NCBI GenBank assembly: GCA_902768125.1 | Contig: CACXKA010000003.1 | Location: 1-64,000, forward strand | Direction: 5' to 3' | From: an uncultured Bacteroidales bacterium | GTDB lineage: Bacteria > Bacteroidota > Bacteroidia > Bacteroidales > Bacteroidaceae | DNA: 64,000 nt | Shown: piece by piece, positions 1 to 64,000 of the stretch | How positions within the stretch are numbered: the first letter of the stretch is position 1 | Layout of the letters: each line of letters starts with the position of its first letter | The notes under the pieces: generated by a model | What the model was told of the DNA's origin: nothing | The model's database searches: none | What the model saw: the letters and a program-made list of their open reading frames with translations, nothing else | Made by a program: the position numbers and the translations under genes

Positions 1-546
1 CTCGATACGCGTGGTCATGGACAGACACCCCGAGGCGAAGCCCCCTTCACCATCCGTCAATTTGCCGATGACCTCTTGGCATTCATGGACCAGCACGACA
101 TCAAAAAAGCCCATCTGCTGGGCTTCTCCGATGGTGGAAACATTGCCATGGTCTTTGCCTTGGCACATCCAGAGCGGGTAGGGAAGCTGATTCTCAATGG
201 AGCCAATCTCGATGCCTCAGGAGTGAAGCGAAGCGTGCAACTCCCCATCGAAGTCGGGTACAGAATCGCCAAACTCTTTGCCAAGCACAGTCCCAAGGCA
301 CGAAGCCATGCCGAGCTGCTGGGTCTCATGGTCAATGACCCGAATGTGAAACCAGAAGAACTGACCCACCTGCACCTCCCAACCTTAGTTATCGCAGGCA
401 CCAAGGACATGATCAAAGATGCCCACACCCGTCTGATAGCCAGCAGCATCCCAGGTGCAACCCTCTCCATCCTTCCAGGCGATCATTTCCTTGCCGCCCG
501 AAATCCCGAAGCATTCAACAACGCCGTCCTGTCGTTCATTTCATGA
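1..546 (+). CDS. alpha/beta hydrolase, 3' part (start outside window)
   Basis: The reading frame is open from the first base, so the N-terminus lies outside; 181 residues are visible. It begins inside the typical LDTRGHGQT strand-loop, followed by the nucleophile elbow GFSDGGN (Ser near visible residue 41). An acid residue in AGTKDMI and a His in LPGDHFLA complete a Ser-Asp-His triad. This supports a cytoplasmic serine hydrolase of the alpha/beta fold; the substrate cannot be read from sequence. The last 11 bases overlap the convergent secreted-protein gene. Confidence 0.85.
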   Translation, partial: LDTRGHGQTPRGEAPFTIRQFADDLLAFMDQHDIKKAHLLGFSDGGNIAMVFALAHPERVGKLILNGANLDASGVKRSVQLPIEVGYRIAKLFAKHSPKARSHAELLGLMVNDPNVKPEELTHLHLPTLVIAGTKDMIKDAHTRLIASSIPGATLSILPGDHFLAARNPEAFNNAVLSFIS

Positions 547-1114
547 GTTGCTCCAGTTCAGAATCAGATTTCTCCAAAAGTTCGTTGGGTTTATAGAATC
601 TCGTGAGCATGGTGGCAAACACCTTGTTCTTGTAGAAGAAGACAAAGTCGTAGAAGCCAGGATTAAATTCCTCGGGATGAAGGTAGAAGGAACCCCATGA
701 ACAAGGCTCCTCCGCATCAGGATCCTTGTTGAGTTCACAGGTCTGGCAATAACCAGAGGTCTCGTCGTTCAACGTGTTCTTCAGGTAGAACTGTTGGTCA
801 TCCTTGTGTTGGAACACCATCACCATGATGCCTGTCTCCGCGTGTGCATTGGGGTAAAAACTCACCCATTCGTCCAATTCAAAAACAGAACGGATGCCCT
901 CGGTGGCGTAAGGTTTCGCGTTGAAAGCCTCGCTGACACAGCGGTTGCCAGACAGGGTCAAGCCATCCATGATGGGCTTTTCGCCCTCCTTGAGATTCAC
1001 AAAATTGAGTTTGCCCAGCACCATTGCCTCCTGAGCTTGTGCTGTGTTGCCACCGTTGACAGTCAATAACACGACAAGTGTCAATACCAAAACATGAAAT
1101 CTTCTCATAATCAT
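536..1114 (-). CDS. secreted hypothetical protein, 192 aa
   Basis: Not recognised as a named family. Residues 1-28 look like a signal peptide (two Arg, a hydrophobic stretch, then TAQAQ), so export to the periplasm is likely; a start two codons later (MRRFHV) is equally possible. The mature part is mixed alpha/beta in composition, with four Cys (one early, a CQTC pair, one in EEPCSWGS) that could form disulfides. It runs convergently into the hydrolase gene, overlapping by 11 bases. Upstream, TACCTTCG on its own strand resembles a weak -7 box. It marks the left border of the accessory island. Confidence 0.7.
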   Translation of the reverse strand: MIMRRFHVLVLTLVVLLTVNGGNTAQAQEAMVLGKLNFVNLKEGEKPIMDGLTLSGNRCVSEAFNAKPYATEGIRSVFELDEWVSFYPNAHAETGIMVMVFQHKDDQQFYLKNTLNDETSGYCQTCELNKDPDAEEPCSWGSFYLHPEEFNPGFYDFVFFYKNKVFATMLTRFYKPNELLEKSDSELEQLMK

Positions 1115-1206
1115 ATAGGTTTAGATTGCGAAGGTACATCCTTTTTTTCAAACCTCCAACATTTCAATACCAAAAACATCATTTTCCTGCATTTACTACT
1201 CCAAAA

Positions 1207-1238
1207 TTTGGTTGTGTTATGATTTTGACATATCTTTG
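1207..1238 (+). promoter_or_regulatory. promoter of toxin-antitoxin operon
   Basis: TTTG at 1207-1210 and TATCTTTG at 1231-1238 match the Bacteroidetes -33/-7 pattern with 20 bases between. The 40-base block 1203-1242 recurs at 3847-3886 with 36 identical bases. Confidence 0.75.
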
Positions 1239-1263
1239 CAACGAAAACAAATACGACAGCATT

Positions 1264-1452
1264 ATGACCACTATTATTGAAAGAACACCCAAAAGGATTA
1301 CCGTTAACATGAGTACTCGGCGGTGGAACAGGATGTTGCAGCTTGAAGAAACTTATAAACTTGCTCGCATCATCCGTCGTAGTATGAAACAGGTGGAGAC
1401 AGAGCCAAGCATGACTCCAGATGAAGCTGTGGCAGCATTACGTGCATTATGA
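1264..1452 (+). CDS. putative antitoxin of a type II TA pair
   Basis: A 62-residue basic protein beginning MTTIIERTPKRI. A longer in-frame start at 1126 lies upstream of the promoter, so 1264 is preferred. The middle (RRWNRMLQLEETYKLARIIRRSMKQ) is amphipathic and could be a DNA-binding or dimerisation helix; the C-terminus is a TPDEAVAALRAL helix. Its role is inferred from size, from the ATGA overlap with the following RelE-like gene, and from antitoxin-first order. It probably binds the toxin and represses the shared promoter. No named antitoxin family was recognised. Confidence 0.65.
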   Translation: MTTIIERTPKRITVNMSTRRWNRMLQLEETYKLARIIRRSMKQVETEPSMTPDEAVAALRAL

Positions 1453-1775
1453 GGGTCAGAATATCAGAAGATTTTCGTGTAGCCTACAAAAAGCTGAAGA
1501 AGCGTCACAAGTCGCTGCAAGCAGATTTCGAACGACTTCTAGCATCCCTGCTTCAAGATCCCATGCAGGGTGTGGAGTTGGAAGGCGGCGCCCGTAAGGT
1601 TCGCCTTGCCATATCTTCTAAAGGGCGAGGCAAGAGTGGGGGAGCCCGGGTCATAATTCGTGTACGTCTCATAGCAGATGAGCTACAACTTCTCTACATT
1701 TACGACAAGGCAGACTTCGAGAACGTCAGCGATTCATACCTACGTGATATCATGAAGCGCATGGAACAATCTTAA
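1449..1775 (+). CDS. RelE/ParE-like toxin
   Basis: 108 residues, rich in Lys and Arg, with the pattern of RelE-fold toxins: an N-terminal helical hairpin (residues 8-32, AYKKLKKRHKSLQADFERLL), an Arg-rich central sheet (RKVRLAISSKGRGKSGGARV) and a final strand RLIADELQLLYIYDK. Members of this fold cut ribosome-bound mRNA or poison gyrase; which applies cannot be decided here. The start overlaps the antitoxin stop by four bases, implying translational coupling. A perfect palindromic terminator follows 30 bases after the stop. Confidence 0.75.
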   Translation: MRVRISEDFRVAYKKLKKRHKSLQADFERLLASLLQDPMQGVELEGGARKVRLAISSKGRGKSGGARVIIRVRLIADELQLLYIYDKADFENVSDSYLRDIMKRMEQS

Positions 1776-1804
1776 CTCATATGTCTGTATAAACTCAAAA
1801 ACAT

Positions 1805-1836
1805 AAAACACCAAACAGCGCGCTGTTTGGTGTTTT
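1805..1836. terminator. bidirectional intrinsic terminator, perfect palindrome
   Basis: AAAACACCAAACAGCG is followed at once by its exact complement: a 16-bp palindrome with A-tract and T-tract ends. It closes the toxin-antitoxin operon and separates it from the repeat region. Confidence 0.85.
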
Positions 1837-1847
1837 ATTTATTCCTA

Positions 1848-1945
1848 TAACCGTTAACCTATAACCGTTAACCGTTACAGCCTTGAACTTTTGAACTTTG
1901 AACTCTTGAACCGTTAACCTATAACCGTTAACCTATAACCTTCAG
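1848..1945. repeat. ACCGTTAACCTATA intergenic repeat block
   Basis: Repeated ATAACCGTTAACC and TTGAACTTT words. Read on the other strand it matches the GTAACGGTTAAAGGTTAACGG blocks at about 10260-10310 and 12450-12480, including the neighbouring TTGAACTTTGA words. A smaller version lies at 32917-32957. The block is non-coding. Confidence 0.7.
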
Positions 1946-1980
1946 TTTTTTTATTCCCATAAGAGAAATAGTATAAAATA

Positions 1981-2214
1981 ACCTAACAACCTAACATTCG
2001 TTCTCAAATGAGTTGTGGTTCAGAGAGTTGCCTATGTTAGGTCTCACGCAGAGACCTAACATAGACCTAACACTCACTTCATCAGGCAGCAGTCAGAGGG
2101 ATATCTTTGTGAGATTAAAATGTTAGGTTAATGTTAGGTCTTGTTTATAGACCTAACATGCGAATGTAGTTGATATACAGACAAATGCGAGCAAAATGTT
2201 AGGTTGTTAGGTCT
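1981..2214. repeat. repeat module with CCTAACA words and two strong hairpins
   Basis: Outer arms 1981-2013 and 2180-2214 are inverted copies (CCTAACAACCTAACATT against AATGTTAGGTTGTTAGG). Between them lie two hairpins made of the same word: CTATGTTAGGTCTC, 5-base loop, exact complement (2032-2064), and ATGTTAGGTCT, 7-base loop, exact complement (2131-2159). About ten copies of the word occur, in both orientations. No reading frame is credible. A TATCTTTG at 2102-2109 could be a -7 box. Confidence 0.75.
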
Positions 2215-2399
2215 TTTTGCAAAAACACTCTCTTTCCCAAGAAAAACTTCCTGATTGCCCTTCCAATTTTTGCTCCCCCACGGGAGAGATTTTGCGCCCC
2301 CGTTAGGAAAATATTTTTCTCTAACTAGGCAGCAAAAATTGTTTCCCCCTAAGGAAAAATTTTGCAGCCCCTAGGGGTAACAAAAAATACCCCTCAAAA

Positions 2400-2690
2400 A
2401 TTGCCGACGGCAATCCTACCTTTTGCCGTCGGCAAAACGATGCTTTGCCGCCGCCTCTTTCAATCGATGCTGTCGGAGGCGTTTTTGTGGAGTCCAGAGG
2501 GTACACTTGCAACCTCCTCGTAGTAACAAGTGTAGGCTCGGGGAGGGTGCAAATGTGGTGCAAGGCGAACGCAAAGGCAAGCTTGCTTAGACTTTGCTGA
2601 GCCGAAGCCCACACTCGCTGTGGCAACTGTAGGTTCGACGGGCAATTATTCGCAATGCAACCCTCACTTTTTGTGTTGAGAGGAGGCATT
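2400..2690. other. GC-rich structured non-coding segment, possible RNA
   Basis: This stands out from the AT-rich surroundings. TTGCCGACGGCAA (2400-2412) is an inverted partner of TTGCCGTCGGCAA (2423-2435). TACACTTG (2502-2509) pairs with CAAGTGTA (2527-2534). Further short stems exist, such as GCAAAG...CTTTGC and CCACA...TGTGG. Long open frames on the minus strand have unlikely composition and are judged spurious. The stretch 2276-2400 before it has C-run/T-run words such as TTTTGCGCCCCC and CCCCTAGGGG. No promoter is convincing. It could be a structured RNA, or merely repeat debris. Confidence 0.4.
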
Positions 2691-2930
2691 TGACAACAAA
2701 AACCCCTCCAAATAAGGTGTTGAGAGTGTTTTTTTGATAAGTTTTTGTGTATGGAAAGTGGCAAGGATGGTATCAAAACTAAGTGTTTTTATCTGTTTTT
2801 AACCTCAAAAGAGCCTGTTTTTGATGAATTCTGTCCCTTTTCTAAGGTTTGGCATCATAGGAACAGAGGGCTTTATAATATCGTATGTCATTGATTTACT
2901 GATTATTAAATAAAACTTGTTCTGGCAAAA

Positions 2931-3095
2931 TCTATCACTTTCAGTTCTATCAGTTAGTTTTCGAAGTGGTGTCAATTTTATCTTATTATTATATAACTTA
3001 TTAATTATTAATTAGTTATATATTATAATATAGGGAAATTTGATACATAACAGACCCATTGAAAGCTAACTGAAACTGATAGAACTGATAGATTT
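2931..3095. repeat. iteron-like module A (CTATCAGTT words around an AT-rich core)
   Basis: Left arm 2931-2962 and right arm 3061-3094 are inverted and each is built from CAGTT words about 9-10 bp apart (TTCAGTTCTATCAGTTAG against CTAACTGAAACTGATAG). They flank an AT-only core at about 2980-3032 that is itself an imperfect palindrome. Short inner elements (GGTGTC on the left, TAGGGAAATT on the right) recur in modules B and C. Confidence 0.75.
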
Positions 3096-3172
3096 GTCTT
3101 GGTTGTAGGAGTTGGCTAATTTTGTATGTTATTGTTTTATAGCCTTTTAGGAGAATTGTGGATTAGAAAAGC

Positions 3173-3328
3173 GTTTCAGTTTCAGTTGTTTCAGTTATTT
3201 TTTGAGGGGTGTCGCTCCCCTTTATTTATTATATAACTTATTAATTATTAATTAATTATATAGTTTAAGGAAGGGGGGATACACAACTGTACCTCAAAAT
3301 CCTAACTGAAACTGAAACAACTGAAACA
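3173..3328. repeat. iteron-like module B (TTTCAGTT words around an AT-rich core)
   Basis: Arms 3173-3205 (GTTTCAGTTTCAGTTGTTTC) and 3292-3328 (CTGAAACTGAAACAACTGAA) are inverted. The core at 3226-3262 is nearly identical to that of module A (2986-3022), differing at about one position over 36, while the arm words differ. A GGGG-GTGTCG-CTCCCC hairpin sits inside the left arm. Confidence 0.75.
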
Positions 3329-3360
3329 CTTTGGTCGTGATGATTTCTTCTCTACAAGGC

Positions 3361-3441
3361 TTATTTCCCAATAACCTGCCTCTACTGAATAATAAGCGTA
3401 CCTTATTGAGCAATAAGGGATGGTTATTGGAGAATAAGGAG
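3361..3441. repeat. module with AATAAGG words
   Basis: Repeated CAATAACC, AATAAGC, CCTTATT, CAATAAGGG, GTTATTGG and AATAAGGA. It includes a perfect hairpin CCTTATT-GAGC-AATAAGG at 3401-3418. It sits between modules B and C and follows the same design, but has no AT core. Confidence 0.6.
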
Positions 3442-3486
3442 TCTCTGTCAAGGAGAATCCTTTTGTTTGCTTTGTAGATAATAATT

Positions 3487-3668
3487 CTTTTCAGTTTCTT
3501 CAGTTCCTCAGTTACTTCAGTTGTTTTCGAGGGTATAACAATTCCCTTATTCTATTATATATATATTTATAATATATTGATTATTAAGTATATATAATAT
3601 ATAAATAGGGAAAATAAGAGAATGCGTGACATTTAAAAACTGAACTGAAGAACTGAAGAACTGAAGTA
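3487..3668. repeat. iteron-like module C (CTTCAGTT words around an AT-rich core)
   Basis: The left arm 3487-3528 holds four CAGTT words 8-9 bp apart. The right arm 3636-3668 holds CTGAACTGAAGAACTGAAG in the opposite sense. The core 3550-3606 is almost pure A+T. CCCTTA before the core pairs with TAGGG after it, as in modules A and B. Confidence 0.75.
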
Positions 3669-3747
3669 AGGCCTCATTTCTTTACTTGGCTAATCTTCTA
3701 TTGCAATAGCCCTTCCTTATTTCAGGAAAACTAACACCCTCATGCTG

Positions 3748-3775
3748 TAACGTACCAGCGTACCAACGTACCATT
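3748..3775. repeat. CGTACCA short direct repeats
   Basis: Three CGTACC words 8-9 bp apart (ACGTACCAGCGTACCAACGT then ACC). It looks like a single arm of the same module design with yet another word; no inverted partner is visible nearby. Confidence 0.55.
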
Positions 3776-3796
3776 TGAAGATTAAAGGTTAAAGAA

Positions 3797-3824
3797 AAGG
3801 AGAGGCTCCTATGGGTCTCTCCTT
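3797..3824. terminator. terminator-like hairpin closing the repeat region
   Basis: AAGGAGAG pairs with CTCTCCTT across a 12-base loop. It lies just before the promoter of the next unit and may insulate it from transcription through the repeats. The T-run is weak, so function is uncertain. The GGAGGCTCCT word reappears in the repeats at about 10360 and 12537. Confidence 0.45.
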
Positions 3825-3850
3825 GTTATATGTAAAAAATTGCTGAAAAA

Positions 3851-3882
3851 TTTGGTTGTGTTGTGTTTTTGATATACCTTTG
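3851..3882 (+). promoter_or_regulatory. promoter for structured leader RNA and methyltransferase operon
   Basis: TTTG at 3851-3854 and TACCTTTG at 3875-3882, 20 bases apart. It lies in a 40-base near-copy of the toxin-antitoxin promoter. Transcription should begin near 3889, about 280 bases before the methyltransferase ATG. Confidence 0.75.
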
Positions 3883-3887
3883 CAACT

Positions 3888-4116
3888 AATCGCTGGCAAA
3901 TACCTCAGCGGAGGTGCTGGCGTGACATAGTAGTAAATAACAAGCGTTTGCTTTTATTCGGAATTGTCCTAAGAATCTCGCAAATTCAAAAAGTAACAAA
4001 AACCGAAGAATAAGTTGCAAGCGTCTGTGCGTTAAGCATGGGCGTGACTTATCTGGTTTTTGTAGGCATGCGAGAGCCTTTAGGACATGGATGGGAATAT
4101 CGTCCATGTCTTTTTG
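3888..4116 (+). ncRNA. structured RNA / long leader in front of the methyltransferase
   Basis: This is a stretch of about 228 bases between a good promoter and a terminator-like hairpin, with nested complementary segments. ACCTC-AGCG-GAGGT (3902-3915) is a local hairpin. TCCTAAGAATCTCGCA (3967-3982) pairs at both ends with TGCGAGAGCCTTTAGGA (4069-4085). Inside that, ACAAAAACC...AGAATAAG pairs with CTTATCT...GGTTTTTGT around 3994-4063. No convincing protein frame is present. It could be an independent small RNA, an attenuating leader or a riboswitch. I cannot assign it to a known family, and a covariance-model search is needed. Confidence 0.6.
4084..4115 (+). terminator. intrinsic terminator or attenuator in the leader
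   Basis: GACATGGATG pairs with CGTCCATGTC (one G-T pair) across a 7-base loop and is followed directly by TTTTT. It lies 54 bases before the methyltransferase start, so read-through at this site would set methyltransferase and nuclease levels. Confidence 0.7.
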
Positions 4117-4168
4117 TGCCCTTCTGCCTACATCCGAAGGATAAGCAATACGCATAAATGCATAGCGT

Positions 4169-5299
4169 ATGGCTAAAAGAAACTTGGATGCTGCTAAAAC
4201 TGCGAAAAAAGATGAATTTTACACGCAGTTAACAGACATTGAAAGGGAATTGCAACACTACTGGTCTCATTTTCGTGACAAGGTGGTGCTGTGTAATTGT
4301 GATGACCCTTACGAGAGTAATTTCTTTAAGTACTTTGCCCTCCGTTTCAATCAGTTGGGTTTGAAAAAACTGATTTGTACTTGCTATAATGGTTCGCCAG
4401 TGCAAGGTAATGAGTTGTTGCTTCGCTTTGAGCCTTGGGATGATGAAGCTGACGTTAAGAAAAAAGCATATAAGGTGGAGATAACGGAGGTGAAAGACAT
4501 GAATGGGGATGGAGCGGTTGACTTGTCAGATGTACGAATCTTATTGCAGAATGATAAAAATGTTCTTTCCACTTTGCAAACTGGTGATTTCCGTGACCCT
4601 GAATGCATTGAGCTATTGAAAGAAGCAGACATTGTGGTTACTAATCCTCCTTTTTCTTTGTTTAGAGAGTATATTGGGCAGTTGATGGAATATGAGAAAA
4701 AGTTTATTATAGTAGGACATCAAAATGCAATCACGTACAAAGAAGTATTTCCATTATTAAAGGAGAATAAAGTATGGCTGGGGTATGGATTTAAAGGTGG
4801 AGCAGCACACTTTTTCTCTCCATACGAGGACATTGCTACAGCTGGAGACCACAAAAAAGACATGATTCGTGTTTCAGGTGTAAACTGGTTTACCAATCTT
4901 GAAATTCCCAAACGGAATGAGGAGATAGATTTGGTTTGTAAATATTCTCCTGAAAACTATCCCACTTATGATAATTATGATGCAATTGAAGTTAGTAAAA
5001 CCGCTGAAATACCATACGATTATGCAGGAATAATGGGTGTTCCCATCACCTTTATGGACAAATACAATCCACTACAATTTGAAATAGTAACGTTGGGGAT
5101 AGGTGAAGGGAACTTTACGCCTAAAAAGAAATATGAAAAATTTAGAAACCCGGATACAAAGGAATTCATTTCAGATAAACGTGACTTCCTTTTATATGTT
5201 AGAAAACCTAATGGGAAATATCTAACATCTGAAGGATATAGACTTGATAAAGTATATGCTCGAATCCTAATCCGCAACAAACATCCCAAAGCTTTATGA
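4169..5299 (+). CDS. EcoRI-family adenine-specific DNA methyltransferase
   Basis: 376 residues. CNCDDPYES at 42-50 matches the cofactor-binding segment of the M.EcoRI family, and VVTNPPF (NPPF 159-162) is the catalytic motif of N6-adenine methyltransferases. The family transfers a methyl group from S-adenosylmethionine to adenine in a short DNA site; the site cannot be predicted here. A segment at 111-130 (MNGDGAVDLSDVRILL) appears to be an insertion between these motifs. It overlaps the next gene by four bases (ATGA), so the two are probably made together as modification plus restriction. The long leader suggests control before translation. Confidence 0.88.
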   Translation: MAKRNLDAAKTAKKDEFYTQLTDIERELQHYWSHFRDKVVLCNCDDPYESNFFKYFALRFNQLGLKKLICTCYNGSPVQGNELLLRFEPWDDEADVKKKAYKVEITEVKDMNGDGAVDLSDVRILLQNDKNVLSTLQTGDFRDPECIELLKEADIVVTNPPFSLFREYIGQLMEYEKKFIIVGHQNAITYKEVFPLLKENKVWLGYGFKGGAAHFFSPYEDIATAGDHKKDMIRVSGVNWFTNLEIPKRNEEIDLVCKYSPENYPTYDNYDAIEVSKTAEIPYDYAGIMGVPITFMDKYNPLQFEIVTLGIGEGNFTPKKKYEKFRNPDTKEFISDKRDFLLYVRKPNGKYLTSEGYRLDKVYARILIRNKHPKAL

Positions 5300-6420
5300 T
5301 GACAATAAAAAGAATAGAAGTGACCGTGGGTGAAATCACTCGTGGTTATGTGAACAACGACGAACTGGGTGTTCGTGGTTATGACGGGAAATTGGACATC
5401 CGTCCACCCTATCAGCGTGAGTTCATCTACAGCGAGAAAGAGCAGCAGGCGGTCATCAATACAGTGCTGAACGGCTATCCGCTGAACGTGATGTATTGGG
5501 TGAAGAGAAGCGAGGATGCTGAATGCCCTTACGAGGTGATGGATGGTCAGCAGAGGACACTCTCGCTGTGTGAGTATGTGGATGGAAAATTTGCCATCGA
5601 CTTCAAGAACTTCTTCAACCAGCCAGAGGACATCCAAAAGAAGATTCTCAATTATCCCCTGACCATCTATGTGTGTGAGGGTGAGGCTTCAGAGAAACTG
5701 GAGTGGTTCAAGACCATCAACATTGCAGGCAAGCCGCTGAATGAGCAGGAAATCAACAACGCCATCTATGCAGGTCCATTTGTGAGCGATGCCAAGCGTC
5801 ATTTCTCCAAGTCAAATTGTGGTGCCTATCGTCTGGGCAAGGATTTGGTGAACGGCACGCCCATCCGTCAGGACTTTCTGAAGAAGGCTTTGGAGTGGAT
5901 GGCTGACCATGAGACTCGCTCGGGCAAGCGGCAGTCGGTGGTGGGCTATATGGCAGAGCATCAGCATGACCCCAACGCCAACAATCTTTGGTCATATTTC
6001 CAGACGGTGCTGAACTGGGCTATCACCAACTTCGACATGAAGAAGTTCAAGAAGATCATGAAGGGGTTGGATTGGGCTTTGCTGTATGACAAGTACGGTT
6101 CAGAAACACTTGACACCACCGCTCTGGGACAACGCATATCGGCATTGATGCGTGACAGCGAGATTCAGAAACAGGTGGGCATCATCCCCTATGTGCTGAC
6201 AGGCGATGAACACTACCTCGACCTTCGGGCATTCCCTGAGGACATCAAATTGGCTGTGTGGGAACAGCAGAAGCATATCTGCCCTATTTGTGGCAAGGAG
6301 TTTGACTATGAATTCATGGAAGGTGACCACATCACTCCTTGGCGTGAAGGTGGGCGAACGGTCATTGAGAACTGCCAGATGCTTTGCAGGGAATGCAACA
6401 GGAGAAAAGGCAGCAAATAG
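5296..6420 (+). CDS. DUF262 (GmrSD/ParB-like) and HNH nuclease fusion
   Basis: 374 residues. The N-terminal DUF262 domain has the diagnostic IRPPYQREF (36-44) and DGQQRT (83-88), features of the GmrS/ParB-like nucleotide-using fold of type IV-like restriction enzymes. The C-terminus is a complete HNH nuclease: CPIC (329-332), DH (344-345), N359, then CREC (364-367) and N368, with four Cys for a structural zinc. Coupled to the EcoRI-like methyltransferase by an ATGA overlap, it is best read as the restriction partner that cuts DNA lacking the partner's methylation. Modification-dependent cutting is an alternative, as for GmrSD. Base composition is closer to the core genome than that of the helicase downstream. 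Confidence 0.87.
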   Translation: MMTIKRIEVTVGEITRGYVNNDELGVRGYDGKLDIRPPYQREFIYSEKEQQAVINTVLNGYPLNVMYWVKRSEDAECPYEVMDGQQRTLSLCEYVDGKFAIDFKNFFNQPEDIQKKILNYPLTIYVCEGEASEKLEWFKTINIAGKPLNEQEINNAIYAGPFVSDAKRHFSKSNCGAYRLGKDLVNGTPIRQDFLKKALEWMADHETRSGKRQSVVGYMAEHQHDPNANNLWSYFQTVLNWAITNFDMKKFKKIMKGLDWALLYDKYGSETLDTTALGQRISALMRDSEIQKQVGIIPYVLTGDEHYLDLRAFPEDIKLAVWEQQKHICPICGKEFDYEFMEGDHITPWREGGRTVIENCQMLCRECNRRKGSK

Positions 6421-6432
6421 GTTAAGGGCTAG

Positions 6433-6515
6433 AGGGATGATATAGCCGATGGAATATAATTTGTGCATGTATTATTTGGAAGAATAATATTAAAGATTTA
6501 ACTTTGCAAACGAAA
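6433..6515 (+). repeat. promoter-bearing direct repeat, left copy (R1)
   Basis: It starts 13 bases after the nuclease stop with AGGGATGATATAGCCGATGG and contains TTTG (6475-6478) and TAACTTTG (6499-6506), 20 bases apart. A diverged copy, roughly 80 percent by eye, lies immediately after the helicase at 9958-10038, so the helicase unit is bracketed. Confidence 0.75.
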
Positions 6516-6546
6516 GATAATTGTTTCACCTTAAAAAGAACCAACT

Positions 6547-6681
6547 ATGATTGATCCATTAACGTGGTTCGTTCTATCCGAAATGGATGCGGACGATGAA
6601 GAACAAGAAAAAGAAAATGATTCGTATGACGATCATTGGCAGGAAAGTGATGGAGACTCCAATGGAGATGATAAATATTGA
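6547..6681 (+). CDS. 44-residue highly acidic protein
   Basis: This small frame begins MIDPLTWFVLSEMDADDEEQ and ends NGDDKY. 17 of 44 residues are Asp or Glu against two Lys. The N-terminal third is hydrophobic (WFVLSEM) and the rest is charged and probably disordered. It starts about 35 bases after a good promoter and ends 11 bases before the helicase ATG, or overlaps the alternative TTG by four, so it is the first gene of the helicase unit. No family was recognised. Possible roles are a helicase-binding or inhibitory subunit, or a DNA mimic; both are inference from charge and position. Confidence 0.55.
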   Translation: MIDPLTWFVLSEMDADDEEQEKENDSYDDHWQESDGDSNGDDKY

Positions 6682-6692
6682 TAATATTTGTT

Positions 6693-9600
6693 ATGTATAT
6701 ACCTATTTATTCTGACCTATATAGAAATGACACTTCTCTTCGCCCCTATCAACAAAAGGCGAAGAAGGAAATCTTTGATGCCTGGGACAACGTGGATAAT
6801 GTCATGTTTCAGATGCCTACAGGTACGGGAAAGACACGTTTGTTCACCTCGATTATCAGCGATATTAATGCCTATAGCATACAACAAAGAGAGGCTGTAA
6901 AGATTCTTATCATCGCCCATCGAACTGAATTGATAGATCAGATAGACGGAAGCCTGACAAAGTACAAGGTTCCTCACAACATTATTGCAGGAGGTAGAAA
7001 GAAGAACTACAAATACCCTGTCAACATTGCTTCCATACAAACTATCACTAATCGAAACAATATCCAAGATGCCAAGAAACTGAATGTCCAGTTCATCATT
7101 ATTGATGAGGCCCATCACGCCCTTGCTGCAACGTATAAGAAGCTATGGGATATGTACCCTAATAGCAAGAAACTGGGTGTGACAGCCACACCTTGGAGAA
7201 TGAATCATCAGAGTTTCACGGACCTCTTTGACCAATTAGTGTTGTCGATGCCTATAAAAGATTTTATCAAGAAGGGATATTTGGCACCATACAAATATTT
7301 CTCACTAAAAAATGACAGCGACATACAAAAAACGATTGATGGTATAGAACTGGACAGATTTGGAGAGTACAAGGAGGATTCGATGGAAGAAAAGATGGAC
7401 ATCGGCTCTATACGTGCACAACTTTTGGATTCTTATTTGTCTTTAGCAGAAGGGAAGAAAGGTATCATATACGCCATCAATATCGTTCACGCCAAACATA
7501 TCTGCGAAGAATACAAGAATGCCGGATATAAGGCTGTTAGCATTGACAGCAAGACGCCTGCTGCTGAAAGAAAAGAACTAGTTGACAAATTCAAAAGAGG
7601 GCTCATAGACATCATAGTGAACGTTGATATTTTCTCAGAAGGTTTTGATTGTCCAGATATCGAGTTCATTCAGTTAGCTCGTCCCACACGTTCCCTCGTG
7701 AAGTATCTACAGCAAGTGGGAAGAGGGTTAAGACCAACAGAAGACAAGTACAATTGTGTGATATTAGACAACGTTGGTATGTATTCTCGCTTTGGACTTC
7801 CCGATGCTAGAAGACATTGGAAACACCATTTCTTGGGTAAGGATGTTGTAGAGGAAATATCTAATGGGAAAACAAAAAGTATAGGTCGTCACAGAATTGT
7901 AGATATGTCAGAAGGAACTGAAGATATGGAGCTAATTCAAGATGTGGGTGATGATGTGGAAGAAACAGTACTTAATACTCTAGAAGCAGAAATGGAGAAT
8001 ACGATTGAGGATTATAACCCATTAACCGAACTACAAGCTAACAATTACACAGATGGGAACTTCCTTTTCTGGTTTGTAGGTGACTCGAAAATTTATGAAG
8101 CTTATATACATGATGATAAAAATTTTATTATCAGCGAATTGATAATTGATAAAGAAAATCACAGCGTTCATCGAAAAAGGGTTGGAAAAATCCCCATGCA
8201 TACCTGGATGTTCCAACAATTGGAAAGAAACAAAGTGGATCAATTGAAATCAGTCACCCACTTTGGCTCATATTATACTGTCTTTCATTTTCTTGTGCAA
8301 GGGACTAATAATACAATGGAGGATAAATACTTTGATTATAAAGGACGGGTTATAGATTCTCCTATTGTAGTTAAGAAAAAATATGAACAAGCAAAAAGAG
8401 AGGGTCAAGTGAATGATTTTGTAGATATCCCAATCTCTAAAGCCACTTTTTCTTCTCGTATAAGTTCTAACGAAATTACAATATCCAGAATGCTAAAAGG
8501 GGTTGTTAAGCCTATTGCTATTTTCCCTGTGGTATCAGACTTCGGAAAGCATTATTTTTATAACGCAAAACCGTTAAAGCTAATGAGAAAAAAAATGGGC
8601 TTAAAGAGATTGAGTGACCATAATTCTGATGTTTTTTATATATATAAAAGCGATGACAAGTCTTTCTCTGTTAAATGTAATGTTAATGGTATTGAGTATA
8701 TATACACATATGACCTAAATGGAAAACAAATTGAGAAAGGCATTGTTGCTAATATTCAAAATGATAACACCACCCCATTATCAAAGAATGATATTGAGAA
8801 GCTATGGCACGTGTTTGACAAAAAGGCAACTAGCTATAAATACTTCTGGTTCTTGTCAATCTTGGAACTATATAAAGAAAAACAAGATGCATCCATACCA
8901 TATAAATACATTCTGATTAGAATGGCTTCAAAAGCTTGGCAATATGTATTTTTAAAGAATGGTAGATTTTCACAATCAGACCAGTTGCCTATTTATCTGA
9001 GGACAATAAAGTCTGTATTAAAGATGAAAGATACTGAGGAAGAATCAGATGTTGAAGATAAAATAGAAAATGGATTGTTAGGTTATACGTATCAAATGCT
9101 GAATCCATTGTTGAAAAATGTTCCTTATAGATTCCTTTCCCCGTGGATTCCCTTTACTAATAACGATGATGTAAAGCAGAAATCCCAAGACAGGGATTCT
9201 AGGTGCTTATATGGATTATATGACAACCATATCACCATCCATGAGATTTGGAAAGAATACCTAATTGAACACTATGACGAGATCAACATCTTTATTATTA
9301 ATGGACTAAAGACTCATTTGAACATATCTCATTCTGATATAAACATTAATGACTTTTACAATAAAACTTATCCTTCTATAAGCCGTCTTGTTGAAGCTAT
9401 TCGTACAGAAGAAGGTTTGATGGTTGCTAAACCATTCTTCGAGAAATTCGATATTCCTTTTACAAAAGACATCTCCCCTAAAGACATTTTGAGAAGAATA
9501 CCAGACTCAAGATGGAAAATAACTTCCGAAGGGTACAAAGTTGTTGACGTGCGTGATGGTAAGTGGTCGATTAAGCTATTGGAAGAACTATTAACCGATA

Positions 9601-9956
9601 AAGTCGACATAAATGTCAAAATGAGGTTTATTGGTTATTACAATAGAGAAGGCCAGTTTATGAAACCTGAGGAGATTTTCCCTGAAGAGGCTAAAGAATT
9701 GTCTAATCTTCTAAGAAAGACATTTGATACTTTTCTGAATAATAAGTTTGTTGATAATAAAATGAAGAAAGTAATCAATGGAAATACGGTTTTCGTACTA
9801 AAGGGAGAAAATGATCACCTTTATGGATATTACCCTAAAAAAAACATAGTGCGTATAACAAATGTTGATTATAGAGAACCCTTTGTGATTCCGATGCCTG
9901 ATGTTTATAAACGATGGTTTTATCCAGGTGACATCTTCACTTTATTTGAGGCATGA
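6693..9956 (+). CDS. large DEAD/DEAH-box (SF2) helicase with unassigned C-terminal region
   Basis: 1087 residues from the ATG at 6693; a TTG at 6678 would add five residues. The helicase core occupies about residues 15-350: Walker A MPTGTGKT (41-48), DEAH (138-141), TATP (164-167), an SEGFD segment near 315 and motif VI QVGRGLRP (341-348), in the order of Res/RAD25-type helicases found in restriction and defence loci. The remaining 730 or so residues match nothing I recognise and contain no visible nuclease motif; they may sense DNA or carry an effector. Composition is much more AT-rich than the flanking core genes, suggesting transfer. The unit stands between two copies of a promoter repeat. 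Confidence 0.8.
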   Translation: MYIPIYSDLYRNDTSLRPYQQKAKKEIFDAWDNVDNVMFQMPTGTGKTRLFTSIISDINAYSIQQREAVKILIIAHRTELIDQIDGSLTKYKVPHNIIAGGRKKNYKYPVNIASIQTITNRNNIQDAKKLNVQFIIIDEAHHALAATYKKLWDMYPNSKKLGVTATPWRMNHQSFTDLFDQLVLSMPIKDFIKKGYLAPYKYFSLKNDSDIQKTIDGIELDRFGEYKEDSMEEKMDIGSIRAQLLDSYLSLAEGKKGIIYAINIVHAKHICEEYKNAGYKAVSIDSKTPAAERKELVDKFKRGLIDIIVNVDIFSEGFDCPDIEFIQLARPTRSLVKYLQQVGRGLRPTEDKYNCVILDNVGMYSRFGLPDARRHWKHHFLGKDVVEEISNGKTKSIGRHRIVDMSEGTEDMELIQDVGDDVEETVLNTLEAEMENTIEDYNPLTELQANNYTDGNFLFWFVGDSKIYEAYIHDDKNFIISELIIDKENHSVHRKRVGKIPMHTWMFQQLERNKVDQLKSVTHFGSYYTVFHFLVQGTNNTMEDKYFDYKGRVIDSPIVVKKKYEQAKREGQVNDFVDIPISKATFSSRISSNEITISRMLKGVVKPIAIFPVVSDFGKHYFYNAKPLKLMRKKMGLKRLSDHNSDVFYIYKSDDKSFSVKCNVNGIEYIYTYDLNGKQIEKGIVANIQNDNTTPLSKNDIEKLWHVFDKKATSYKYFWFLSILELYKEKQDASIPYKYILIRMASKAWQYVFLKNGRFSQSDQLPIYLRTIKSVLKMKDTEEESDVEDKIENGLLGYTYQMLNPLLKNVPYRFLSPWIPFTNNDDVKQKSQDRDSRCLYGLYDNHITIHEIWKEYLIEHYDEINIFIINGLKTHLNISHSDININDFYNKTYPSISRLVEAIRTEEGLMVAKPFFEKFDIPFTKDISPKDILRRIPDSRWKITSEGYKVVDVRDGKWSIKLLEELLTDKVDINVKMRFIGYYNREGQFMKPEEIFPEEAKELSNLLRKTFDTFLNNKFVDNKMKKVINGNTVFVLKGENDHLYGYYPKKNIVRITNVDYREPFVIPMPDVYKRWFYPGDIFTLFEA

Positions 9957-9957
9957 A

Positions 9958-10038
9958 AGGGATGATAAAGCCGAAGGATTAAATTTGTGTATGATTTATT
10001 TGGAAGTATAAAACAAGGATTTACCTTTGCAAAAAAAG
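9958..10038 (+). repeat. promoter-bearing direct repeat, right copy (R1)
   Basis: Diverged copy of 6433-6515, starting directly after the helicase stop (AGGGATGATAAAGCCGAAGG). It carries its own TTTG (9999-10002) and TACCTTTG (10022-10029), so it drives the small ORFs just downstream. Confidence 0.75.
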
Positions 10039-10039
10039 A

Positions 10040-10237
10040 ATGAACGATGAAATATTTGAATCAGTTTCACAAAGAGGCGGTGGAGAGGAAACTGCGGAAA
10101 ATAGCAGAATCCATGAAATCGCCAATGAATTCCTTCGACGCTGCCAATTATATGAGGCGCAACTTCGAGATGGCCAAGGGAATGTAAACCATCTTGATAT
10201 AGAACAACGCGTCGCAGAACAATCGTTTACAGTTTAA
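10040..10237 (+). CDS. small ORF, 65 aa, alternative to the 46-aa frame
   Basis: It begins 10 bases after a -7 box, very close to the expected transcript start. The product MNDEIFESVSQRGGGEETAE... is hydrophilic, has no recognised domain, and runs into the R2 repeat (stop at 10235-10237), which suggests its 3' end is not native. It overlaps a 46-residue frame at 10047-10187; at most one is likely to be real. Confidence 0.3.
   Translation: MNDEIFESVSQRGGGEETAENSRIHEIANEFLRRCQLYEAQLRDGQGNVNHLDIEQRVAEQSFTV
10047..10187 (+). CDS. small ORF, 46 aa, alternative frame
   Basis: The product starts MKYLNQFHKEAVERKLRKIA and ends NYMRRNFEMAKGM: a basic, helix-prone peptide with normal codon use. It lies wholly between the promoter repeat and the R2 repeat, which fits a small cassette gene better than the longer overlapping frame. 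Function unknown; a DNA-binding or antitoxin-like role would be guesswork. Confidence 0.4.
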   Translation: MKYLNQFHKEAVERKLRKIAESMKSPMNSFDAANYMRRNFEMAKGM

Positions 10238-10446
10238 GGGAGAAAGACAGTCAAAGGTCTAAAGTCAAAGGCTGTAACGGTTAAAGGTTAACGGTTAAAG
10301 GTTAAAGAACCATGCGGGACGTTCGTTAACCGATAACCGCTGAACGCTAAACGAAATAGGGGAGGCTCCTTCTTGTTTTCCCATATTTCATTCATAGAAA
10401 AGTGGTATCTTTGCAAACGAAAAGGAAAGAATGAAAAAGAATAAGA
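10225..10446 (+). repeat. promoter-bearing direct repeat, left copy (R2)
   Basis: About 222 bases, with GTAACGGTTAAAGG words, ACCATGCGGGACGTTCGTTA, GGGGAGGCTCCT and the -7 box TATCTTTG (10406-10413). It is nearly identical to 12395-12652, so the AlbA_2 gene and the debris behind it are bracketed. Confidence 0.85.
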
Positions 10447-10470
10447 CAAAGATGTTTTTTGACTACAAAA

Positions 10471-10501
10471 TTGATGAATTAGTAGAAAATATGTATCTTT
10501 G
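10471..10501 (+). promoter_or_regulatory. promoter of the AlbA_2/ATPase gene
   Basis: TATCTTTG at 10494-10501, with a partial -33 TTG at 10471-10473, 27 bases before the ATG at 10528. It is separate from the TATCTTTG inside repeat R2. Confidence 0.6.
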
Positions 10502-10527
10502 CAAACAAAAAAATATATATAGAAAAT

Positions 10528-12024
10528 ATGGCAATACCTATTAATATAGAAGATTTGCTGAATAAGCGGAAAATAGAATCAGAGCGCATAGAGTTTAAAG
10601 AAGGATGGAATCCTATTAGTATCTATCGTTCTATCTGTGCTTTTGCCAACGATATTGATAATCTTGGAGGTGGTTACATCCTTGTTGGCGTAAAGGAGAA
10701 AGATGGCATAGCGGAAAGGCCTGTCAAGGGTATTTCTATAGAACAATTAGATGGTATTCAACAGCAGATGGTAAGGTATAACAATATGATAGAGCCTTAT
10801 TATCAACCCCGTATAGCCGTAGAAGAAGTGGATGGAAAACAACTTCTTGCTATCTGGGTACCTAGTGGCATAGATCGCCCCTATACAGTTCCTGCGGATG
10901 TAACTGCTAAACAAAAGAACAAATTGTTTTATATAAGATTTGGTTCAAATACTATTGAAGCAAAAGGTGACCAGTTAGACCAATTAAGGGAAATGTCGGC
11001 AAAAGTGCCTTTTGACGATAGGGGTAACGATACTATCGGATTTGATGACATCTCCTTGGTTCAATTGCGTGACTATCTCGTAAAAGTAGGCAGCAAATTG
11101 TCTCATGATGTAGGACATATACCCATAGAGACTTTACTTGGTAATATGAACCTACTGGTAGGGCCTACAGAGCAGTTGCGCATAAAGAACGTTGCAGCTA
11201 TGATGTTCTGCGAACAGCCTGACAAGTTCTTCCCGTATAGCCAAGTGGAAATAGTCTTTTTCCCTGAGGGACGTGAGAAGAATCCTGACAACATGACAGA
11301 AGCTCCTGTTATTAAAGGAACTGTACCTCACATGATAAGTGCCACATTGGACTATCTGAGGACGAATGTGATAAAAGAACGTATAATAAAAGTACGGGAC
11401 AGGCAAGAACCGCTTAAATACTTCAATTATCCCTATGCTGCATTAGAAGAGAGCGTTACAAATGCTCTTTATCATAGAGATTACAGACTATATGAACCAG
11501 TAGAGATAACTATTGAGCCAGACAGAATAAGCATACTAAGTCATTCGGGACCTGACAGGTCTATTAGCGTTGAGGCGATAAGACAAGCACGGGCTTTGCG
11601 TTCTCGCAGGTACAAGAATCGCAGGTTGGGTGATTTTCTAAAAGAACTGGGATTAACGGAAGGAAGAGCTACAGGTATTCCCACTATACAAACAGCCCTC
11701 GAAGCAAATGGCTCAGGTAGAGCAACAATAGAGACTGATGACGAAAGGACTTATTTCTTGATAGACATACCGTGCCATCCTGATTTCAAAAACGAACCCT
11801 TAAATATTAAAGATGATTCTGACATTTCGATAAGAGGCTTAAAAGACATATTGGTGGATGTATATCTTGTTGTAAAAGACCATCCATTTGAGACTCTAGC
11901 TCAACTTGCAGAAAGGTTGGGAATTGGAGAAAGAGCAATGAAAGCTCGTATTGACAACTTGAAAAAGGCTGGTTTTATTGGAAGAAAAGGAAGAAGAAAT
12001 GGATATTGGATTATTCTGAAATAA
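10528..12024 (+). CDS. AlbA_2-domain ATP-binding regulator
   Basis: 498 residues. The N-terminal Schlafen AlbA_2-type DNA-binding domain runs from about residue 17 to 140: ESERIEFKEGW (17-27) and CAFAND...GGGYILVGV (37-54) are its typical strands. A GHKL/HATPase_c_4-type ATP-binding domain follows (EESVTNALYHRDY near 308-320, then GRATGIP near 388). The C-terminal 70 residues form a winged-helix module (TLAQLAERLGIGERAMKARI). Such proteins are common as putative transcription regulators near mobile and defence loci; partner and target are unknown. It is bracketed by copies of repeat R2 and followed closely by a 12-bp tandem repeat. Confidence 0.82.
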   Translation: MAIPINIEDLLNKRKIESERIEFKEGWNPISIYRSICAFANDIDNLGGGYILVGVKEKDGIAERPVKGISIEQLDGIQQQMVRYNNMIEPYYQPRIAVEEVDGKQLLAIWVPSGIDRPYTVPADVTAKQKNKLFYIRFGSNTIEAKGDQLDQLREMSAKVPFDDRGNDTIGFDDISLVQLRDYLVKVGSKLSHDVGHIPIETLLGNMNLLVGPTEQLRIKNVAAMMFCEQPDKFFPYSQVEIVFFPEGREKNPDNMTEAPVIKGTVPHMISATLDYLRTNVIKERIIKVRDRQEPLKYFNYPYAALEESVTNALYHRDYRLYEPVEITIEPDRISILSHSGPDRSISVEAIRQARALRSRRYKNRRLGDFLKELGLTEGRATGIPTIQTALEANGSGRATIETDDERTYFLIDIPCHPDFKNEPLNIKDDSDISIRGLKDILVDVYLVVKDHPFETLAQLAERLGIGERAMKARIDNLKKAGFIGRKGRRNGYWIILK

Positions 12025-12034
12025 GACAAGCTTT

Positions 12035-12138
12035 GTCTTTAAGAATGTCTTTAAGAATGTCTTTAAGAATGTCTTTAAGAATGTCTTTAAGAATGTCTTT
12101 AAGAATGTCTTTAAGAATGTCTTTAAGAATGTCTTTAA
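12035..12138. repeat. 12-bp tandem repeat, 8.7 copies (GTCTTTAAGAAT)
   Basis: Eight exact units and an 8-base partial unit start 11 bases after the AlbA_2 gene stop. Each unit contains the dyad TCTTTAAGA. The unit length is a multiple of three, so copy changes would not shift a frame. A small frame reading MSLRMSLR... passes through it but is probably accidental. Confidence 0.95.
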
Positions 12139-12181
12139 TTCCTTGTAAAAAGCGGCATTAGAATCGATTAGCAGACGAAAT

Positions 12182-12367
12182 ATGAATATGGAAGAGAAGA
12201 CGATAATAAAAGATTTGGCAACGACCTCAAATGGTATTATGCAAAACTGCGATTCCGAATAGGTGAGACTTGTCTCACTTATTTCAGGATTGTGGGATAA
12301 AGGCAAAGAGAAGGTAGCTTTTGCCGTTAATACAGAATTACTTGAGGAAAGCTGGGAGACAGGCTGA
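12182..12367 (+). pseudogene. remnant of a DUF1016/YhcG-like nuclease gene
   Basis: An open stretch MNMEEKTIIKDLATT... meets an in-frame TAG at 12260 and continues as VRLVSLISGLWDKGKEKVAF...NTELLEESWETG before a TGA. The segment KEKVAFAVNTELLEESWETG resembles the N-terminal helix pair of DUF1016 (PD-(D/E)XK, YhcG-type) proteins, where a KVA..VN..L...YW.IG pattern is typical. The rest of that protein is absent and replaced by repeat R2. Assignment rests on a short match. Confidence 0.45.
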
Positions 12368-12394
12368 TGTATGAGAGATAAGGGTTAGAGTTTG

Positions 12395-12652
12395 GTTTAC
12401 AGTTTAAGGGTTAAGGTAGAAAGACAGTCAAAGTTCAAGGTTCAAAGCTGTAACGGTTAAAGGTTAACGGTTAAAGGTTAAAGAACCATGCGGGACGTTC
12501 GTTAACCGATAACCGCTGAACGCTAAACGAAATAGGGGAGGCTCCTACATGAAAACAATTGTTTCATGTGATATTTTCTTGTTTTCCCATATTTCATTCA
12601 TAGAAAAGTGGTATCTTTGCAAACGAAAAGGAAAGAATGAAAAAGAATAAGA
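12395..12652 (+). repeat. promoter-bearing direct repeat, right copy (R2)
   Basis: Nearly identical to 10225-10446, but with an extra segment of about 31 bases after GAGGCTCCT that contains the near-palindrome ACATGAAAACAATTGTTTCATGT-like dyad (ATGAAA...TTTCAT around AACAATTG). It has its own TATCTTTG (12612-12619), placed for the BRO-N gene. Confidence 0.85.
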
Positions 12653-12655
12653 TAT

Positions 12656-12988
12656 ATGACCAAGAAACAAGCAATACAACTGTTTGAAGAAAGGAAAGTT
12701 CGTTCAGTATGGGACGATGAACAGGAGAGGTGGTACTTTTGCGTAGTAGATGTTGTGGAAGCGCTAACGGATAGTGTCAACCCGACTGATTACATTAAGA
12801 AAATGAAGAAGCGTGACCTTGAACTTTCCAAAGGGTGGGGACAAATTGTCACCCCCCTTTCGATACAAACTCCAGGAGGCAAGCAAAGAGTGAATTGCGC
12901 TACTCAGGAAGGTCTCTTCCGCATTATTCAGTCTATCCCATCCCCCAAAGCCGAGCCTTTCAAGCAATGGATGGCTCAAGTTGCCTGA
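12656..12988 (+). pseudogene. BRO-N domain gene, C-terminally truncated
   Basis: 110 residues. MTKKQAIQLFEERKVRSVWD, then YFCVVDVVEALTDS and RIIQSIPSPKAEPFKQWMAQ, match the N-terminal BRO-N (KilA/Ant-type, DNA-binding) domain common in phage and Bacteroides mobile DNA. In full-length relatives the sequence continues beyond QVA for another 100 or more residues; here a TGA follows at once and the next gene's promoter begins. The domain itself may still fold, but I read the gene as a truncated remnant at the island's right edge. Confidence 0.7.
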
Positions 12989-13009
12989 AGAAACGGAAGA
13001 TTAGTGGTT

Positions 13010-13017
13010 TATCTTTG
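13010..13017 (+). promoter_or_regulatory. -7 box of the glycerate kinase gene
   Basis: TATCTTTG 11 bases before the ATG at 13029, giving a very short 5' leader. No clear -33 box at the usual distance; that region is the truncated BRO-N end. Confidence 0.5.
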
Positions 13018-13028
13018 CAACGAAAACA

Positions 13029-14096
13029 ATGAGGGTAGTTGTTGCCATAGATTCATTCAAGGGTTGCCTGAGCTCGCAGGAGGCGAATAGGGCAGCGGCG
13101 GAGGGCGTCAGGAGGGTTTGTCCTGACGCGGAGGTGGTGCAGATACCTGTGAGCGATGGGGGAGAGGGCTTCCTGGAGGCTTTCCACGCTGCTATGGGTG
13201 GTGAGAAGGTGGAGGTGGAAGTGTGCGACCCGCTGATGCGACCTGTCATGGCAAAGTATCTGCTTCAGGAGCGGAGGGCAGTCATTGAGATGGCACAAGC
13301 GAGTGGTCTCACTTTGCTCAAGAAGGAGGAACGGAATCCGATGGTGGCGACGAGTTATGGAACGGGACAACTGGTGGCGGATGCCATCCGAAAAGGGGCT
13401 GACCAGATTATCGTGGGGCTGGGAGGTAGTGCCACCAGCGATGCTGGAAAGGGGATGCTCCAAGCCTTGATGGATAGTTTTGTGAAGAGCGGTCATTGGA
13501 ATGATATAGAAGAACTTAAGAATGTAAGTTTTACGATTGCATCCGATGTCAAGAATCCGCTTTGTGGTGCGTGTGGGGCGGCTCATGTGTTTGCTCCACA
13601 GAAGGGAGCCACCCCTGAGATGGTGCAGCAATTGGACGAGCAAGCCAGAAGGTTTGCGGAGGAGTCTGCCCTGCTGTTTGGCTATGACCGTCAGGAAATG
13701 CCTGGGGCGGGTGCTGCTGGTGGTTTGGGGTATGCTTTCCTGCAATATCTGAATGCGGAATGTCGCTCTGGCATCGACCTGTTGTTGGAAACTCTCCACT
13801 ATGAGCAGTTGGTGGAAGATGCCAGTCTTGTCATCACGGGCGAGGGTTCTGCTGACCGACAGACGCTGATGGGCAAACTGCCCATGGGAATCCTTCAGCA
13901 TTCGGGCAATACGCCTGTGTGTCTGATAGCAGGACGAATCGGGGACAAGGAGGAGTTGTTACGGGCTGGTTTTGCCCGTCTGGAATGCATCAACCCCGAC
14001 GGCATTTCCCTTGAGGAAGCCATGCGGAAAGAGGTGGCGACACAACACATCATCGAGACTGTCAGCCGAGTGCTGCAGAAATCCGCACCTTTGTAG
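13029..14096 (+). CDS. glxK: glycerate kinase
   Basis: 355 residues, the usual length of GarK/GlxK-type glycerate kinases, which phosphorylate D-glycerate with ATP. Typical segments are VVVAIDSFKGCLSSQEA at the N-terminus, SDGGEGFLEAF near 43-53, VGLGGSATSDAGKGML near 138-154 and ITGEGSADRQTLMGK near 275-290. The ATG is placed directly after a -7 box. A CAT-like gene follows 22 bases downstream on the same strand and is probably cotranscribed. It is the first intact core gene right of the island. Confidence 0.9.
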   Translation: MRVVVAIDSFKGCLSSQEANRAAAEGVRRVCPDAEVVQIPVSDGGEGFLEAFHAAMGGEKVEVEVCDPLMRPVMAKYLLQERRAVIEMAQASGLTLLKKEERNPMVATSYGTGQLVADAIRKGADQIIVGLGGSATSDAGKGMLQALMDSFVKSGHWNDIEELKNVSFTIASDVKNPLCGACGAAHVFAPQKGATPEMVQQLDEQARRFAEESALLFGYDRQEMPGAGAAGGLGYAFLQYLNAECRSGIDLLLETLHYEQLVEDASLVITGEGSADRQTLMGKLPMGILQHSGNTPVCLIAGRIGDKEELLRAGFARLECINPDGISLEEAMRKEVATQHIIETVSRVLQKSAPL

Positions 14097-14118
14097 TCAG
14101 AATCACAATCCAGTCAAT

Positions 14119-14736
14119 ATGAAGAAGGAAATACAACCCCAAGAGACGAGTAGGGCGGAGGCATTCCAGATGTGGATGTCGTCGCCCCAGCCGATGGTGA
14201 CATTGGTGAAGACGTGGGACGTGAGTCGTCTGGCAAAAGCAAGCAAGCGGACGGGCATGAAGTTCAACATGCTGATGTGTTGGTGCATCGGCAAGGCTGC
14301 CAGCAAGATTGAGGAGTTTTATCTGTTGCTAATGGAGGGAAAACTTTTTCAATATGACCAGCTTGCCATCAATGTGATTGTGGAAAATAGAAAGGGCGGC
14401 ATCAATTCGTGCGATATTCCTTTCTCGGATGACTTGCAGCAGTTCAACAAGGATTATCTGGAACGGACTGCCCAAACAGCCCAAGAGTGCAGGAACATCG
14501 AACTTGAGGAATGCATGATTGTCGGCACCTCAGCCTTGCCTCAGACGGAACTTGACTGCATCGTGAACCAGTATAGCGGCATCTTCAACAATCCTTTCCT
14601 GGCATGGGGAAGATATCGCAAGGGATGGTTAAAAACCACACTGCCCGTCAGTTTCCAGTTCCATCATGCTCAGATGGATGGGGGACAGGCAGTGCGGTTC
14701 TTAGATGGGGTTCAGAAAGAAATGAATCTACTCTGA
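14119..14736 (+). CDS. chloramphenicol acetyltransferase-like protein (CAT family)
   Basis: 205 residues from the ATG at 14119; an upstream in-frame ATG lies inside the kinase gene and is rejected. The C-terminal FHHAQMDGGQAVRFLD contains the HHxxxDG catalytic signature (about 182-188) of type A chloramphenicol acetyltransferases and related acyl-CoA-dependent acyltransferases. The N-terminal part (MKFNMLMCWCIGKA) matches the CAT trimer core. Chromosomal members are often annotated as CatA without proven resistance, so the natural acyl acceptor is unknown. Confidence 0.8.
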   Translation: MKKEIQPQETSRAEAFQMWMSSPQPMVTLVKTWDVSRLAKASKRTGMKFNMLMCWCIGKAASKIEEFYLLLMEGKLFQYDQLAINVIVENRKGGINSCDIPFSDDLQQFNKDYLERTAQTAQECRNIELEECMIVGTSALPQTELDCIVNQYSGIFNNPFLAWGRYRKGWLKTTLPVSFQFHHAQMDGGQAVRFLDGVQKEMNLL

Positions 14737-14758
14737 ATGGTGTGAAAGAGGGTTTGCC

Positions 14759-16024
14759 TTATTCTTTCACACTATCACATCTATCTGTATAGAATTTCTT
14801 GAAATCTTCCCACTTGTAGTAAGGGAAGTTGTCGGTTGAGAAGGGGAGTGCGACTTCTTCTCCATTGAGCAGGCACTTCAGCAAGATGGGCTGACCCGGT
14901 TTCTTGCTTTGGTAGAAGATAATCTGGAGGTTGGAAGCCTTGCCCATCGTCCAGTTCTGGTAGCAGTTCTTCACCTCGTAAGGATCTTCAGGGTCAATGT
15001 CGGCACCATTGAGTCCCATGAGTACTGTGAGAGGTCCCAGACAGGTGTCGTGTCCGAAACGGAGGTCGGCAATGCGCTGCACCTTTCCCTTGACTACATT
15101 GTCAGCCTTCTCGATGATGTCGCGCAAAATGGGAATCATGTCGTAACGGGGTTCGAACACCCAAGTGTAAGAACCGAGGTTTTCTTGTTCCCAACGCGCA
15201 GCAATCTCCTCATCGGTGATGATGTTGCCCATCATGCCGTCATGTCCGATGCTGGGCAGGGAGGTGTAGAGATTGATGAGGTTGTTGCCAATGACCATCA
15301 TATTGCCAGGCAGACCTTCAGTGCTGGTGAAGACGCGTGAGATGATTTTCTCGCGCAGGTTGTCTTGGTATTGGAAGTTCTTGCGGTTTGCCTCAAATCG
15401 TGGTCTTGACTTGGGGAACTTATGATACTGTGGGTTCTGACGGTCGTCGGGCTTCACACCAGAAAGCACCTTGCGGGCAGACTCTTGGCGGATTTCCAAC
15501 TTGGGATTGCATTGTGCGAGTTCCTGACAGAAGGATGCCATACTGAGCACGCAACGGCCTGTGAGGGAGGAAATGGCAAAGATGTTGCCTCCCTTCTTGA
15601 ACACCTCGTTGAAGTCGTTGTACATGGTGCGTGCGATGTATTGGTGCTGTTCCCAACCCAACTGACTCAATTCGCTGACGCTGGTTGCCAATTCGGTCTT
15701 GGCTGCCATGAACTTGGTGCGGAATGCCTCTCCCTCTGGGGTGAGCTGGTTCTTGGCATGTGCTTTGGTAAGGAGCGAGTCGAGGTCGCGATAGAGCATG
15801 TCGTTCCAGTAGTAGCGTGAGCCGTGACGACCATAGTGGCTGATGTAGAAAGCCTTGTAGCCTTTGGGCGACTTCGACTGTGCGACTGGCTTCATCGCGT
15901 AGGGGTAGTCTTGTCCATAGGCTTTTCTTGGATCAGCCTTTACTTGCTCAAGGGCAGGAACAATTTGCGCCCATGTTGTCAGGGCGATGACCCACAAGAG
16001 TAGGACATTGAGGATTTTTTTCAT
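14759..16024 (-). CDS. secreted histidine acid phosphatase (phytase/MINPP-like)
   Basis: 421 residues starting MKKILNVLLLWVIALTTWAQ, a signal peptide ending at about residue 20. YGRHGSR (catalytic RHGxR, 66-70) and FGHDTC (HD proton donor, near 330) define clade-2 histidine phosphatases, which release phosphate from inositol phosphates or similar esters in the periplasm. An in-frame start 29 codons upstream would spoil the signal peptide and is rejected. The gene is convergent with the CAT-like gene. A TACCTTTG box on its strand lies at 16081-16088. Confidence 0.85.
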   Translation of the reverse strand: MKKILNVLLLWVIALTTWAQIVPALEQVKADPRKAYGQDYPYAMKPVAQSKSPKGYKAFYISHYGRHGSRYYWNDMLYRDLDSLLTKAHAKNQLTPEGEAFRTKFMAAKTELATSVSELSQLGWEQHQYIARTMYNDFNEVFKKGGNIFAISSLTGRCVLSMASFCQELAQCNPKLEIRQESARKVLSGVKPDDRQNPQYHKFPKSRPRFEANRKNFQYQDNLREKIISRVFTSTEGLPGNMMVIGNNLINLYTSLPSIGHDGMMGNIITDEEIAARWEQENLGSYTWVFEPRYDMIPILRDIIEKADNVVKGKVQRIADLRFGHDTCLGPLTVLMGLNGADIDPEDPYEVKNCYQNWTMGKASNLQIIFYQSKKPGQPILLKCLLNGEEVALPFSTDNFPYYKWEDFKKFYTDRCDSVKE

Positions 16025-16204
16025 TGTTTGTGTAATTTTGAATAGGGTAGTAAAAATAGTTTTTGGATGAATTGTCGGCACAAAGGTAATGAATTCTTGA
16101 CAATTGACCATTGTTCATCCTCATTTTTTTCCAGACGACTTCATTTTCTGCCTGCTTTCGGGGATAGAAACGGATGATTTGACACCTCCCCCACACATAC
16201 ACAC

Positions 16205-16238
16205 ATTCTGGAGAGCACATCACTGTGACCTCCAGAAT
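16205..16238. other. inverted repeat after the small secreted-protein gene
   Basis: ATTCTGGAG pairs with CTCCAGAAT across 16 bases, downstream of the 16284-16781 gene on the minus strand. It could end transcription or protect the mRNA; there is no T-run. Confidence 0.45.
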
Positions 16239-16283
16239 CTCCCGGGTTCTATTAATTAATTACTAACTAATGTCTTTTGAATG

Positions 16284-16781
16284 CTAATTGAACATGTACT
16301 GCTTGATTTGCTGCTGAATATCGGCGGGCGTGTTCTTGGACTTGCAGCAATCCACGATAAACCTGACTGCTTTTTCAGGGAGGGCTACTTTTTTCCATGC
16401 TTCAGTACGGTTCTTCCAACGACCACGGAAATGCGTCTTGTCAATCATCTTCATTTCTTCAGGCTTAACGACGGGGCGTCCCATCTCGCTGTACCTGCCG
16501 TTCTTGTAGGTGTATTTGCCATACTCATGGGGCATGGGCACAATCTTGCCGTCCTTGCTTAAAGCGATTTCGCAGCAAGCATACTCGCCGTCGGCACCAT
16601 AATACTTGAATGAAGTGTAGGTGGTTCCTTTGCCACACATGATCTTCTTCTCACCATCATACTGCATCCATTCCAGCATCCATGCACCGATGAGTTCCTT
16701 GTCAGCCACTTGTGTGGTCTGGGCACATACTTGGAGCGCACTCATGAGTGTCACTGCCATCATTAACATAACTTTCTTCAT
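16284..16781 (-). CDS. secreted DUF4488-like protein
   Basis: 165 residues with a signal peptide (MKKVMLMMAVTLMSALQVCA). The mature part has GAWMLEWMQYDGEK, TYTSFKYYGADGEYAC and YGKYTYKNGRYSE, the repeated strand pattern of small lipocalin-like Bacteroidales exports. The DUF4488 label is by resemblance only. Its promoter region carries direct repeats that also occur in front of the neighbouring membrane-anchored HTH regulator, so that regulator probably controls it. Substrate or ligand unknown. Confidence 0.6.
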   Translation of the reverse strand: MKKVMLMMAVTLMSALQVCAQTTQVADKELIGAWMLEWMQYDGEKKIMCGKGTTYTSFKYYGADGEYACCEIALSKDGKIVPMPHEYGKYTYKNGRYSEMGRPVVKPEEMKMIDKTHFRGRWKNRTEAWKKVALPEKAVRFIVDCCKSKNTPADIQQQIKQYMFN

Positions 16782-16882
16782 ACGTCTTAGGTTTTAAATG
16801 AGTGAATAATAGGATTACTTGGTGAGCCCGGATGGGGGAGTCATGCCAGCGCAATGATACTCTCCGACTTTGGAACTCGATG

Positions 16883-16971
16883 CAAAGGTATGGGGTTTTT
16901 CTCAAGCTGTCAAGTTTTTGAGTTTGCATCTTGTTTGCATTCTCCATGCAAACTGTTTGCAAACTGTTTGC
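16883..16971 (-). promoter_or_regulatory. promoter and operator-like repeats of the secreted-protein gene
   Basis: On the minus strand, -7 box TACCTTTG (16890-16883). Immediately upstream of the -33 region are TTTGCAT (16923) and TTTGCATTCTC (16934), 11 bp apart as read on the plus strand, followed by GCAAACTGTTT repeated at 11-bp spacing (16948-16974). The 24-base stretch 16921-16944 matches 18067-18090 at 22 positions. In both places the repeat lies 32-33 bp upstream of the -7 box, an activator-like position. Confidence 0.65.
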
Positions 16972-16979
16972 AAACGACG

Positions 16980-18008
16980 TCAAGCCCCGATACTCAGGAT
17001 AAAATCGTCCCATTCTCGGGTTCCGCCTTTTTGACCAAACACCTTCTGATAGAGGCGACTACGAACGGTACTGATGGTGCTCACATCACGACTCAACACA
17101 GCGGCAATGTCCTTGGGCACGATGCGCAACTTGATGAGCAGGCAAGTCTGATATTCCAACTCTGACATGGGATATAATGTCCGCAACTGGCTCGTGAAAC
17201 CTGGATAGACTTTCTTCAGTTGTCCCTCGATTTCGTCCCAATCTTCTGCCTTCAACCGCTGACCTGTGGAGAGACGACGTTGCAAGGAAAGATAATCGTC
17301 GGAGGCGAAAAACGCTTCCTCCACCGTCTTGATGGCTTGCTTGACAAGCTGTGGACGCTCGTCGTGTTCCTCGTGTATCTGTTGTAACTGCAACTGCAAG
17401 CGTCGTTTTGCCCGCCAGTTGGCAACAGCCATCTGTGCTACAATCACCACAATCACTATAAAGGCAATCAAAGCATAGATCATTTTGTGAATGACATCTG
17501 CCTGCTCACGTTCTTTGGCTGAGAGCACATAGCTGTGCATATCGTTGGCATCCGCTCCATGCTCCAAATCGCGATTGATGATGGAACGAATCTCTGTTTC
17601 CCATTCTTGGGCGATGCTGTCGGCACGTTGCCACAGAAAGACTCTTCCTGAACGTTGAATGGTGATGGTCGAGTCGCTCAAGACATTCAGCGGACAAGGG
17701 TCTTCTTCCTCCAAGTAGAGATGTTCGCCGCCACCTTTATCAATCAGCGTCACACTACATTTCCCCTCAGGCTTCACCACCAACGCCTGTTCTGTCAATG
17801 TCAGCTTGCATTCATACATCACGTTGTCATTGCCATAGAGTCGCAACCAAGTCCCCTCATTGGCAGGGTAGGAATAGGTGTAGCCCTCTGGCACTGTCAC
17901 CTCTTTCATCAACCACGCTCCCTGTAGAGAAAAATCAGGGCGCTTTTTCCTCATGCTGCAGCCTGTCAGCAACAAGCCTGCTGTCAATATCAAAAGAATC
18001 TTCTTCAT
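16980..18008 (-). CDS. lipoprotein-anchored membrane regulator with C-terminal HTH
   Basis: 342 residues. There is a lipobox LLTGC (Cys17), an extracytoplasmic domain up to about 170 with strands like those of the neighbouring secreted protein (SLQGAWLMKEV against ELIGAWMLEWM), one transmembrane helix (176-195), a charged coiled segment (200-260) and a C-terminal helix-turn-helix (281-323, MSELEYQTCLLIKLRIVPKD...). This is a one-component, membrane-tethered transcription factor; a lipid anchor followed by a TM helix needs an unusual topology. Repeats shared with the downstream gene suggest that it activates itself and its neighbour. Confidence 0.75.
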   Translation of the reverse strand: MKKILLILTAGLLLTGCSMRKKRPDFSLQGAWLMKEVTVPEGYTYSYPANEGTWLRLYGNDNVMYECKLTLTEQALVVKPEGKCSVTLIDKGGGEHLYLEEEDPCPLNVLSDSTITIQRSGRVFLWQRADSIAQEWETEIRSIINRDLEHGADANDMHSYVLSAKEREQADVIHKMIYALIAFIVIVVIVAQMAVANWRAKRRLQLQLQQIHEEHDERPQLVKQAIKTVEEAFFASDDYLSLQRRLSTGQRLKAEDWDEIEGQLKKVYPGFTSQLRTLYPMSELEYQTCLLIKLRIVPKDIAAVLSRDVSTISTVRSRLYQKVFGQKGGTREWDDFILSIGA

Positions 18009-18027
18009 GCTTTTTTCAATTTGCCTA

Positions 18028-18090
18028 CAAATTTAGGGGTTTTTGTCCAAAATCGGGCTCAAAACGAGTTTGCATTTCGTTTGCATTCTC
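18028..18090 (-). promoter_or_regulatory. promoter and operator-like repeats of the membrane regulator
   Basis: On the minus strand, -7 box TAAATTTG (18035-18028). TTTGCAT (18069) and TTTGCATTCTC (18080) lie 11 bp apart on the plus strand, matching the set at 16923-16944. This is a candidate autoregulatory site. Confidence 0.65.
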
Positions 18091-18192
18091 AATTTGGCAT
18101 CAAAATAGATGCCTATGCACAGGCGCACAGGCATCTATAAAATATGTATCTGACCCAAGAAAGGGTCGAATGGAATCTTTTTGGGGAACTGA

Positions 18193-19047
18193 CTATTCTT
18201 CCTCGTCAGGAATGTCAGCGATGTTGTCGATGTCTTCGATTTGGATGTTGTTCTCGTCGAGTTCTTCCTCTTCTTCCTCTTCTTCCTCTTCACCGTCGAG
18301 TTTCTTGAGCTCCTCATCGTTCATGTCTTCTTCCTCTTCCTCGAGTTCCTCCTCTTCCAACATGTCGTCATCATTCTCGTCGTAATCGTCTTCCAAGTCT
18401 TCATCTCTGTGCTTGCGACGACGACGGCGACCATCTTCCTCATCATCGATGCTGTAGTCAATGTGCACTTTCTCCACCTTGGGTTTGGGTTTCATGAAGA
18501 TACCCTCAATCCAAGAACCACGTTCCAGTTCAAGAACTTCATAGTCATCATTCTTGCGACGCTCGATGATACCGCCAGGCTTGCGCATGGTCAATTCTGG
18601 CATGATGGTGCAATCGACAAAGAAAGCTGATTCGATGATGTCCTGAATGGCAAGAGGAAGTCCTTTCCAACCTGTACCCATATTGTGGGCAATGAGGTCC
18701 AACACTTCCCAAGCCTCCAAGTGCTGGATATTCTCCAACGTGAGGTCAGTCACCTTCTTGATAGGGTGCTTGCGGATGGCAACGGCGTTCTTGCCGTCTG
18801 CATCAGGTGTGGAATACACTTCGTATCCCATATCTTCCAACTGATTCATCTTGTCGATGTCGTCTCTTTTCAGATATTGGAGGTCGAACACCGTCTTGAT
18901 GATATTCATGTAGTGTTTCTCGTTGTCCGCGAAGTCATCCTTCTTCTTTCTTGCGTTGATGATCATTTGACTCAGTTCACTGGGAGTCACGGTCCAAACA
19001 TTGCTCTTGTCCAAGTCGTCAAGCGACAGCCTCGTCTTTTGCTTCAT
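18193..19047 (-). CDS. hypothetical protein with long acidic C-terminal tail
   Basis: 284 residues from the ATG at 19047; a longer frame starts upstream of the TACCTTTG box (19089-19082) and is rejected. Residues 1-190 look globular (LSLDDLDKSNVWTVTPSELS, VLDLIAHNMGTGWKGLPLAI). From about 205 on, a short RRRRRKHRDED patch is followed by some 75 residues that are mostly Glu and Asp. This resembles conserved Prevotella proteins of unknown function. The tail could bind basic proteins or metal ions, which is inference only. Confidence 0.7.
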   Translation of the reverse strand: MKQKTRLSLDDLDKSNVWTVTPSELSQMIINARKKKDDFADNEKHYMNIIKTVFDLQYLKRDDIDKMNQLEDMGYEVYSTPDADGKNAVAIRKHPIKKVTDLTLENIQHLEAWEVLDLIAHNMGTGWKGLPLAIQDIIESAFFVDCTIMPELTMRKPGGIIERRKNDDYEVLELERGSWIEGIFMKPKPKVEKVHIDYSIDDEEDGRRRRRKHRDEDLEDDYDENDDDMLEEEELEEEEEDMNDEELKKLDGEEEEEEEEEELDENNIQIEDIDNIADIPDEEE

Positions 19048-19081
19048 TGTATTGATGATGATAAATGTGTGAATTTGGCTG

Positions 19082-19172
19082 CAAAGGTAAGGATAATCCA
19101 TAGAAAAACCAAACTGAAAGGCAAATAATTCTCGATTCCTGATGTGGAACTTTAAACTTTTCACTATCTTTG
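19082..19172. promoter_or_regulatory. divergent promoter region
   Basis: TACCTTTG on the minus strand (19089-19082) serves the acidic-tail gene. TATCTTTG on the plus strand (19165-19172) serves the MG2-domain gene. No further repeats were seen. Confidence 0.6.
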
Positions 19173-19214
19173 TAATCTTTTTAAGTAAAGGTAAAAGATA
19201 CACAAACTGTTTTT

Positions 19215-21917
19215 ATGTTTCCACAAGTGAGTATTTCAAAGTTTTTCTCCAGCTGTTATGACGCTTTTCGTGTGATGGCTGTTTGTCTGTTGTGTGTGTG
19301 CTCGATGAAGAGCATGGCACAGAATCAAGTTGAAACGTCTGTGATGAATGACCAGACAAAGGGCATCATTTCCTATGTGCAGCATGTGATGGGTTTCAAC
19401 AAGGCTGTGCCTCAGGAGAAGGTGTATATGCACTTTGACAATACTGGCTATTTTGAGGGTGAAACGGTGTGGTTCAAGGCGTATGTGACACGTACGGACA
19501 ATGGACTTCCGACGAACTTGAGCAAGGTGCTGTATGTGGAACTGCTGAACCCAAGTGGTGATATCATCAAGACCCAGAAATACTACATAGACGAACAGGG
19601 ACAGACGCATGGAGACCTGAAGGTGGATTCGCTGTTTGGCACTGGCTTCTATGAAGTGAGGGCTTATACCCGTTATATGACGAACTGGGGCGTGAATGCC
19701 GTGTTCTCAAGGGTGTTCCCTGTGTTCAAGAAACCTGCGGAAGAGGGCAACTATAAGGATTTAACCATCGACACTCGTCTGTATCAGGAACGTAATCCGA
19801 ACAACCGTGACCAGCAGGATTCGCTCTATATGAAAGCAGTGAAGGAAGGTCTTTATTCGGATAATACGGCAAAGACCGTCAGCGTACAGTTCTATCCAGA
19901 GGGTGGCGATATGGTACAGGGAAAGAAATGCCACGTGGCGATGTTGGCTGTGACGGATGATGGAAGACCTTATAGTGGTCAGGGTTTTGTGGTCAATAAG
20001 CAGGGCGATGTGTTGGCGTCGGTGCAGACGGATACGTTGGGTAGGGGAGACTTCACAGTGGTTCCTGATGCTTCGGAACTGACGATGAAGATGATGAATG
20101 TGCGAGGAAAAGAACAGCAGTTCACGCTTCCTGCAGCGAGACGTGAAGGTCTTGCCTTGACGTTGGATGTGGTGAATGATGATATGTTGGCTACCTTGCA
20201 ATGCACGGGTGGTGTGAGTGGCGAACTGATTGGCTATGTGCTGATGAACAATGGTAATATCTATTATTGTGACACGTTGGTGGCTTCTCCGTTGATGGAG
20301 CTGGAACTGAACCGTGAGCAGATGAAGGAGGGTGTGAACCAAATGACGGTGTTCAACAGCAATGGTCAGGTGCTTGCCGACCGTCTGTTCTTCATCTGTC
20401 CGAAACCATCGGAAGAAGACAGCATCACGTTTAAGGCAGAATCAGCGTGGCTGAAACCTTGTGGCAAGGTGACATTGGATGTGCAGACTTTGCCCAATGC
20501 CATGTTCTCTTTCTCAGCAATGGATGCAGGTACGATGACGAATGAGAAGCAAGGCAATCTGAAGACGTGGATGTTGCTGAGTTCGGAAGTGAGAGGATTC
20601 ATCAATCATGTGGATTACTATTTTGAATCGGATGATCAGGAGCATCGTAAGGCTGCCGACATGCTGATGTTGACACAAGGTTGGCGTCGCTATAATTGGG
20701 AAGAGATGGCTGGATTGGCTCCAAGAGAGAAGATGCAACCGATTGAAGACAAATTCTATGTGTTTGGCAAACTGAACGAGTATCGCAAGCACAACCCAGT
20801 CAATGGGGTGGACATGCAACTGATTCTCTACAATCAGAAGGGACAAAGCCTGACGGGTAACACCAAGACGGATAAGGATGGTAACTATGTGTTTGGACTT
20901 CCATTCCTCGATGGCGAATGGAAAATGTTCTTCTATACGACCATCAAAGACAAGAAGAAGACTTTCCGTGTGGGCGTGGATCGTCAGATATCACCAACTC
21001 CTCGCTATATCAGCCCTGTGGAAGCCAGTGTGAAAATGCCAACAGGACCGAATCTGTTTGTGCATCAAGAGGACGAACCTATTCCAGAAGGGGAGGAGTT
21101 CATTCCGATCACCCAGAAGAATTTTGTGCTGGAGAATGTGACGGTGAAGGCAAAGCGTCGCTACTTCACAAATGACGACTTCAAGTTCAAGAATGAGAAC
21201 TATGCCCGTAGATGGGCGTCTATCTACTATGATATTGACAGAGAACTGGACAACATCCGCGACAAGGGCGAGGTGGAACCCACCATCTTTGAATTCCTTG
21301 CCAAGAAGAATATGATGTTCAACAATCCTGAATGCAAGGACCTGCCCATCGTGACTGGGGCAGACTCTGCCACATGGACAGAATGGTATGGACACATGTC
21401 GTATGGTAACCAGCCTATCCAATGGATTGTGGATAATGGAGAAACGATGAATGGTGGTGCCATCACATCGGAGTCTGGTGCAGAAGGTGACTCGTTCTTC
21501 CCTCAGTGGTTGGATGAAATAAAGAGTGTCTATATTGCTCCTTATGACCCAGATCAAGACTCTCGTAATGCTGCCCAGGCTGGCTTGGGAGAGTTGAGCG
21601 ATGAGATAGGGGAGGATAAGAGTAACTATGTGAAGATTTACCTCTATCTGCACCATCGTTTCACAACGGAGAGCAACAAGGGACTTCGTCGTACGTATTT
21701 CCAAGGCTTCAACGAAATCTCCACTTTCGAGATGGAGGACTACAATGTCATTCCTCCGATGGCAGATTTCCGTCGAACCATCTATTGGGCACCTGATGTG
21801 AAAGCAGATGAACAGGGTAAGGCAAAGATTGAGTTCTTCAACAATTCCACTTGTGAGGAGATGTACATTAGTGCAGAGGGAATGACGCCAACTGGTCAGT
21901 TTGTGGTCAAAGATTAG
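19215..21917 (+). CDS. large exported MG2 (macroglobulin-like) domain protein
   Basis: 900 residues with a hydrophobic export signal within the first 36 (MAVCLLCVCSMKSMAQ). An MG2-like domain follows: PQEKVYMHFDNTGYFEGETV at about 66-85 is the classic start of Bacteroidetes macroglobulin-type surface or periplasmic proteins. Later segments (DVQTLPNAMFSFSAMD, then NAKTDKDGNYVFGLPFLDGE-like) suggest further beta-sandwich or carboxypeptidase-regulatory folds. No thioester CGEQ motif was seen, so it is not a trapping macroglobulin. Probably an envelope protein that works with TonB-linked systems; exact role unknown. Confidence 0.75.
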   Translation: MFPQVSISKFFSSCYDAFRVMAVCLLCVCSMKSMAQNQVETSVMNDQTKGIISYVQHVMGFNKAVPQEKVYMHFDNTGYFEGETVWFKAYVTRTDNGLPTNLSKVLYVELLNPSGDIIKTQKYYIDEQGQTHGDLKVDSLFGTGFYEVRAYTRYMTNWGVNAVFSRVFPVFKKPAEEGNYKDLTIDTRLYQERNPNNRDQQDSLYMKAVKEGLYSDNTAKTVSVQFYPEGGDMVQGKKCHVAMLAVTDDGRPYSGQGFVVNKQGDVLASVQTDTLGRGDFTVVPDASELTMKMMNVRGKEQQFTLPAARREGLALTLDVVNDDMLATLQCTGGVSGELIGYVLMNNGNIYYCDTLVASPLMELELNREQMKEGVNQMTVFNSNGQVLADRLFFICPKPSEEDSITFKAESAWLKPCGKVTLDVQTLPNAMFSFSAMDAGTMTNEKQGNLKTWMLLSSEVRGFINHVDYYFESDDQEHRKAADMLMLTQGWRRYNWEEMAGLAPREKMQPIEDKFYVFGKLNEYRKHNPVNGVDMQLILYNQKGQSLTGNTKTDKDGNYVFGLPFLDGEWKMFFYTTIKDKKKTFRVGVDRQISPTPRYISPVEASVKMPTGPNLFVHQEDEPIPEGEEFIPITQKNFVLENVTVKAKRRYFTNDDFKFKNENYARRWASIYYDIDRELDNIRDKGEVEPTIFEFLAKKNMMFNNPECKDLPIVTGADSATWTEWYGHMSYGNQPIQWIVDNGETMNGGAITSESGAEGDSFFPQWLDEIKSVYIAPYDPDQDSRNAAQAGLGELSDEIGEDKSNYVKIYLYLHHRFTTESNKGLRRTYFQGFNEISTFEMEDYNVIPPMADFRRTIYWAPDVKADEQGKAKIEFFNNSTCEEMYISAEGMTPTGQFVVKD

Positions 21918-22057
21918 CGTAAAAAACAAAAAAATCCATCAATGCTTCGGTTTGTTACAAAATTTTTGCCTAACTTTGTAACACTTTTGTAGTTAGCCAA
22001 AAACTTTGAATGATTTGGTACTATTGTTTTGAGATTAAAATCGTAGATTGAAAGGAA

Positions 22058-23350
22058 ATGTTTTTTAGAAAAAAGTTAGTCGTAGCTATTACATTAGGGG
22101 CATTGATGGGCATAGGAATGCTACTGTCGTGTGGCGGACATTCTGACAAGATAGACATAGAAAATAGGGAGAGAGTCATGAAATTGGACTCTCTTGTGCG
22201 TGTCAAGATGAATGCGAATCCAGAGGATGCGTTGGCTTATATAGATAGTTTGGAGGAGTCTGGTTCGGTCAGCAATCCAGTGGTTTGTTATTGTCGTGGT
22301 CTTGTCTATAATGCGATGAGGCAGAGAACGACTTCTTCGCTTTTTTTTGAGAAAGCATTGGAGGGTGATGAGTTGCAGCAGGAATGTCCAGAACTCTTTT
22401 ATAAAGCCAGTGACTACCTGTCAACCTTCCTGTCCAATAGAGAACAAAATGCGGAGGCACTGGAAGTCGCTAATAAATATTATGAGGTGGCTCGTCTGGA
22501 TGAATCACCTGAGGGCAGGCAATGGACAGCCATCGCCCTGCATGCGATGGGTTATTATCAGATGCAGTTGGGCATGAAGGAAATGGCTGAAAGGAGTTTT
22601 AGCATGTCCTATATGGCACTTTCGCAGATCGTACAGGCGGACAGCAGTTATAACAACCTTCTCTCCTATGCCCGTGTGTCTGTGAATATTCTGGATGCGT
22701 ACACCACGACGGGACAGTATGACGATGCGATGAAATGGCTGCCATCAGCGGAAGTGGCAGCAGAAAGACTTGCTGCAAGTCCTGAATGTGTGGCAGCAGA
22801 CCGAACAAAATACGTGGGAGCTTTTGCTTTCCAAAAGGCTGTGGTGCTGGCAAAGTTGGGGTCGAGGAATGCTGCGAACGAAGCCTATCGAATGGCACAG
22901 GAGTTGGGCTACTTCAACACTGTTTACGGCTGCATCAATCAGACGCATTACCTCAGGACGGCAGAACGTTGGGATGATTTGGCGGCGTTGACACCCAAGC
23001 TCGATTCTATCGCGCAGGTATGGCAGGTTCCGATGTCTTTCTACTTTTTGCAGGAATATATGGCACCACGCTTCACGGCGTACCTCAAGTCGGGCAGAAA
23101 AGAACAAGCGTTGGAACTGGCGGGGCAGATCGTGAATGCCATTGATTCGGTGGCGCTTCATGAACAAAATCATGAGATGCAGGAAATCACTGCCATCGCT
23201 AACCGAAAGGACATGGAAACGGATGCTGCAAAGCAGGAGGCAGACTTGGCATACCTTTGGGTGAAGATTCTGAGCATCACGCTCGTGCTGTTGATTGTCG
23301 GCATCATTGGCTATGCCGTTTATCAAAACTTCAGGTCGGAAAACAAGTAA
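22058..23350 (+). CDS. TPR lipoprotein with C-terminal membrane helix
   Basis: 430 residues. There is a lipobox MLLSC (Cys25), then helical repeats of TPR type (about 60-370: NPEDALAYIDSLEESG, EALEVANKYYEVARLDE, AIALHAMGYYQMQLGMKEMA). A transmembrane helix follows at about 397-418 (ILSITLVLLIVGIIGYAVY) with a 12-residue basic tail. The layout is that of the sensor half of Bacteroidetes TPR-histidine kinases or TPR-HTH regulators, but it stops right after the membrane helix. It may be a truncated sensor, or a scaffold acting through a partner. A TAACTTTG box lies at 21971-21978. Confidence 0.75.
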   Translation: MFFRKKLVVAITLGALMGIGMLLSCGGHSDKIDIENRERVMKLDSLVRVKMNANPEDALAYIDSLEESGSVSNPVVCYCRGLVYNAMRQRTTSSLFFEKALEGDELQQECPELFYKASDYLSTFLSNREQNAEALEVANKYYEVARLDESPEGRQWTAIALHAMGYYQMQLGMKEMAERSFSMSYMALSQIVQADSSYNNLLSYARVSVNILDAYTTTGQYDDAMKWLPSAEVAAERLAASPECVAADRTKYVGAFAFQKAVVLAKLGSRNAANEAYRMAQELGYFNTVYGCINQTHYLRTAERWDDLAALTPKLDSIAQVWQVPMSFYFLQEYMAPRFTAYLKSGRKEQALELAGQIVNAIDSVALHEQNHEMQEITAIANRKDMETDAAKQEADLAYLWVKILSITLVLLIVGIIGYAVYQNFRSENK

Positions 23351-23388
23351 ACAAGGAAATATTAATACACAATAATTTATATAAGAAG

Positions 23389-24570
23389 ATGAAGGAATTA
23401 GCATTAAAGTATGGCTGTAACCCTAACCAGAAGCCATCACGCGTGTATATGGAGGAGGGCGAACTCCCTATCGAGGTACTGAATGGTCGTCCAGGCTACA
23501 TCAATCTGTTGGATGCTTTCAACAGTTGGCAGTTGGTAAAGGAACTGAAAGCGGCTACAGGCATGCCTTCTGCTGCTTCGTTCAAGCACGTCAGCCCAGC
23601 AGGTGCTGCTGTGGGTGCACCTCTGAGCGATACGTTGAAGAAGATTTATTTCGTGGATGACGTGAAGATTCCATTGACGCCTATTGCAACGGCGTATGCC
23701 CGTGCTCGTGGTGCGGACCGTATGTCTTCTTTTGGTGACTTCATCGCATTGTCTGACACGTGCGATGAGGCTACGGCTACCCTCATCAAGCGTGAGGTCA
23801 GCGATGGTGTCATTGCACCAGACTACACACCTGAGGCTTTGGAAATTCTGAAGGCAAAGCGTAATGGCACTTACTGCGTCATCAAGATGGACCCCAACTA
23901 TGTACCTGCTCCAATCGAGCGTAAGCAAGTGTTTGGCATCACGTTCGAGCAGGGACGTAATGAGATTGACCTGACTGGTGACAACCTCTTCGAGAACATT
24001 CCTACAGACAATAAGGACATTCCTGCTGATGCCAAGCGTGACCTCAAGATTGCGCTCATCACCCTCAAATACACTCAGTCAAATTCTGTGTGCTATGTGA
24101 AGGATGGACAGGCTATCGGTATTGGTGCAGGTCAGCAGAGCCGTATTCATTGTACACGTCTGGCTGGCAATAAGGCTGATATCTGGTGGTTGCGTCAATG
24201 TCCTAAGGTGTTGGCATTGCCATTCAAGAGTGACATCCGTCGTGCAGACCGCGATAACACCATTGATGTGTATATCGGTGATGAATATGAAGATGTGCTT
24301 CGTGAGGGTACTTGGCAGAATTTCTTCACAGAAAAGCCAGAACCTCTTACAGCAGAGGAAAAGAAGGCATGGCTTGCGCAGAACACCAACGTGTGTCTTG
24401 GCTCAGATGCATTCTTCCCCTTTGGTGACAACATTGAGCGTGCTCACAAGAGTGGTGTGCAGTATATTGCACAGGCAGGTGGTTCCGTTCGTGACGACAA
24501 TGTGATTGAGACTTGTAACAAGTACGGCATCGCTATGGCATTCACAGGCATTCGCCTCTTCCACCATTAA
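23389..24570 (+). CDS. AICAR formyltransferase-type protein (PurH-like, single domain)
   Basis: 393 residues from ATG 23389; an in-frame start at 23257 lies inside the upstream gene. It matches the AICAR transformylase half of PurH: KYGCNPNQKPSRVY, SFKHVSPAGAAVG (the KH catalytic segment), YTQSNSVCYVKDGQAIGIGA, GQQSRIHCTRLAG, DAFFPFGDN and QAGGSVRDD. The IMP cyclohydrolase half is absent. The reaction would be transfer of a formyl group from 10-formyl-tetrahydrofolate to AICAR in purine synthesis. Many Bacteroidales carry such a short form alongside full-length PurH. It is cotranscribed with two small-gap genes downstream. Confidence 0.88.
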   Translation: MKELALKYGCNPNQKPSRVYMEEGELPIEVLNGRPGYINLLDAFNSWQLVKELKAATGMPSAASFKHVSPAGAAVGAPLSDTLKKIYFVDDVKIPLTPIATAYARARGADRMSSFGDFIALSDTCDEATATLIKREVSDGVIAPDYTPEALEILKAKRNGTYCVIKMDPNYVPAPIERKQVFGITFEQGRNEIDLTGDNLFENIPTDNKDIPADAKRDLKIALITLKYTQSNSVCYVKDGQAIGIGAGQQSRIHCTRLAGNKADIWWLRQCPKVLALPFKSDIRRADRDNTIDVYIGDEYEDVLREGTWQNFFTEKPEPLTAEEKKAWLAQNTNVCLGSDAFFPFGDNIERAHKSGVQYIAQAGGSVRDDNVIETCNKYGIAMAFTGIRLFHH

Positions 24571-24573
24571 TCT

Positions 24574-24783
24574 ATGGCTTCAGATAATGAAATCCAGTAT
24601 GCCATCATGAATGGCATCAACTTTGGTAAGGCAAAGAGCGAGAAGAAGGAAGACCCTAACAAAGTCAAGACGAAGGCTCGCAAGAAGGCTTACCAGACAG
24701 GTTCCCATAAATCGGGTGCGGCAAAGCATAAGGCAGAAATACGTCAACGTGTAAAGAACCGTGCCTCCCAACGCAAGGGATAA
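24574..24783 (+). CDS. small basic protein, 69 aa
   Basis: It starts three bases after the formyltransferase stop and ends directly before the next ATG, so it sits in an operon. The sequence is Lys-rich and of low complexity (KAKSEKKEDPNKVKTKARKK, then KHKAEIRQRVKNRASQRKG), with a short hydrophobic N-terminus (IQYAIMNGINF). Such composition fits an RNA- or ribosome-associated protein, but no family was recognised. Confidence 0.6.
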   Translation: MASDNEIQYAIMNGINFGKAKSEKKEDPNKVKTKARKKAYQTGSHKSGAAKHKAEIRQRVKNRASQRKG

Positions 24784-25968
24784 ATGATTGGGCGTTGGTG
24801 CATCCTCCTATGTTTACTGCTCAGTGTGATTGCTTGTAAAGACTCATCGTCAGGCAATCATGCCGAGCAGTCTCCTTATAGGTCCAACGCTTCTGATACC
24901 AATCCTCATTTCGATTTGCCAGACATTCAGCAGAACGGTGAACTGATTGTTCTGACGCTTTATGGTCCTGAGAGTTACTTTGACTTTAGGGGAGAGGACT
25001 TCGGCGTTCAGTTTATGATTGCTCGTCAATACGCTAAGAGCATCGGCGTGAGCATCCGTGTGGATGTGTCTCGTAATCAGCGTGATTTGATTCAAAAATT
25101 GCAGAAAGGGGAGGGCGACTTCATTGCCTTTCAGGTGGATCGGGCAGACTCTCTTTCTTCTTTGTTGGACTATGTGGGCGAGAAGGAACTGTTCACGTTT
25201 ATGGATAGTCTTTCCTTGCAGCGGAAGGACACATCTCTTCGTCCGAGAGCGCATGCGGCATGGGCAGTTCGTAAAGATTCTCCGCTTTTGTCAGCCTCCC
25301 TCTCTCAATGGATGACAGCCCATCAGAAAGACTTTTTCGATTACACCACCATCAAGATTAAATCGAGCAGCGGACGCACTTATGTACCTCGCCGTAAAGT
25401 TGCTTCGCCCATTCTCAATGCTGCACGTGGACAGATATCGCAGTATGATGACCTATTCAAGAAGTATGCCATTCAGTGTAAGTGGGATTGGCGATTGATG
25501 GCAGCACAGGCGTATCAAGAATCCGCTTTCGACCCACAGGCAGTTTCATATATGGGTGCGATGGGCTTGATGCAGTTGATGCCTGGTACGGCGCGTGATG
25601 TGGGTGTGTCCCAGTCAGAGGTGTTTGTGCCAGAACGCAATGTGCAGGGAGCCTCCAAACTCATCAACCAACTCAACACTCACTATGCTTTCATCAGCAA
25701 TGCAGACGAGCGCCTCAACTTCATCCTTGCTGCCTACAATGCGGGTCCTGGCCATGTGGATGATGCTCGTGCCTTGGCGAAGAAATATGGCAAGAACCCG
25801 AATGTGTGGTTGGGCAATGTGGATGCCTTTGTGCTCAAGATGAGCGATTCACAATACTATAACCAGCCAGAAGTCAAGTATGGCTATTTCCGTGGTGGTG
25901 AGACTTACGACTATGTCAACAGCATTCGTGCTCGTTGGAACGAATACAAGAAGAAGATTCGGAATTGA
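24784..25968 (+). CDS. MltF-like lytic transglycosylase lipoprotein
   Basis: 394 residues. There is a lipobox LSVIAC (Cys18). Residues about 50-205 look like a periplasmic solute-binding fold (NGELIVLTLYGPESYFDFRG). Residues 235-360 form the SLT domain: QAYQESAFDPQAVSYMGAMG with the catalytic Glu246, LMQLMPGTARDVGV and ILAAYNAGPGHV. This is the MltF layout: it cleaves peptidoglycan glycan strands at the envelope, with the N-terminal domain modulating activity. It begins one base after the previous stop codon. A strong terminator follows. Confidence 0.9.
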   Translation: MIGRWCILLCLLLSVIACKDSSSGNHAEQSPYRSNASDTNPHFDLPDIQQNGELIVLTLYGPESYFDFRGEDFGVQFMIARQYAKSIGVSIRVDVSRNQRDLIQKLQKGEGDFIAFQVDRADSLSSLLDYVGEKELFTFMDSLSLQRKDTSLRPRAHAAWAVRKDSPLLSASLSQWMTAHQKDFFDYTTIKIKSSSGRTYVPRRKVASPILNAARGQISQYDDLFKKYAIQCKWDWRLMAAQAYQESAFDPQAVSYMGAMGLMQLMPGTARDVGVSQSEVFVPERNVQGASKLINQLNTHYAFISNADERLNFILAAYNAGPGHVDDARALAKKYGKNPNVWLGNVDAFVLKMSDSQYYNQPEVKYGYFRGGETYDYVNSIRARWNEYKKKIRN

Positions 25969-25972
25969 GAAA

Positions 25973-26010
25973 AAAAGGAGAAGGACCTCGTGTGAGATAC
26001 TTCTCCTTTT
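25973..26010 (+). terminator. intrinsic terminator after the transglycosylase operon
   Basis: AAAAGGAGAAG pairs exactly with CTTCTCCTTTT across 16 bases; T-rich on the plus strand. Confidence 0.85.
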
Positions 26011-26057
26011 ACTTTTTGTGAGTCATTCAAACTGCGAAGTTTGAGAGTCATGTGTTT

Positions 26058-27632
26058 TTAGCGGGTTTCCATTTCTTCGGTCATGTCTATCTCTTCACCT
26101 TTGGAATCGACAAACTTGTATTGAAGGAAACCAAGTTCTTGACTCGGATAAATCTTCACACCAAAGCCGTAGGTCAACTGCCATTTGAGATAGAGGCTGA
26201 TGAGTCCTTTGGTGATGTAAGCTTCCACGTACGGATTGACGTAGAGTTTGAATCGTTTCTGACCAAGATTGTTGACAAGATAATCGATTTTGTTCTCCAA
26301 CGTTTCAGTGAACAGGATGGATGGTTTGACGATTCCCTTGCCGAAGCAAGTGGGACAAACTTCCTCCACGTGCATGTCCATTGCTGGACGGACGCGCTGT
26401 CGGGTGATCTGCATGAGTCCGAACTTGCTCAATGGCAGGATGTTGTGACGGGCACGGTCGCTCTTCATGATTTGTGTCATGTGTTCGTAGAGCTTCTGGT
26501 TGTGTTCCGCGCTGTCCATGTCGATAAAATCGACTACGATAATGCCACCCATATCGCGCAGTCGTAATTGACGAGCCAATTCTTCGGCTGCTTCCATGTT
26601 CACGGCAAAAGCATTCTCCTCTTGATTGTCGAGTCCGCGGTTGCGGTTCCCTGAATTGACATCCACCACGTGGAGTGCCTCAGTGTGCTCGATGATGAGG
26701 TAGGCGCCATGCTTGAAACTGACTGTCCTCCCAAGTCCCGACTTGATCTGTTTGGTTACTCCGAAGTTGTCGAAGATGGGGACGTTGCCTTTGTAGAGCT
26801 TGACAATCGATTCTCTTTCTGGTGCAATGAGGCTGACGTATCGCTTCACTTCCTTGAAGACATCCTCGTTGTTGACGTGGATACTTTCGTAGGATGGATT
26901 GAAGAGGTCACGCAGCATGGAGACGGTGCGGCCAGTTTCCTCGTGTGCAAGTACTGGCAGACTTGTAGATTTTTGAATCTTCCCGATGCAATCGTTCCAA
27001 GACTCGACGAGCAGGCTCATCTCATTGTTCAGTTCAGCGGCGCGTTTTCCTTCTGCCACTGTGCGGACGATTACTCCGAAGTTTCTGGGCTTAATGCTCT
27101 GAATGAGTTGTTTCAGGCGTGCGCGTTCCTCTTTTGACTTGATTTTTGAGCTGACATTCACCTTGTCGTCAAAGGGAATGAGGACGATGTAGCGTCCTGC
27201 AAAAGAGATTTCCGCTGTCAGTCGGGGACCTTTGGTATTGATGGGTTCTTTGGTGATTTGCACCATCACTTCCTGTCCCAGTTCGAGCACGTCTTGAATG
27301 CTTCCCACTTTCTCCAGCGATGACTGATTGGCAGCCTTTGCCATAGGTGCAAGCTTTCGGCGGTCGCTTACCACCTGCTTCACGTATTTCTCCAGAGAGA
27401 GAAAATGTTTGCCTAAATCTTGGTAGTGCAGAAATGCTTCGCGTTCATGACCCACATCGACGAAACATGCATTGAGTGCCGGCATGATTTTCTTCACTTT
27501 CGCGGCGTAGATGTTGCCAACGGAGTACTTACTGTCCTGACCTTCCTTTTGGAACTCAACGAGCTTTTGGTCTTCGAGCAGGGCAATGGTCACTTCCTTT
27601 GGCTGAGCATCGATGATAAGTTCGCTGGTCAT
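26058..27632 (-). CDS. rng: ribonuclease G (Rne/Rng family)
   Basis: 524 residues, typical of RNase G. An N-terminal S1-type domain (about 35-130: KYSVGNIYAAKVKKIMPALN, CFVDVGHEREAFLHYQDL) is followed by the RNase H-like catalytic region with GGIIVVDFIDMDS (metal-binding Asp) and the Zn-link CPTCFGKG (about 430). It cuts single-stranded RNA 5' of AU-rich sites, in rRNA maturation and mRNA decay. It lacks the long C-terminal scaffold of RNase E. It lies 140 bases after a tiny basic ribosomal-type gene on the same strand, a pairing common in Bacteroidetes. Confidence 0.93.
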   Translation of the reverse strand: MTSELIIDAQPKEVTIALLEDQKLVEFQKEGQDSKYSVGNIYAAKVKKIMPALNACFVDVGHEREAFLHYQDLGKHFLSLEKYVKQVVSDRRKLAPMAKAANQSSLEKVGSIQDVLELGQEVMVQITKEPINTKGPRLTAEISFAGRYIVLIPFDDKVNVSSKIKSKEERARLKQLIQSIKPRNFGVIVRTVAEGKRAAELNNEMSLLVESWNDCIGKIQKSTSLPVLAHEETGRTVSMLRDLFNPSYESIHVNNEDVFKEVKRYVSLIAPERESIVKLYKGNVPIFDNFGVTKQIKSGLGRTVSFKHGAYLIIEHTEALHVVDVNSGNRNRGLDNQEENAFAVNMEAAEELARQLRLRDMGGIIVVDFIDMDSAEHNQKLYEHMTQIMKSDRARHNILPLSKFGLMQITRQRVRPAMDMHVEEVCPTCFGKGIVKPSILFTETLENKIDYLVNNLGQKRFKLYVNPYVEAYITKGLISLYLKWQLTYGFGVKIYPSQELGFLQYKFVDSKGEEIDMTEEMETR

Positions 27633-27772
27633 TTTTGCTACCGTTTAAGTATTAGGTTGTTGTTGTACAGAAAAAGAACAAACCTCGTCATGCACCCTTT
27701 TGAGAGGATGGTTCATTTCAGGGTCTGTTCTTTGTTCTGACGCTGACAAGATTGGAATAAAGTTTCTCAACT

Positions 27773-27862
27773 TTACTTGCTCTTGTGGCGATTCTTTCTC
27801 AGTCTCTTCTTACGTTTGTGAGTAGAGATCTTGTGTCTTTTCTTCTTCTTACCGTTTGGCAT
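27773..27862 (-). CDS. 29-residue basic protein, COX24/AURKAIP1-type
   Basis: MPNGKKKKRHKISTHKRKKR followed by LRKNRHKSK. 18 of 29 residues are Lys, Arg or His. This matches the short AURKAIP1/COX24-like proteins that are conserved in Bacteroidetes just upstream of RNase G and are taken to be ribosome-associated. A TAAATTTG promoter box on its strand lies at 27955-27948. Confidence 0.85.
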   Translation of the reverse strand: MPNGKKKKRHKISTHKRKKRLRKNRHKSK

Positions 27863-28031
27863 AGTTGTTGAAAATTAAGTTGTTTATAATCTTGTTTGTT
27901 GTTGTCTTTGGGTGGGTCTGAAGTTTGCCTCAAACCCATTCGGAGTGCAAATTTAGTTCTTTTTCTTGAATGTAGGAAATTTTTATCATCGAAAATGTAG
28001 ATGTTGTGATGATTTTGTCAGTAAAAAGCCT

Positions 28032-28039
28032 TAAATTTG
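28032..28039 (+). promoter_or_regulatory. -7 box that decides the DUF3078 start
   Basis: TAAATTTG ends one base before an ATG at 28041. Transcription should begin near 28045, so that ATG would be lost or leaderless, and the ATG at 28062 is the likely start. Confidence 0.55.
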
Positions 28040-28061
28040 CATGAAATATGAAGTTATATGT

Positions 28062-29420
28062 ATGAATAAATACCTGTTTCCGCTTTTATTTGTCATGATA
28101 TTTCTGGGCTCTTTTCAGGCTTCGGCACAACGTTCGGAAAGTGCTGCAGCTTATTCCAGAGAGGCTTCTGCCATCGTGTCAAAATACAAGAAAGAATTGA
28201 CTCAGATTCGCAAGAATGTGGCAGATGTCGAGCCTGATTCGGCAGAGAAACCCATGTCACCTTATCTGTTCAGACTGTTGGGTCCTGGTGTCTATTATCG
28301 TTCGGTCACGGAAGACAAACTAAAGATGGATTATACGCTGCCAGGTGCGAATACTTCCATTCAATCAACGGGTTTGATGGATGAATATCGCAGAATCAAC
28401 ACCTCTATTGACGAGGTGCTGTTTGAGGCTTATGCAGAGCATCCAGAGCGTTTTCATTATCATGACAGACAGATTGCAGCAGAGACTTCTGTTTCCCCTG
28501 CCTCTGCGATGGAAACCAAGGCAGAGGATTTGGCCTCTATCTATAATAAGGTGGAAGAAATCAAGGATGTAGCACAGGTGGTGGATAGTGTCGAAGTGGA
28601 TCTTCAAATCAAGAAACCCAACTTCTGGACAACCACAGGAAAGTTCTCCTTGCAGTTCACCCAGAACTACTTCTCCGAAAATTGGTACAAGGGTGGTAAC
28701 AACAATGTGACCTTGCTGTCCAATCTGGTGTTGGAAGCAAAATACGACGATCAGAAACGTGTGCAATGGGACAACAAACTCGACCTCCGTCTGGGCTTCG
28801 TCACTGCCACGTCTGACTCCATCCATCGCTATCTGACCAACAACGATAAGATCTACCTCTTCTCGAAACTCGGCATCAAGGCTGCCAAGAACTGGTTCTA
28901 TACGGTCTCTTTTGAAGCGAACTCGCAGTTCCTGCCAGGTCATAAGGCAAATGACCGCCGCACTTATTCCAAGTTTATGGCTCCTTTGGATGTTTACGTA
29001 TCTTTGGGTATGGACTGGAAACCCAAGTTCAAGAATGGAAACACTTTCTCCTTGGCTCTTCTTCCTTTATCGTATAAGATGCGTTACATCACCGATGATG
29101 AAGAAGCCATTCATGCCTCCTACAATATGCGAGGCAAGGACTTCCAACAGGATTTCGGTTCGAAGATCGAGTTCAACTCGAAAATCAAGATTGTGAAGGA
29201 CTTTACATGGAAATGTCGCTTCTACTACTTCACCTCTTACGAATACGTGGAGTCGGAAATGGAGAACGTCCTTTCCTTCCAGTTCAACAAATACATCTCC
29301 AGCGAGGTCTATACTCTTTGGCGCTTCGATGACAACAGAAGCCGAAAGTATTACGATGACACTCTCGGCTTCTTCCAGTTTAAGGAGTATTTCACGTTAG
29401 GCCTTGCCTATAACTTCTAA
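28062..29420 (+). CDS. DUF3078 outer-membrane-type protein
   Basis: 452 residues from 28062 with signal peptide MNKYLFPLLFVMIFLGSFQA. The C-terminal half has the DUF3078 signature: WTTTGKFSLQFTQNYFSENW, then YKGGNNNVTLLSN, with alternating hydrophobic strands ending in a terminal aromatic (GLAYNF), as in beta-barrel outer-membrane proteins. The N-terminal half (about 25-175) is helical and variable. Function unknown. It is convergent with the GH13 gene, overlapping by four bases. Confidence 0.8.
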   Translation: MNKYLFPLLFVMIFLGSFQASAQRSESAAAYSREASAIVSKYKKELTQIRKNVADVEPDSAEKPMSPYLFRLLGPGVYYRSVTEDKLKMDYTLPGANTSIQSTGLMDEYRRINTSIDEVLFEAYAEHPERFHYHDRQIAAETSVSPASAMETKAEDLASIYNKVEEIKDVAQVVDSVEVDLQIKKPNFWTTTGKFSLQFTQNYFSENWYKGGNNNVTLLSNLVLEAKYDDQKRVQWDNKLDLRLGFVTATSDSIHRYLTNNDKIYLFSKLGIKAAKNWFYTVSFEANSQFLPGHKANDRRTYSKFMAPLDVYVSLGMDWKPKFKNGNTFSLALLPLSYKMRYITDDEEAIHASYNMRGKDFQQDFGSKIEFNSKIKIVKDFTWKCRFYYFTSYEYVESEMENVLSFQFNKYISSEVYTLWRFDDNRSRKYYDDTLGFFQFKEYFTLGLAYNF

Positions 29421-31105
29421 AATTTGAATCTCAGCACCTTGCCTCCGTTGGCAGGGATTTCCAGATAGAGGGTGCCGTCAGGGATGAGCACCTTCTTCTC
29501 TTTCTTACCCGTCAGAAGATCCTTGCATTCACGTTCTTGGTCGCTGACAGGAATATCGAGACATTCAAATGCATGGGCAGGAATCTTCACCCATGAACGG
29601 GCAGGCTGGTCATCAAAGTTGGCGATGACAAGAATCAGCTCCTTGTCCTTCTTTCTGAGGAAGGCAAACTGACGGTGCTCGTTCATACCTTGATTGTAGT
29701 TCACGTACATGACATCGAAGAACAATCCTTCGCGGATAGCTTTCTCTGTGTTGCAGATGTTCAGCACCTTGGTATAGAACTTCTGCAAATCCTTCTCTTC
29801 CTTCGAAAGCAATGTGCCGTCAAACTTGTTGTTGTTCCTCCAACGACGGATGAGGTCAATCGTCCAATAGTCGAAAATGGTGGTGCGACCGTCCTGTCCG
29901 CTGAATCCCTCTGAGTACATACCTTGTTCACCCAACTCCTGACCGAAGTAAATCATCATGGGGTTGGTGTTCATCAAGGCGCTGACGAGTAGGGCTGGCT
30001 TTCCTTTCTCTGCATTGCCAGCAAAGAATCTGGAGGCAATACGTTGCTCATCGTGATTCTCGAGGAAGTTGAGCATGTGGCTCTGGATGTCGTTGACACT
30101 CTGCCAAGCTCCTGTGATGCTTGTGGCGGTGTTGCCGCCCATCACGGAACGGATGGTGTCGTACAGACCCACTTTGTCGTAGAGGTAATCAAAGTGTCCA
30201 CGATAGATGTAATCTCTGTATTCGTGTGGATTATACACCTCAGCGATGAAGAGAATCTCGGGGTATTTTTCCTTGATCTGTGGAATCACCCATCCCCAGA
30301 AATCACAAGGCACCATCTCTGCCATATCGCAACGGAAACCATCGATGCCCTTGCTTGCCCAGAACAAAAGGATGTCTCGCATCTTAATCCATGTGTTGGG
30401 TGTGGAAGGACAGAAGATGAGTTGGCGGTTTCCTTGATAGTCAACGCCATAGTTGAGCTTCACTGTCTCATACCAGTCGTTCTGGCTCACCCAAGGGGTG
30501 AAGCAGTCATTGCCCGTCACTTTGGTAGGCATCTCCACATAGTCACCCAATTCATCGTCATGCAGAGAGAAGTTGGGCGAGAACTGCGTGTAAGGCAAAT
30601 AGTAGAAGTTGTTGGCAGGATGGAAAGCCTCCGTCTTGTCATCGTCTTCTCCAAGGTCACGCACACCCTCAGGTTTGGCATCCGAATGATACTGACGTGC
30701 CACGTGGTTGGGCACAAAGTCGATAATCATCTTCAAGTCAGCCTTGTGGGTGCGCATGATGAGCTTCTCAAACTCCTTCATGCGTTCAGGCACCTTGGTG
30801 GCAAGGTCGGGGTCAATGTCGTAGTAGTCCTTGATGGCATACGGACTTCCTGCGTTACCTTTCACAACGGCAGGGTGGTCACGCTGGATGCCATACTGCG
30901 TGTAGTCACTCTTGGTGGCATGCTCAATGAGACCTGTGTACCAGACGTGAGTGGCACCCAACTTCTTGATTTCAGCCAAAGCTGCACCAGTGAAGTCTGC
31001 CATCTTGCCACATCCATTCTCCTTCTTGGTACCGTTGCTCACATTCTTGTTGGCGTTGGCTCCGAAAAGGCGTGTGAAGACTTGATAGATGATTAGTTTT
31101 TCCAT
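29417..31105 (-). CDS. GH13 alpha-amylase family glycosidase
   Basis: 562 residues with no signal peptide, so cytoplasmic. Conserved GH13 regions: MIIDFVPNHVA (region I), GFRCDMAE (region II, nucleophile Asp near 289), FIAEVYNP (region III, acid/base Glu near 315) and NFLENHDEQRIA (region IV). The region between I and II is long (about 120 residues, with NNFYYLPYTQFSPNF). It probably acts on alpha-glucosidic oligosaccharides or trehalose-like substrates taken up by the cell; exact specificity is not readable. It follows fabD but is separated from it by a terminator. Confidence 0.88.
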   Translation of the reverse strand: MEKLIIYQVFTRLFGANANKNVSNGTKKENGCGKMADFTGAALAEIKKLGATHVWYTGLIEHATKSDYTQYGIQRDHPAVVKGNAGSPYAIKDYYDIDPDLATKVPERMKEFEKLIMRTHKADLKMIIDFVPNHVARQYHSDAKPEGVRDLGEDDDKTEAFHPANNFYYLPYTQFSPNFSLHDDELGDYVEMPTKVTGNDCFTPWVSQNDWYETVKLNYGVDYQGNRQLIFCPSTPNTWIKMRDILLFWASKGIDGFRCDMAEMVPCDFWGWVIPQIKEKYPEILFIAEVYNPHEYRDYIYRGHFDYLYDKVGLYDTIRSVMGGNTATSITGAWQSVNDIQSHMLNFLENHDEQRIASRFFAGNAEKGKPALLVSALMNTNPMMIYFGQELGEQGMYSEGFSGQDGRTTIFDYWTIDLIRRWRNNNKFDGTLLSKEEKDLQKFYTKVLNICNTEKAIREGLFFDVMYVNYNQGMNEHRQFAFLRKKDKELILVIANFDDQPARSWVKIPAHAFECLDIPVSDQERECKDLLTGKKEKKVLIPDGTLYLEIPANGGKVLRFKF

Positions 31106-31128
31106 TTTGTGTTATGGTGATAAAAGAC

Positions 31129-31173
31129 AAAAGGTCACAGGTGATGGCAGATGCCATTGACCCATGACCTTTT
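31129..31173 (-). terminator. intrinsic terminator after fabD
   Basis: AAAAGGTCA pairs with TGACCTTTT, with an inner ATGGCA/TGCCAT stem. Located between the fabD stop and the GH13 start on the minus strand. Confidence 0.8.
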
Positions 31174-31185
31174 TGTTGTTATTGA

Positions 31186-32073
31186 TTAAGCGATTCCGTG
31201 AGCAGTCACGTTGCGGTCAATCTTGGCAATCATGCCCTGAAGTGCCTTGCCAGGACCACACTCTGTGAAGTCAGTTGCACCAGCGGCAATCATAGCCTGC
31301 ACCTCGTAAGTCCACTTCACAGGAGCTGTCAACTGAGCGATGAGGTTCTGCTTGATTTCCTCAGGGTTGGTGTGAGCCTTTGCGTCCACGTTCTGATAAA
31401 CGGGGCACTTAGGCGTAGAGAACGTGGTAGCCTCGATAGCTGCCTGCAACTCGTCCTTGGCTGGCTGCATGAGAGGGGAGTGGAAAGCACCACCTACAGG
31501 GAGTGGGAGTGCACGCTTTGCACCAGCTGCCTTCATGGCTTCGCAAGCCTCATTGATGGCATCCACATTACCAGAAATCACCAGCTGACCAGGGTTGTTG
31601 TAGTTGGCAGGAACCACGATGTTGCCTGGCTTGGAGATAGAAGCGCAGATCTCTTCAATCTGAGCGTCCTCAAGACCAATGATGGCAGCCATTGTGGAAG
31701 GAGCAGCTTCGCAAGCCTTCTGCATGGCCTGAGCACGCTTGGAAACGAGCTTGAGACCGTCCTCGAAAGACAGCGCACCTGCTGCAACGAGTGCTGAGAA
31801 CTCACCCAGAGAGTGACCACCTACCATGTCTGCGTCAAATGCGTCGCCCAGACAGATAGCTGAAATAACAGAGTGGAGGAACACGGCTGGCTGAGTGACC
31901 TTTGTCTGCTTCAGCTCTTCTGCTGTACCTTCAAACATGATTTTGGTGATGTCGAAGCCAAGGATTTCGTTGGCTTTGTCAAAAAGTTCCTTCGCCTTTG
32001 GATTGGTGTCATAGAGGTCTTTGCCCATTCCTGTGAACTGAGCGCCCTGACCAGGGAATACAAATGCTTTCAT
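31186..32073 (-). CDS. fabD: malonyl-CoA:ACP transacylase
   Basis: 295 residues from ATG 32073; a start nine codons upstream lacks support. FPGQGAQFTGMG at the N-terminus, GHSLGEF with the nucleophile Ser88, and GGAFHSPLM with the catalytic His near 198 define FabD. It moves malonyl groups from CoA to acyl carrier protein in fatty-acid synthesis. It lies 73 bases downstream of rplT on the same strand. No other fab genes are in the window. Confidence 0.95.
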   Translation of the reverse strand: MKAFVFPGQGAQFTGMGKDLYDTNPKAKELFDKANEILGFDITKIMFEGTAEELKQTKVTQPAVFLHSVISAICLGDAFDADMVGGHSLGEFSALVAAGALSFEDGLKLVSKRAQAMQKACEAAPSTMAAIIGLEDAQIEEICASISKPGNIVVPANYNNPGQLVISGNVDAINEACEAMKAAGAKRALPLPVGGAFHSPLMQPAKDELQAAIEATTFSTPKCPVYQNVDAKAHTNPEEIKQNLIAQLTAPVKWTYEVQAMIAAGATDFTECGPGKALQGMIAKIDRNVTAHGIA

Positions 32074-32146
32074 GTCTTTTGATTTTAATGATAAAAGCAC
32101 CTTCCTGCAATGAGAAAGATGCTTTATTTTAGTAACTAATGTTGAT

Positions 32147-32491
32147 TTACTTTACCTTCTCAACGATAGCCTTGAATGCCTCTGCGTTGTGTACTGCGAG
32201 GTATGCAAGAGTCTTACGGTTGAGGTCGATGCCTGCCTTGTGGAGTGCGCCGATGAACTGAGAGTAAGAAAGACCCTCTGCACGAGCGGCTGCGTTGATA
32301 CGCTGGATCCAGAGAGCACGGAACTCACGCTTCTTGCGACGACGGTCTGCAAATGCATAAGTGAGGCCCTTCTCGTAGGCGTTTTTAGCAACGGTCCAGA
32401 CGTTCTTGCGAGCACCGAACTGACCTTTTACGCGCTTCAAAATCTTCTTGCGGCGAGCGCGTGATGCAACATGATTTACTGATCTTGGCAT
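32147..32491 (-). CDS. rplT: 50S ribosomal protein L20
   Basis: 114 residues, very basic: [20 protein letters not shown], then [20 protein letters not shown]-like, as in L20. It binds 23S rRNA early in large-subunit assembly and in many bacteria represses its own operon. Last of the infC-rpmI-rplT set. Confidence 0.97.
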
Positions 32492-32652
32492 AATTTTGTT
32501 TGCTTTTTGAATGTTAGCGACGTTCTCTGACGTTCTTTTGTTTGGCTAACGATTCGATTAAACTTTTTGTTGATTACTTACTGTTGGTTGTTCTCTCGAA
32601 CTTGTGAGGTTACCTCTTTGCAAGAGGTGTTGGTCACAAAACGGGAATCAGC

Positions 32653-32850
32653 TTAGCGGAGTGCGAGGCAATCGAGAACTTGCTTGCGGTTTGCCTTTAC
32701 GACAATTGTGCTGTGGTCAAGATTTCTCTTCTGCTTCTTAGTCTTCTTAGTCAAGATGTGACTGTGATAAGCATGCTGACGCTTGATTTTTCCCGTACCA
32801 GTAAGCTTGAAACGCTTTTTGGCTGCGCCCTTAGTTTTAATTTTTGGCAT
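32653..32850 (-). CDS. rpmI: 50S ribosomal protein L35
   Basis: 65 residues: [20 protein letters not shown] and [20 protein letters not shown] are diagnostic of L35. It lies between infC and rplT as in most bacteria. The 160 bases to rplT and 111 bases to infC are longer than usual, and the infC-rpmI gap carries GTTAAAGG repeats. Confidence 0.97.
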
Positions 32851-32916
32851 TTTTTTATGTATTTAATTATTAATAATGTGTGGCAACGCATATACCAAGG
32901 CGTTACGCACTTCTTT

Positions 32917-32957
32917 TTCTTTAACCCTTAACCTTTAACCTATAACCTTTAACCGTT
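32917..32957. repeat. TTTAACC repeat between infC and rpmI
   Basis: AACCCTTAACCTTTAACCTA and further TAACCTTTAACC words, about 7-10 bp apart. The same word family occurs at 1848-1945, 10260-10310 and 12450-12480. Here it sits inside an essential operon. Confidence 0.7.
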
Positions 32958-32961
32958 ACCA

Positions 32962-33639
32962 TTACTCCTCAGCCTTCTCTGCCAGCTTTTCAGCCAGTCC
33001 TGCGAAAGGGCTGTTGGGGTTAGGTCCTTTTGCCTCCTCTTCAGCCTTGCGCTGAGCCTTGGCAGCAGCTTCAGCAGCCTCGTTGTCGCGGCGTTGCTGG
33101 CTCTTCTTTGGAGCACCTGCCTTCTTGGGAGCGAGGGTGAGGAACATCTTCTTGCCTTCCAATGATGGCATGCTCTCCACCTTGGCAAGCTCTTCGAGGT
33201 CGTTGGCGAAACGGAGGAGGAGAACCTCTCCCTGTTCCTTGAAGACGATGGAACGTCCTTTGAAGAACACGTATGCCTTCACCTTGTTGCCGTCGTTCAG
33301 GAATTCCTGTGCGTGCTTCAACTTGAAAGCATAGTCGGCTTCACCAGTCTGAGGTCCGAAGCGGATTTCCTTCACTTCGACCTTCACCTGCTTGGCCTTC
33401 AGTTCCTTTGCCTTCTTCTTCTGTTGGTAGAGGAACTTGGAGTAGTCGATAAGGCGACATACCGGAGGTTGTGCATTGGGAGAAATTTCAACGAGATCCA
33501 CTCCCTTGTCTTCAGCGAGACGCAGGGCTTCACGGGTTGGCATCACGGTGGATTCGATTCCATCACCTACGATTCTCACTTCTGGTACACGGATCTGTTC
33601 GTTGACCCTGTACTGTTGTTTTTTGTTGTCACCTTTCAT
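32962..33639 (-). CDS. infC: translation initiation factor IF-3
   Basis: 225 residues. The N-domain ([38 protein letters not shown]), linker ([20 protein letters not shown]) and C-domain ([35 protein letters not shown]) are complete. About 45 extra residues follow position 180, rich in Ala, Lys and Glu, a common Bacteroidetes extension. IF-3 keeps the 30S subunit free and checks start codons. A normal ATG is used here. Confidence 0.96.
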
Positions 33640-33745
33640 TCGGTTGGCTTTGTACCTTCGGTATGTGTTAAGTTATTATGTTTTGTTTATTTTTGTTCAA
33701 ATTCGGCTGCAAAGGTAGCACAAAACGAAGACATGACAAAATTAT

Positions 33746-35689
33746 TTAGAAATTTTCTGTCATTTCTCGGACTTCTTCTTGTATTTTCTTTGCAAAATCC
33801 TCGATTTTCATCGTTTCCTGCTGCTGAGTGCCTTGTTTTCTGACATTTACGGTGCCATCGGCAGCCTCCTTCTCACCCACGACGAGCATGTAAGGAATGT
33901 GTTTGATTTCGTTGTCACGAATCTTTCTTCCAATCTTCTCGTTGCGGTCGTCCACGATGGTGCGTACATCCTGAGCATTGAGGGTTGCAGCCACCTGCTG
34001 GGCGTAGTCGTTGAACTTCTCAGAGATAGGGAGCACCACCACCTGGTCAGGGATGAGCCAGAGAGGGAAGTGACCAGCTGTGTGTTCGATGAGCACAGCG
34101 ATGAAACGTTCCATAGAGCCGAATGGCGCACGGTGAATCATCACAGGACGGTGCTTCTGGTTGTCAGCACCTGTATATTCCAGTTGGAAACGCTCTGGCA
34201 GGTTGTAGTCCACCTGAATGGTACCCAACTGCCAACGGCGACCCAGCGCATCCTTGATCATGAAGTCGAGCTTTGGACCATAGAAAGCAGCCTCGCCCAA
34301 CTCTGTGCGGGTAGGAAGTCCCTTCTCAGCACAAGCCTCGATGATGGCGTTTTCAGCCTGCTCCCACACCTCGTCAGAACCGATATACTTCTCCTTGTCC
34401 TCAGGGTCACGAAGTGAAATCTGAGCCTCAAAATCCTTGAAGTCGAGTGCCTTGAAGATGATGTTGATGATGTCCATCACGCGGAGGAACTCATCCTTCA
34501 CCTGGTCAGGGCGGCAGAAGATGTGTGCATCGTCCTGTGTGAACGAACGCACACGAGTCAATCCGTGCAACTCACCAGACTGCTCATAGCGATACACCGT
34601 TCCGAACTCTGCACAACGGAAAGGCAGGTCTTTGTAAGAACGGGGTTGCCAAGCAAAAATCTCACAGTGGTGAGGACAGTTCATTGGCTTCAACAGATAC
34701 TCTTCACCCTCCTCAGGAGTCTGGATAGGCTGGAACGAATCCTTGCCGTAGTGATCCCAGTGACCAGAAGTTACATACAGGTTCTTTCCACCGATGTGTG
34801 GAGTGATAACCTCTTGATAGCCAAAACGCTTCTGAATCTTACGCAAGAAATCCTGCAGGCGGATACGAACAGCCGTACCCTTAGGCAACCACATGGGCAG
34901 ACCCTTACCCACACGCTCAGAAAACATGAAAAGTTCCATCTCCTTGCCAATCTTGCGGTGGTCACGTTTCTTGGCTTCTTCCAAAGCCACCAGATATTCG
35001 TCGAGCATCTTCTTCTTGGGGAAGGAGATACCATAGATACGAGTCATCATCGGACGCTTCTCGTCGCCACGCCAGTAGGCTGCCGCGAGAGAAAGCAGCT
35101 TAAATGCCTTGATAGGACCTGTGGTCATCAAGTGAGGACCCTTACAGAGGTCGATATAGTTGCCTTGCGTGTAAGTGGTGATCTTGCCATCTTCCAACTC
35201 GGCAATCAACTCATTCTTATACGACTGTCCTTTCGAAGCAAACAGCTCCATCACGTCCTTCTTCGAGATGTCCTTGCGCACCAGCGTCTCTTTCTTCTGC
35301 TGCAGCTCCTGCATCTTCTTCTCAATCTTGGGGAAGTCGGCATCGCTCAGCTTCACGCCCTCAGGTGGCATCACGTCATAATAGAAACCATTCTCAATGG
35401 CAGGACCGATACCGAACTGGGTGCCAGGCCACAACTCCTCAATTGCCTCAGCCATCAAGTGGGCAGAAGTGTGCCAGAAAGCATGCTTACCCTCGGCATC
35501 TTCAAACTTGTACAACGCAATCGTCGCATCCTCATTGATGGGGCGGTTCAACTCTGTCGTCTCGCCGTTCACACCACACGCAATCACGTCCTGTGCCAAT
35601 CTCTGGCTGATGCTCTCGGCAATCTCTAAACCAGTCACGCCAGCCTCATACTCGCGTACTGAATCATCTGGAAATGTAATCTTTATCAT
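33746..35689 (-). CDS. thrS: threonyl-tRNA synthetase
   Basis: 647 residues from ATG 35689. An upstream in-frame ATG lies on the far side of the TAAATTTG box (35732-35725). TGS domain at 1-60, second additional domain with the [10 protein letters not shown] metal-binding helix (HxxxH type), then the class II catalytic core: [38 protein letters not shown], and the C-terminal anticodon domain ([18 protein letters not shown]). It charges tRNA-Thr and edits Ser-tRNA. First gene of the thrS-infC-rpmI-rplT cluster. Confidence 0.97.
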
Positions 35690-35816
35690 TATCTGTTTTG
35701 TTATTGAATTTGCACAAAATCTTGCAAATTTAGTACTTAATTCCCACATAGCTACAATCTTTACCCAAAAATCTTCCGAATAGAAAGAAATTGCCTCCTT
35801 TTCTCCTCCATTTTCT

Positions 35817-35846
35817 TGTAATTTCGAGATTTTTTTCTTATCTTTG
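35817..35846 (+). promoter_or_regulatory. orphan promoter divergent from thrS
   Basis: TTG at 35817-35819 and TATCTTTG at 35839-35846. It points away from thrS into a 450-base stretch with no credible gene. Confidence 0.55.
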
Positions 35847-35851
35847 CATAA

Positions 35852-36030
35852 GAATTCACGTTAAGGCGACCAGCCACGCTTCAGGAAAATTAGGGAAAGC
35901 CGCCGTTGGCTCTATTTCCCTCTAAAAAAGGAATAAACAAACAAATCAAGGTTTTTGCCGACCGCACCCACATATAAGTGCGGACGCTCGTAGATATGCG
36001 GGCGCCCGCACTTATTTATGCGACCGACCG
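35852..36030 (+). ncRNA. candidate small RNA downstream of orphan promoter
   Basis: Hairpin AGGGAAA...TTTCCCT (35892-35921) with an inner GCC/GGC pair. Further on, ATAAGTGCGG (35974-35983) pairs exactly with CCGCACTTAT (36006-36015), flanked by CCGACCGC and GCGACCGACC. Frames through it are short and implausible. 36031-36248 holds C-run/T-run words (TTTTACGCCCCC) like those at 2290-2303 and no gene. This could be a small RNA, or a structured remnant. Confidence 0.4.
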
Positions 36031-36248
36031 CCCAAATCTGGTTACACCTAGCTTCTCTCCCTGTTACCTAGGGGGCTTTCCCCTGTTTGCCCCCGTCTCT
36101 TCCCCTTATCCCCCTTGTGGAAAATTTTACGCCCCCACGAGAGAGTTACAATCCTCTTTTGTTTGTTCCGCAAGCGGCTATACCTTTTTCTCTGCTGAGT
36201 CGTGACAAAATAAGACTAAAGGTCAAATTTTGGATCACTTTTTTTGAA

Positions 36249-36283
36249 AACAGCCTCATTCCTGGGGGAGGAGTGAGGCTGTT
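36249..36283 (-). terminator. intrinsic terminator after the LOG-family gene
   Basis: AACAGCCTCA pairs exactly with TGAGGCTGTT across 15 bases, 25 bases after the stop of the leftward gene. Confidence 0.8.
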
Positions 36284-36307
36284 GTGCGTATTGATGTTTT
36301 CTTCTTA

Positions 36308-37324
36308 TTACTTGCCGCTGTTCTTGAACTTGGTGAGTTCGTCTGCCACCACATCGAAGTCGTCGGTGAGGGTGAGCTGCAGGTTCTTGTACTTGCCCAT
36401 CTCAACCAGCTGCTGGAGGAATGGATATACTGGCATTTCCTTGGTCCAGAAGTCGGTGCCGAGGAAGATCATCGGACTTGCGAAACCAAATGACTCGTAG
36501 TGGTTCTGCACGGCATCCTGGAAAATTTCCTGCATGGTGCCTGCGCTACCTGGTGTGTAGATGATACCACCAAAGGCAACTGTGAGGATGAGGTCTTCAC
36601 GGATGCTGTTCTCAAAGAACTTGGCAATGTGAGTGGCAAATGGGGCTGATGGCTCATGACCATAGAGGTAGGTGGGGATGCCGAGGCTCACGTAGTCGCC
36701 CTGACGTGGATATTTCTTCATTACCTCGAAGGAAGAAGCGAGCCAGCCTTCGTCTTTGAAAGTAGGTGCCACAGCGAGCATCTCGACTGCTGCATCCACA
36801 TCTTCTTCTGTTCTGCCAGCCAACCAAGCACCAAGGTGGGTTGCTTCCATCGCACCAGGACCGCCGCCACTGAGCATGATGAACCCGTCTTCAGTGAGAC
36901 GCTTGCTGAGGAGCACGACACGCTTGTACATCGGGTCGGTGCGTGAGAGTGCGTGTCCACCCATGATACCGACGCAGAGACGGGAATCGTGCTCACGGAA
37001 GAACTCGTCGAGTGCCACGTGGATGCCGTGATCGTGGAGGGTGCGTGCGAGCGACTCTTCTACATCTTTGGCTTGCTTGCCTGTGGCAATGTAGTGCTGA
37101 TAAACTTTGGAGTCATAACAGGAATCGAAAGTCTCAGGTTTGGCAGGGTCATAACCTGCATAGAGGTCTTCTGCACTGTAAAGCGATGTGCGATTCACAT
37201 CGTAAGGTACGGTCTTGATGTACTCCATAGCTTCTTCACTAAATAGTTGGGTTGGGTTAGTTGTTTTGTTGCAGGATGTCACTGCAATGAGCAGGGTTAA
37301 TGCTCCAAGAGAAATTTTCTTCAT
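36308..37324 (-). CDS. LOG-family (lysine decarboxylase-like) protein with lipoprotein signal
   Basis: 338 residues. There is an N-terminal signal with lipobox AVTSC (Cys18). The Rossmann-type LOG domain follows: RLCVGIMGGHALSRTDP, MLSGGGPGAMEATHLGAWLA and TPGSAGTMQEIFQDA, the last replacing the usual PGGxGTxxE with PGSAGTMQE. Classical LOG proteins are cytoplasmic phosphoribohydrolases that release cytokinin-type bases from nucleoside monophosphates; an exported lipoprotein version is unexpected. Either the signal is real and the enzyme works on nucleotides in the envelope, or the start is misread, but no alternative ATG gives a clean cytoplasmic N-terminus. Confidence 0.8.
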   Translation of the reverse strand: MKKISLGALTLLIAVTSCNKTTNPTQLFSEEAMEYIKTVPYDVNRTSLYSAEDLYAGYDPAKPETFDSCYDSKVYQHYIATGKQAKDVEESLARTLHDHGIHVALDEFFREHDSRLCVGIMGGHALSRTDPMYKRVVLLSKRLTEDGFIMLSGGGPGAMEATHLGAWLAGRTEEDVDAAVEMLAVAPTFKDEGWLASSFEVMKKYPRQGDYVSLGIPTYLYGHEPSAPFATHIAKFFENSIREDLILTVAFGGIIYTPGSAGTMQEIFQDAVQNHYESFGFASPMIFLGTDFWTKEMPVYPFLQQLVEMGKYKNLQLTLTDDFDVVADELTKFKNSGK

Positions 37325-37382
37325 GTTGTTTGTTCTAGGTTGTTAGTATTATGTTGTTTGTCATCTAGTTAGCGTTGAGAGG

Positions 37383-40300
37383 TTAGCGGTTGTTGGCTTT
37401 CTCCTTCTTTTGCCTCATCCTTCGACGAATACTCTCAAAGTCACGTCGCCAAGCAAGTCCGATGCCCTGCGTGTTGAGGGTGGCTTTGGTGAAATATCGG
37501 TCGTTGGTTTGGTTGTATGCCTTGATGTATAGGTTGCCTTTTTGATCCATTCGCCACTTCACCTCGAAATCGCCGATGAAGCTGGAGCGGTTGGTCATGG
37601 CGTTGTCGCGATAGCCAAAGGCACCATTGATGAGCAGGCGTTCATCCAGCAGACGTCCTTCGAGAATGCCTTCCACGTCAAGGTCATCCCAACCTTTCTC
37701 GCCTGTGGTGAGTGAAGAACCAAAGTTCCAGTTGCTGTCCCTACCAATCATGTTGGTGAGCATCTGGTTAATTTGTCCGCTGAGGGTGGAGGAGAGTAGG
37801 GAGTTCATTGCCTGACCAGAGTTGCCGTTTCCGTTGGCGCGTGCGTATTCATTAGGATAGAAACGTCCCAATCCCAACAGGTAGATCATCTGCGTGTTCA
37901 TCTCCTCTTCGGAGTTGATCATGGAGCGTACGAGCTGACGGGTTTCTTCGTTCACGTTGGGCAAGTCCATGTTGAACTTGAAGTCCATGTTGCCCAGTTT
38001 TCCTGTGATGTCGAGGATACAGATGACCTTCACCTTGTTGTTCTGCGAGAAAGCTGTGGTGGAGGTGAGGTCGCTGAGCGGCACGGAATTGATAGTATGG
38101 TGGCAAATGAGGTGGATGTTGGCATCGAAGGGATTGCCGTTGAACTCAACCACAGAACCTGATTGCAGGGCAAGGTCACGGAAGATGATGTCTTGCAGGT
38201 AGAGTCGGTAGGAACCTGAGTTGATGTTGTAGTTGCCAAACATCTGGAACGAACCTTTGTTGTACCACTTGGCAATAATCTGGGCATTTCCGAAGGTGCG
38301 CATATAGCCGTCCTCGAGGTTGTCCATTCGCAGTTTCACCTCACAAGCTGGGGTGAGGTTGATGTCGAAGTTGATGAAGATGTCGCTCGCATAGTTTTTC
38401 TTAGCTTCCTTCACGATGCTGAGCGAGTCTTTCGCCACAGGCACTTCTGCGAGGCGACGTTCGAGGAACTGCGGATTGATGGTCAGCAAGGAATCGCGGT
38501 CACGGAACTCGATGAAGGAGTTACCTGTGATGGCATCGGGTGTGGCAGCATCGTAAGCAAAGACGGAACCTCGGGTGGGTGTGACGCTGGCATTGACATA
38601 AAGCGGATGCCCATCGCTGCCATCGATGGTGAGGGATCCGTCGGTAAAGACGGTGGCGAGGAACTTGTCGCTGTTGAACTCCTTCTCGTCGTAGGCAAGC
38701 AACTCATGCAGGTCTGCCTGGAAGTGGTAAGCGAAGTTCTTCATATTGCGATGCGTCACTTGTCCGTTGATAGTGGAACGATGTCCGAAACGGTCGTAGA
38801 TGCTGATATTCTGGAAATCAAACAGGTAAGGACGCATGTGGAGGGTGTCGCCCTCGATATGATAGGGCACGTTGGTGGCACGAAGTCTCAAGTTCATGTT
38901 GGGTACGGCATCGCCCACAATGTTGACGTTGTTGAGGGGACCGATGATGCTGACGGGTCCTGTGACATAGCCAGAGACTTCCTTAAACACGCCTCCGAGG
39001 AAACCATGAATGAAGCCCGCATTGGTGTTGTGAGTGTTGACGTGGAGTGCCATATCGTTCTTGGCTGGCGATATCCAACCATTGACGGTGGTGATGCCTG
39101 TGACATTTTTCTCCCTTCCTGTCAAACCGTCAGGCACGGTGTACTGGTCCACCATACGTCCATCCACGGAGATACCCTCTACTTCTTTGTCCCAATGGGC
39201 GGTGATGTTGGCATCGCCCAAGTGTCCTTCCTGGACAGAAAGGTCTTCCACGAAGAGGTTTGCCCGAATGTCTGGCACGCCGCCTCCCAACACGTTGTTG
39301 ATGACAGTTCTACCTGATGCCTTTCCACCAAAGCGCACCACGTTCCAGTTAACGAGGGACATGATGTATTGGATTTCGAGGTTATTGAGGGTTGCCACCA
39401 GTGAATCGTTGGGGGAATCGGAGGCTTTTCCGTCAATGGCAAGGAAACTGTTGGCATTGTTATTGGAGAAGCGCACGTTGTGGCACTCAATGTTTTTCTT
39501 GAAAAGCTGAATGTGAGCAGGAGACACTGTCCATGCCGTGTCGTTGATGACGGCTGTGGATTTCCGCAAGGTGATGTCGGTCTTCATGCTGCCTAACGAA
39601 TCGCTCAACTGGATAATGGGCAGGAGCTGGAGCATGACGTCATTACTGCCGGTGGTGCTCACGTAGAGATCGCTGACAATGCGGTCGCTGTGGATATCTG
39701 CCATCACGTCGAATTTGGTGGAAGTGTTGGGCTTCTCGTCGTCGTTGCTTTCCTTGAACGTCGATGCAATGGCGTGTACGTTCATGTTGTCGAAAGTAGA
39801 GTTGCATGCAACGGCGATGTCGGTGTATGGCTTCTCGTTGTAGATGAAGTGTGGTGCATCGAGCTGGAAGGACATCTTGTCTTCTGCCGCGTCTATCTGA
39901 CCGAAGATGCGCATGGGGGAACTGAGACTGAAGTCTGCATCAACAAAGCGATGCAGAATAGGGGCATCGGTCACAGTCAGGTCGTAGGTGAAATGGGCAG
40001 TAGGAGAAGTCCCTTCTGCCGATTGGGGCTTGAAGATGATGGGCAGATGACGAGACATCTGACGGATGAAGCTCTGGGCAATGTCGGGTAGGGCGGTCTC
40101 CCCTTGGATGTTGCCTGAGAGGATGTCACTCTTGATGGTGTAGAGACTTTCCCCATTCTCCTGCTTCTCGGCATTGAGCATGATGCTGTTGAGATGGTAT
40201 GTTTCATCGGGAGTCGTAAGGTTGATATCGTCCATCAAAGCAGTACCATAGAGATGCTTGAAGTCGGTTCCCTGAAGATGAATGTCTGTATTGAGCGAAA

Positions 40301-41897
40301 GACTTTCTCCGATGTGTTCTTTAGTGAGATTCAGATTGTTAGGATTGATGTGCTCCAGCAAAACATTCATGTCGATTCCCTTGAGAGGATGGTCGGTATA
40401 GGCGAAATCCACATCGGCTTTCACGTTCTCGTCGTCGATGCTGGCTGTACCCGAAACTTGACTTGAAGTGGTCCGTGCATCGAGGTTGATATTTTGGTAG
40501 TTGTAGCCGTTATAATAGATGTTGTGGATGGTGCCATTCACCTTGCCCACGGGAAGGGGGTTCGTGTGCTCCAAATTCAGGGCAACATCAAGGTCGAAGG
40601 AGGTTGTGCCAAATTGCTCGTCGTGCAGCTTGCCAATATTGATGCTGTCTCCAGTGATGGTGCCTGTCAGGAAATGCTCCTGATCGTATGTCAGATCGTA
40701 GGTGGCACGTCCCACACCAGTGGACACGTTGCCTTGGGAGATTAGTTCTCCGTTGGCAAGATAATGGATGGTTCCGTTATATTCGATGTCTTGGATGGCA
40801 TCGAGAAGGGCTTCTTGCTGGTGGGCAGGGGCCAAAGCATCCACCCATGTCAGCAACTCGTCGTGATGGATGCGCAGGGTGCTGATGGTTGCCTGAACGT
40901 CACGTTGCTGTTTGTCGAGAGGGTGGGAGAGAACGCCTGTGGCACGCAGTAGCAGACCTTCCTCTTCGGTACTGATGTTGCATTCCTTTACCTGTATCTC
41001 TTGTTTATCGCCTGCTGCCGTCACGCTGAAGTTCAATGTCTGGTTTAAAGAGGAAAGTTTTTCGTGGAAAGGACTCAAATCGCGGGGGGTGATATGTCCG
41101 CTGATGGCGGTTGTACGGAACGAGAATTTCTTCTCGCTTTCCCATTGCCCATAGGTTAGGTACAACGAGTCGACAGCGATTTGGGAGTGGGGCATGGAGG
41201 CATCCACATCCAACAGGGTAACGTGTTGTTTGTTGCCGATAAGTTTCAGTCTTGTATCGCGAAGGGTCAACCCCGAATTGAGTTCACGAGCTTGCAGACG
41301 ACGTACGTCCATGTTGAGGGAATCGTCGGTCAAGCAACGCAACACGACATTCATACCCAAATCGTGCAGCTTCAAGTGCTGGGGATTGAATGTCCCTTGC
41401 TGAAAGGGAACGGACTTGACATCGTAGGTCACATCGGTGTGACGCATGATGAGCGAGCCGATGTGTACGTCCAAGGGAGTGGGCTCTTCTTTCTCTTCCT
41501 GGGCGAAAGCGTCTATGATAAATTGGTAGTTGGGAGGACTATCGGGTGTGTCCTTGTAGAGTGTGGCTTTGGTGCCGAAAAGTTGTGCCGTTCCGATGTC
41601 CACTCTGCCAGACATCAGGGCAATCGGGTTGATACTTGCCGACACTCTGGCGATGCTTGCCATTTTCTTTCCGTTCGGTTCATAAAGGGTTAGGTCATTC
41701 ACGACGACACGATTGAGGAAGCCGAGATTGACGCTTCCGATTTCCACCTTCGAACCTAATTGTTTCGAAAGCATATCAGCTGTCCAGTTTGCCAATGCGT
41801 CTTGCATGAACGGCAAACTGAACAGTAGGACAATGCCTGCATAGATGGCAATGAGGGTGCCTACAACATTGACTAATATTTTTTCAAGCCTTTTCAA
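37383..41897 (-). CDS. tamB: TamB-like translocation/assembly module protein
   Basis: 1504 residues. There is one N-terminal membrane anchor (9-30, VNVVGTLIAIYAGIVLLFSL). The very long middle is made of repeated beta-strand segments, the beta-taco of AsmA/TamB proteins that carry lipids between membranes. The C-terminal DUF490 region spans about the last 450 residues (FQMFGNYNINSGSYRLYLQD, GKLGNMDFKFNMDLPNVNEE, TNRSSFIGDFEVKWRMDQKG). It follows ribH by 25 bases and may share its transcript; no TamA partner is in the window. Confidence 0.92.
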   Translation of the reverse strand: MKRLEKILVNVVGTLIAIYAGIVLLFSLPFMQDALANWTADMLSKQLGSKVEIGSVNLGFLNRVVVNDLTLYEPNGKKMASIARVSASINPIALMSGRVDIGTAQLFGTKATLYKDTPDSPPNYQFIIDAFAQEEKEEPTPLDVHIGSLIMRHTDVTYDVKSVPFQQGTFNPQHLKLHDLGMNVVLRCLTDDSLNMDVRRLQARELNSGLTLRDTRLKLIGNKQHVTLLDVDASMPHSQIAVDSLYLTYGQWESEKKFSFRTTAISGHITPRDLSPFHEKLSSLNQTLNFSVTAAGDKQEIQVKECNISTEEEGLLLRATGVLSHPLDKQQRDVQATISTLRIHHDELLTWVDALAPAHQQEALLDAIQDIEYNGTIHYLANGELISQGNVSTGVGRATYDLTYDQEHFLTGTITGDSINIGKLHDEQFGTTSFDLDVALNLEHTNPLPVGKVNGTIHNIYYNGYNYQNINLDARTTSSQVSGTASIDDENVKADVDFAYTDHPLKGIDMNVLLEHINPNNLNLTKEHIGESLSLNTDIHLQGTDFKHLYGTALMDDINLTTPDETYHLNSIMLNAEKQENGESLYTIKSDILSGNIQGETALPDIAQSFIRQMSRHLPIIFKPQSAEGTSPTAHFTYDLTVTDAPILHRFVDADFSLSSPMRIFGQIDAAEDKMSFQLDAPHFIYNEKPYTDIAVACNSTFDNMNVHAIASTFKESNDDEKPNTSTKFDVMADIHSDRIVSDLYVSTTGSNDVMLQLLPIIQLSDSLGSMKTDITLRKSTAVINDTAWTVSPAHIQLFKKNIECHNVRFSNNNANSFLAIDGKASDSPNDSLVATLNNLEIQYIMSLVNWNVVRFGGKASGRTVINNVLGGGVPDIRANLFVEDLSVQEGHLGDANITAHWDKEVEGISVDGRMVDQYTVPDGLTGREKNVTGITTVNGWISPAKNDMALHVNTHNTNAGFIHGFLGGVFKEVSGYVTGPVSIIGPLNNVNIVGDAVPNMNLRLRATNVPYHIEGDTLHMRPYLFDFQNISIYDRFGHRSTINGQVTHRNMKNFAYHFQADLHELLAYDEKEFNSDKFLATVFTDGSLTIDGSDGHPLYVNASVTPTRGSVFAYDAATPDAITGNSFIEFRDRDSLLTINPQFLERRLAEVPVAKDSLSIVKEAKKNYASDIFINFDINLTPACEVKLRMDNLEDGYMRTFGNAQIIAKWYNKGSFQMFGNYNINSGSYRLYLQDIIFRDLALQSGSVVEFNGNPFDANIHLICHHTINSVPLSDLTSTTAFSQNNKVKVICILDITGKLGNMDFKFNMDLPNVNEETRQLVRSMINSEEEMNTQMIYLLGLGRFYPNEYARANGNGNSGQAMNSLLSSTLSGQINQMLTNMIGRDSNWNFGSSLTTGEKGWDDLDVEGILEGRLLDERLLINGAFGYRDNAMTNRSSFIGDFEVKWRMDQKGNLYIKAYNQTNDRYFTKATLNTQGIGLAWRRDFESIRRRMRQKKEKANNR

Positions 41898-41922
41898 TCT
41901 TCAGCAGGATGGGATCAGCTGT

Positions 41923-42426
41923 TTAGCCCTGAGCCAACTTGCGTTTGAAATCCACCATCTTGATGGCTGTCACGGCACACTCATCTCCTTTGTTGCCCAG
42001 TTTGCCACCAGCACGATCTTCTGCCTGCTGCATATCGAGCGTGGTGATGAGACCATAGATGACAGGCACATCTTGTGCTGCATTCAGCTGCGCCAAACCA
42101 GCGGTCACTCCCTGACAGATGTAGCGATCATGGGGCGTCTCGCCACGGATGACACATCCGATGGCAATCACGGCATCCACGCCCGTCTTCACCATTTGGG
42201 CGGCACCATACACCAGTTCGAAACTTCCAGGCACGGTCAATACGTTGATGTCCTCAGGAAAAACGCCGTTCCTCATCAGCGTCTGCTTGGCCCCTTCCAA
42301 CATGGCACCTGTGATGTTTTCGTTCCATTCTGCCACCACGATGCCAATCTTCATTCCTGTGGCATTCGGCACGGATTTGATGTCGTAGTCGGAAAGATTG
42401 TGATTTATCGTTGCCATAATCGTCAA
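41923..42426 (-). CDS. ribH: 6,7-dimethyl-8-ribityllumazine synthase
   Basis: 167 residues, or 164 from a second ATG three codons in. [52 protein letters not shown] (with catalytic His) and [21 protein letters not shown] are the lumazine synthase core. It joins the pyrimidine and 3,4-dihydroxybutanone phosphate to make the riboflavin precursor. It stands between a TPR membrane protein and tamB. Its 5' region has a 21-bp inverted repeat. Confidence 0.96.
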
Positions 42427-42450
42427 TGTATTTTGATGAATAAAAAGAAA

Positions 42451-42540
42451 TTATCGAAGTTAATGAAGTTAACGACGAATATTTGTCATCAGCACGACAT
42501 TGTCTCTAACTTCTTTAACTTCGATAACTTCTTCAACTTC
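42451..42540. repeat. inverted GAAGTTA repeat in front of ribH
   Basis: TTATCGAAGTTAATGAAGTT (from 42451) pairs with AACTTCTTTAACTTCGATAA (to 42527), 20 of 21 positions, with a 35-base loop. The right arm continues as four 9-bp units (CTAACTTCT, TTAACTTCG, ATAACTTCT, TCAACTTCA). This is the same design as the modules near 2-3.7 kb. Confidence 0.8.
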
Positions 42541-42557
42541 AGAAATCCAAGATGTCT

Positions 42558-43238
42558 TTATTTGGTAGCTCTTTCGATATACATGTCAATCTCTTGTGAG
42601 ATAGGACTGCGGAAGTATTGCTTCTTGATTTTGTTGTAGAGTTCCAACGCCTTGTCGTTCTGTCCCAGTGATTCATACACCTCGCCAGCTTGCAGAAGGA
42701 ACACAGGGCTTACAGCATCGTTGTCTGCTTCCTCAGCTGCCTTGATAAGGGTCTTGATACCCTTCTCATTATCACCTTTCTTCACATAGAGGTTGCCCAA
42801 TGCTGCAATCGCTGCAGGAGAAACCATGTCATCATCCTGAGCAGAGAAGTCTTCCAACATCTTGATGGCCTCGTCCACCTTGTCTGTCTTTGCATAAGCA
42901 AGACCTGCATAGAGCTTTGCCACATTTGCGGTCTCTGTGCCACCGAACTCGTCAATGATCTTCAAGAAACCCTTCACATTGCCTTCACCCTTGAGTGACT
43001 GCTCATACTGCTGCTGAGCAAAAGCTGTCTGTGCACCAGCGATAGCCTTCTGTGCCTCCAGTTCCTTGCCTGCCATGTAGTGCTTGTATGCGTAGATACC
43101 AGCCACAATCACGATGACAGCTCCGAGCACAATAGCGATCTTCTTCCAGTTTTTCTCGATGAATGCCTCGCCCTTGCTCAGTTGCACGTCAAGTGCGATG
43201 GGTTCATCCGTTGCTTGTTGTTTTTTGTTTTTTGCCAT
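42558..43238 (-). CDS. membrane-anchored TPR protein
   Basis: 226 residues from ATG 43238. Residues 1-30 are cytoplasmic and charged, 32-52 form one transmembrane helix (IAIVLGAVIVIVAGIYAYKH), and the rest is TPR-like (NVAKLYAGLAYAKTDKVDEA, IAALGNLYVKKGDNEKGIKT, FLLQAGEVYESLGQNDKALE). This resembles the YfgM/tetratricopeptide proteins found upstream of ribH in Bacteroidetes, possibly assisting envelope protein folding. The role is by family resemblance. Confidence 0.82.
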   Translation of the reverse strand: MAKNKKQQATDEPIALDVQLSKGEAFIEKNWKKIAIVLGAVIVIVAGIYAYKHYMAGKELEAQKAIAGAQTAFAQQQYEQSLKGEGNVKGFLKIIDEFGGTETANVAKLYAGLAYAKTDKVDEAIKMLEDFSAQDDDMVSPAAIAALGNLYVKKGDNEKGIKTLIKAAEEADNDAVSPVFLLQAGEVYESLGQNDKALELYNKIKKQYFRSPISQEIDMYIERATK

Positions 43239-43372
43239 AATATTTTTTGTTTTTAATTTTGAATCGCACAAAAATCATGCAAAATTACGACAAATTATCC
43301 AACCCACCAAACTTTTCCACCGAAAAAGTTGTAAAGTGACTTGGATATGCCCGAAAAGAAAAATGTTCATAC

Positions 43373-43537
43373 CTATTTTTGAGTATCATGACAATGACAC
43401 CCGTCACAGCATTGGGAACAGGAACTACACGAACAGCCGCTGTCTTTGCCTTTCACTTGTCGATAGATGTAACGGACAATAATGGCTGCCACACCTACTA
43501 AAATGAGATATACGATTATGTCTTGAAATCCAATCAT
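43373..43537 (-). CDS. FeoB-associated Cys-rich membrane protein
   Basis: 54 residues starting MIGFQDIIVYLILVGVAAII, one membrane helix, then a KGKDSGCSCSSCSQCCDGCH tail with seven Cys. This matches the small Cys-rich proteins encoded next to feoB (FeoB-associated family). It begins 10 bases after the feoAB stop, so it is cotranscribed. It probably assists ferrous iron uptake or binds metal at the inner membrane. Confidence 0.88.
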   Translation of the reverse strand: MIGFQDIIVYLILVGVAAIIVRYIYRQVKGKDSGCSCSSCSQCCDGCHCHDTQK

Positions 43538-43547
43538 GATGGCTTGT

Positions 43548-45863
43548 TTAGAACAAACTGCCAATTTGATAAACCAATGTGGAGACCACCCAAGCCAACA
43601 GGGTGGTGTAGAGTGCCGTGAAAGCTGCCCATTTCCACTTGCCCGATTCGTGCTTGATGCCGATGCAAGTAGGGATGCAGGGGAAATAGAGCAACACGAA
43701 GAGCATGAAGCAGAGTGCTGCAAGTGGCGTCATCCCACTGGTGGCAACATCACCATGATAGAGTACAGCCATCGTGCTTGCCACAATCTCTTTGGCTCCA
43801 ACACCAGCAATGAGTGCCACACCTTCTTTCCATTGCAATCCGCATGAACGGATGACTGGCTCGACGAATTTACCAATCTGACCGATGTAACTCGTCTCCA
43901 TCTGCATTTCCTCACTCATCTCTTCGTGATGAGGGAAATAGCTGAGTGCCCAAACGGCGATGCTTGCCACCAGAATTGTCGTACCCATTTTCTTCAGATA
44001 CTGCTTGCCTTTCTCCCAGGTGTGACGTCCCACGCTCTTCATGGAAGGCATACGATAGGGAGGCAGCTCCATCACAAACGGGCTGCTTTCTCCTTTGATG
44101 ACGAAACGGCTGAACACCTTTGCCATGAAGACGCTGAGCACGATGCCAATCAAATACATGCAGAAGAGGATGAGTGCGGCATTCTTGGGAAAGAAAGCAC
44201 CAATAATGATGATATAGACAGGCAGACGAGCCGAACACGACATGAGGGGGATGATGAGCATGGTGATGAGGCGCGATTTGCGGTCTTCGATGGTACGGGT
44301 TGCCATGATGGCAGGAATGTTGCAACCAAAGCCCATAATCATGGGAATGAACGACTTTCCGTGCAGTCCCATTCGGTGCATAATTTTATCCATGATGAAA
44401 GCCGCACGAGCCATATAGCCACTGTCCTCCATCCATGAGATAAACGCATAAAGAATCATGATGTTGGGTAAGAACACGATGACGCCGCCCACACCGCTGA
44501 TGATACCATCGACAATCAGGTCTTTTAAGGCGCCATCGGGCATCCATTCACTCACGATTTCACCAAGCCACCCGACGGCAGCATCAATCCAATCCATCGG
44601 ATATTGCCCGATGTTGAAGGTGCAAAAAAACATCAGGTACATGAGCAACAGGAAGATAGGATAACCCCAAATCTGATGAGTGACGACGGCATCGATGCGT
44701 TTGGTCATCAATCGTTTGTAACGTTGCACTTTCTTGAAGGTCTCCTTCATGGCACCCTGTACAAAGCCATACTTGGCATCTGTGATGGCTGACTCGCTGT
44801 CTTCCTCTATCTCGTTCTGAATCTCTTTTTGGCACAAGTCCCTTTCAGCCAAAATGTCGTTGGCATTCTCCAACTTCCTGACAATCCCCTCCACTTGTCG
44901 GTCATTTTCCAAAAGCTTGATGGAAAGGAAACGAGCTGAATAGTTGTGGTGAGGTTCTGGATTCATGCGGATGAATGCCTCGATGCGGTCAATCTTTTCT
45001 TCGAGCAACACTCCGTGATTGACGTGTATATGTCTGGCAGTCTTCTGTCTGCCTTCCGTGATTTCAATAATCTGATGAAACAGTTCACGAACTCCCTCGC
45101 CTGTCTTTCCGACGGTGGGCACGATAGGAGTACCCAACAATGTGCCCAGTTGCAGCATGTCAAGCTGGTTGCCGCTGTCACGAAGTTCGTCGAACATATT
45201 GAGTGCAATAATCATCGGCACATCCATGTCGATTAGCTGCGTGGTCAGATAGAGATTACGTTCCAAGTTGCTGGCATCAATCACGTTGATGATGATGTCG
45301 GGATGCTGTTCGATGATGTGTTTTCGTACATAGAGTTCCTCGGGGGTGTAGGCAGAAAGGGAATAGGTGCCAGGTAAATCGACAAGGTTGAAATGATAAC
45401 CCTCAAAATCGAAATGTCCGACTTTGGCATCCACGGTAACGCCTGAATAGTTGCCCACACGCTCATGTGCTCTACTGGCGATGTTGAAGAGGGATGTCTT
45501 TCCGCAATTCGGATTACCCACAAACACGACGTTCAACTCATGCTCTTTTACCTTTGCCAGACGATGCATCACATCTTCACATTCATCGGCAAGAATGCCT
45601 TTCTGCTTGGGGTGGAGCGACTCCCATTCCTTTGCCTCTTCTTCGCTGACCACTTCAACCAATTCTGCTTCGGCACGGCGAAGGCTCACTTCGTAATCCA
45701 TCACCTTGTATTTGACAGGGTCGTGCAAGGGGGCATTGAGCAACACCTCCACGCTCTTGCCTTTGATGAAGCCCATCTCCACGATGCGTTTGCGAAAACC
45801 ACCATGACCCTTCACGCGGACAATCACGCCTTTCTCACCTGTCTTTAATGCTGAAAGTTTCAT
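43548..45863 (-). CDS. feoB: FeoA-FeoB fusion, ferrous iron transporter
   Basis: 771 residues. Residues 1-73 are a FeoA SH3-like domain (MKLSALKTGEKGVIVRVKGH, IVEMGFIKGKSVEVLLNAPL). The FeoB G domain follows (FVGNPNCGKTSLFN near 115-128, DLPGTYSLSAY near 162, ALNMFDE near 220), then the membrane channel with two Gate regions (PMIMGFGCNIPAIMATRTIE, SCSARLPVYIIIIGAFFPKN). It imports Fe2+ across the inner membrane. It is divergent from a di-iron/LuxR regulator, and the shared promoter region has a dyad over the -33 area. Confidence 0.96.
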   Translation of the reverse strand: MKLSALKTGEKGVIVRVKGHGGFRKRIVEMGFIKGKSVEVLLNAPLHDPVKYKVMDYEVSLRRAEAELVEVVSEEEAKEWESLHPKQKGILADECEDVMHRLAKVKEHELNVVFVGNPNCGKTSLFNIASRAHERVGNYSGVTVDAKVGHFDFEGYHFNLVDLPGTYSLSAYTPEELYVRKHIIEQHPDIIINVIDASNLERNLYLTTQLIDMDVPMIIALNMFDELRDSGNQLDMLQLGTLLGTPIVPTVGKTGEGVRELFHQIIEITEGRQKTARHIHVNHGVLLEEKIDRIEAFIRMNPEPHHNYSARFLSIKLLENDRQVEGIVRKLENANDILAERDLCQKEIQNEIEEDSESAITDAKYGFVQGAMKETFKKVQRYKRLMTKRIDAVVTHQIWGYPIFLLLMYLMFFCTFNIGQYPMDWIDAAVGWLGEIVSEWMPDGALKDLIVDGIISGVGGVIVFLPNIMILYAFISWMEDSGYMARAAFIMDKIMHRMGLHGKSFIPMIMGFGCNIPAIMATRTIEDRKSRLITMLIIPLMSCSARLPVYIIIIGAFFPKNAALILFCMYLIGIVLSVFMAKVFSRFVIKGESSPFVMELPPYRMPSMKSVGRHTWEKGKQYLKKMGTTILVASIAVWALSYFPHHEEMSEEMQMETSYIGQIGKFVEPVIRSCGLQWKEGVALIAGVGAKEIVASTMAVLYHGDVATSGMTPLAALCFMLFVLLYFPCIPTCIGIKHESGKWKWAAFTALYTTLLAWVVSTLVYQIGSLF

Positions 45864-45926
45864 TCTGCTTCTTGATTGAGGTAACTCAACAATGGATAAT
45901 CCAATGAATTGATGCTAAATCGGGTG

Positions 45927-46041
45927 CAAAGTTACGGTGTTTTCCGACAAGAAACAATACTCATTTCTTGGTAATTCTCGCTTTTTCTTGTGAAAAGTAA
46001 GAATTTGTGCCCTTTCCATTCAGTTTTTTTTCTTACCTTTG
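45927..46041. promoter_or_regulatory. feoAB / di-iron regulator divergent promoters with a dyad
   Basis: On the minus strand, TAACTTTG (45934-45927) for feoAB. On the plus strand, TACCTTTG (46034-46041) for the regulator. Between them, CAAGAAA (45948-45954) and TTTCTTG (45964-45970) form a 7-bp dyad over the feoAB -33 area, and a second TTTCTTG lies exactly 20 bp further (45984-45990). Candidate binding site for the adjacent regulator or for Fur. Confidence 0.6.
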
Positions 46042-46060
46042 TACGACATTTGAAGAAGAA

Positions 46061-47014
46061 ATGGCAGAACAGTATAAATTGACAGACAAATTGAGCTATG
46101 TGATTGCCAACGACTACCGATTGCTTCAAATCATGAGCCGTTTTGGCATCTCATTGGGATTTGGTGAGAAGACCATCACCGATGTATGTAACCATTGTGG
46201 CGTCGACGCGGACACCTTTCTCACTATCATCAACTATGTGAAGAATGGGGCAGAGAACCGTCCCCAACGGGTGGAGCATGTCAGCGTGGCATCCGTACTC
46301 GACTACCTGAAGAGGACGCATGCTTATTTTCTGAATTACCTCTTCCCCAACATCCGTTTCCACCTTTTGAACGCCATCGACTGCTCAGTGCAGAACGAAA
46401 TTGCTTTTCTGGTGTTGAAGTTCTTTGATGAGTATGTGGAAGAGGTACGCAAGCACATGGAGTATGAGGAATCAACAGTCTATACGTATGTGCAGAAGTT
46501 GACGGAAGGGGAATTGGTCTCCATCGAGAACAGTCAGTTACTGTCTCGTCACCACGAAGATATAGAGAGCAAGCTGAAAGAGCTGAAAAAACTCTTCATG
46601 CAGTATTATCCACAGACAGAAATCAACGAGAAGCTGAATGCTGTCATCATCTCCATCTATCAGGCTGAGGAGGATTTGAGTATTCACTGTCTGGTGGAGG
46701 ACAATATTTTTGTGCCAGCTGTACGTCGTTTGGAACATCAGGCAAAGACCCGTCAGTTTAGAAAGGATGACGAGCCAGATGCGTCGCTCATATCGAACGA
46801 TGAACAGCTCTCTGACCGCGAAAAGGAGATTGTTGTATGTGTGGCAAAGGGTTTGTCGAACAAAGAAATTGCCGATATACTTTGTCTCTCCGTCAATACC
46901 GTCACCACGCATCGCCGCAACATCGCAAGGAAGTTGCAAATTCACTCGGCTGCGGGCCTCACGATATATGCCATCGTGAATAAGTTGGTGACGTTAAGTG
47001 AAGTGAATATATAA
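46061..47014 (+). CDS. YtfE/ScdA-like di-iron domain fused to a LuxR-type HTH
   Basis: 317 residues from ATG 46061. Residues 8-62 resemble the ScdA_N/DUF542 region of RIC proteins (RFGISLGFGEKTITDVCNHC). Residues 80-220 are helical and carry the hemerythrin-like ligand set: H87, H101, H132xxxE136, H164 or H165, H209xxxE213, spaced as in YtfE. Residues 248-310 are a LuxR helix-turn-helix (LSDREKEIVVCVAKGLSNKE, NTVTTHRRNIARKLQIH). It is best read as a one-component sensor of O2, NO or iron that controls transcription, probably of feoAB, from which it is divergently transcribed. Confidence 0.85.
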   Translation: MAEQYKLTDKLSYVIANDYRLLQIMSRFGISLGFGEKTITDVCNHCGVDADTFLTIINYVKNGAENRPQRVEHVSVASVLDYLKRTHAYFLNYLFPNIRFHLLNAIDCSVQNEIAFLVLKFFDEYVEEVRKHMEYEESTVYTYVQKLTEGELVSIENSQLLSRHHEDIESKLKELKKLFMQYYPQTEINEKLNAVIISIYQAEEDLSIHCLVEDNIFVPAVRRLEHQAKTRQFRKDDEPDASLISNDEQLSDREKEIVVCVAKGLSNKEIADILCLSVNTVTTHRRNIARKLQIHSAAGLTIYAIVNKLVTLSEVNI

Positions 47015-47070
47015 GTCCACCGTGATAGAGGATTAGAAGAAGAATTATTGATATCATAATCAATGTTGAT

Positions 47071-48267
47071 ATGTTAGACAAGAATAGTAAAATATTTGTG
47101 GCTGGTCATCGTGGTTTGGTAGGTTCAGCCATCTGGAACAACCTCAAAGCACGCGGCTACAACAATTTGGTGGGTAAATCTCACTCGGAATTGGATTTGC
47201 TCGATCCTGTTGCTGTCAAGCAGTTTTTCGATGATGAAAAACCTGATGCGGTCGTGTTGGCAGCAGCTCATGTGGGAGGTATCATGGCAAATCTGCAATA
47301 TCGAGCAGACTTCATCTATCAGAACCTTCAGATTCAGCAGAACGTCATCGGTGAGGCTTGGAAGCATGGCGTGAAGAAATTGCTTTTCCTTGGTTCCACT
47401 TGCATCTATCCAGGTGATGCACCACAGCCGATGCCAGAAGATTGCTTGCTCACGTCGACTCTGGAATATACCAACGAACCATATGCTATTGCCAAAATTG
47501 CAGGATTGAAGATGTGCGAATCGTTCAACCTTCAGTATGGCACTAACTACATTGCTGTGATGCCAACCAATCTATATGGTCCTAACGACAATTTCCACTT
47601 GGAGAATTCTCATGTGCTTCCAGCCATGATTCGTAAAATCCATCTGGCAAAGTGTCTGAACGAGGGTGACTGGAAGGCTGTCCGTAAAGACCTGGGTCTT
47701 CGTCCCGTATCAATGAAAGTCCCTAAGATGGTGGATGGTCAGGGTGCACAAGAAGAGGCTGCATCACGAGCTACTCAAACAGTCTTAGCAACTGCAATGA
47801 GTGATGAGTACACCATTCTTCAAGTGCTTCGTCATTATGGCATTACGCCAGAAGCTGTCACTTTGTGGGGTACGGGAGCACCTTTGCGTGAATTCCTGTG
47901 GAGTGAGGAAATGGCAGATGCGTCAGTCTATTGCCTCCTCAATGTGAATTTCAAAGATGTGGTGGAAAAGAGCGATTTCGTCATCAATCGAGATGGTATC
48001 AAAGAAATCCGCAATTGCCACATTAATGTCGGCACAGGAAAGGAATTGTCCATCAAGGAAGTGGCAGAACGCATCATTCAGGAGATTGGCTTCAAGGGTG
48101 AACTTCGTTGGGATTCAACCAAACCTGATGGCACTTTAAGGAAACTCACGGATGTGGAGAAGCTTCATCGTCTGGGTTGGCATCATACTATCGAAATTGA
48201 CGAAGGCATTCATCGCCTCTATCAGTGGTATCTTCAAGGTATCTGCATCAACCACCAACAAGCATAA
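47071..48267 (+). CDS. fcl: GDP-L-fucose synthase
   Basis: 398 residues. Rossmann NADPH site AGHRGLVGSAI, AAHVGGIMANLQYRADFIYQ, LGSTCIYPGDAPQPMPE, and the catalytic YAIAKIAGLKMCE (YxxxK). It makes GDP-L-fucose from GDP-4-keto-6-deoxymannose by epimerisation and reduction. About 60-70 residues (KMVDGQGAQEEAASRATQTV and on) are inserted before WGTGAPLREFLWSEEMADA compared with the 321-residue E. coli enzyme; such insertions are usual in Bacteroidales. The partner gmd is not in the window. A terminator follows. Confidence 0.93.
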   Translation: MLDKNSKIFVAGHRGLVGSAIWNNLKARGYNNLVGKSHSELDLLDPVAVKQFFDDEKPDAVVLAAAHVGGIMANLQYRADFIYQNLQIQQNVIGEAWKHGVKKLLFLGSTCIYPGDAPQPMPEDCLLTSTLEYTNEPYAIAKIAGLKMCESFNLQYGTNYIAVMPTNLYGPNDNFHLENSHVLPAMIRKIHLAKCLNEGDWKAVRKDLGLRPVSMKVPKMVDGQGAQEEAASRATQTVLATAMSDEYTILQVLRHYGITPEAVTLWGTGAPLREFLWSEEMADASVYCLLNVNFKDVVEKSDFVINRDGIKEIRNCHINVGTGKELSIKEVAERIIQEIGFKGELRWDSTKPDGTLRKLTDVEKLHRLGWHHTIEIDEGIHRLYQWYLQGICINHQQA

Positions 48268-48287
48268 GTTCATATTTGTAGATCATA

Positions 48288-48319
48288 AATAGGGGACGAC
48301 CATTTGGCCGTCCCTTATT
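48288..48319. terminator. terminator between fcl and galK
   Basis: AATAGGGGACG pairs with CGTCCCTTATT (10 of 11) across 10 bases. It serves the convergent fcl and galK transcripts. Confidence 0.75.
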
Positions 48320-48355
48320 CTTATCATTGTCATTGTTCGTTCTGTTGTTAGTGTA

Positions 48356-49522
48356 TTAACAGAGTTTACGTGCTCCGTCTCCAATAACAACATTGATGAC
48401 GATAGGTTTCTTTCCGTATTTCTCTTGGAATTTGGAAACAGCAGTCGTCACGAAATGATCGTAGAGTTCCTCGGCAACGAGATTGATGGTGCAACCACCG
48501 AAGCCACCGCCCATGATACGTGAACCTGTGACAGAACAATCTTTGGCGATTTCGTTGAGGAAGTCAAGCTCTTCGCAAGACACTTCGTATTCCTTGGAAA
48601 GTCCGTAGTGGGTCTCATACATTTTCTGTCCTACTTCTTCGTAGTCACCCTTTTCGAGGGCATCACAAACAGCCAGCACACGGTCTTTCTCACCGAGTAC
48701 GAAAGTGGCACGCTTGAGGTCTTCTGCTGACACCTTGCCTTCGATTTCCTTCAATTCTTCCCATGTGGCCTCGCGAAGGGTGGTGATTTCCTTTTCTGGG
48801 TGAAGCTCTTTGATGGCCTTCACGCAATTCTCACAAGACTGACGACGGTCGTTATAAGGCGAACCGACGAGTTCGTGCTTTACGCAAGAGTTGATCAGTA
48901 CGAGCTTGTATCCCTTAGGATTCCATGGGAAATATTGATACTCACCAGAGCGACAGTCGAGACGCATGAGGTTGCCCTTTTTGCCGAATACGGAAGCGAA
49001 CTGGTCCATGATGCCACAGTTAACGCCAATGTATTTATGCTCAGTTGCCTGACCCACCTTGGCGAGTGTCATCTTGTCGATCTTGTTGTCGCCAAAAAGA
49101 TCGTTGAGGGCAAAAGCGTAGCAACTTTCGAGGGCTGCCGAAGAGGACATGCCTGCACCGTTGGGAACATCACCTGCAAAAGCGGTGTCGAAACCCTGAA
49201 CAGGTACTCCGAGTGCCATCATTTCACGAGCTACTCCAAAGAGGTAGCGGAAGTGGCTGGCACGTGGTCCTTTCTCGTCATCAATAGAGAACTCTGCATA
49301 GTCCTTCAAATCGATGGAGTAAGCGCGAATAGTACGTGTGCCGTTGGGACGAAGTTCTGCAATCATGCCTTGTTCCACTGCTCCTGGGAACACGAAACCG
49401 CCGTTATAGTCGGTGTGCTCGCCAATAAGGTTGATACGGCCAGGGGATGCATAAACCGAACCTGGTTCTCCACCGAGGTGCTTGATGAAGCGTGTGCGTA
49501 CGTCGTCTATTCTTAATTTCAT
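48356..49522 (-). CDS. galK: galactokinase
   Basis: 388 residues. GRINLIGEHTDYNGG is the galactokinase signature near the N-terminus. GDVPNGAGMSSSAALE is the GHMP ATP-binding motif near 120-135. RIMGGGFGGCTINLV is the third GHMP motif near 340. It phosphorylates alpha-D-galactose at C1 with ATP. It lies 12 bases after galM on the same strand, so the two form a galactose-use operon; the usual galactose transporter is not next to them here. Confidence 0.96.
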   Translation of the reverse strand: MKLRIDDVRTRFIKHLGGEPGSVYASPGRINLIGEHTDYNGGFVFPGAVEQGMIAELRPNGTRTIRAYSIDLKDYAEFSIDDEKGPRASHFRYLFGVAREMMALGVPVQGFDTAFAGDVPNGAGMSSSAALESCYAFALNDLFGDNKIDKMTLAKVGQATEHKYIGVNCGIMDQFASVFGKKGNLMRLDCRSGEYQYFPWNPKGYKLVLINSCVKHELVGSPYNDRRQSCENCVKAIKELHPEKEITTLREATWEELKEIEGKVSAEDLKRATFVLGEKDRVLAVCDALEKGDYEEVGQKMYETHYGLSKEYEVSCEELDFLNEIAKDCSVTGSRIMGGGFGGCTINLVAEELYDHFVTTAVSKFQEKYGKKPIVINVVIGDGARKLC

Positions 49523-49534
49523 AGGGCAGTCGTT

Positions 49535-50617
49535 TTATTGAACTCCAAACTTGTAGATAGTTTTCTGAGTGTACTTCTCTCCTGGTTTGAGTATGGTGGA
49601 TGGGAAGTATGGGCGGTTAGGTGAATCTGGGAAGTGTTGGCATTCGAAGCAGATGGCAGAGCGGCGTGGTGCCGTGCATCCCAACTGGATAGGGTTGCCA
49701 GATCCCCAGTTATCGGTATAAACCTGCATACCAGGTTCTGTGGTGTAGGTCTCAAGTGTACGTCCTGATTTTGGATCGGTGAGACGTACTGCGAATGAGA
49801 GTTCGCCCACTTCCTTCTTGTTGAGCACGAAGCAATGGTCGTAACCGTTTCCGTTCTTAATTTGCTCGTCGTCAGCATCAATGTCCTTGCCCACAGCCTT
49901 GGGTGTACGGAAGTCGAATGGTGTGCCTGCCACTTTCAAAATCTCTCCTGTAGGGATGCAGGTGTCATCGATAGGAATGAAGAAGTCACCATTCAGTTCC
50001 ATGATTTGATCTTCGATGCCAGGTGTTGGATTAGCGATGCCCTGCAGAGAGAAGTAAGCATGATGGGTTAGGTTGATGATGGTCTTTTTGTTGGTGCTGG
50101 CGAGATATTCGATAACAAGTTCGTTCTCGTCTGTCCATGTGAATTCTACAGAAATCTTCACTTCACCCGTAAAACCTTCGTGGCCATATGGAAGGATGCA
50201 GTTGAGTGTCAGGGTCTGGTCACCAGTTTGGAAGGCTTCAAACACTTGTGCGTGAAGTCCTGTAGGACCACCATGCAGAGCGTTAGGACCATTGTTGACA
50301 GCAAGCTGGTACTCTTTTCCGTTCAAGGTGAACTTGCCCTTTGCGATGCGGTTGCCAAATCGACCAATTAATGTGGAGAGGTAAGCCTCTGGAGAATTGA
50401 TGACGTCATCGATGTTATCATGTCCCTGAATGACGTTGGCAACCTTGCCGTCTTTGTCGGGTACCATGATGGCAACAATGGCGCCACCGTAGTTGGTGAT
50501 AGATACTTCGTAACCATCCTTGTTCACAAGGGTGTACAGGTCTGTTTTCTTGCCTTTCACTACCTTCTGGAAGTTCTCGGCTTTAAGACCACTCAATTTT
50601 GGCTGAATAGTGCTCAT
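49535..50617 (-). CDS. galM: aldose 1-epimerase (galactose mutarotase)
   Basis: 360 residues with no signal peptide. NYGGAIVAIMVPDKDG, GRFGNRIAKGKFTLNGK, HGGPTGLHAQVFEA (catalytic His) and INLTHHAYFSLQG (second His) fit the galactose mutarotase family, with the catalytic Glu near the C-terminal LKPGEKYTQ. It interconverts beta- and alpha-galactose to feed GalK, encoded 12 bases downstream. Confidence 0.94.
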   Translation of the reverse strand: MSTIQPKLSGLKAENFQKVVKGKKTDLYTLVNKDGYEVSITNYGGAIVAIMVPDKDGKVANVIQGHDNIDDVINSPEAYLSTLIGRFGNRIAKGKFTLNGKEYQLAVNNGPNALHGGPTGLHAQVFEAFQTGDQTLTLNCILPYGHEGFTGEVKISVEFTWTDENELVIEYLASTNKKTIINLTHHAYFSLQGIANPTPGIEDQIMELNGDFFIPIDDTCIPTGEILKVAGTPFDFRTPKAVGKDIDADDEQIKNGNGYDHCFVLNKKEVGELSFAVRLTDPKSGRTLETYTTEPGMQVYTDNWGSGNPIQLGCTAPRRSAICFECQHFPDSPNRPYFPSTILKPGEKYTQKTIYKFGVQ

Positions 50618-50774
50618 AGAATTTATATTTTTAAGTGATGATTAATAGATTGGTTTTAGATTTCTCTTTGCAAATTAAATGAAAATATTTTTACTAAACG
50701 AACTTTCTGCCAATTATTTTTCAGTTTTTAGTTTTTTTGACAGAAAAAAGGGGCTTTCACCCCTCTCTTTGTCG

Positions 50775-52058
50775 CTATTTCTTCCCCGAAAGGAGGTCAG
50801 CCACCACAAAACTGCTTCCACCCACATAGATAAAATCCTCTGCTTGGGCATCAGCAAGGGCTGCTTTATAGGCTTGGGCAACGGTTGGATAACTATTGCC
50901 TTCCAGTCCATATGCCTTTGCTTTTTGTTTGATGTCTTCATGGGGTAGGGCACGTTTCACGCTGGCTTGACAGAAATAATAGGTGGCATGCTTGGGCATC
51001 ATGGAGAGCACACCACTGATGTCTTTGTCGTTCACCATTCCAAATACTATACGCATGGGCGCGTGTACCTTATTTAATTGTTTGGTAATCCATCGGAAGC
51101 CTCCTACATTGTGTCCTGTGTCGCAAACGACCTTAGGGGCAGCGTTCAATGTTTGCCATCTTCCCATCAATCCCGTCATTTCACACACGTGGGAAAACCC
51201 TTCTCGGATGTTTTCGTCGCTGATGCGGAATCTCCTTTCTTTCAGTCGACTGATGGCGCATAGGATTGTGGACGCATTCTTCTGCTGACAGTAGCCTCCA
51301 AGCTCTCCAATCACTTTTCCGTATTTAGCTGTTTGATAGGTGATTCCTCCTTTGGCGTTGAATCTGTGTTTGAGAATCTCTTTTTCTTTCTCGGCAAAGT
51401 AAATGGGCGCATTCACTTCCGTTGCTTTTGCTTCGAATACGGGTCGGGTTTCTTTCACCGTTTCACCAATCACAACGGGTGTGTTTCTCTTGATGATGCC
51501 CGCCTTTTCTCCAGCAATTTTTGCCAATGTGTTGCCCAGGAAAGCCACATGGTCGAAACTGATGTTGGTGATGACACAGACTTCAGGCGAGATGATGTTG
51601 GTGCAATCCAGTCTTCCTCCCAATCCTACCTCGATAACCGCCACATCTACATCCTGTTCGGCAAAGTACTTGAATGCCATTGCTGTGGTCAGTTCGAAGA
51701 ATGAGGGATGTAAAGGCTCGAAGAAAGAGCGATGCTGCTCTACAAAATCGATGACATATTCTTCGCTCACCATTTGTCCATTCACTCGGATTCTCTCACG
51801 GAAATCGACCAAGTGGGGCGAGGTGAAGAGTCCCACTTTCAGTCCGGATGCTTGTAAGATAGATGCCAAAGTGTGTGAACAAGAGCCTTTTCCGTTGGTA
51901 CCTGCTACATGGATGGTTTTATAGCGTTGGTGTGGATGTCCGAAATGCTCATCCAGCTGATAGGTGTTGTAGAGTCCTTCTTTATAGGCGTCACCCCCAA
52001 CATTTTGGAATAAAGGGGCGGATGTGAACAGATAGTTGATCGTCTCCTGATAAGTCAT
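50775..52058 (-). CDS. folC: folylpolyglutamate synthase / dihydrofolate synthase
   Basis: 427 residues. HVAGTNGKGSCSHTLASIL is the ATP-binding P-loop of the Mur-ligase-like FolC family. LFTSPHLVDFRERIRVNG and GGRLDCTNIISPEVCVITNI complete the central domain, with the C-terminal domain ending in YVGGSSFVVADLL. It adds glutamates to folates. It is divergent from the giant sensor kinase gene; about 100 bases separate them. Confidence 0.95.
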   Translation of the reverse strand: MTYQETINYLFTSAPLFQNVGGDAYKEGLYNTYQLDEHFGHPHQRYKTIHVAGTNGKGSCSHTLASILQASGLKVGLFTSPHLVDFRERIRVNGQMVSEEYVIDFVEQHRSFFEPLHPSFFELTTAMAFKYFAEQDVDVAVIEVGLGGRLDCTNIISPEVCVITNISFDHVAFLGNTLAKIAGEKAGIIKRNTPVVIGETVKETRPVFEAKATEVNAPIYFAEKEKEILKHRFNAKGGITYQTAKYGKVIGELGGYCQQKNASTILCAISRLKERRFRISDENIREGFSHVCEMTGLMGRWQTLNAAPKVVCDTGHNVGGFRWITKQLNKVHAPMRIVFGMVNDKDISGVLSMMPKHATYYFCQASVKRALPHEDIKQKAKAYGLEGNSYPTVAQAYKAALADAQAEDFIYVGGSSFVVADLLSGKK

Positions 52059-52136
52059 AGAAGTATGTTTTGTTATTTTTTGTTACAAAGTTATGAATAA
52101 AATGCTGAAAAAAAGAAGAAAACGAAATATTTGTTT

Positions 52137-52144
52137 TACCTTTG
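52137..52144 (+). promoter_or_regulatory. -7 box that decides the sensor kinase start
   Basis: TACCTTTG here places the transcript start near 52150. An in-frame ATG at 52093 is therefore upstream of transcription, and the ATG at 52162 is preferred. Confidence 0.6.
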
Positions 52145-52161
52145 CACATATTATAAGACTC

Positions 52162-55100
52162 ATGGGGACTCAATTCCGCATATTATTCTTCATCATGACA
52201 CAGGCGGTGCTCTTTTGCTTGGTGTCGTGCGGAGAAGGAATGGATGCACAGCAGCGTGAGATTGACTCGCTCAATGTGCTGGCTTCTCAAGCGAAGTATC
52301 GCTCGCTTGAGGAAGCTACTCGTTATGTGGATGAAGTATTGGGAAAGTATGCTGATTCTCCGTATCGTGACGGACTTCATGAGGCAATGCTAAATAGGGG
52401 AGATATCTATGGCATGCAGATGGAGTATGATTCTGCCCAGGTGTGCTACAGGCAGGTGCTGGAAACGTCGAACAACGACTTGCTGTGTGGAGTGGCAGAT
52501 GTGGACATGATGTCTGTTTGTCTGATGCTTTCGATGAGTAAGGAGTTTTACGACTATCGGAGTGATGCGCAAGAGCGTCTGGCGAATGTGGAGGAAGAAA
52601 AAGAGGATATGACAGAACACCAGCAAGCATTGTGGAGTGCCGTACAGACTGATTACCACATGGTGTCCATGAATTACTTCATCAAGATGCGTCAGGATGA
52701 TGGAGTGCTGGAGGAATCTGAATGGTTGGAGCAGCATCAGGATTTGTTTGCGACGGATTCTGTCAGACAATCAATCTATCTGTTTTTGACCTCTATCTAC
52801 AATGTGGCGGACAAGAAGATGGTGGATGCTGGGGATGAAATGCAGCGCAACTTGATTCGTCTGCTGTCGATGAGTCGTCAGAATGGGAATGTGTATTATG
52901 AGATATTGGCGCTGAATGGTTTAGCAAAGTCCATTATGTCGGGCGGAGAACTGAAACCTTCACGTTGGATCTTCATTGAGGAACTGATTGGGGAGTTTGG
53001 TTTTGCGCCTCTGGAACTGAAACTGGCAAACAGAGCTTTGCGACTGGCAAAGTTATATGGGAATGATTTTGTTCAGACAACCGTTTTGGTCACACTTTCC
53101 GATTATTATTTGAAGGCTGGTGAGGATAGCTTGGCGTTTGTGCAGATGGAGGATGCGCTGGAACTCATCAATCAGCATCATCAAAAGATGGCGAGAACTG
53201 CAAAGCGGGCTCAAGAAGCTGATTATGATGTGTTGTATGCTTATACCAACACGAACGACACCATTTCGACAGAGATGCGTTGGATTGTGAATCCGCAGGT
53301 GGTGGCTGTACCTGAATGGATGGCGATGGTGCGAGAACAGTTGAGTGTTGTGTATGGTGCAAGAGGCTTGAAAGCAGAATCCGACTATAACCACAATGTC
53401 TATTTCGATATTTTGGATGCAACACGACAGGACTTGCGTGTGTTGCAAGAGGAAGATAATCTAAAGCAAGAGGAGCATACGCTTAACCTCTTGCTGTGGG
53501 TATTTGGTATTGCGATTGTGGTGCTGGTATGGCTATTGTATCTTTATAACAAACGGAGTCGTGAGGAGTATCGGAAGAAGGTGAGGATGCTGAGTAAGGT
53601 GATAGAAGTGTGCAAACACTTGTCTTCTGCTTTGTCGGATGATATTGAGGACGAGGGGGACCTGACGGAAGCGCTCCACAAAATATCCGATGCTGATGTG
53701 GAACGTCTTTTCCCACAGGTGAAAGGAAAGGATTGGACGAAGGTGGATTACCAGACAATGAAGGGATTGGATAAAGAACTGTTCCATGTGTTGCTGGTTT
53801 TCTACGAATGGATGCGCCAAAAAGGATTGCAATACATCCATTTCTCGGAGGAGGAACAAAGACTGGAGAGTGAGACCTATGTGTTTGAGAAACGTCTGGA
53901 AGAAAACAAGCGTCAGTATATTGAGAAGTTGACTTCCATGTCTATCGTGAATGGTATCACACCATTCCTCGACCGTGCCTTGCATGAGATCAACAAACTG
54001 AAGACGGATAAGAACGCCACTCCAGAAAACATCCGTGAACGTTTCCAGTATTTGAGTGAACTGATTGACAAAATCAATGAGTACAACGATGTGTTAGGTC
54101 ATTGGGTGAAGATACGACAAGGTATGGTGACGTTGAACATCGAGAATTTCGCCTTGAAACCATTGTTTGAGATGTTGCGTCATGGTTCGAAGAGCTTCGA
54201 CATCAAGGGTGTGTCTTTAGCTGTTGAAGACACGGAAGCAGTGGTGAAGGCAGACAAGTCTTTGACGCTCTTCATGATGAACACTTTATTGGACAATGCC
54301 CGAAAATATACGCCTGCTGGTGGTAAGGTGAATCTGTATGCCACGGAAACCGAAACCTATGTGGAAGTGTCGGTGGCAGATACAGGACATGGTATGTCGG
54401 CAGAAGACGTGGATACCTTGAACAACTCGAAGGTGTATGATTCGAGCAAGATAGGAACAGATGGTGCCAATGCATCTGACATCAAACAGAACAAGGGATT
54501 CGGCTTCGGATTGATGAACTGCAAGGGCATTATCGGTAAGTACAAGAAGACCAATGCTGTGTTCAATGTGTGTGAGTTTGGTGTGGAGAGTGAAGTGGGG
54601 AAAGGAAGCCGATTCTTCTTCCGCCTGCCGAAAGGCGTGATGAAACTGATGGTTTGTCTGGGCTTGCTCATGCAATGTTTGGTGCTGAAGGCAGAAGTTC
54701 ATCTTCCTTCAGCAGAAGTGTATGCAGACAGCATCTTCAATGCCAACGTGAATGGTGATTATGAACAAGCCATTATATATGCCGACTCAGCCATCCAATG
54801 TTTTAATCGCTATTATCTCGAACAGGTGCCAAAGGGTAAGTGTCTGATGACTTTGGAAGGTGCAGAAATGGCCGAAATCGAGTGGTGGAAGTCGGGAATG
54901 GATACAGATTACGAACTGATTATTGGAATCAGAAACGAGGTGGCAATTGCTGCACTTTCGTTGAACAGAAACAGCCTCTATCATTATAACAGCGAGGTGT
55001 TCACTCGGCTCTATAAGTTGACCAGTACAGACCCGACATTAGAGGGGTATTGCAATAACATTAAGATGACGAACCGCAACAAGAAGACCACTGCCATTCT

Positions 55101-56367
55101 GCTAGGTGTGCTGTTGTTCGTTGTGCTTGCCACTTATTTCTTCCTGCACTATCGTAATACGCAGTTGTTTATCTTCAATCTGAGACAGTTCATCCAGTTG
55201 AACAACAATGTCTTCACAGCCACAGAACAGACTTTGCCAGATGTGCTGCATCAGAACCTATCCGACATCAAGACTGCAGATACGGTGGGTATGATGGTTC
55301 CGCCAAAAGATTCTTCTGACCAGTTCTGGTCTCATTTCACGGGTGTTGTGGCTGAACGCAATGTTTATGAGAGCATGATGCAGTCTGCATACCGTCAGCA
55401 GAAGGAAGTGGTGAGCAGCAATGGGCGTTTCCGTGCTTATCCTATGTTTGTGCCTGGCTCAGAAGATAAGGTGCTGGGAGTGTTGGGTGTGCATTTCATT
55501 GATGGAAAACTTCAAGATGAAGAGTCACTCATCATCAATCTCGTGGCACAGTTTATGAGCATTCATTCATATTTCTCCTACCACAAGGTGGATGAAATGT
55601 CGGAATTGCTGGAATTGAAGCAGGATGAACGAATGCGCATAGACAACGAACAGCAGAAAGTGTATGTGAGGAATCAGATTATGGATAACTGTCTCTCGAC
55701 GCTGAAGCATGAGACCATGTATTATCCGAATCGTATCAAGCAAATCGTGGATGTTGCGTTGGCTGACCCTCATGCTCCTGTCAATGAGGAAATCATCAAC
55801 GATATTGATGAATTGCTTTCTTACTACAAGGAAGTGTTTGCCATCCTGAGCACTTGTGCAGGCAAGCAGGTGGAGAAAGTGCTCTTCAAGCGCGTTCAGC
55901 TTTCAGCTCAAGATATTGGTGAAATGGCAAAACGTTCTTTCAAGAAACAGCAGAAGAAGGTGCAAGGCAAGACTTCCATCAAGGTGGCGGATGAGAAGGG
56001 ACTGATGATTCAGGGTGATAAGATTTTCATTCAAACCCTCCTCGACAACATCATCTCTCTCTATTTTGAGCATCAATCAGGGGGAGATTTGTTGCTGAAT
56101 TTTGATGTTTCAGATGGTTTTGCTAAATTTGCATTCACGGACACAGCATTCCGTTATGATGAAGAGGACATTCCACAACTCTTTTATATAGATAATGTGA
56201 AATACGACGCAAAGAGTGACACCCTGTCTGGGGCACAATATATGATTTGCCGTCAGATTGTCAGAGAGCATGATGCTTATTCTGCACGTCGTGGGTGTCG
56301 CATTTATGTGGAGAACAACGATGATGGTCAGGGCTCAAGTTTCATCTTCACCCTTCCCGTCTCCTAA
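52162..56367 (+). CDS. giant two-module sensor kinase (DUF5112/DUF5113-type)
   Basis: 1401 residues from ATG 52162. Module 1: signal/lipobox-like start (CLVSCGEG), a TPR-rich sensor (about 50-430), a TM helix near 440-462, a coiled DHp-like region with LHEINKLK, and a GHKL ATPase domain with N-box MMNTLLDNARKY (near 704), ADTGHGMS and GFGFGLMNC. Module 2 begins with what looks like a second signal peptide (MKLMVCLGLLMQCLVLKAEV near 827), then a short sensor, a TM helix near 976, a His-bearing helix TLKHETMYYPNRI (near 1180) and a degenerate ATPase-like end. It precedes its response regulator by 46 bases. Confidence 0.85.
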   Translation: MGTQFRILFFIMTQAVLFCLVSCGEGMDAQQREIDSLNVLASQAKYRSLEEATRYVDEVLGKYADSPYRDGLHEAMLNRGDIYGMQMEYDSAQVCYRQVLETSNNDLLCGVADVDMMSVCLMLSMSKEFYDYRSDAQERLANVEEEKEDMTEHQQALWSAVQTDYHMVSMNYFIKMRQDDGVLEESEWLEQHQDLFATDSVRQSIYLFLTSIYNVADKKMVDAGDEMQRNLIRLLSMSRQNGNVYYEILALNGLAKSIMSGGELKPSRWIFIEELIGEFGFAPLELKLANRALRLAKLYGNDFVQTTVLVTLSDYYLKAGEDSLAFVQMEDALELINQHHQKMARTAKRAQEADYDVLYAYTNTNDTISTEMRWIVNPQVVAVPEWMAMVREQLSVVYGARGLKAESDYNHNVYFDILDATRQDLRVLQEEDNLKQEEHTLNLLLWVFGIAIVVLVWLLYLYNKRSREEYRKKVRMLSKVIEVCKHLSSALSDDIEDEGDLTEALHKISDADVERLFPQVKGKDWTKVDYQTMKGLDKELFHVLLVFYEWMRQKGLQYIHFSEEEQRLESETYVFEKRLEENKRQYIEKLTSMSIVNGITPFLDRALHEINKLKTDKNATPENIRERFQYLSELIDKINEYNDVLGHWVKIRQGMVTLNIENFALKPLFEMLRHGSKSFDIKGVSLAVEDTEAVVKADKSLTLFMMNTLLDNARKYTPAGGKVNLYATETETYVEVSVADTGHGMSAEDVDTLNNSKVYDSSKIGTDGANASDIKQNKGFGFGLMNCKGIIGKYKKTNAVFNVCEFGVESEVGKGSRFFFRLPKGVMKLMVCLGLLMQCLVLKAEVHLPSAEVYADSIFNANVNGDYEQAIIYADSAIQCFNRYYLEQVPKGKCLMTLEGAEMAEIEWWKSGMDTDYELIIGIRNEVAIAALSLNRNSLYHYNSEVFTRLYKLTSTDPTLEGYCNNIKMTNRNKKTTAILLGVLLFVVLATYFFLHYRNTQLFIFNLRQFIQLNNNVFTATEQTLPDVLHQNLSDIKTADTVGMMVPPKDSSDQFWSHFTGVVAERNVYESMMQSAYRQQKEVVSSNGRFRAYPMFVPGSEDKVLGVLGVHFIDGKLQDEESLIINLVAQFMSIHSYFSYHKVDEMSELLELKQDERMRIDNEQQKVYVRNQIMDNCLSTLKHETMYYPNRIKQIVDVALADPHAPVNEEIINDIDELLSYYKEVFAILSTCAGKQVEKVLFKRVQLSAQDIGEMAKRSFKKQQKKVQGKTSIKVADEKGLMIQGDKIFIQTLLDNIISLYFEHQSGGDLLLNFDVSDGFAKFAFTDTAFRYDEEDIPQLFYIDNVKYDAKSDTLSGAQYMICRQIVREHDAYSARRGCRIYVENNDDGQGSSFIFTLPVS

Positions 56368-56413
56368 TCAAACAAGAACTAATCAAATCATCAAACTCAT
56401 AAAACCAAACAAA

Positions 56414-57133
56414 ATGGATCCTTTCAAAGTAATAATAGTCGAAGATGTCGCCCTCGAAATGAAGGGCACAGTAGAGATTTTCCGTTCGGAGATTCCTGAG
56501 GCGGAGATTGTCGGCACCGCCATGAATGAGACGGAGTTGTGGCGACTCATGCGTGATAGCCAGCCAGATATGGTGCTCCTCGATCTGGGTTTGGGCGGCT
56601 CAACGACTGCAGGTGTTGATGTGTGCAAGCAGTTGCGTCGTCGTTATCCAGATGTGCATGTGCTCATCTTCACAGGAGAAATCATGAATGAGAAATTGTG
56701 GGTGGACGCACTCGATGCAGGTACTGATGGTATCATCTTGAAGAGTGGGGAACTGCTCACAAAGGGTGATGTACAGAGTGTGCTCAACGGTAAGCGTATG
56801 GTGTTCAATCAACCCATCCTTGAGAAGATTCTGCAACGTTTTCGCCAATCCGTCATCAATGAATCCATGCGTCAAGAGGCTTTCCTCGACTACGATATTG
56901 ATGAATATGATGAACGTTTCCTTCGCCACTTGGCACTGGGATACACAAAAGATATGATTGCGGGATTGAAGGGAATGCCTTTTGGCGTGAAGTCTATCGA
57001 AAAGAGACAGAATGACCTCACCAATCGTCTTTTTGGTGAAGACCATGAACCTGTCAATGCGACGCGCCTTGCCACCAAAGCCATCGAATTGCGCATTTTG
57101 GATATTGATAATCTCGAACCCGATGACGAATGA
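56414..57133 (+). CDS. response regulator with C-terminal DNA-binding-type domain
   Basis: 239 residues. Receiver domain 5-125: acidic pair E10-D11, phospho-acceptor D57 in MVLLDLGLGG, Thr in LIFTGE and Lys in IILKSGE. The C-terminal part (about 165-225) is helical (DERFLRHLALGYTKDMIAGL, KSIEKRQNDLTNRLFG) and resembles a LuxR/NarL-like helix-turn-helix. Its position directly after the two-module kinase makes it the likely output partner. The next gene overlaps by four bases (ATGA). Confidence 0.85.
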   Translation: MDPFKVIIVEDVALEMKGTVEIFRSEIPEAEIVGTAMNETELWRLMRDSQPDMVLLDLGLGGSTTAGVDVCKQLRRRYPDVHVLIFTGEIMNEKLWVDALDAGTDGIILKSGELLTKGDVQSVLNGKRMVFNQPILEKILQRFRQSVINESMRQEAFLDYDIDEYDERFLRHLALGYTKDMIAGLKGMPFGVKSIEKRQNDLTNRLFGEDHEPVNATRLATKAIELRILDIDNLEPDDE

Positions 57134-57825
57134 CCTATAAAGACTACATCCAACGAATCTTGAAGTACCTCTTCTGGGGGGTGCTGATTGGTCTTGTGCT
57201 CCTGCTTTTCGTGTCGTGGGTGCTGAGCATCTATGTCGATGGGGTGCAGGGATTGCTGACCTATCGTGGCATTCGTTGGATGTGTGTCAACATCGTGCCC
57301 AATTTCTCTGAGGTGCATATTGCCAAGATGCTGTTGGGTTTGATGGCGATGAGTGTCCTGCGTGAGTCTGGTATCTTGCGGGCATTCCGTTCCCACCTCT
57401 CGCTGAAACAGCGACGGGCTTTGCAAATTACAGGCGTCTCAGTACTTGTGGTGCTGAGCCTCTTTTCGCTGCTCCTCATCCTGCCCGATGCTGTGTTGCT
57501 TAGTGCCTTCGGTTCCATTCAACACTCAGCATTCTCCAAAGGACTCTATGGTTTGATAGCTTGTTTGACGATTTTTATAGGGATGGTCTATGGTTACACA
57601 TCGGGAAGGTTTTCCACCATGCATGATTTTGTTCATGCCCACGTGTCCATCTTCTCGGCAATGCCCAACTATTTTGTGATGCTGTTTTTTGCAAGTCAGT
57701 TCCTTGGGTGTCTTAACTTCACGGGCATTCTACCTCTGCTCGGCGACGATGGTACCGTGTTCCATATCTTGAAAGGCTTGCTGTATAATGGCTCACTCTT
57801 GCTCTATATATTATTAGCGCTTTGA
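57130..57825 (+). CDS. small polytopic membrane protein, AbgT-like half
   Basis: 231 residues with about six hydrophobic helices (YLFWGVLIGLVLLLFVSWVL, ALQITGVSVLVVLSLFSLLL, YGLIACLTIFIGMVYGYTSG, FVMLFFASQFLGCLNFTGIL). GVQGLLTYRGIRWMCVNIVP resembles a segment near the start of AbgT-family (p-aminobenzoyl-glutamate) transporters, but it is only about half their length. It is translationally coupled to the response regulator, so it may belong to that signalling unit. Its 3' end overlaps the convergent nth gene by 12 bases. Family call is tentative. Confidence 0.6.
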   Translation: MTYKDYIQRILKYLFWGVLIGLVLLLFVSWVLSIYVDGVQGLLTYRGIRWMCVNIVPNFSEVHIAKMLLGLMAMSVLRESGILRAFRSHLSLKQRRALQITGVSVLVVLSLFSLLLILPDAVLLSAFGSIQHSAFSKGLYGLIACLTIFIGMVYGYTSGRFSTMHDFVHAHVSIFSAMPNYFVMLFFASQFLGCLNFTGILPLLGDDGTVFHILKGLLYNGSLLLYILLAL

Positions 57826-58452
57826 CCCTTCCTTGCAGAAAGCCTTGATGCCACATTCCTCACATTTTGGCTTTTGGCTCTTGCATACATAGCGTCCGTG
57901 CAAGATGAGCCAATGGTGTGCACGAGGAATAAGCTCATCGGGAATGTTCTTCACCAATTCCATTTCAACAGCGTAGGGCGTCGTGCACTTGTCCGACACC
58001 AATCCGATGCGGTGGCTCACACGGAACACATGCGTGTCAACCGCCATCCTTGCTTCTCCCCACGCCACACTCAGCATCACGTTCGCCGTTTTCCTACCCA
58101 CACCAGGCAAAGCCACCAAAGCGTCAAAGTCGGCAGGCACTTCACCCTTGTGCTTCTCTATCAGCAATTGTGCCATCTGTACCAGATGCTCTGCCTTGCT
58201 GTTCGGATAACTCACCGACTTCACATAGTGCAGCACATCCTCCTTGGTTGCGGCTGACATTGCTTGTGGGGTGGGGTATGCTTCAAACAGGGCGGGTGTC
58301 ACCATGTTGACTCTTTTATCTGTGCATTGTGCCGACAGCATCACAGCACACAGTAACTGAAACGGATTCTGATAGTGCAGTTCCGTGTTTGCTTCAGGCA
58401 TTGCTTCTTGGAAATAAGCCATGAAGCGCTCGTATCGTTCTTTCTTTGTCAT
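57814..58452 (-). CDS. nth: endonuclease III
   Basis: 212 residues from ATG 58452. HhH motif LPGVGRKTANVML with the catalytic Lys, AVDTHVFRVSHRIGLV with the catalytic Asp, and the C-terminal Fe-S cluster Cys set in GRYVCKSQKPKCEECGIKAF (C-x6-C-x2-C-x5-C). It removes oxidised pyrimidines and nicks the abasic site. An upstream ATG nine codons earlier is less likely. Confidence 0.95.
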   Translation of the reverse strand: MTKKERYERFMAYFQEAMPEANTELHYQNPFQLLCAVMLSAQCTDKRVNMVTPALFEAYPTPQAMSAATKEDVLHYVKSVSYPNSKAEHLVQMAQLLIEKHKGEVPADFDALVALPGVGRKTANVMLSVAWGEARMAVDTHVFRVSHRIGLVSDKCTTPYAVEMELVKNIPDELIPRAHHWLILHGRYVCKSQKPKCEECGIKAFCKEGSKR

Positions 58453-58525
58453 AGTCTGATAAAAACTAATAATGGGCAACAGCCTTATTGACCATTGCCC
58501 ATCACTTTCTTTTTTTCAAAAGCAG

Positions 58526-58792
58526 TTAAGCTTCTGCAGCCACTGGCTCGATAGATACTGTGCTGCGGTTTTCGCGACCACGCTTGAACACCACTACACC
58601 ATCAGTCAATGCGTACAGGGTGTCATCCTTGCCAATACCTACGTTCTTACCAGGGTGATGCTTTGTGCCACGCTGACGAACGATAATGTTGCCAGCCTTA
58701 ACTGTTTCACCACCAAAGTGCTTCAAACCGAGTCGTTTAGAGTGTGACTCACGGCCGTTCTTAGAACTACCTACACCTTTTTTATGTGCCAT
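58526..58792 (-). CDS. rpmA: 50S ribosomal protein L27
   Basis: 88 residues: [20 protein letters not shown] and [20 protein letters not shown] are diagnostic of L27. The N-terminal tail reaches the peptidyl-transferase centre. It starts 61 bases after rplU, the usual L21-L27 order. Confidence 0.97.
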
Positions 58793-58853
58793 GTTGAAAA
58801 ACTGTCTTAAATGTGATTGATAAATTTGTTTGTTTCTTGATCTGTTGCCTTGC

Positions 58854-59171
58854 TTATGCTACAACAGACTTAACGAGAACCTGAGTGAACTGGTCACGGT
58901 AGCCTCTCAGCTTGCGATAGCCCTTGCGACGACGCTTGTGGAACACGAGCACCTTGTCACCCTTGATGAGTGGAACAAGTACCTCGAGCACAACCTTTGC
59001 GCCCTCCACAGTAGGAGTACCAACTTTTACTACACCGTCGTTGTCAGCCAACAACACTTTCTCAATCTCAACAGTTGCGCCAGTTTCCACATTCTGCATG
59101 TGGTGAACGTAGAGCTTTTTGCCCTCTTCAACCTTGAACTGCTGACCCTGAATTTCTGCAATTACGTACAT
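58854..59171 (-). CDS. rplU: 50S ribosomal protein L21
   Basis: 105 residues: [40 protein letters not shown] and [20 protein letters not shown] match L21, which binds 23S rRNA. Upstream neighbour of rpmA on the minus strand. Confidence 0.97.
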
Positions 59172-59357
59172 TTTGTTTTGAATTGTTTAGGGTTCCATCG
59201 GGAGGCGGAGCACCACTCTGTACCCACTTGTTCAAGCCTTTCCGACATAAATCGGCTGCAAAGATACGGCTTTTTCACGACCCCACCAAATTTTTTTCTC
59301 AAAATTATTTGTAGCGTCATAAGAATTCACTACTTTTGCACTCGGAAAGGGGATAAT

Positions 59358-59430
59358 GCGGTAGTGGCTCAGTTGGTAGAGCATTGGCTTCCCAAGCCGA
59401 GGGTCGCGGGTTCGAGTCCCGTCTACCGCT
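59358..59430 (+). tRNA. tRNA-Gly (CCC)
   Basis: 73 bases. GCGGTAG pairs with CTACCGC, D-stem GCTC/GAGC, anticodon stem TTGGC/GCCGA with loop TTCCCAA (anticodon CCC), T-stem GCGGG/CCCGT with loop TTCGAGT, discriminator T. CCA is not encoded. Confidence 0.96.
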
Positions 59431-59444
59431 CGAAGAACAATCGG

Positions 59445-59470
59445 AGGGCATTTCTTTAGGGGAATGCCCT
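59445..59470 (+). terminator. hairpin after tRNA-Gly
   Basis: AGGGCATT pairs with AATGCCCT across 10 bases; no strong T-run. It ends 22 bases before the antiporter ATG, so it could end the tRNA transcript or shape the antiporter leader. Confidence 0.55.
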
Positions 59471-59492
59471 TACTTAAAACAAGAGACGGTTT

Positions 59493-60875
59493 ATGCTGTT
59501 CATGACATTGATTATCGTTGCTGTTGTGTTCATCGGTTTGGCACTGATGAGCGCAGAGCAGATGCATCACATCAATCGTTCCACAGTGGCGATGGTGTGC
59601 GGTGTTGTCGCTTGGGTAATTTATCTGCTGAATGGTGGAGATTTTGTCCCATTGATGCATGGTGATGAATACAAAGAGTTTTTGGCTGGTGGTGCATCGA
59701 CGACTGACAGCTTGAAATACTTTGTGGCAGACCACATTATTCTGAAATATATAGCGGAGGCGTGTTCTGTCATCCTCTTCTTGATTGCCACCAATACGAT
59801 TGTGGAGGTGCTTCACAATAATGGTGTCTTCGATGCATTGATTGAGTGGCTCAGGATGCGTAACAGCCGAGTGTTCTTGTGGGTGATTTCTCTGTTGACA
59901 TTCTCCATCTCAGCCAATGTGGATAACTTGACGACGGTGGTGCTGATGATGAGTATCATCACACAGATTGTTCGTAATCACCATCAGCGTGTCATCTATG
60001 CCTGCACCATCATGATTGCAGCTTGTCTGGGTGGTTGCTTCACAGCTATTGGCGATATGACTTCCGTGATGTTGTGGGTGCGTGGTGTCATCACACCTTC
60101 CGCCTATGCAGCAGGTCTTTTCCTGCCGGCCTTCGTCAGTCTCTGTGTGTTCAATGCGCTAATCGGTATGAAGCTGCAAGGTCGAGTGGAAATCTTCTCT
60201 GTGATTTCTCGATACAATGGCGACGATTCCTATTTGTCAGGTTGGCAAAAGGTGGTGCTGTTGGTGTTGGGTATCGCAGGTTTGTGGTTTATCCCTTCCT
60301 TCCATTACATCACCAAATTGCCTCCATTCCTGGGTTCTCTCTCCGTGTTGGCTCTGATATGGGCTGTGGAGGGGTTGTTCAATCTGGAGAGGAATGGTAA
60401 CGTGCTGTTGGTGCAGCGCCATTATTTCCGCAACACAGAGTTTATCGGTATGCGCATGATTCTTTATTTCCTCGGCATTTCTTTGAGCATTGGTGCTTTC
60501 ACGGAATGTGGCGCATTGGACTTTGTGGGCAACTGGCTCGAAACGCATGTGGACAATGTATATATATATGGTGTGACAGTCGGCTTGCTCTCTTCTGTCG
60601 TTGACAATGTTCCGTTGATGATGACGGGTATGAATCTTTTCCAGATGGATACGGCAGCCAACTCCACGTCAGAATTCGTTCAGAACGGCATCTATTGGCA
60701 GTTGCTTTCCTATTGTTGTGCCTGTGGTGGTGCTCTGTTGTTCGTGGGTTCTCTCACTGGACAAGCCGTGCTGGAAGTGGAACATATCCGTTTCAAGTGG
60801 TACATCCGCCATTACCTTTGGCGTGCCTTGCTGGCGTGGGCAGTAGGTCTGGGTGTGTTCTGGCTCACACATTAA
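59493..60875 (+). CDS. nhaD: NhaD-type Na+/H+ antiporter
   Basis: 460 residues with about 12 hydrophobic helices and no signal peptide. Polar motifs fit the NhaD/ion-transporter superfamily: FSISANVDNLTTVVLMMSII, GGCFTAIGDMTSVMLWVRGV and LLSSVVDNVPLMMTGMNLFQ, which supply the buried Asp and Asn residues for ion exchange. It exchanges Na+ (or Li+) for H+ at the inner membrane, important for salt and pH balance. It may be cotranscribed with pfkA, 29 bases downstream. Confidence 0.9.
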   Translation: MLFMTLIIVAVVFIGLALMSAEQMHHINRSTVAMVCGVVAWVIYLLNGGDFVPLMHGDEYKEFLAGGASTTDSLKYFVADHIILKYIAEACSVILFLIATNTIVEVLHNNGVFDALIEWLRMRNSRVFLWVISLLTFSISANVDNLTTVVLMMSIITQIVRNHHQRVIYACTIMIAACLGGCFTAIGDMTSVMLWVRGVITPSAYAAGLFLPAFVSLCVFNALIGMKLQGRVEIFSVISRYNGDDSYLSGWQKVVLLVLGIAGLWFIPSFHYITKLPPFLGSLSVLALIWAVEGLFNLERNGNVLLVQRHYFRNTEFIGMRMILYFLGISLSIGAFTECGALDFVGNWLETHVDNVYIYGVTVGLLSSVVDNVPLMMTGMNLFQMDTAANSTSEFVQNGIYWQLLSYCCACGGALLFVGSLTGQAVLEVEHIRFKWYIRHYLWRALLAWAVGLGVFWLTH

Positions 60876-60904
60876 TAAAGAAGATACGATAATCATACGA
60901 TCAT

Positions 60905-61882
60905 ATGACTAAGATAAATTGTATAGGTATTCTGACATCAGGCGGAGATTCGCCTGGTATGAATGCGGCCATTCGTGCCGTCACACGTTCTGCCATTTGT
61001 AAAGGTTTTTCCGTGAAGGGCATCTATCGTGGGTATGAGGGTTTGATGAATGATGAGGTGGAGACGTTCACGACAGAGAGTGTCAGCAACATCGTTGCAC
61101 GAGGAGGCACTATCTTGAAGAGTGCCCGTAGTAAGGCATTCATGACTCCTGAGGGCCGCAAGAAGGCTTACGAGACGATGCAGAAGGAAGGCATCGACGC
61201 CTTGGTGGTCATTGGAGGCAATGGTTCCCTGACAGGTGCCCGCACCTTTGCCCAGGAATATGATGTGCCTTGCATCGGATTGCCTGGAACGATTGACAAC
61301 GACCTCTATGGAACGGACCTGACCATTGGATATGACACCACGCTGAACACGATTGTGGAATGTGTGGACAAGATTCGTGACACCGCCAACTCGCACGAGC
61401 GCATCTTCTTTGTGGAGGTGATGGGACGCGATGCAGGCTTTTTGGCACAGAACAGTGCGATTGCCAGCGGTGCCGAGGCAGCAATCATCCCAGAGGACAG
61501 CACGGATGCAGACCAGTTGGAGCACTTCATTGGTCGTGGTATCCGTAAAAGCAAGAACTCCAGCATCGTGATTGTGAGTGAAAGTCCCAAGTGTGGTGCG
61601 ATGTTCTATGCCGACCGAGTGAAGAAGGAATACCCTCAATATGATGTGCGTGTGTCCATCTTGGGACACTTGCAGCGTGGAGGTTCTCCCTCTGCCCGTG
61701 ACCGCATCCTTGCCAGCCGATTGGGGGCAGGAGTGATTGATGCCATCCTCGATGGACAGCGCAATGTGATGATTGGCATTCGCAACGACCAAGTTGTTTA
61801 CGTGCCTTTCTCCGATGCTATCCGTTCCGATAAGGCGATGAACAAGAGTCTCATCAGAGTGTTGGATGAACTCTCGATTTAA
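60905..61882 (+). CDS. pfkA: 6-phosphofructokinase
   Basis: 325 residues. [20 protein letters not shown] is the ATP-binding start. [20 protein letters not shown] carries the catalytic Asp. [11 protein letters not shown] and [20 protein letters not shown] bind fructose 6-phosphate. A Gly follows GGDSP in the ATP-type pattern, so ATP rather than pyrophosphate use is expected. Glycolytic; ends 9 bases before miaA. Confidence 0.95.
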
Positions 61883-61891
61883 TAGATAGTT

Positions 61892-62641
61892 TTGAACGAC
61901 CTGCTGACCATATTAGGACCGACCGCCTGTGGCAAGACAACCTTTGCTGCTCAGTTGGCTTATGAGATAGACGGAGAAATCATCAGTGCTGACAGCCGTC
62001 AGGTGTATCGGGGCATGGATATCGGCACAGGAAAGGACTTGGCTGATTATCATGTGAAAGACAAGGATATTCCTTACCATCTGATAGACATTGCAGAGGC
62101 AGGTGAGCGATACAACGTGTACGAGTGGCAACGAGGCTTTCTGTCCGCTTACGAAGACATCACGAAGAGAGGCAAGACGCCGATTTTGTGTGGTGGAACG
62201 GGGATGTACATCGAGAGCGTCATCAAAGGATATGAGTTTGATGGAAGGACGTTTCCCCCCTTCAACTCGTTGATTATCGGACTCAAGATAGATAGAGACC
62301 TCCGACGGGCGAAAATCAGTCAACGCTTGCGGGCTCGCCTGGAAGAAGGAATGATAGATGAAGTGAAGGGGTTGATCGATAGGGGAGTGTCCACCGAACG
62401 GCTGATTCGTTACGGGTTGGAATACAAGTACGTCACACTCTATCTGTTGGGGGAACTCAACTATGAGGAGATGGTGTCTTTGTTGGAGATTGCCATCCAC
62501 CAGTTTGCCAAACGCCAGATGACTTGGTTTCGTGGAATGGAAGAACGGCGTGGCATTCAGATTCATTGGCTCAGTGTGGAAATGCCGATGGATGAACGTA
62601 TTGAACAAGTGAAAGAATTATGGAAGGAACAAATCGCATAG
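61892..62641 (+). CDS. miaA: tRNA dimethylallyltransferase (short MiaA)
   Basis: 249 residues from a TTG start; a TAG lies three codons upstream and no ATG is available. The P-loop GPTACGKTT (9-17), ISADSRQVYRGMDIGTGK, CGGTGMYIESVIKGYEF and the C-terminal FAKRQMTWFRG match MiaA, which adds a dimethylallyl group to A37 of certain tRNAs. It is about 55 residues shorter than the usual MiaA, missing much of the inserted helical domain after the CGGTGMY motif. Bacteroidales often have two MiaA paralogues; this looks like the short one. It overlaps the next gene by 22 bases. Confidence 0.85.
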   Translation: MNDLLTILGPTACGKTTFAAQLAYEIDGEIISADSRQVYRGMDIGTGKDLADYHVKDKDIPYHLIDIAEAGERYNVYEWQRGFLSAYEDITKRGKTPILCGGTGMYIESVIKGYEFDGRTFPPFNSLIIGLKIDRDLRRAKISQRLRARLEEGMIDEVKGLIDRGVSTERLIRYGLEYKYVTLYLLGELNYEEMVSLLEIAIHQFAKRQMTWFRGMEERRGIQIHWLSVEMPMDERIEQVKELWKEQIA

Positions 62642-63564
62642 GTGTAATCTACAATCCACATTCAGGCTTTGACAAGTCGCGAAAACGATGGGAGTTGATT
62701 AAGCAGTACATGGAGAAGAAGGGTGTGCAGTATGACTTTCTGCAATCCGAAACTCCTGACTCTGTGGAGCGCTTGGCAAAGATGATGTGTGAGAACGGCT
62801 ACAGCATCATTGTGGTGGTGGGTGGTGACGGCTCCCTCAATCGGGCAGTCAATGCCATCATGCAGTGTCGTGAGTCTTTGCCCGAAGATTTTGCCCTTGC
62901 CAACATTCCCAATGGTATTGCCAACGATTTCTCCCGTTTCTGGGGTGTGTCGGTCGATGACTACAAACTGGCTATCGACGGCATTATTGCTCGTAATATG
63001 AGAAAGATTGATGTGGGTTGCTGCACCTATCAAGACGACAGCATTCCTCAGCGTAGATATTTCCTGAACTGCATCAATATCGGTTTGGGTGCCCGACTGA
63101 TCAAGACGATGAACGATGCCACCCATATCATTGGTTCCCGCAAACTCTCCGTCATCCCAGCCCTCATCAGTCGCATCTTCGAACGCAAGCAATACAGCTT
63201 TTCCTTTAAGATTGAGACCGAGGAAATAGAGGATAAGTATATGTCGGTGTGTGTGGGAAACTGTCACGGCTATGGGCAGACACCCAATTCCGTTCCATAC
63301 AACGGACTCTTGGATATCTCTTTGATTACTCGTCCCAAATGGTGGCAACTTTTCGAAGGTTTCTGGCTGTTGGGCAAGGGACGATTCTTGAACTACAAGA
63401 ATGTCCATCCTTATCGTGCACGCCAGCTGACCATCAAGAGTATAGATAAAGCGTTGGTATCCCTCGATGGCGTCATTTTGCAATCGAAGCATCCAGCCCC
63501 TCTGCGCATAGGAATAGAAAAAGAGGCGCTGAACTTTATTGTTCCGTTGATTCCTTCAGAGTGA
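62620..63564 (+). CDS. diacylglycerol/sphingosine kinase-family protein
   Basis: 314 residues. GVIYNPHSGFDKSRKRWELI at the start, VVVGGDGSLNRAVNAIMQ (GGDGS nucleotide-binding motif near 69-73) and ANIPNGIANDFSRFWG define the DAGK catalytic-domain family. NCINIGLGARLIKTMNDATH and VCVGNCHGYGQTPNSVPYN complete the C-terminal beta domain. Members phosphorylate diacylglycerol or sphingoid bases; Bacteroidales make sphingolipids, so either lipid is possible. No signal peptide. Start and previous stop overlap, implying coupled translation. Confidence 0.87.
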   Translation: MEGTNRIGVIYNPHSGFDKSRKRWELIKQYMEKKGVQYDFLQSETPDSVERLAKMMCENGYSIIVVVGGDGSLNRAVNAIMQCRESLPEDFALANIPNGIANDFSRFWGVSVDDYKLAIDGIIARNMRKIDVGCCTYQDDSIPQRRYFLNCINIGLGARLIKTMNDATHIIGSRKLSVIPALISRIFERKQYSFSFKIETEEIEDKYMSVCVGNCHGYGQTPNSVPYNGLLDISLITRPKWWQLFEGFWLLGKGRFLNYKNVHPYRARQLTIKSIDKALVSLDGVILQSKHPAPLRIGIEKEALNFIVPLIPSE

Positions 63565-63577
63565 GGCAGAAGGAACC

Positions 63578-64000
63578 TTAACCAATCTTGTTGATTTTTT
63601 CGAGACTTTCTCCATCGATGATTTTGATTTTCTTTCCATCGATGGCGATAATCTTTTCTTGTGCAAATGCCGAAAGGGTTCGAATGGCATTTGAGGTGGT
63701 CATGTTCGACATATTGGCGAGGTCTTCGCGCGACAGATATATGGAAAGGGTGGCTCCATCCTCTTCTAATCCGTAGTTGTCGCGAAGGAAAATCAGCGAT
63801 TCTGCCAGACGTCCGCGAATATGCTTCTGAGTCAGGTTGACGGTGCGTTGGTCAGAGTTGCCTACTTCCACTGCCAGCTGTTTGATGAAGAAGAGTGCCA
63901 GTTTGTTGTTCTCCATGACCCAACGTTCCATCATCTCAACAGGGATGAGGCAGACAGTGCTGCTCTCGAAGGCAGCGGCAGAAGTCACATAGTTCTGGTT
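63578..64000 (-). CDS. Crp/Fnr-family regulator, 3' part (start outside window)
   Basis: 140 residues are visible and the frame stays open to the window's end. The first visible part (VTSAAAFESSTVCLIPVEMM) is the end of a cNMP-binding-type beta-roll. A dimerisation helix follows (NKLALFFIKQLAVEVGNSDQ), then a winged helix-turn-helix (IYLSREDLANMSNMTTSNAI, RTLSAFAQEKIIAIDGKKIK). No Cys for an FNR iron-sulphur cluster is visible in this part. It is convergent with the lipid-kinase gene, 13 bases apart. Confidence 0.88.
   Translation of the reverse strand, partial: NQNYVTSAAAFESSTVCLIPVEMMERWVMENNKLALFFIKQLAVEVGNSDQRTVNLTQKHIRGRLAESLIFLRDNYGLEEDGATLSIYLSREDLANMSNMTTSNAIRTLSAFAQEKIIAIDGKKIKIIDGESLEKINKIG

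Follow-up and report, generated by a model that had tools for sequence, protein, structure and literature searches.

Three of the repeat modules in the tandem field at 1.98 to 3.78 kb of the window (the 64,000-nucleotide stretch of DNA from an uncultured Bacteroidales bacterium that was analyzed here) are likely to be replication origins of integrated Bacteroidales elements whose genes have decayed, and the putative initiator of these elements, protein A, probably shares a joint code with the iterons of the origin. The evidence comprises the order of the intact cassette, the equality of the two arms, the covariation of protein A with the iteron, the prediction of iterons for held-out proteins, and the predicted fold of protein A. 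Besides these three modules of one kind (A, B, and D), the field contains a half-module, an unassigned array, and a dispersed repeat. The origin reading of A, B, and D is strongly supported because intact relatives lie directly upstream of a helicase-like gene and because the predicted recognition helix of its product covaries with the word.

Modules of the window and their intact relatives

In modules A, B, and D, repeated words form inverted arms with an AT-rich core between them (Table 1). Comparison with intact loci indicates that the functional word is 6 bp long and starts with TG (TGATAG, TGAAAC, TGAAG...). The first-pass annotation had described six neighboring modules, mostly with inverted word arms and in three cases with an AT-only core, and had proposed origin-like sites with diversified words in a layout like that of the SaPIs. 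Inverted arms around an AT-rich core are indeed found in A, B, and D. AATAAGG belongs to a dispersed repeat, CGTACCA marks a half-module, and the CCTAACA array has no AT-rich core, and the origin proposal, although strongly supported for A, B, and D, does not extend to all six. The cores are not wholly A/T over 36 bases: the best windows of this length contain 34 to 35 A/T, and AT-only runs of at least 24 bases are limited to one of 25 (B) and one of 26 (D). It was confirmed that modules A and B differ in their arm words but have almost the same core.

Table 1. Positions of the modules, gene remnants, and neighboring features in the window
Feature	Position	Strand	Remarks
Ten TGTTAGG/CCTAACA words, both orientations, without AT-rich core	1982..2211	.	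five copies per orientation, in paired and inverted order
Decayed 5' part of gene A (putative initiator helicase) of module A	2720..2915	-	aligns with the G000:C4 copy
Module A left arm, three iterons TGATAG, TGAAAG, TGATAG (minus-strand reading)	2932..2952	-	iterons 2932-2937, 2938-2943, 2947-2952; unchanged in two other copies
Module A core, AT-rich imperfect palindrome	2986..3022	.	0/37 changes in each of two copies
Module A right arm, TGAAAC, TGATAG, TGATAG	3071..3091	+	iterons 3071-3076, 3077-3082, 3086-3091; inner arm distance 118
Remnant of second gene A copy (first codons and leader) of module B	3121..3160	-	read against intact leaders
Module B left arm, three TGAAAC iterons	3173..3193	-	iterons 3173-3178, 3179-3184, 3188-3193
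Module B core, AT-rich	3226..3262	.	
Module B right arm, three TGAAAC iterons	3307..3327	+	iterons 3307-3312, 3313-3318, 3322-3327; inner distance 113
Gene B 3' end remnant (GCCTTGTAGAGAA)	3333..3362	-	read against intact loci
AATAAGG array, a separate dispersed repeat	3360..3438	.	not counted in the origin
Module D left arm, four TGAAG-type words, two exact	3488..3519	-	
Module D core, AT-rich	3547..3602	.	
Module D right arm, four words, three exact TGAAG	3641..3666	+	
Single arm, three TGGTAC iterons (CGTACCA word), without partner arm	3752..3773	-	
EcoRI-type adenine methyltransferase	4169..5299	+	like gene, same orientation, beyond gene B in L028
GmrSD_N/HNH protein, likely restriction partner	5296..6420	+	like gene follows the methyltransferase in L028

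The field had been thought to have no replication gene beside it, but remnants of gene A and of the 3' end of gene B adjoin modules A and B. In the window's own genome (G000), a segment beside the C4 module (G000:C4:111397-111507) weakly matches protein A (E 6.2e-4). This assembly, which is 89.7% complete, contains no intact close gene A; among close matches, the best is a fragment of 156 residues in contig C22. The inner distance of module D is 126 (3519 to 3646) or 121 (3519 to 3641), and the intact element L058, with a word of the same class, has a distance of 126 too. A strict scan detected module B once, and none of 20 locally shuffled windows gave any match; the scan missed modules A and D, the arms of which mix words. 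Positions 2900-3300 gave 13 DNA matches on six contigs of the window's genome, the self and inverted self matches counted, and positions 2900-3360 gave a match in 14 of the 41 genomes searched, the window's own among them.

Where the element is intact, a small gene B is followed by the origin, gene A, and gene C, and in some loci then by a small protein and an HU-HIG protein; in L028, L029, and L030 (genomes G008, G017, and G005), the module lies between co-directional genes B and A. Gene A had 98 relatives in the 144 candidate stretches drawn from the GTDB collection. Those 80 loci that were kept carry the names Prevotella, Prevotellaceae, Bacteroidaceae, and other Bacteroidales or Bacteroidetes, plus one Candidatus Minthosoma, and eight of them were unused (L106, and L111, L135, L144, L145, L147, L150, and L153, where gene A is cut). 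When the genes of 72 loci, some of them cut by contig ends, were clustered, A fell into a cluster in 71, C in 67, and B in 51. At E 1e-100, gene A is present in 31 of 301 sampled genomes of the family, and it had no match in collections of viral contigs, phages, or plasmids. No integrase was noticed by eye among the recurrent clusters of the 72 loci, nor does one appear among the 25 Pfam families listed of 95 in the upstream sample or the 25 listed of 168 in the downstream sample, and no ends of the element were found.

The 78 loci picked by gene A have three 6-bp iterons per arm, in opposite orientation, with an AT-rich imperfect palindrome between the arms and an iteron spacing of usually 9 and 6 bp. 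Over the first and held-out sets we count 22 words, two doubtful readings left out; the commonest are TGGAAC (27/78), TGTAAC (12/78), and TGAAAC (7/78). Estimated independently, the left and right arm words are equal in 67 of 76 loci (L126 and L142 left out), against a shuffled mean of 12.6 and maximum of 23. Across 75 loci (those two and L083, with its shortened core, left out), the arms lie 103 to 106 bp apart in 57, 114 to 116 bp in 8, and 124 to 126 bp in 7, the remaining distances being 98, 112, and 128 bp in one locus each; the corresponding values of modules A and B are 118 and 113. Steps of about one helical turn would suit proteins on the same face of the DNA, but the bands are supporting rather than decisive evidence because the loci are related by descent and the held-out divergent loci are looser (of 33 distinct loci, 21 have a distance within the three bands). 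The last iteron lies 41 to 59 bp upstream of gene A in every one of the 76 loci read automatically; it lies about 112 bp upstream in L126, which was resolved by re-scan. L142 was read by eye, and for L121 the commoner first letter of the word was taken. The spacing of the iterons is mirrored in 40 of the 76 loci and follows an unmirrored order in 14.

The core string of the AATAAGG repeat, CCTGCCTCTGCTGA, from which the window copy differs by one base, occurs at 15 places in the window's genome, about three of them near modules, and was set aside as an origin part on these counts; the repeat with its AATAAGG words sometimes directly follows a gene B remnant. Close CCTAACA pairs were found nowhere else in this assembly. 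A similar module at L044:323-485 (G000:C22) has the word AAAGTA/TACTTT, with no TG start, as three inverted words per arm with 8+8 spacing, an inner distance of 119, and an AT-rich middle, near a TGGAAT module and a gene A fragment; it may represent a second initiator class. Elsewhere in the window, a perfect tandem of TGTCTTTAAGAA (12034-12138, 8.8 copies) directly follows a Schlafen/AlbA_2 gene, and arrays of 7/14-bp units (CCTATAACCGTTAA, TAACGGTTAAAGGT, and CTTTAAC), unlike the iteron modules, occupy 1844-1940, 10253-10307, 12433-12483, and 32919-32958. Two copies of a 43-nt near-repeat (88%), which we take to resemble a Bacteroidales promoter, lie at 1203-1245 and 3847-3889, upstream of a gene pair that weakly matches RelE and of the methyltransferase.

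Covariation of the iteron word with protein A

Once overall similarity is corrected for, local similarity at the extreme C terminus of protein A tracks the similarity of the words (partial r -0.58, sd 0.13). Genes B and C were rejected as word readers, as their products gave no comparable signal (best -0.10 and -0.24). Out of 433 columns, residue 408 best explains iteron base 3 (1.17 of 1.45 bits) and residue 407 best explains base 6 (0.99 of 1.25 bits). The same columns are the best in 34 independent pairs, taken on a tree of the rest of protein A: base 3 with residue 408 in 11/12 versus 1/22 pairs and base 6 with residue 407 in 10/11 versus 2/23. Base 6 also associates with 408 (9/11 versus 3/23) and base 3 with 404 (11/12 versus 6/22), cross-associations that arise because the two bases often change together, and there is a weaker link of base 4 with 411.

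These associations can be written as a rule in which R/K at residue 407 goes with C at base 6, Y with G, and A/N/S with T, while at residue 408 K goes with G at base 3, Q/H with T, and V/L with A. Made from 68 loci, a set without broken or short A frames such as L148 and L152 (A split in two frames), the rule fits 64 and 63 of them for the two positions. With the rule fixed, the first reading of held-out proteins gave 16/17 and 17/21. A wider helix search pattern then added nine loci, after which base 3 was predicted in 24/26 (permutation P 0.0005) and base 6 in 23/30 (P 1e-5), some of these loci being close to one another and so not all independent. The 48 held-out candidates had been reduced by 18: nine training duplicates, three cut at the start, one with short upstream DNA, two locus repeats, and three with no readable helix. 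The rule misses L085, L107, L112, L127, L132, and L134 in the sample and L053, L058, L179, L185, L189, L191, and L192 among the held-out loci; three of the held-out misses have TGAGAC, and in relatives that share this helix the word is TGAGAT or a mix of both.

Protein A itself is predicted to be an AAA+ helicase of the MCM-like type, ending C-terminally in a winged helix. The structural model has the MCM AAA+ fold over residues 16-372; structural matches barely extend beyond residue 372, and the predicted secondary structure of the C terminus fits a winged helix. The Walker A-type motif is degenerate, although K80, within SGxNKGQL, is invariant in 70 sequences. The best structural matches in a viral library are DUF3987 helicases. 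In sequence searches, three copies of protein A matched no Pfam (DUF3987 included) or PHROG model at E 0.05, the sole NCBIfam match was a weak one to portal by one of the three, and the single match in the PDB sequence search (E 0.045) was not credible. Covariation and predicted fold together suggest that the C-terminal domain of protein A sets iteron specificity. The gene C product is DnaG-like, with a CHC2 zinc finger (PF01807, E 1.9e-13 in L028), a PHROG DNA primase match (E 5e-22), and a weak Toprim match below the Pfam cut-off. The early guess of a VirE- or primase-type partner came close: in structure, protein A is related to helicases of the DUF3987/MCM type, and gene A is followed by a primase gene. 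The predicted structure of protein B (pLDDT 76.6) had no PDB match at E 0.001.

Longer relatives of protein A exist (about 760 aa, 25 to 31% identity), and the idea that the words mark these as well was rejected: no start module was found in the four of 13 loci for which the correct strand was read (L063, L064, L069, and L073), and a strict scan of five larger stretches (L205-L209) found none. A standalone or nuclease-fused winged helix of the kind seen in PLE/Odn was sought in 151 genomes, but most frames that matched were A or its long relatives; short ones of 76 aa (G046:C19) and 121 aa (G118:C8) matched too, as did one of 458 aa (G130:C67).

Possible function of the modules

In the mechanism that we favor, the recognition helix in the C-terminal winged helix of protein A would read the 6-bp iteron TGNNNN, and the three opposed iterons per arm would seat two protein A assemblies face to face across the core. 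The AT-rich core would then melt, the gene C product would prime the opened core, and replication would start. Protein A and its own origin would change together, so that words differ between elements and each element starts only itself. The change of words may be driven by pressure directed at the origin, as in PLEs, or by incompatibility of co-resident elements. A bolder version, which we hold only tentatively, is that an MCM-like helicase with a two-residue, two-base code loads as two facing rings on a palindromic origin and that orphan origins are under selection, either as sites which intact elements with the matching word copy in trans or as host decoys that titrate incoming initiators.

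The module could instead be an operator, to which protein A binds to repress or time its own transcription without any start of replication. The position of the last iteron, 41 to 59 bp upstream of gene A, would fit, and iteron initiators often autoregulate. However, an origin would better explain the two symmetric arms about 105 bp apart and the conservation of the AT-rich palindrome, and protein A is a predicted MCM-fold helicase encoded beside a primase. The two functions can coexist, and we regard an operator without an origin as improbable.

Alternatively, the modules might be a passive palindromic repeat (MITE- or ERIC-like) with no reader protein, the arms having been equalized by template switching or slippage. 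The 13 dispersed matches on six contigs and the near-palindromic arms would agree with this, as would the existence of orphans. Exact inner-iteron pairs for two words occupy 19 places in 45 genomes of the genus (10 TGAAAC and 9 TGGAAC, one of the latter, G046:C48, without an AT-rich core); an intact gene A adjoins three of these (G005:C52, G059:C3, and G017:C22), leaving 16 without one alongside, and a gene A fragment is found at three (G044:C2, G053:C62, and G001:C39). A reversed-pattern control gave 3 and 2 forward matches, and other long inverted repeats with such spacing must therefore exist. Yet the word changes with two residues of protein A, family-wide as well as in held-out loci, and template switching would not give the unmirrored iteron order, mirrored spacing being limited to 40 of 76 loci. 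Moreover, the 78 loci with a module directly upstream of gene A provide the linked protein family whose absence the first-pass annotation had named as the mark of a passive repeat. Word replacement in such a repeat is thus very unlikely to account for A, B, and D. The long imperfect palindrome between the co-directional genes B and A might also suggest a hairpin in RNA, serving as an attenuator or processing site, but this is similarly improbable given the unmirrored spacing in a minority of arms, the distance bands of about one DNA turn, and the covariation with a helix of a winged-helix domain.

Between the window and the G006 copy of module A, iterons and core show 0/73 changes against 77/358 in the rest (P 1.6e-7) and 9/81 in the inter-arm spacer alone (P 0.003); against the C4 copy in the window's own genome, the values are 0/73 and 35/353 (P 0.002). 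The C21 copy, which carries the word of module B, differs from module A at 9/36 iteron, 3/37 core, and 82/211 left-flank positions. From the conserved iterons and core, some orphan modules appear to have been constrained after gene decay or recopied from constrained sources.

Related replicons and genomic setting

We found no description of the B-origin-A-C cassette or its code in the openly licensed literature. A near parallel is the Rep-ori system of the SaPIs of Staphylococcus aureus, which also combines an initiator helicase, C-terminal iteron recognition, an adjacent origin, and a primase nearby. The likeness that iterons flank an AT-rich stretch is one of layout, and our comparison with SaPI Rep covered PDB and family searches. 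In contrast to SaPIs, where the origin is downstream of the helicase gene, it is upstream here; the arms usually have three inverted 6-bp iterons, the hosts are Bacteroidales, and no integrase or helper-phage genes were noticed. According to PMC7581432, the C-terminal domains of SaPI Rep and SCC Cch2 recognize short iterons, those of Cch2 being three AAGTG sequences in a putative origin that this domain binds. SCCmec Cch/Cch2 shares with the present cassette an MCM-like or D5-type helicase, a priming partner, short iterons, and putative C-terminal origin binding (PMC7581432); the term MCM-like for Cch stands in a title cited in PMC5862659. Here, however, the primase is DnaG-like and not CCPol-MP, and in SCCmec, deletion of the inverted repeats left Cch2 binding unaffected. 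PMC5862659 also gives DUF3987 as a predicted mobile-element helicase, and these proteins are the best structural matches to protein A even though their Pfam model is not matched.

The covariation is reminiscent of RepA-ori in the PLE satellites of Vibrio cholerae, where the origin varies in step with the initiator's DNA-binding domain and the two are swapped as one module, and where an origin-directed phage nuclease that mimics the initiator is proposed to select for change (PMC8263062). That initiator is of the RepA_N type, with no helicase or primase activity predicted (PMC7145576). The PLEs have two specificity groups, compared with about 20 words and single-residue resolution here.

In the iteron-related domain of geminivirus Rep, a rolling-circle initiator of plant viruses that is unrelated to protein A, iteron words and a short initiator stretch change together, as they do in our cassette.

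There are hints in the alignments of an exchange of B-origin-A blocks between elements. Some blocks with 92 to 98% identity stop near the end of gene A (L109/L116, L091/L098, and L096/L098), and in L139/L141 the identity runs past it; these two loci have common flanks and a common B-origin-A-C block and are different in between. Downstream of gene C, clusters 3 (17 loci), 6 (11), and 9 (7) of the 72 loci are HU-like proteins and a 72-aa protein that presumably resembles DUF4248, and HU-HIG (PF18291) was found in 4 of 117 sampled downstream genes. Cluster 8 (7 of 72 loci, e.g., L146, L085, and L082) is by eye a REP-associated Y1 transposase-like gene a few kilobases from the cassette.

Upstream, the cargo is rich in restriction-modification genes. 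In a sample without seven near-duplicate loci, Pfam searches of 121 of 157 upstream genes gave N6_Mtase 6, Eco57I 4, HsdM_N 3, Methylase_S 3, RloB 2, and EcoRI methylase 1, where one protein may be counted in several families; for 117 of 125 downstream genes, these families are absent among the 25 listed of 168. The top PADLOC families upstream were methyltransferases and mad2, with 4 to 7 members each, and none downstream had more than two members, one DEAD helicase matching 32 models. As the modules of the window lie beside a methyltransferase and GmrSD/HNH pair like that of L028, the region may be such an element, with its replication genes dead and its restriction genes kept.

How an initiator and its origin pair and diversify is known for few replicons, and mostly for domains as a whole. 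In this family, natural variation supplies about 20 words together with 98 proteins, some of which are near-duplicates, and two base positions are for the most part accounted for by two residues. A code of two residues would make the code itself, incompatibility, and escape from origin-targeting attack directly testable. The Bacteroidales, major bacteria of gut and rumen, thereby gain a candidate MCM-type replicon, often beside restriction systems, and part of the tandem field of the window would be explained as a graveyard of origins.
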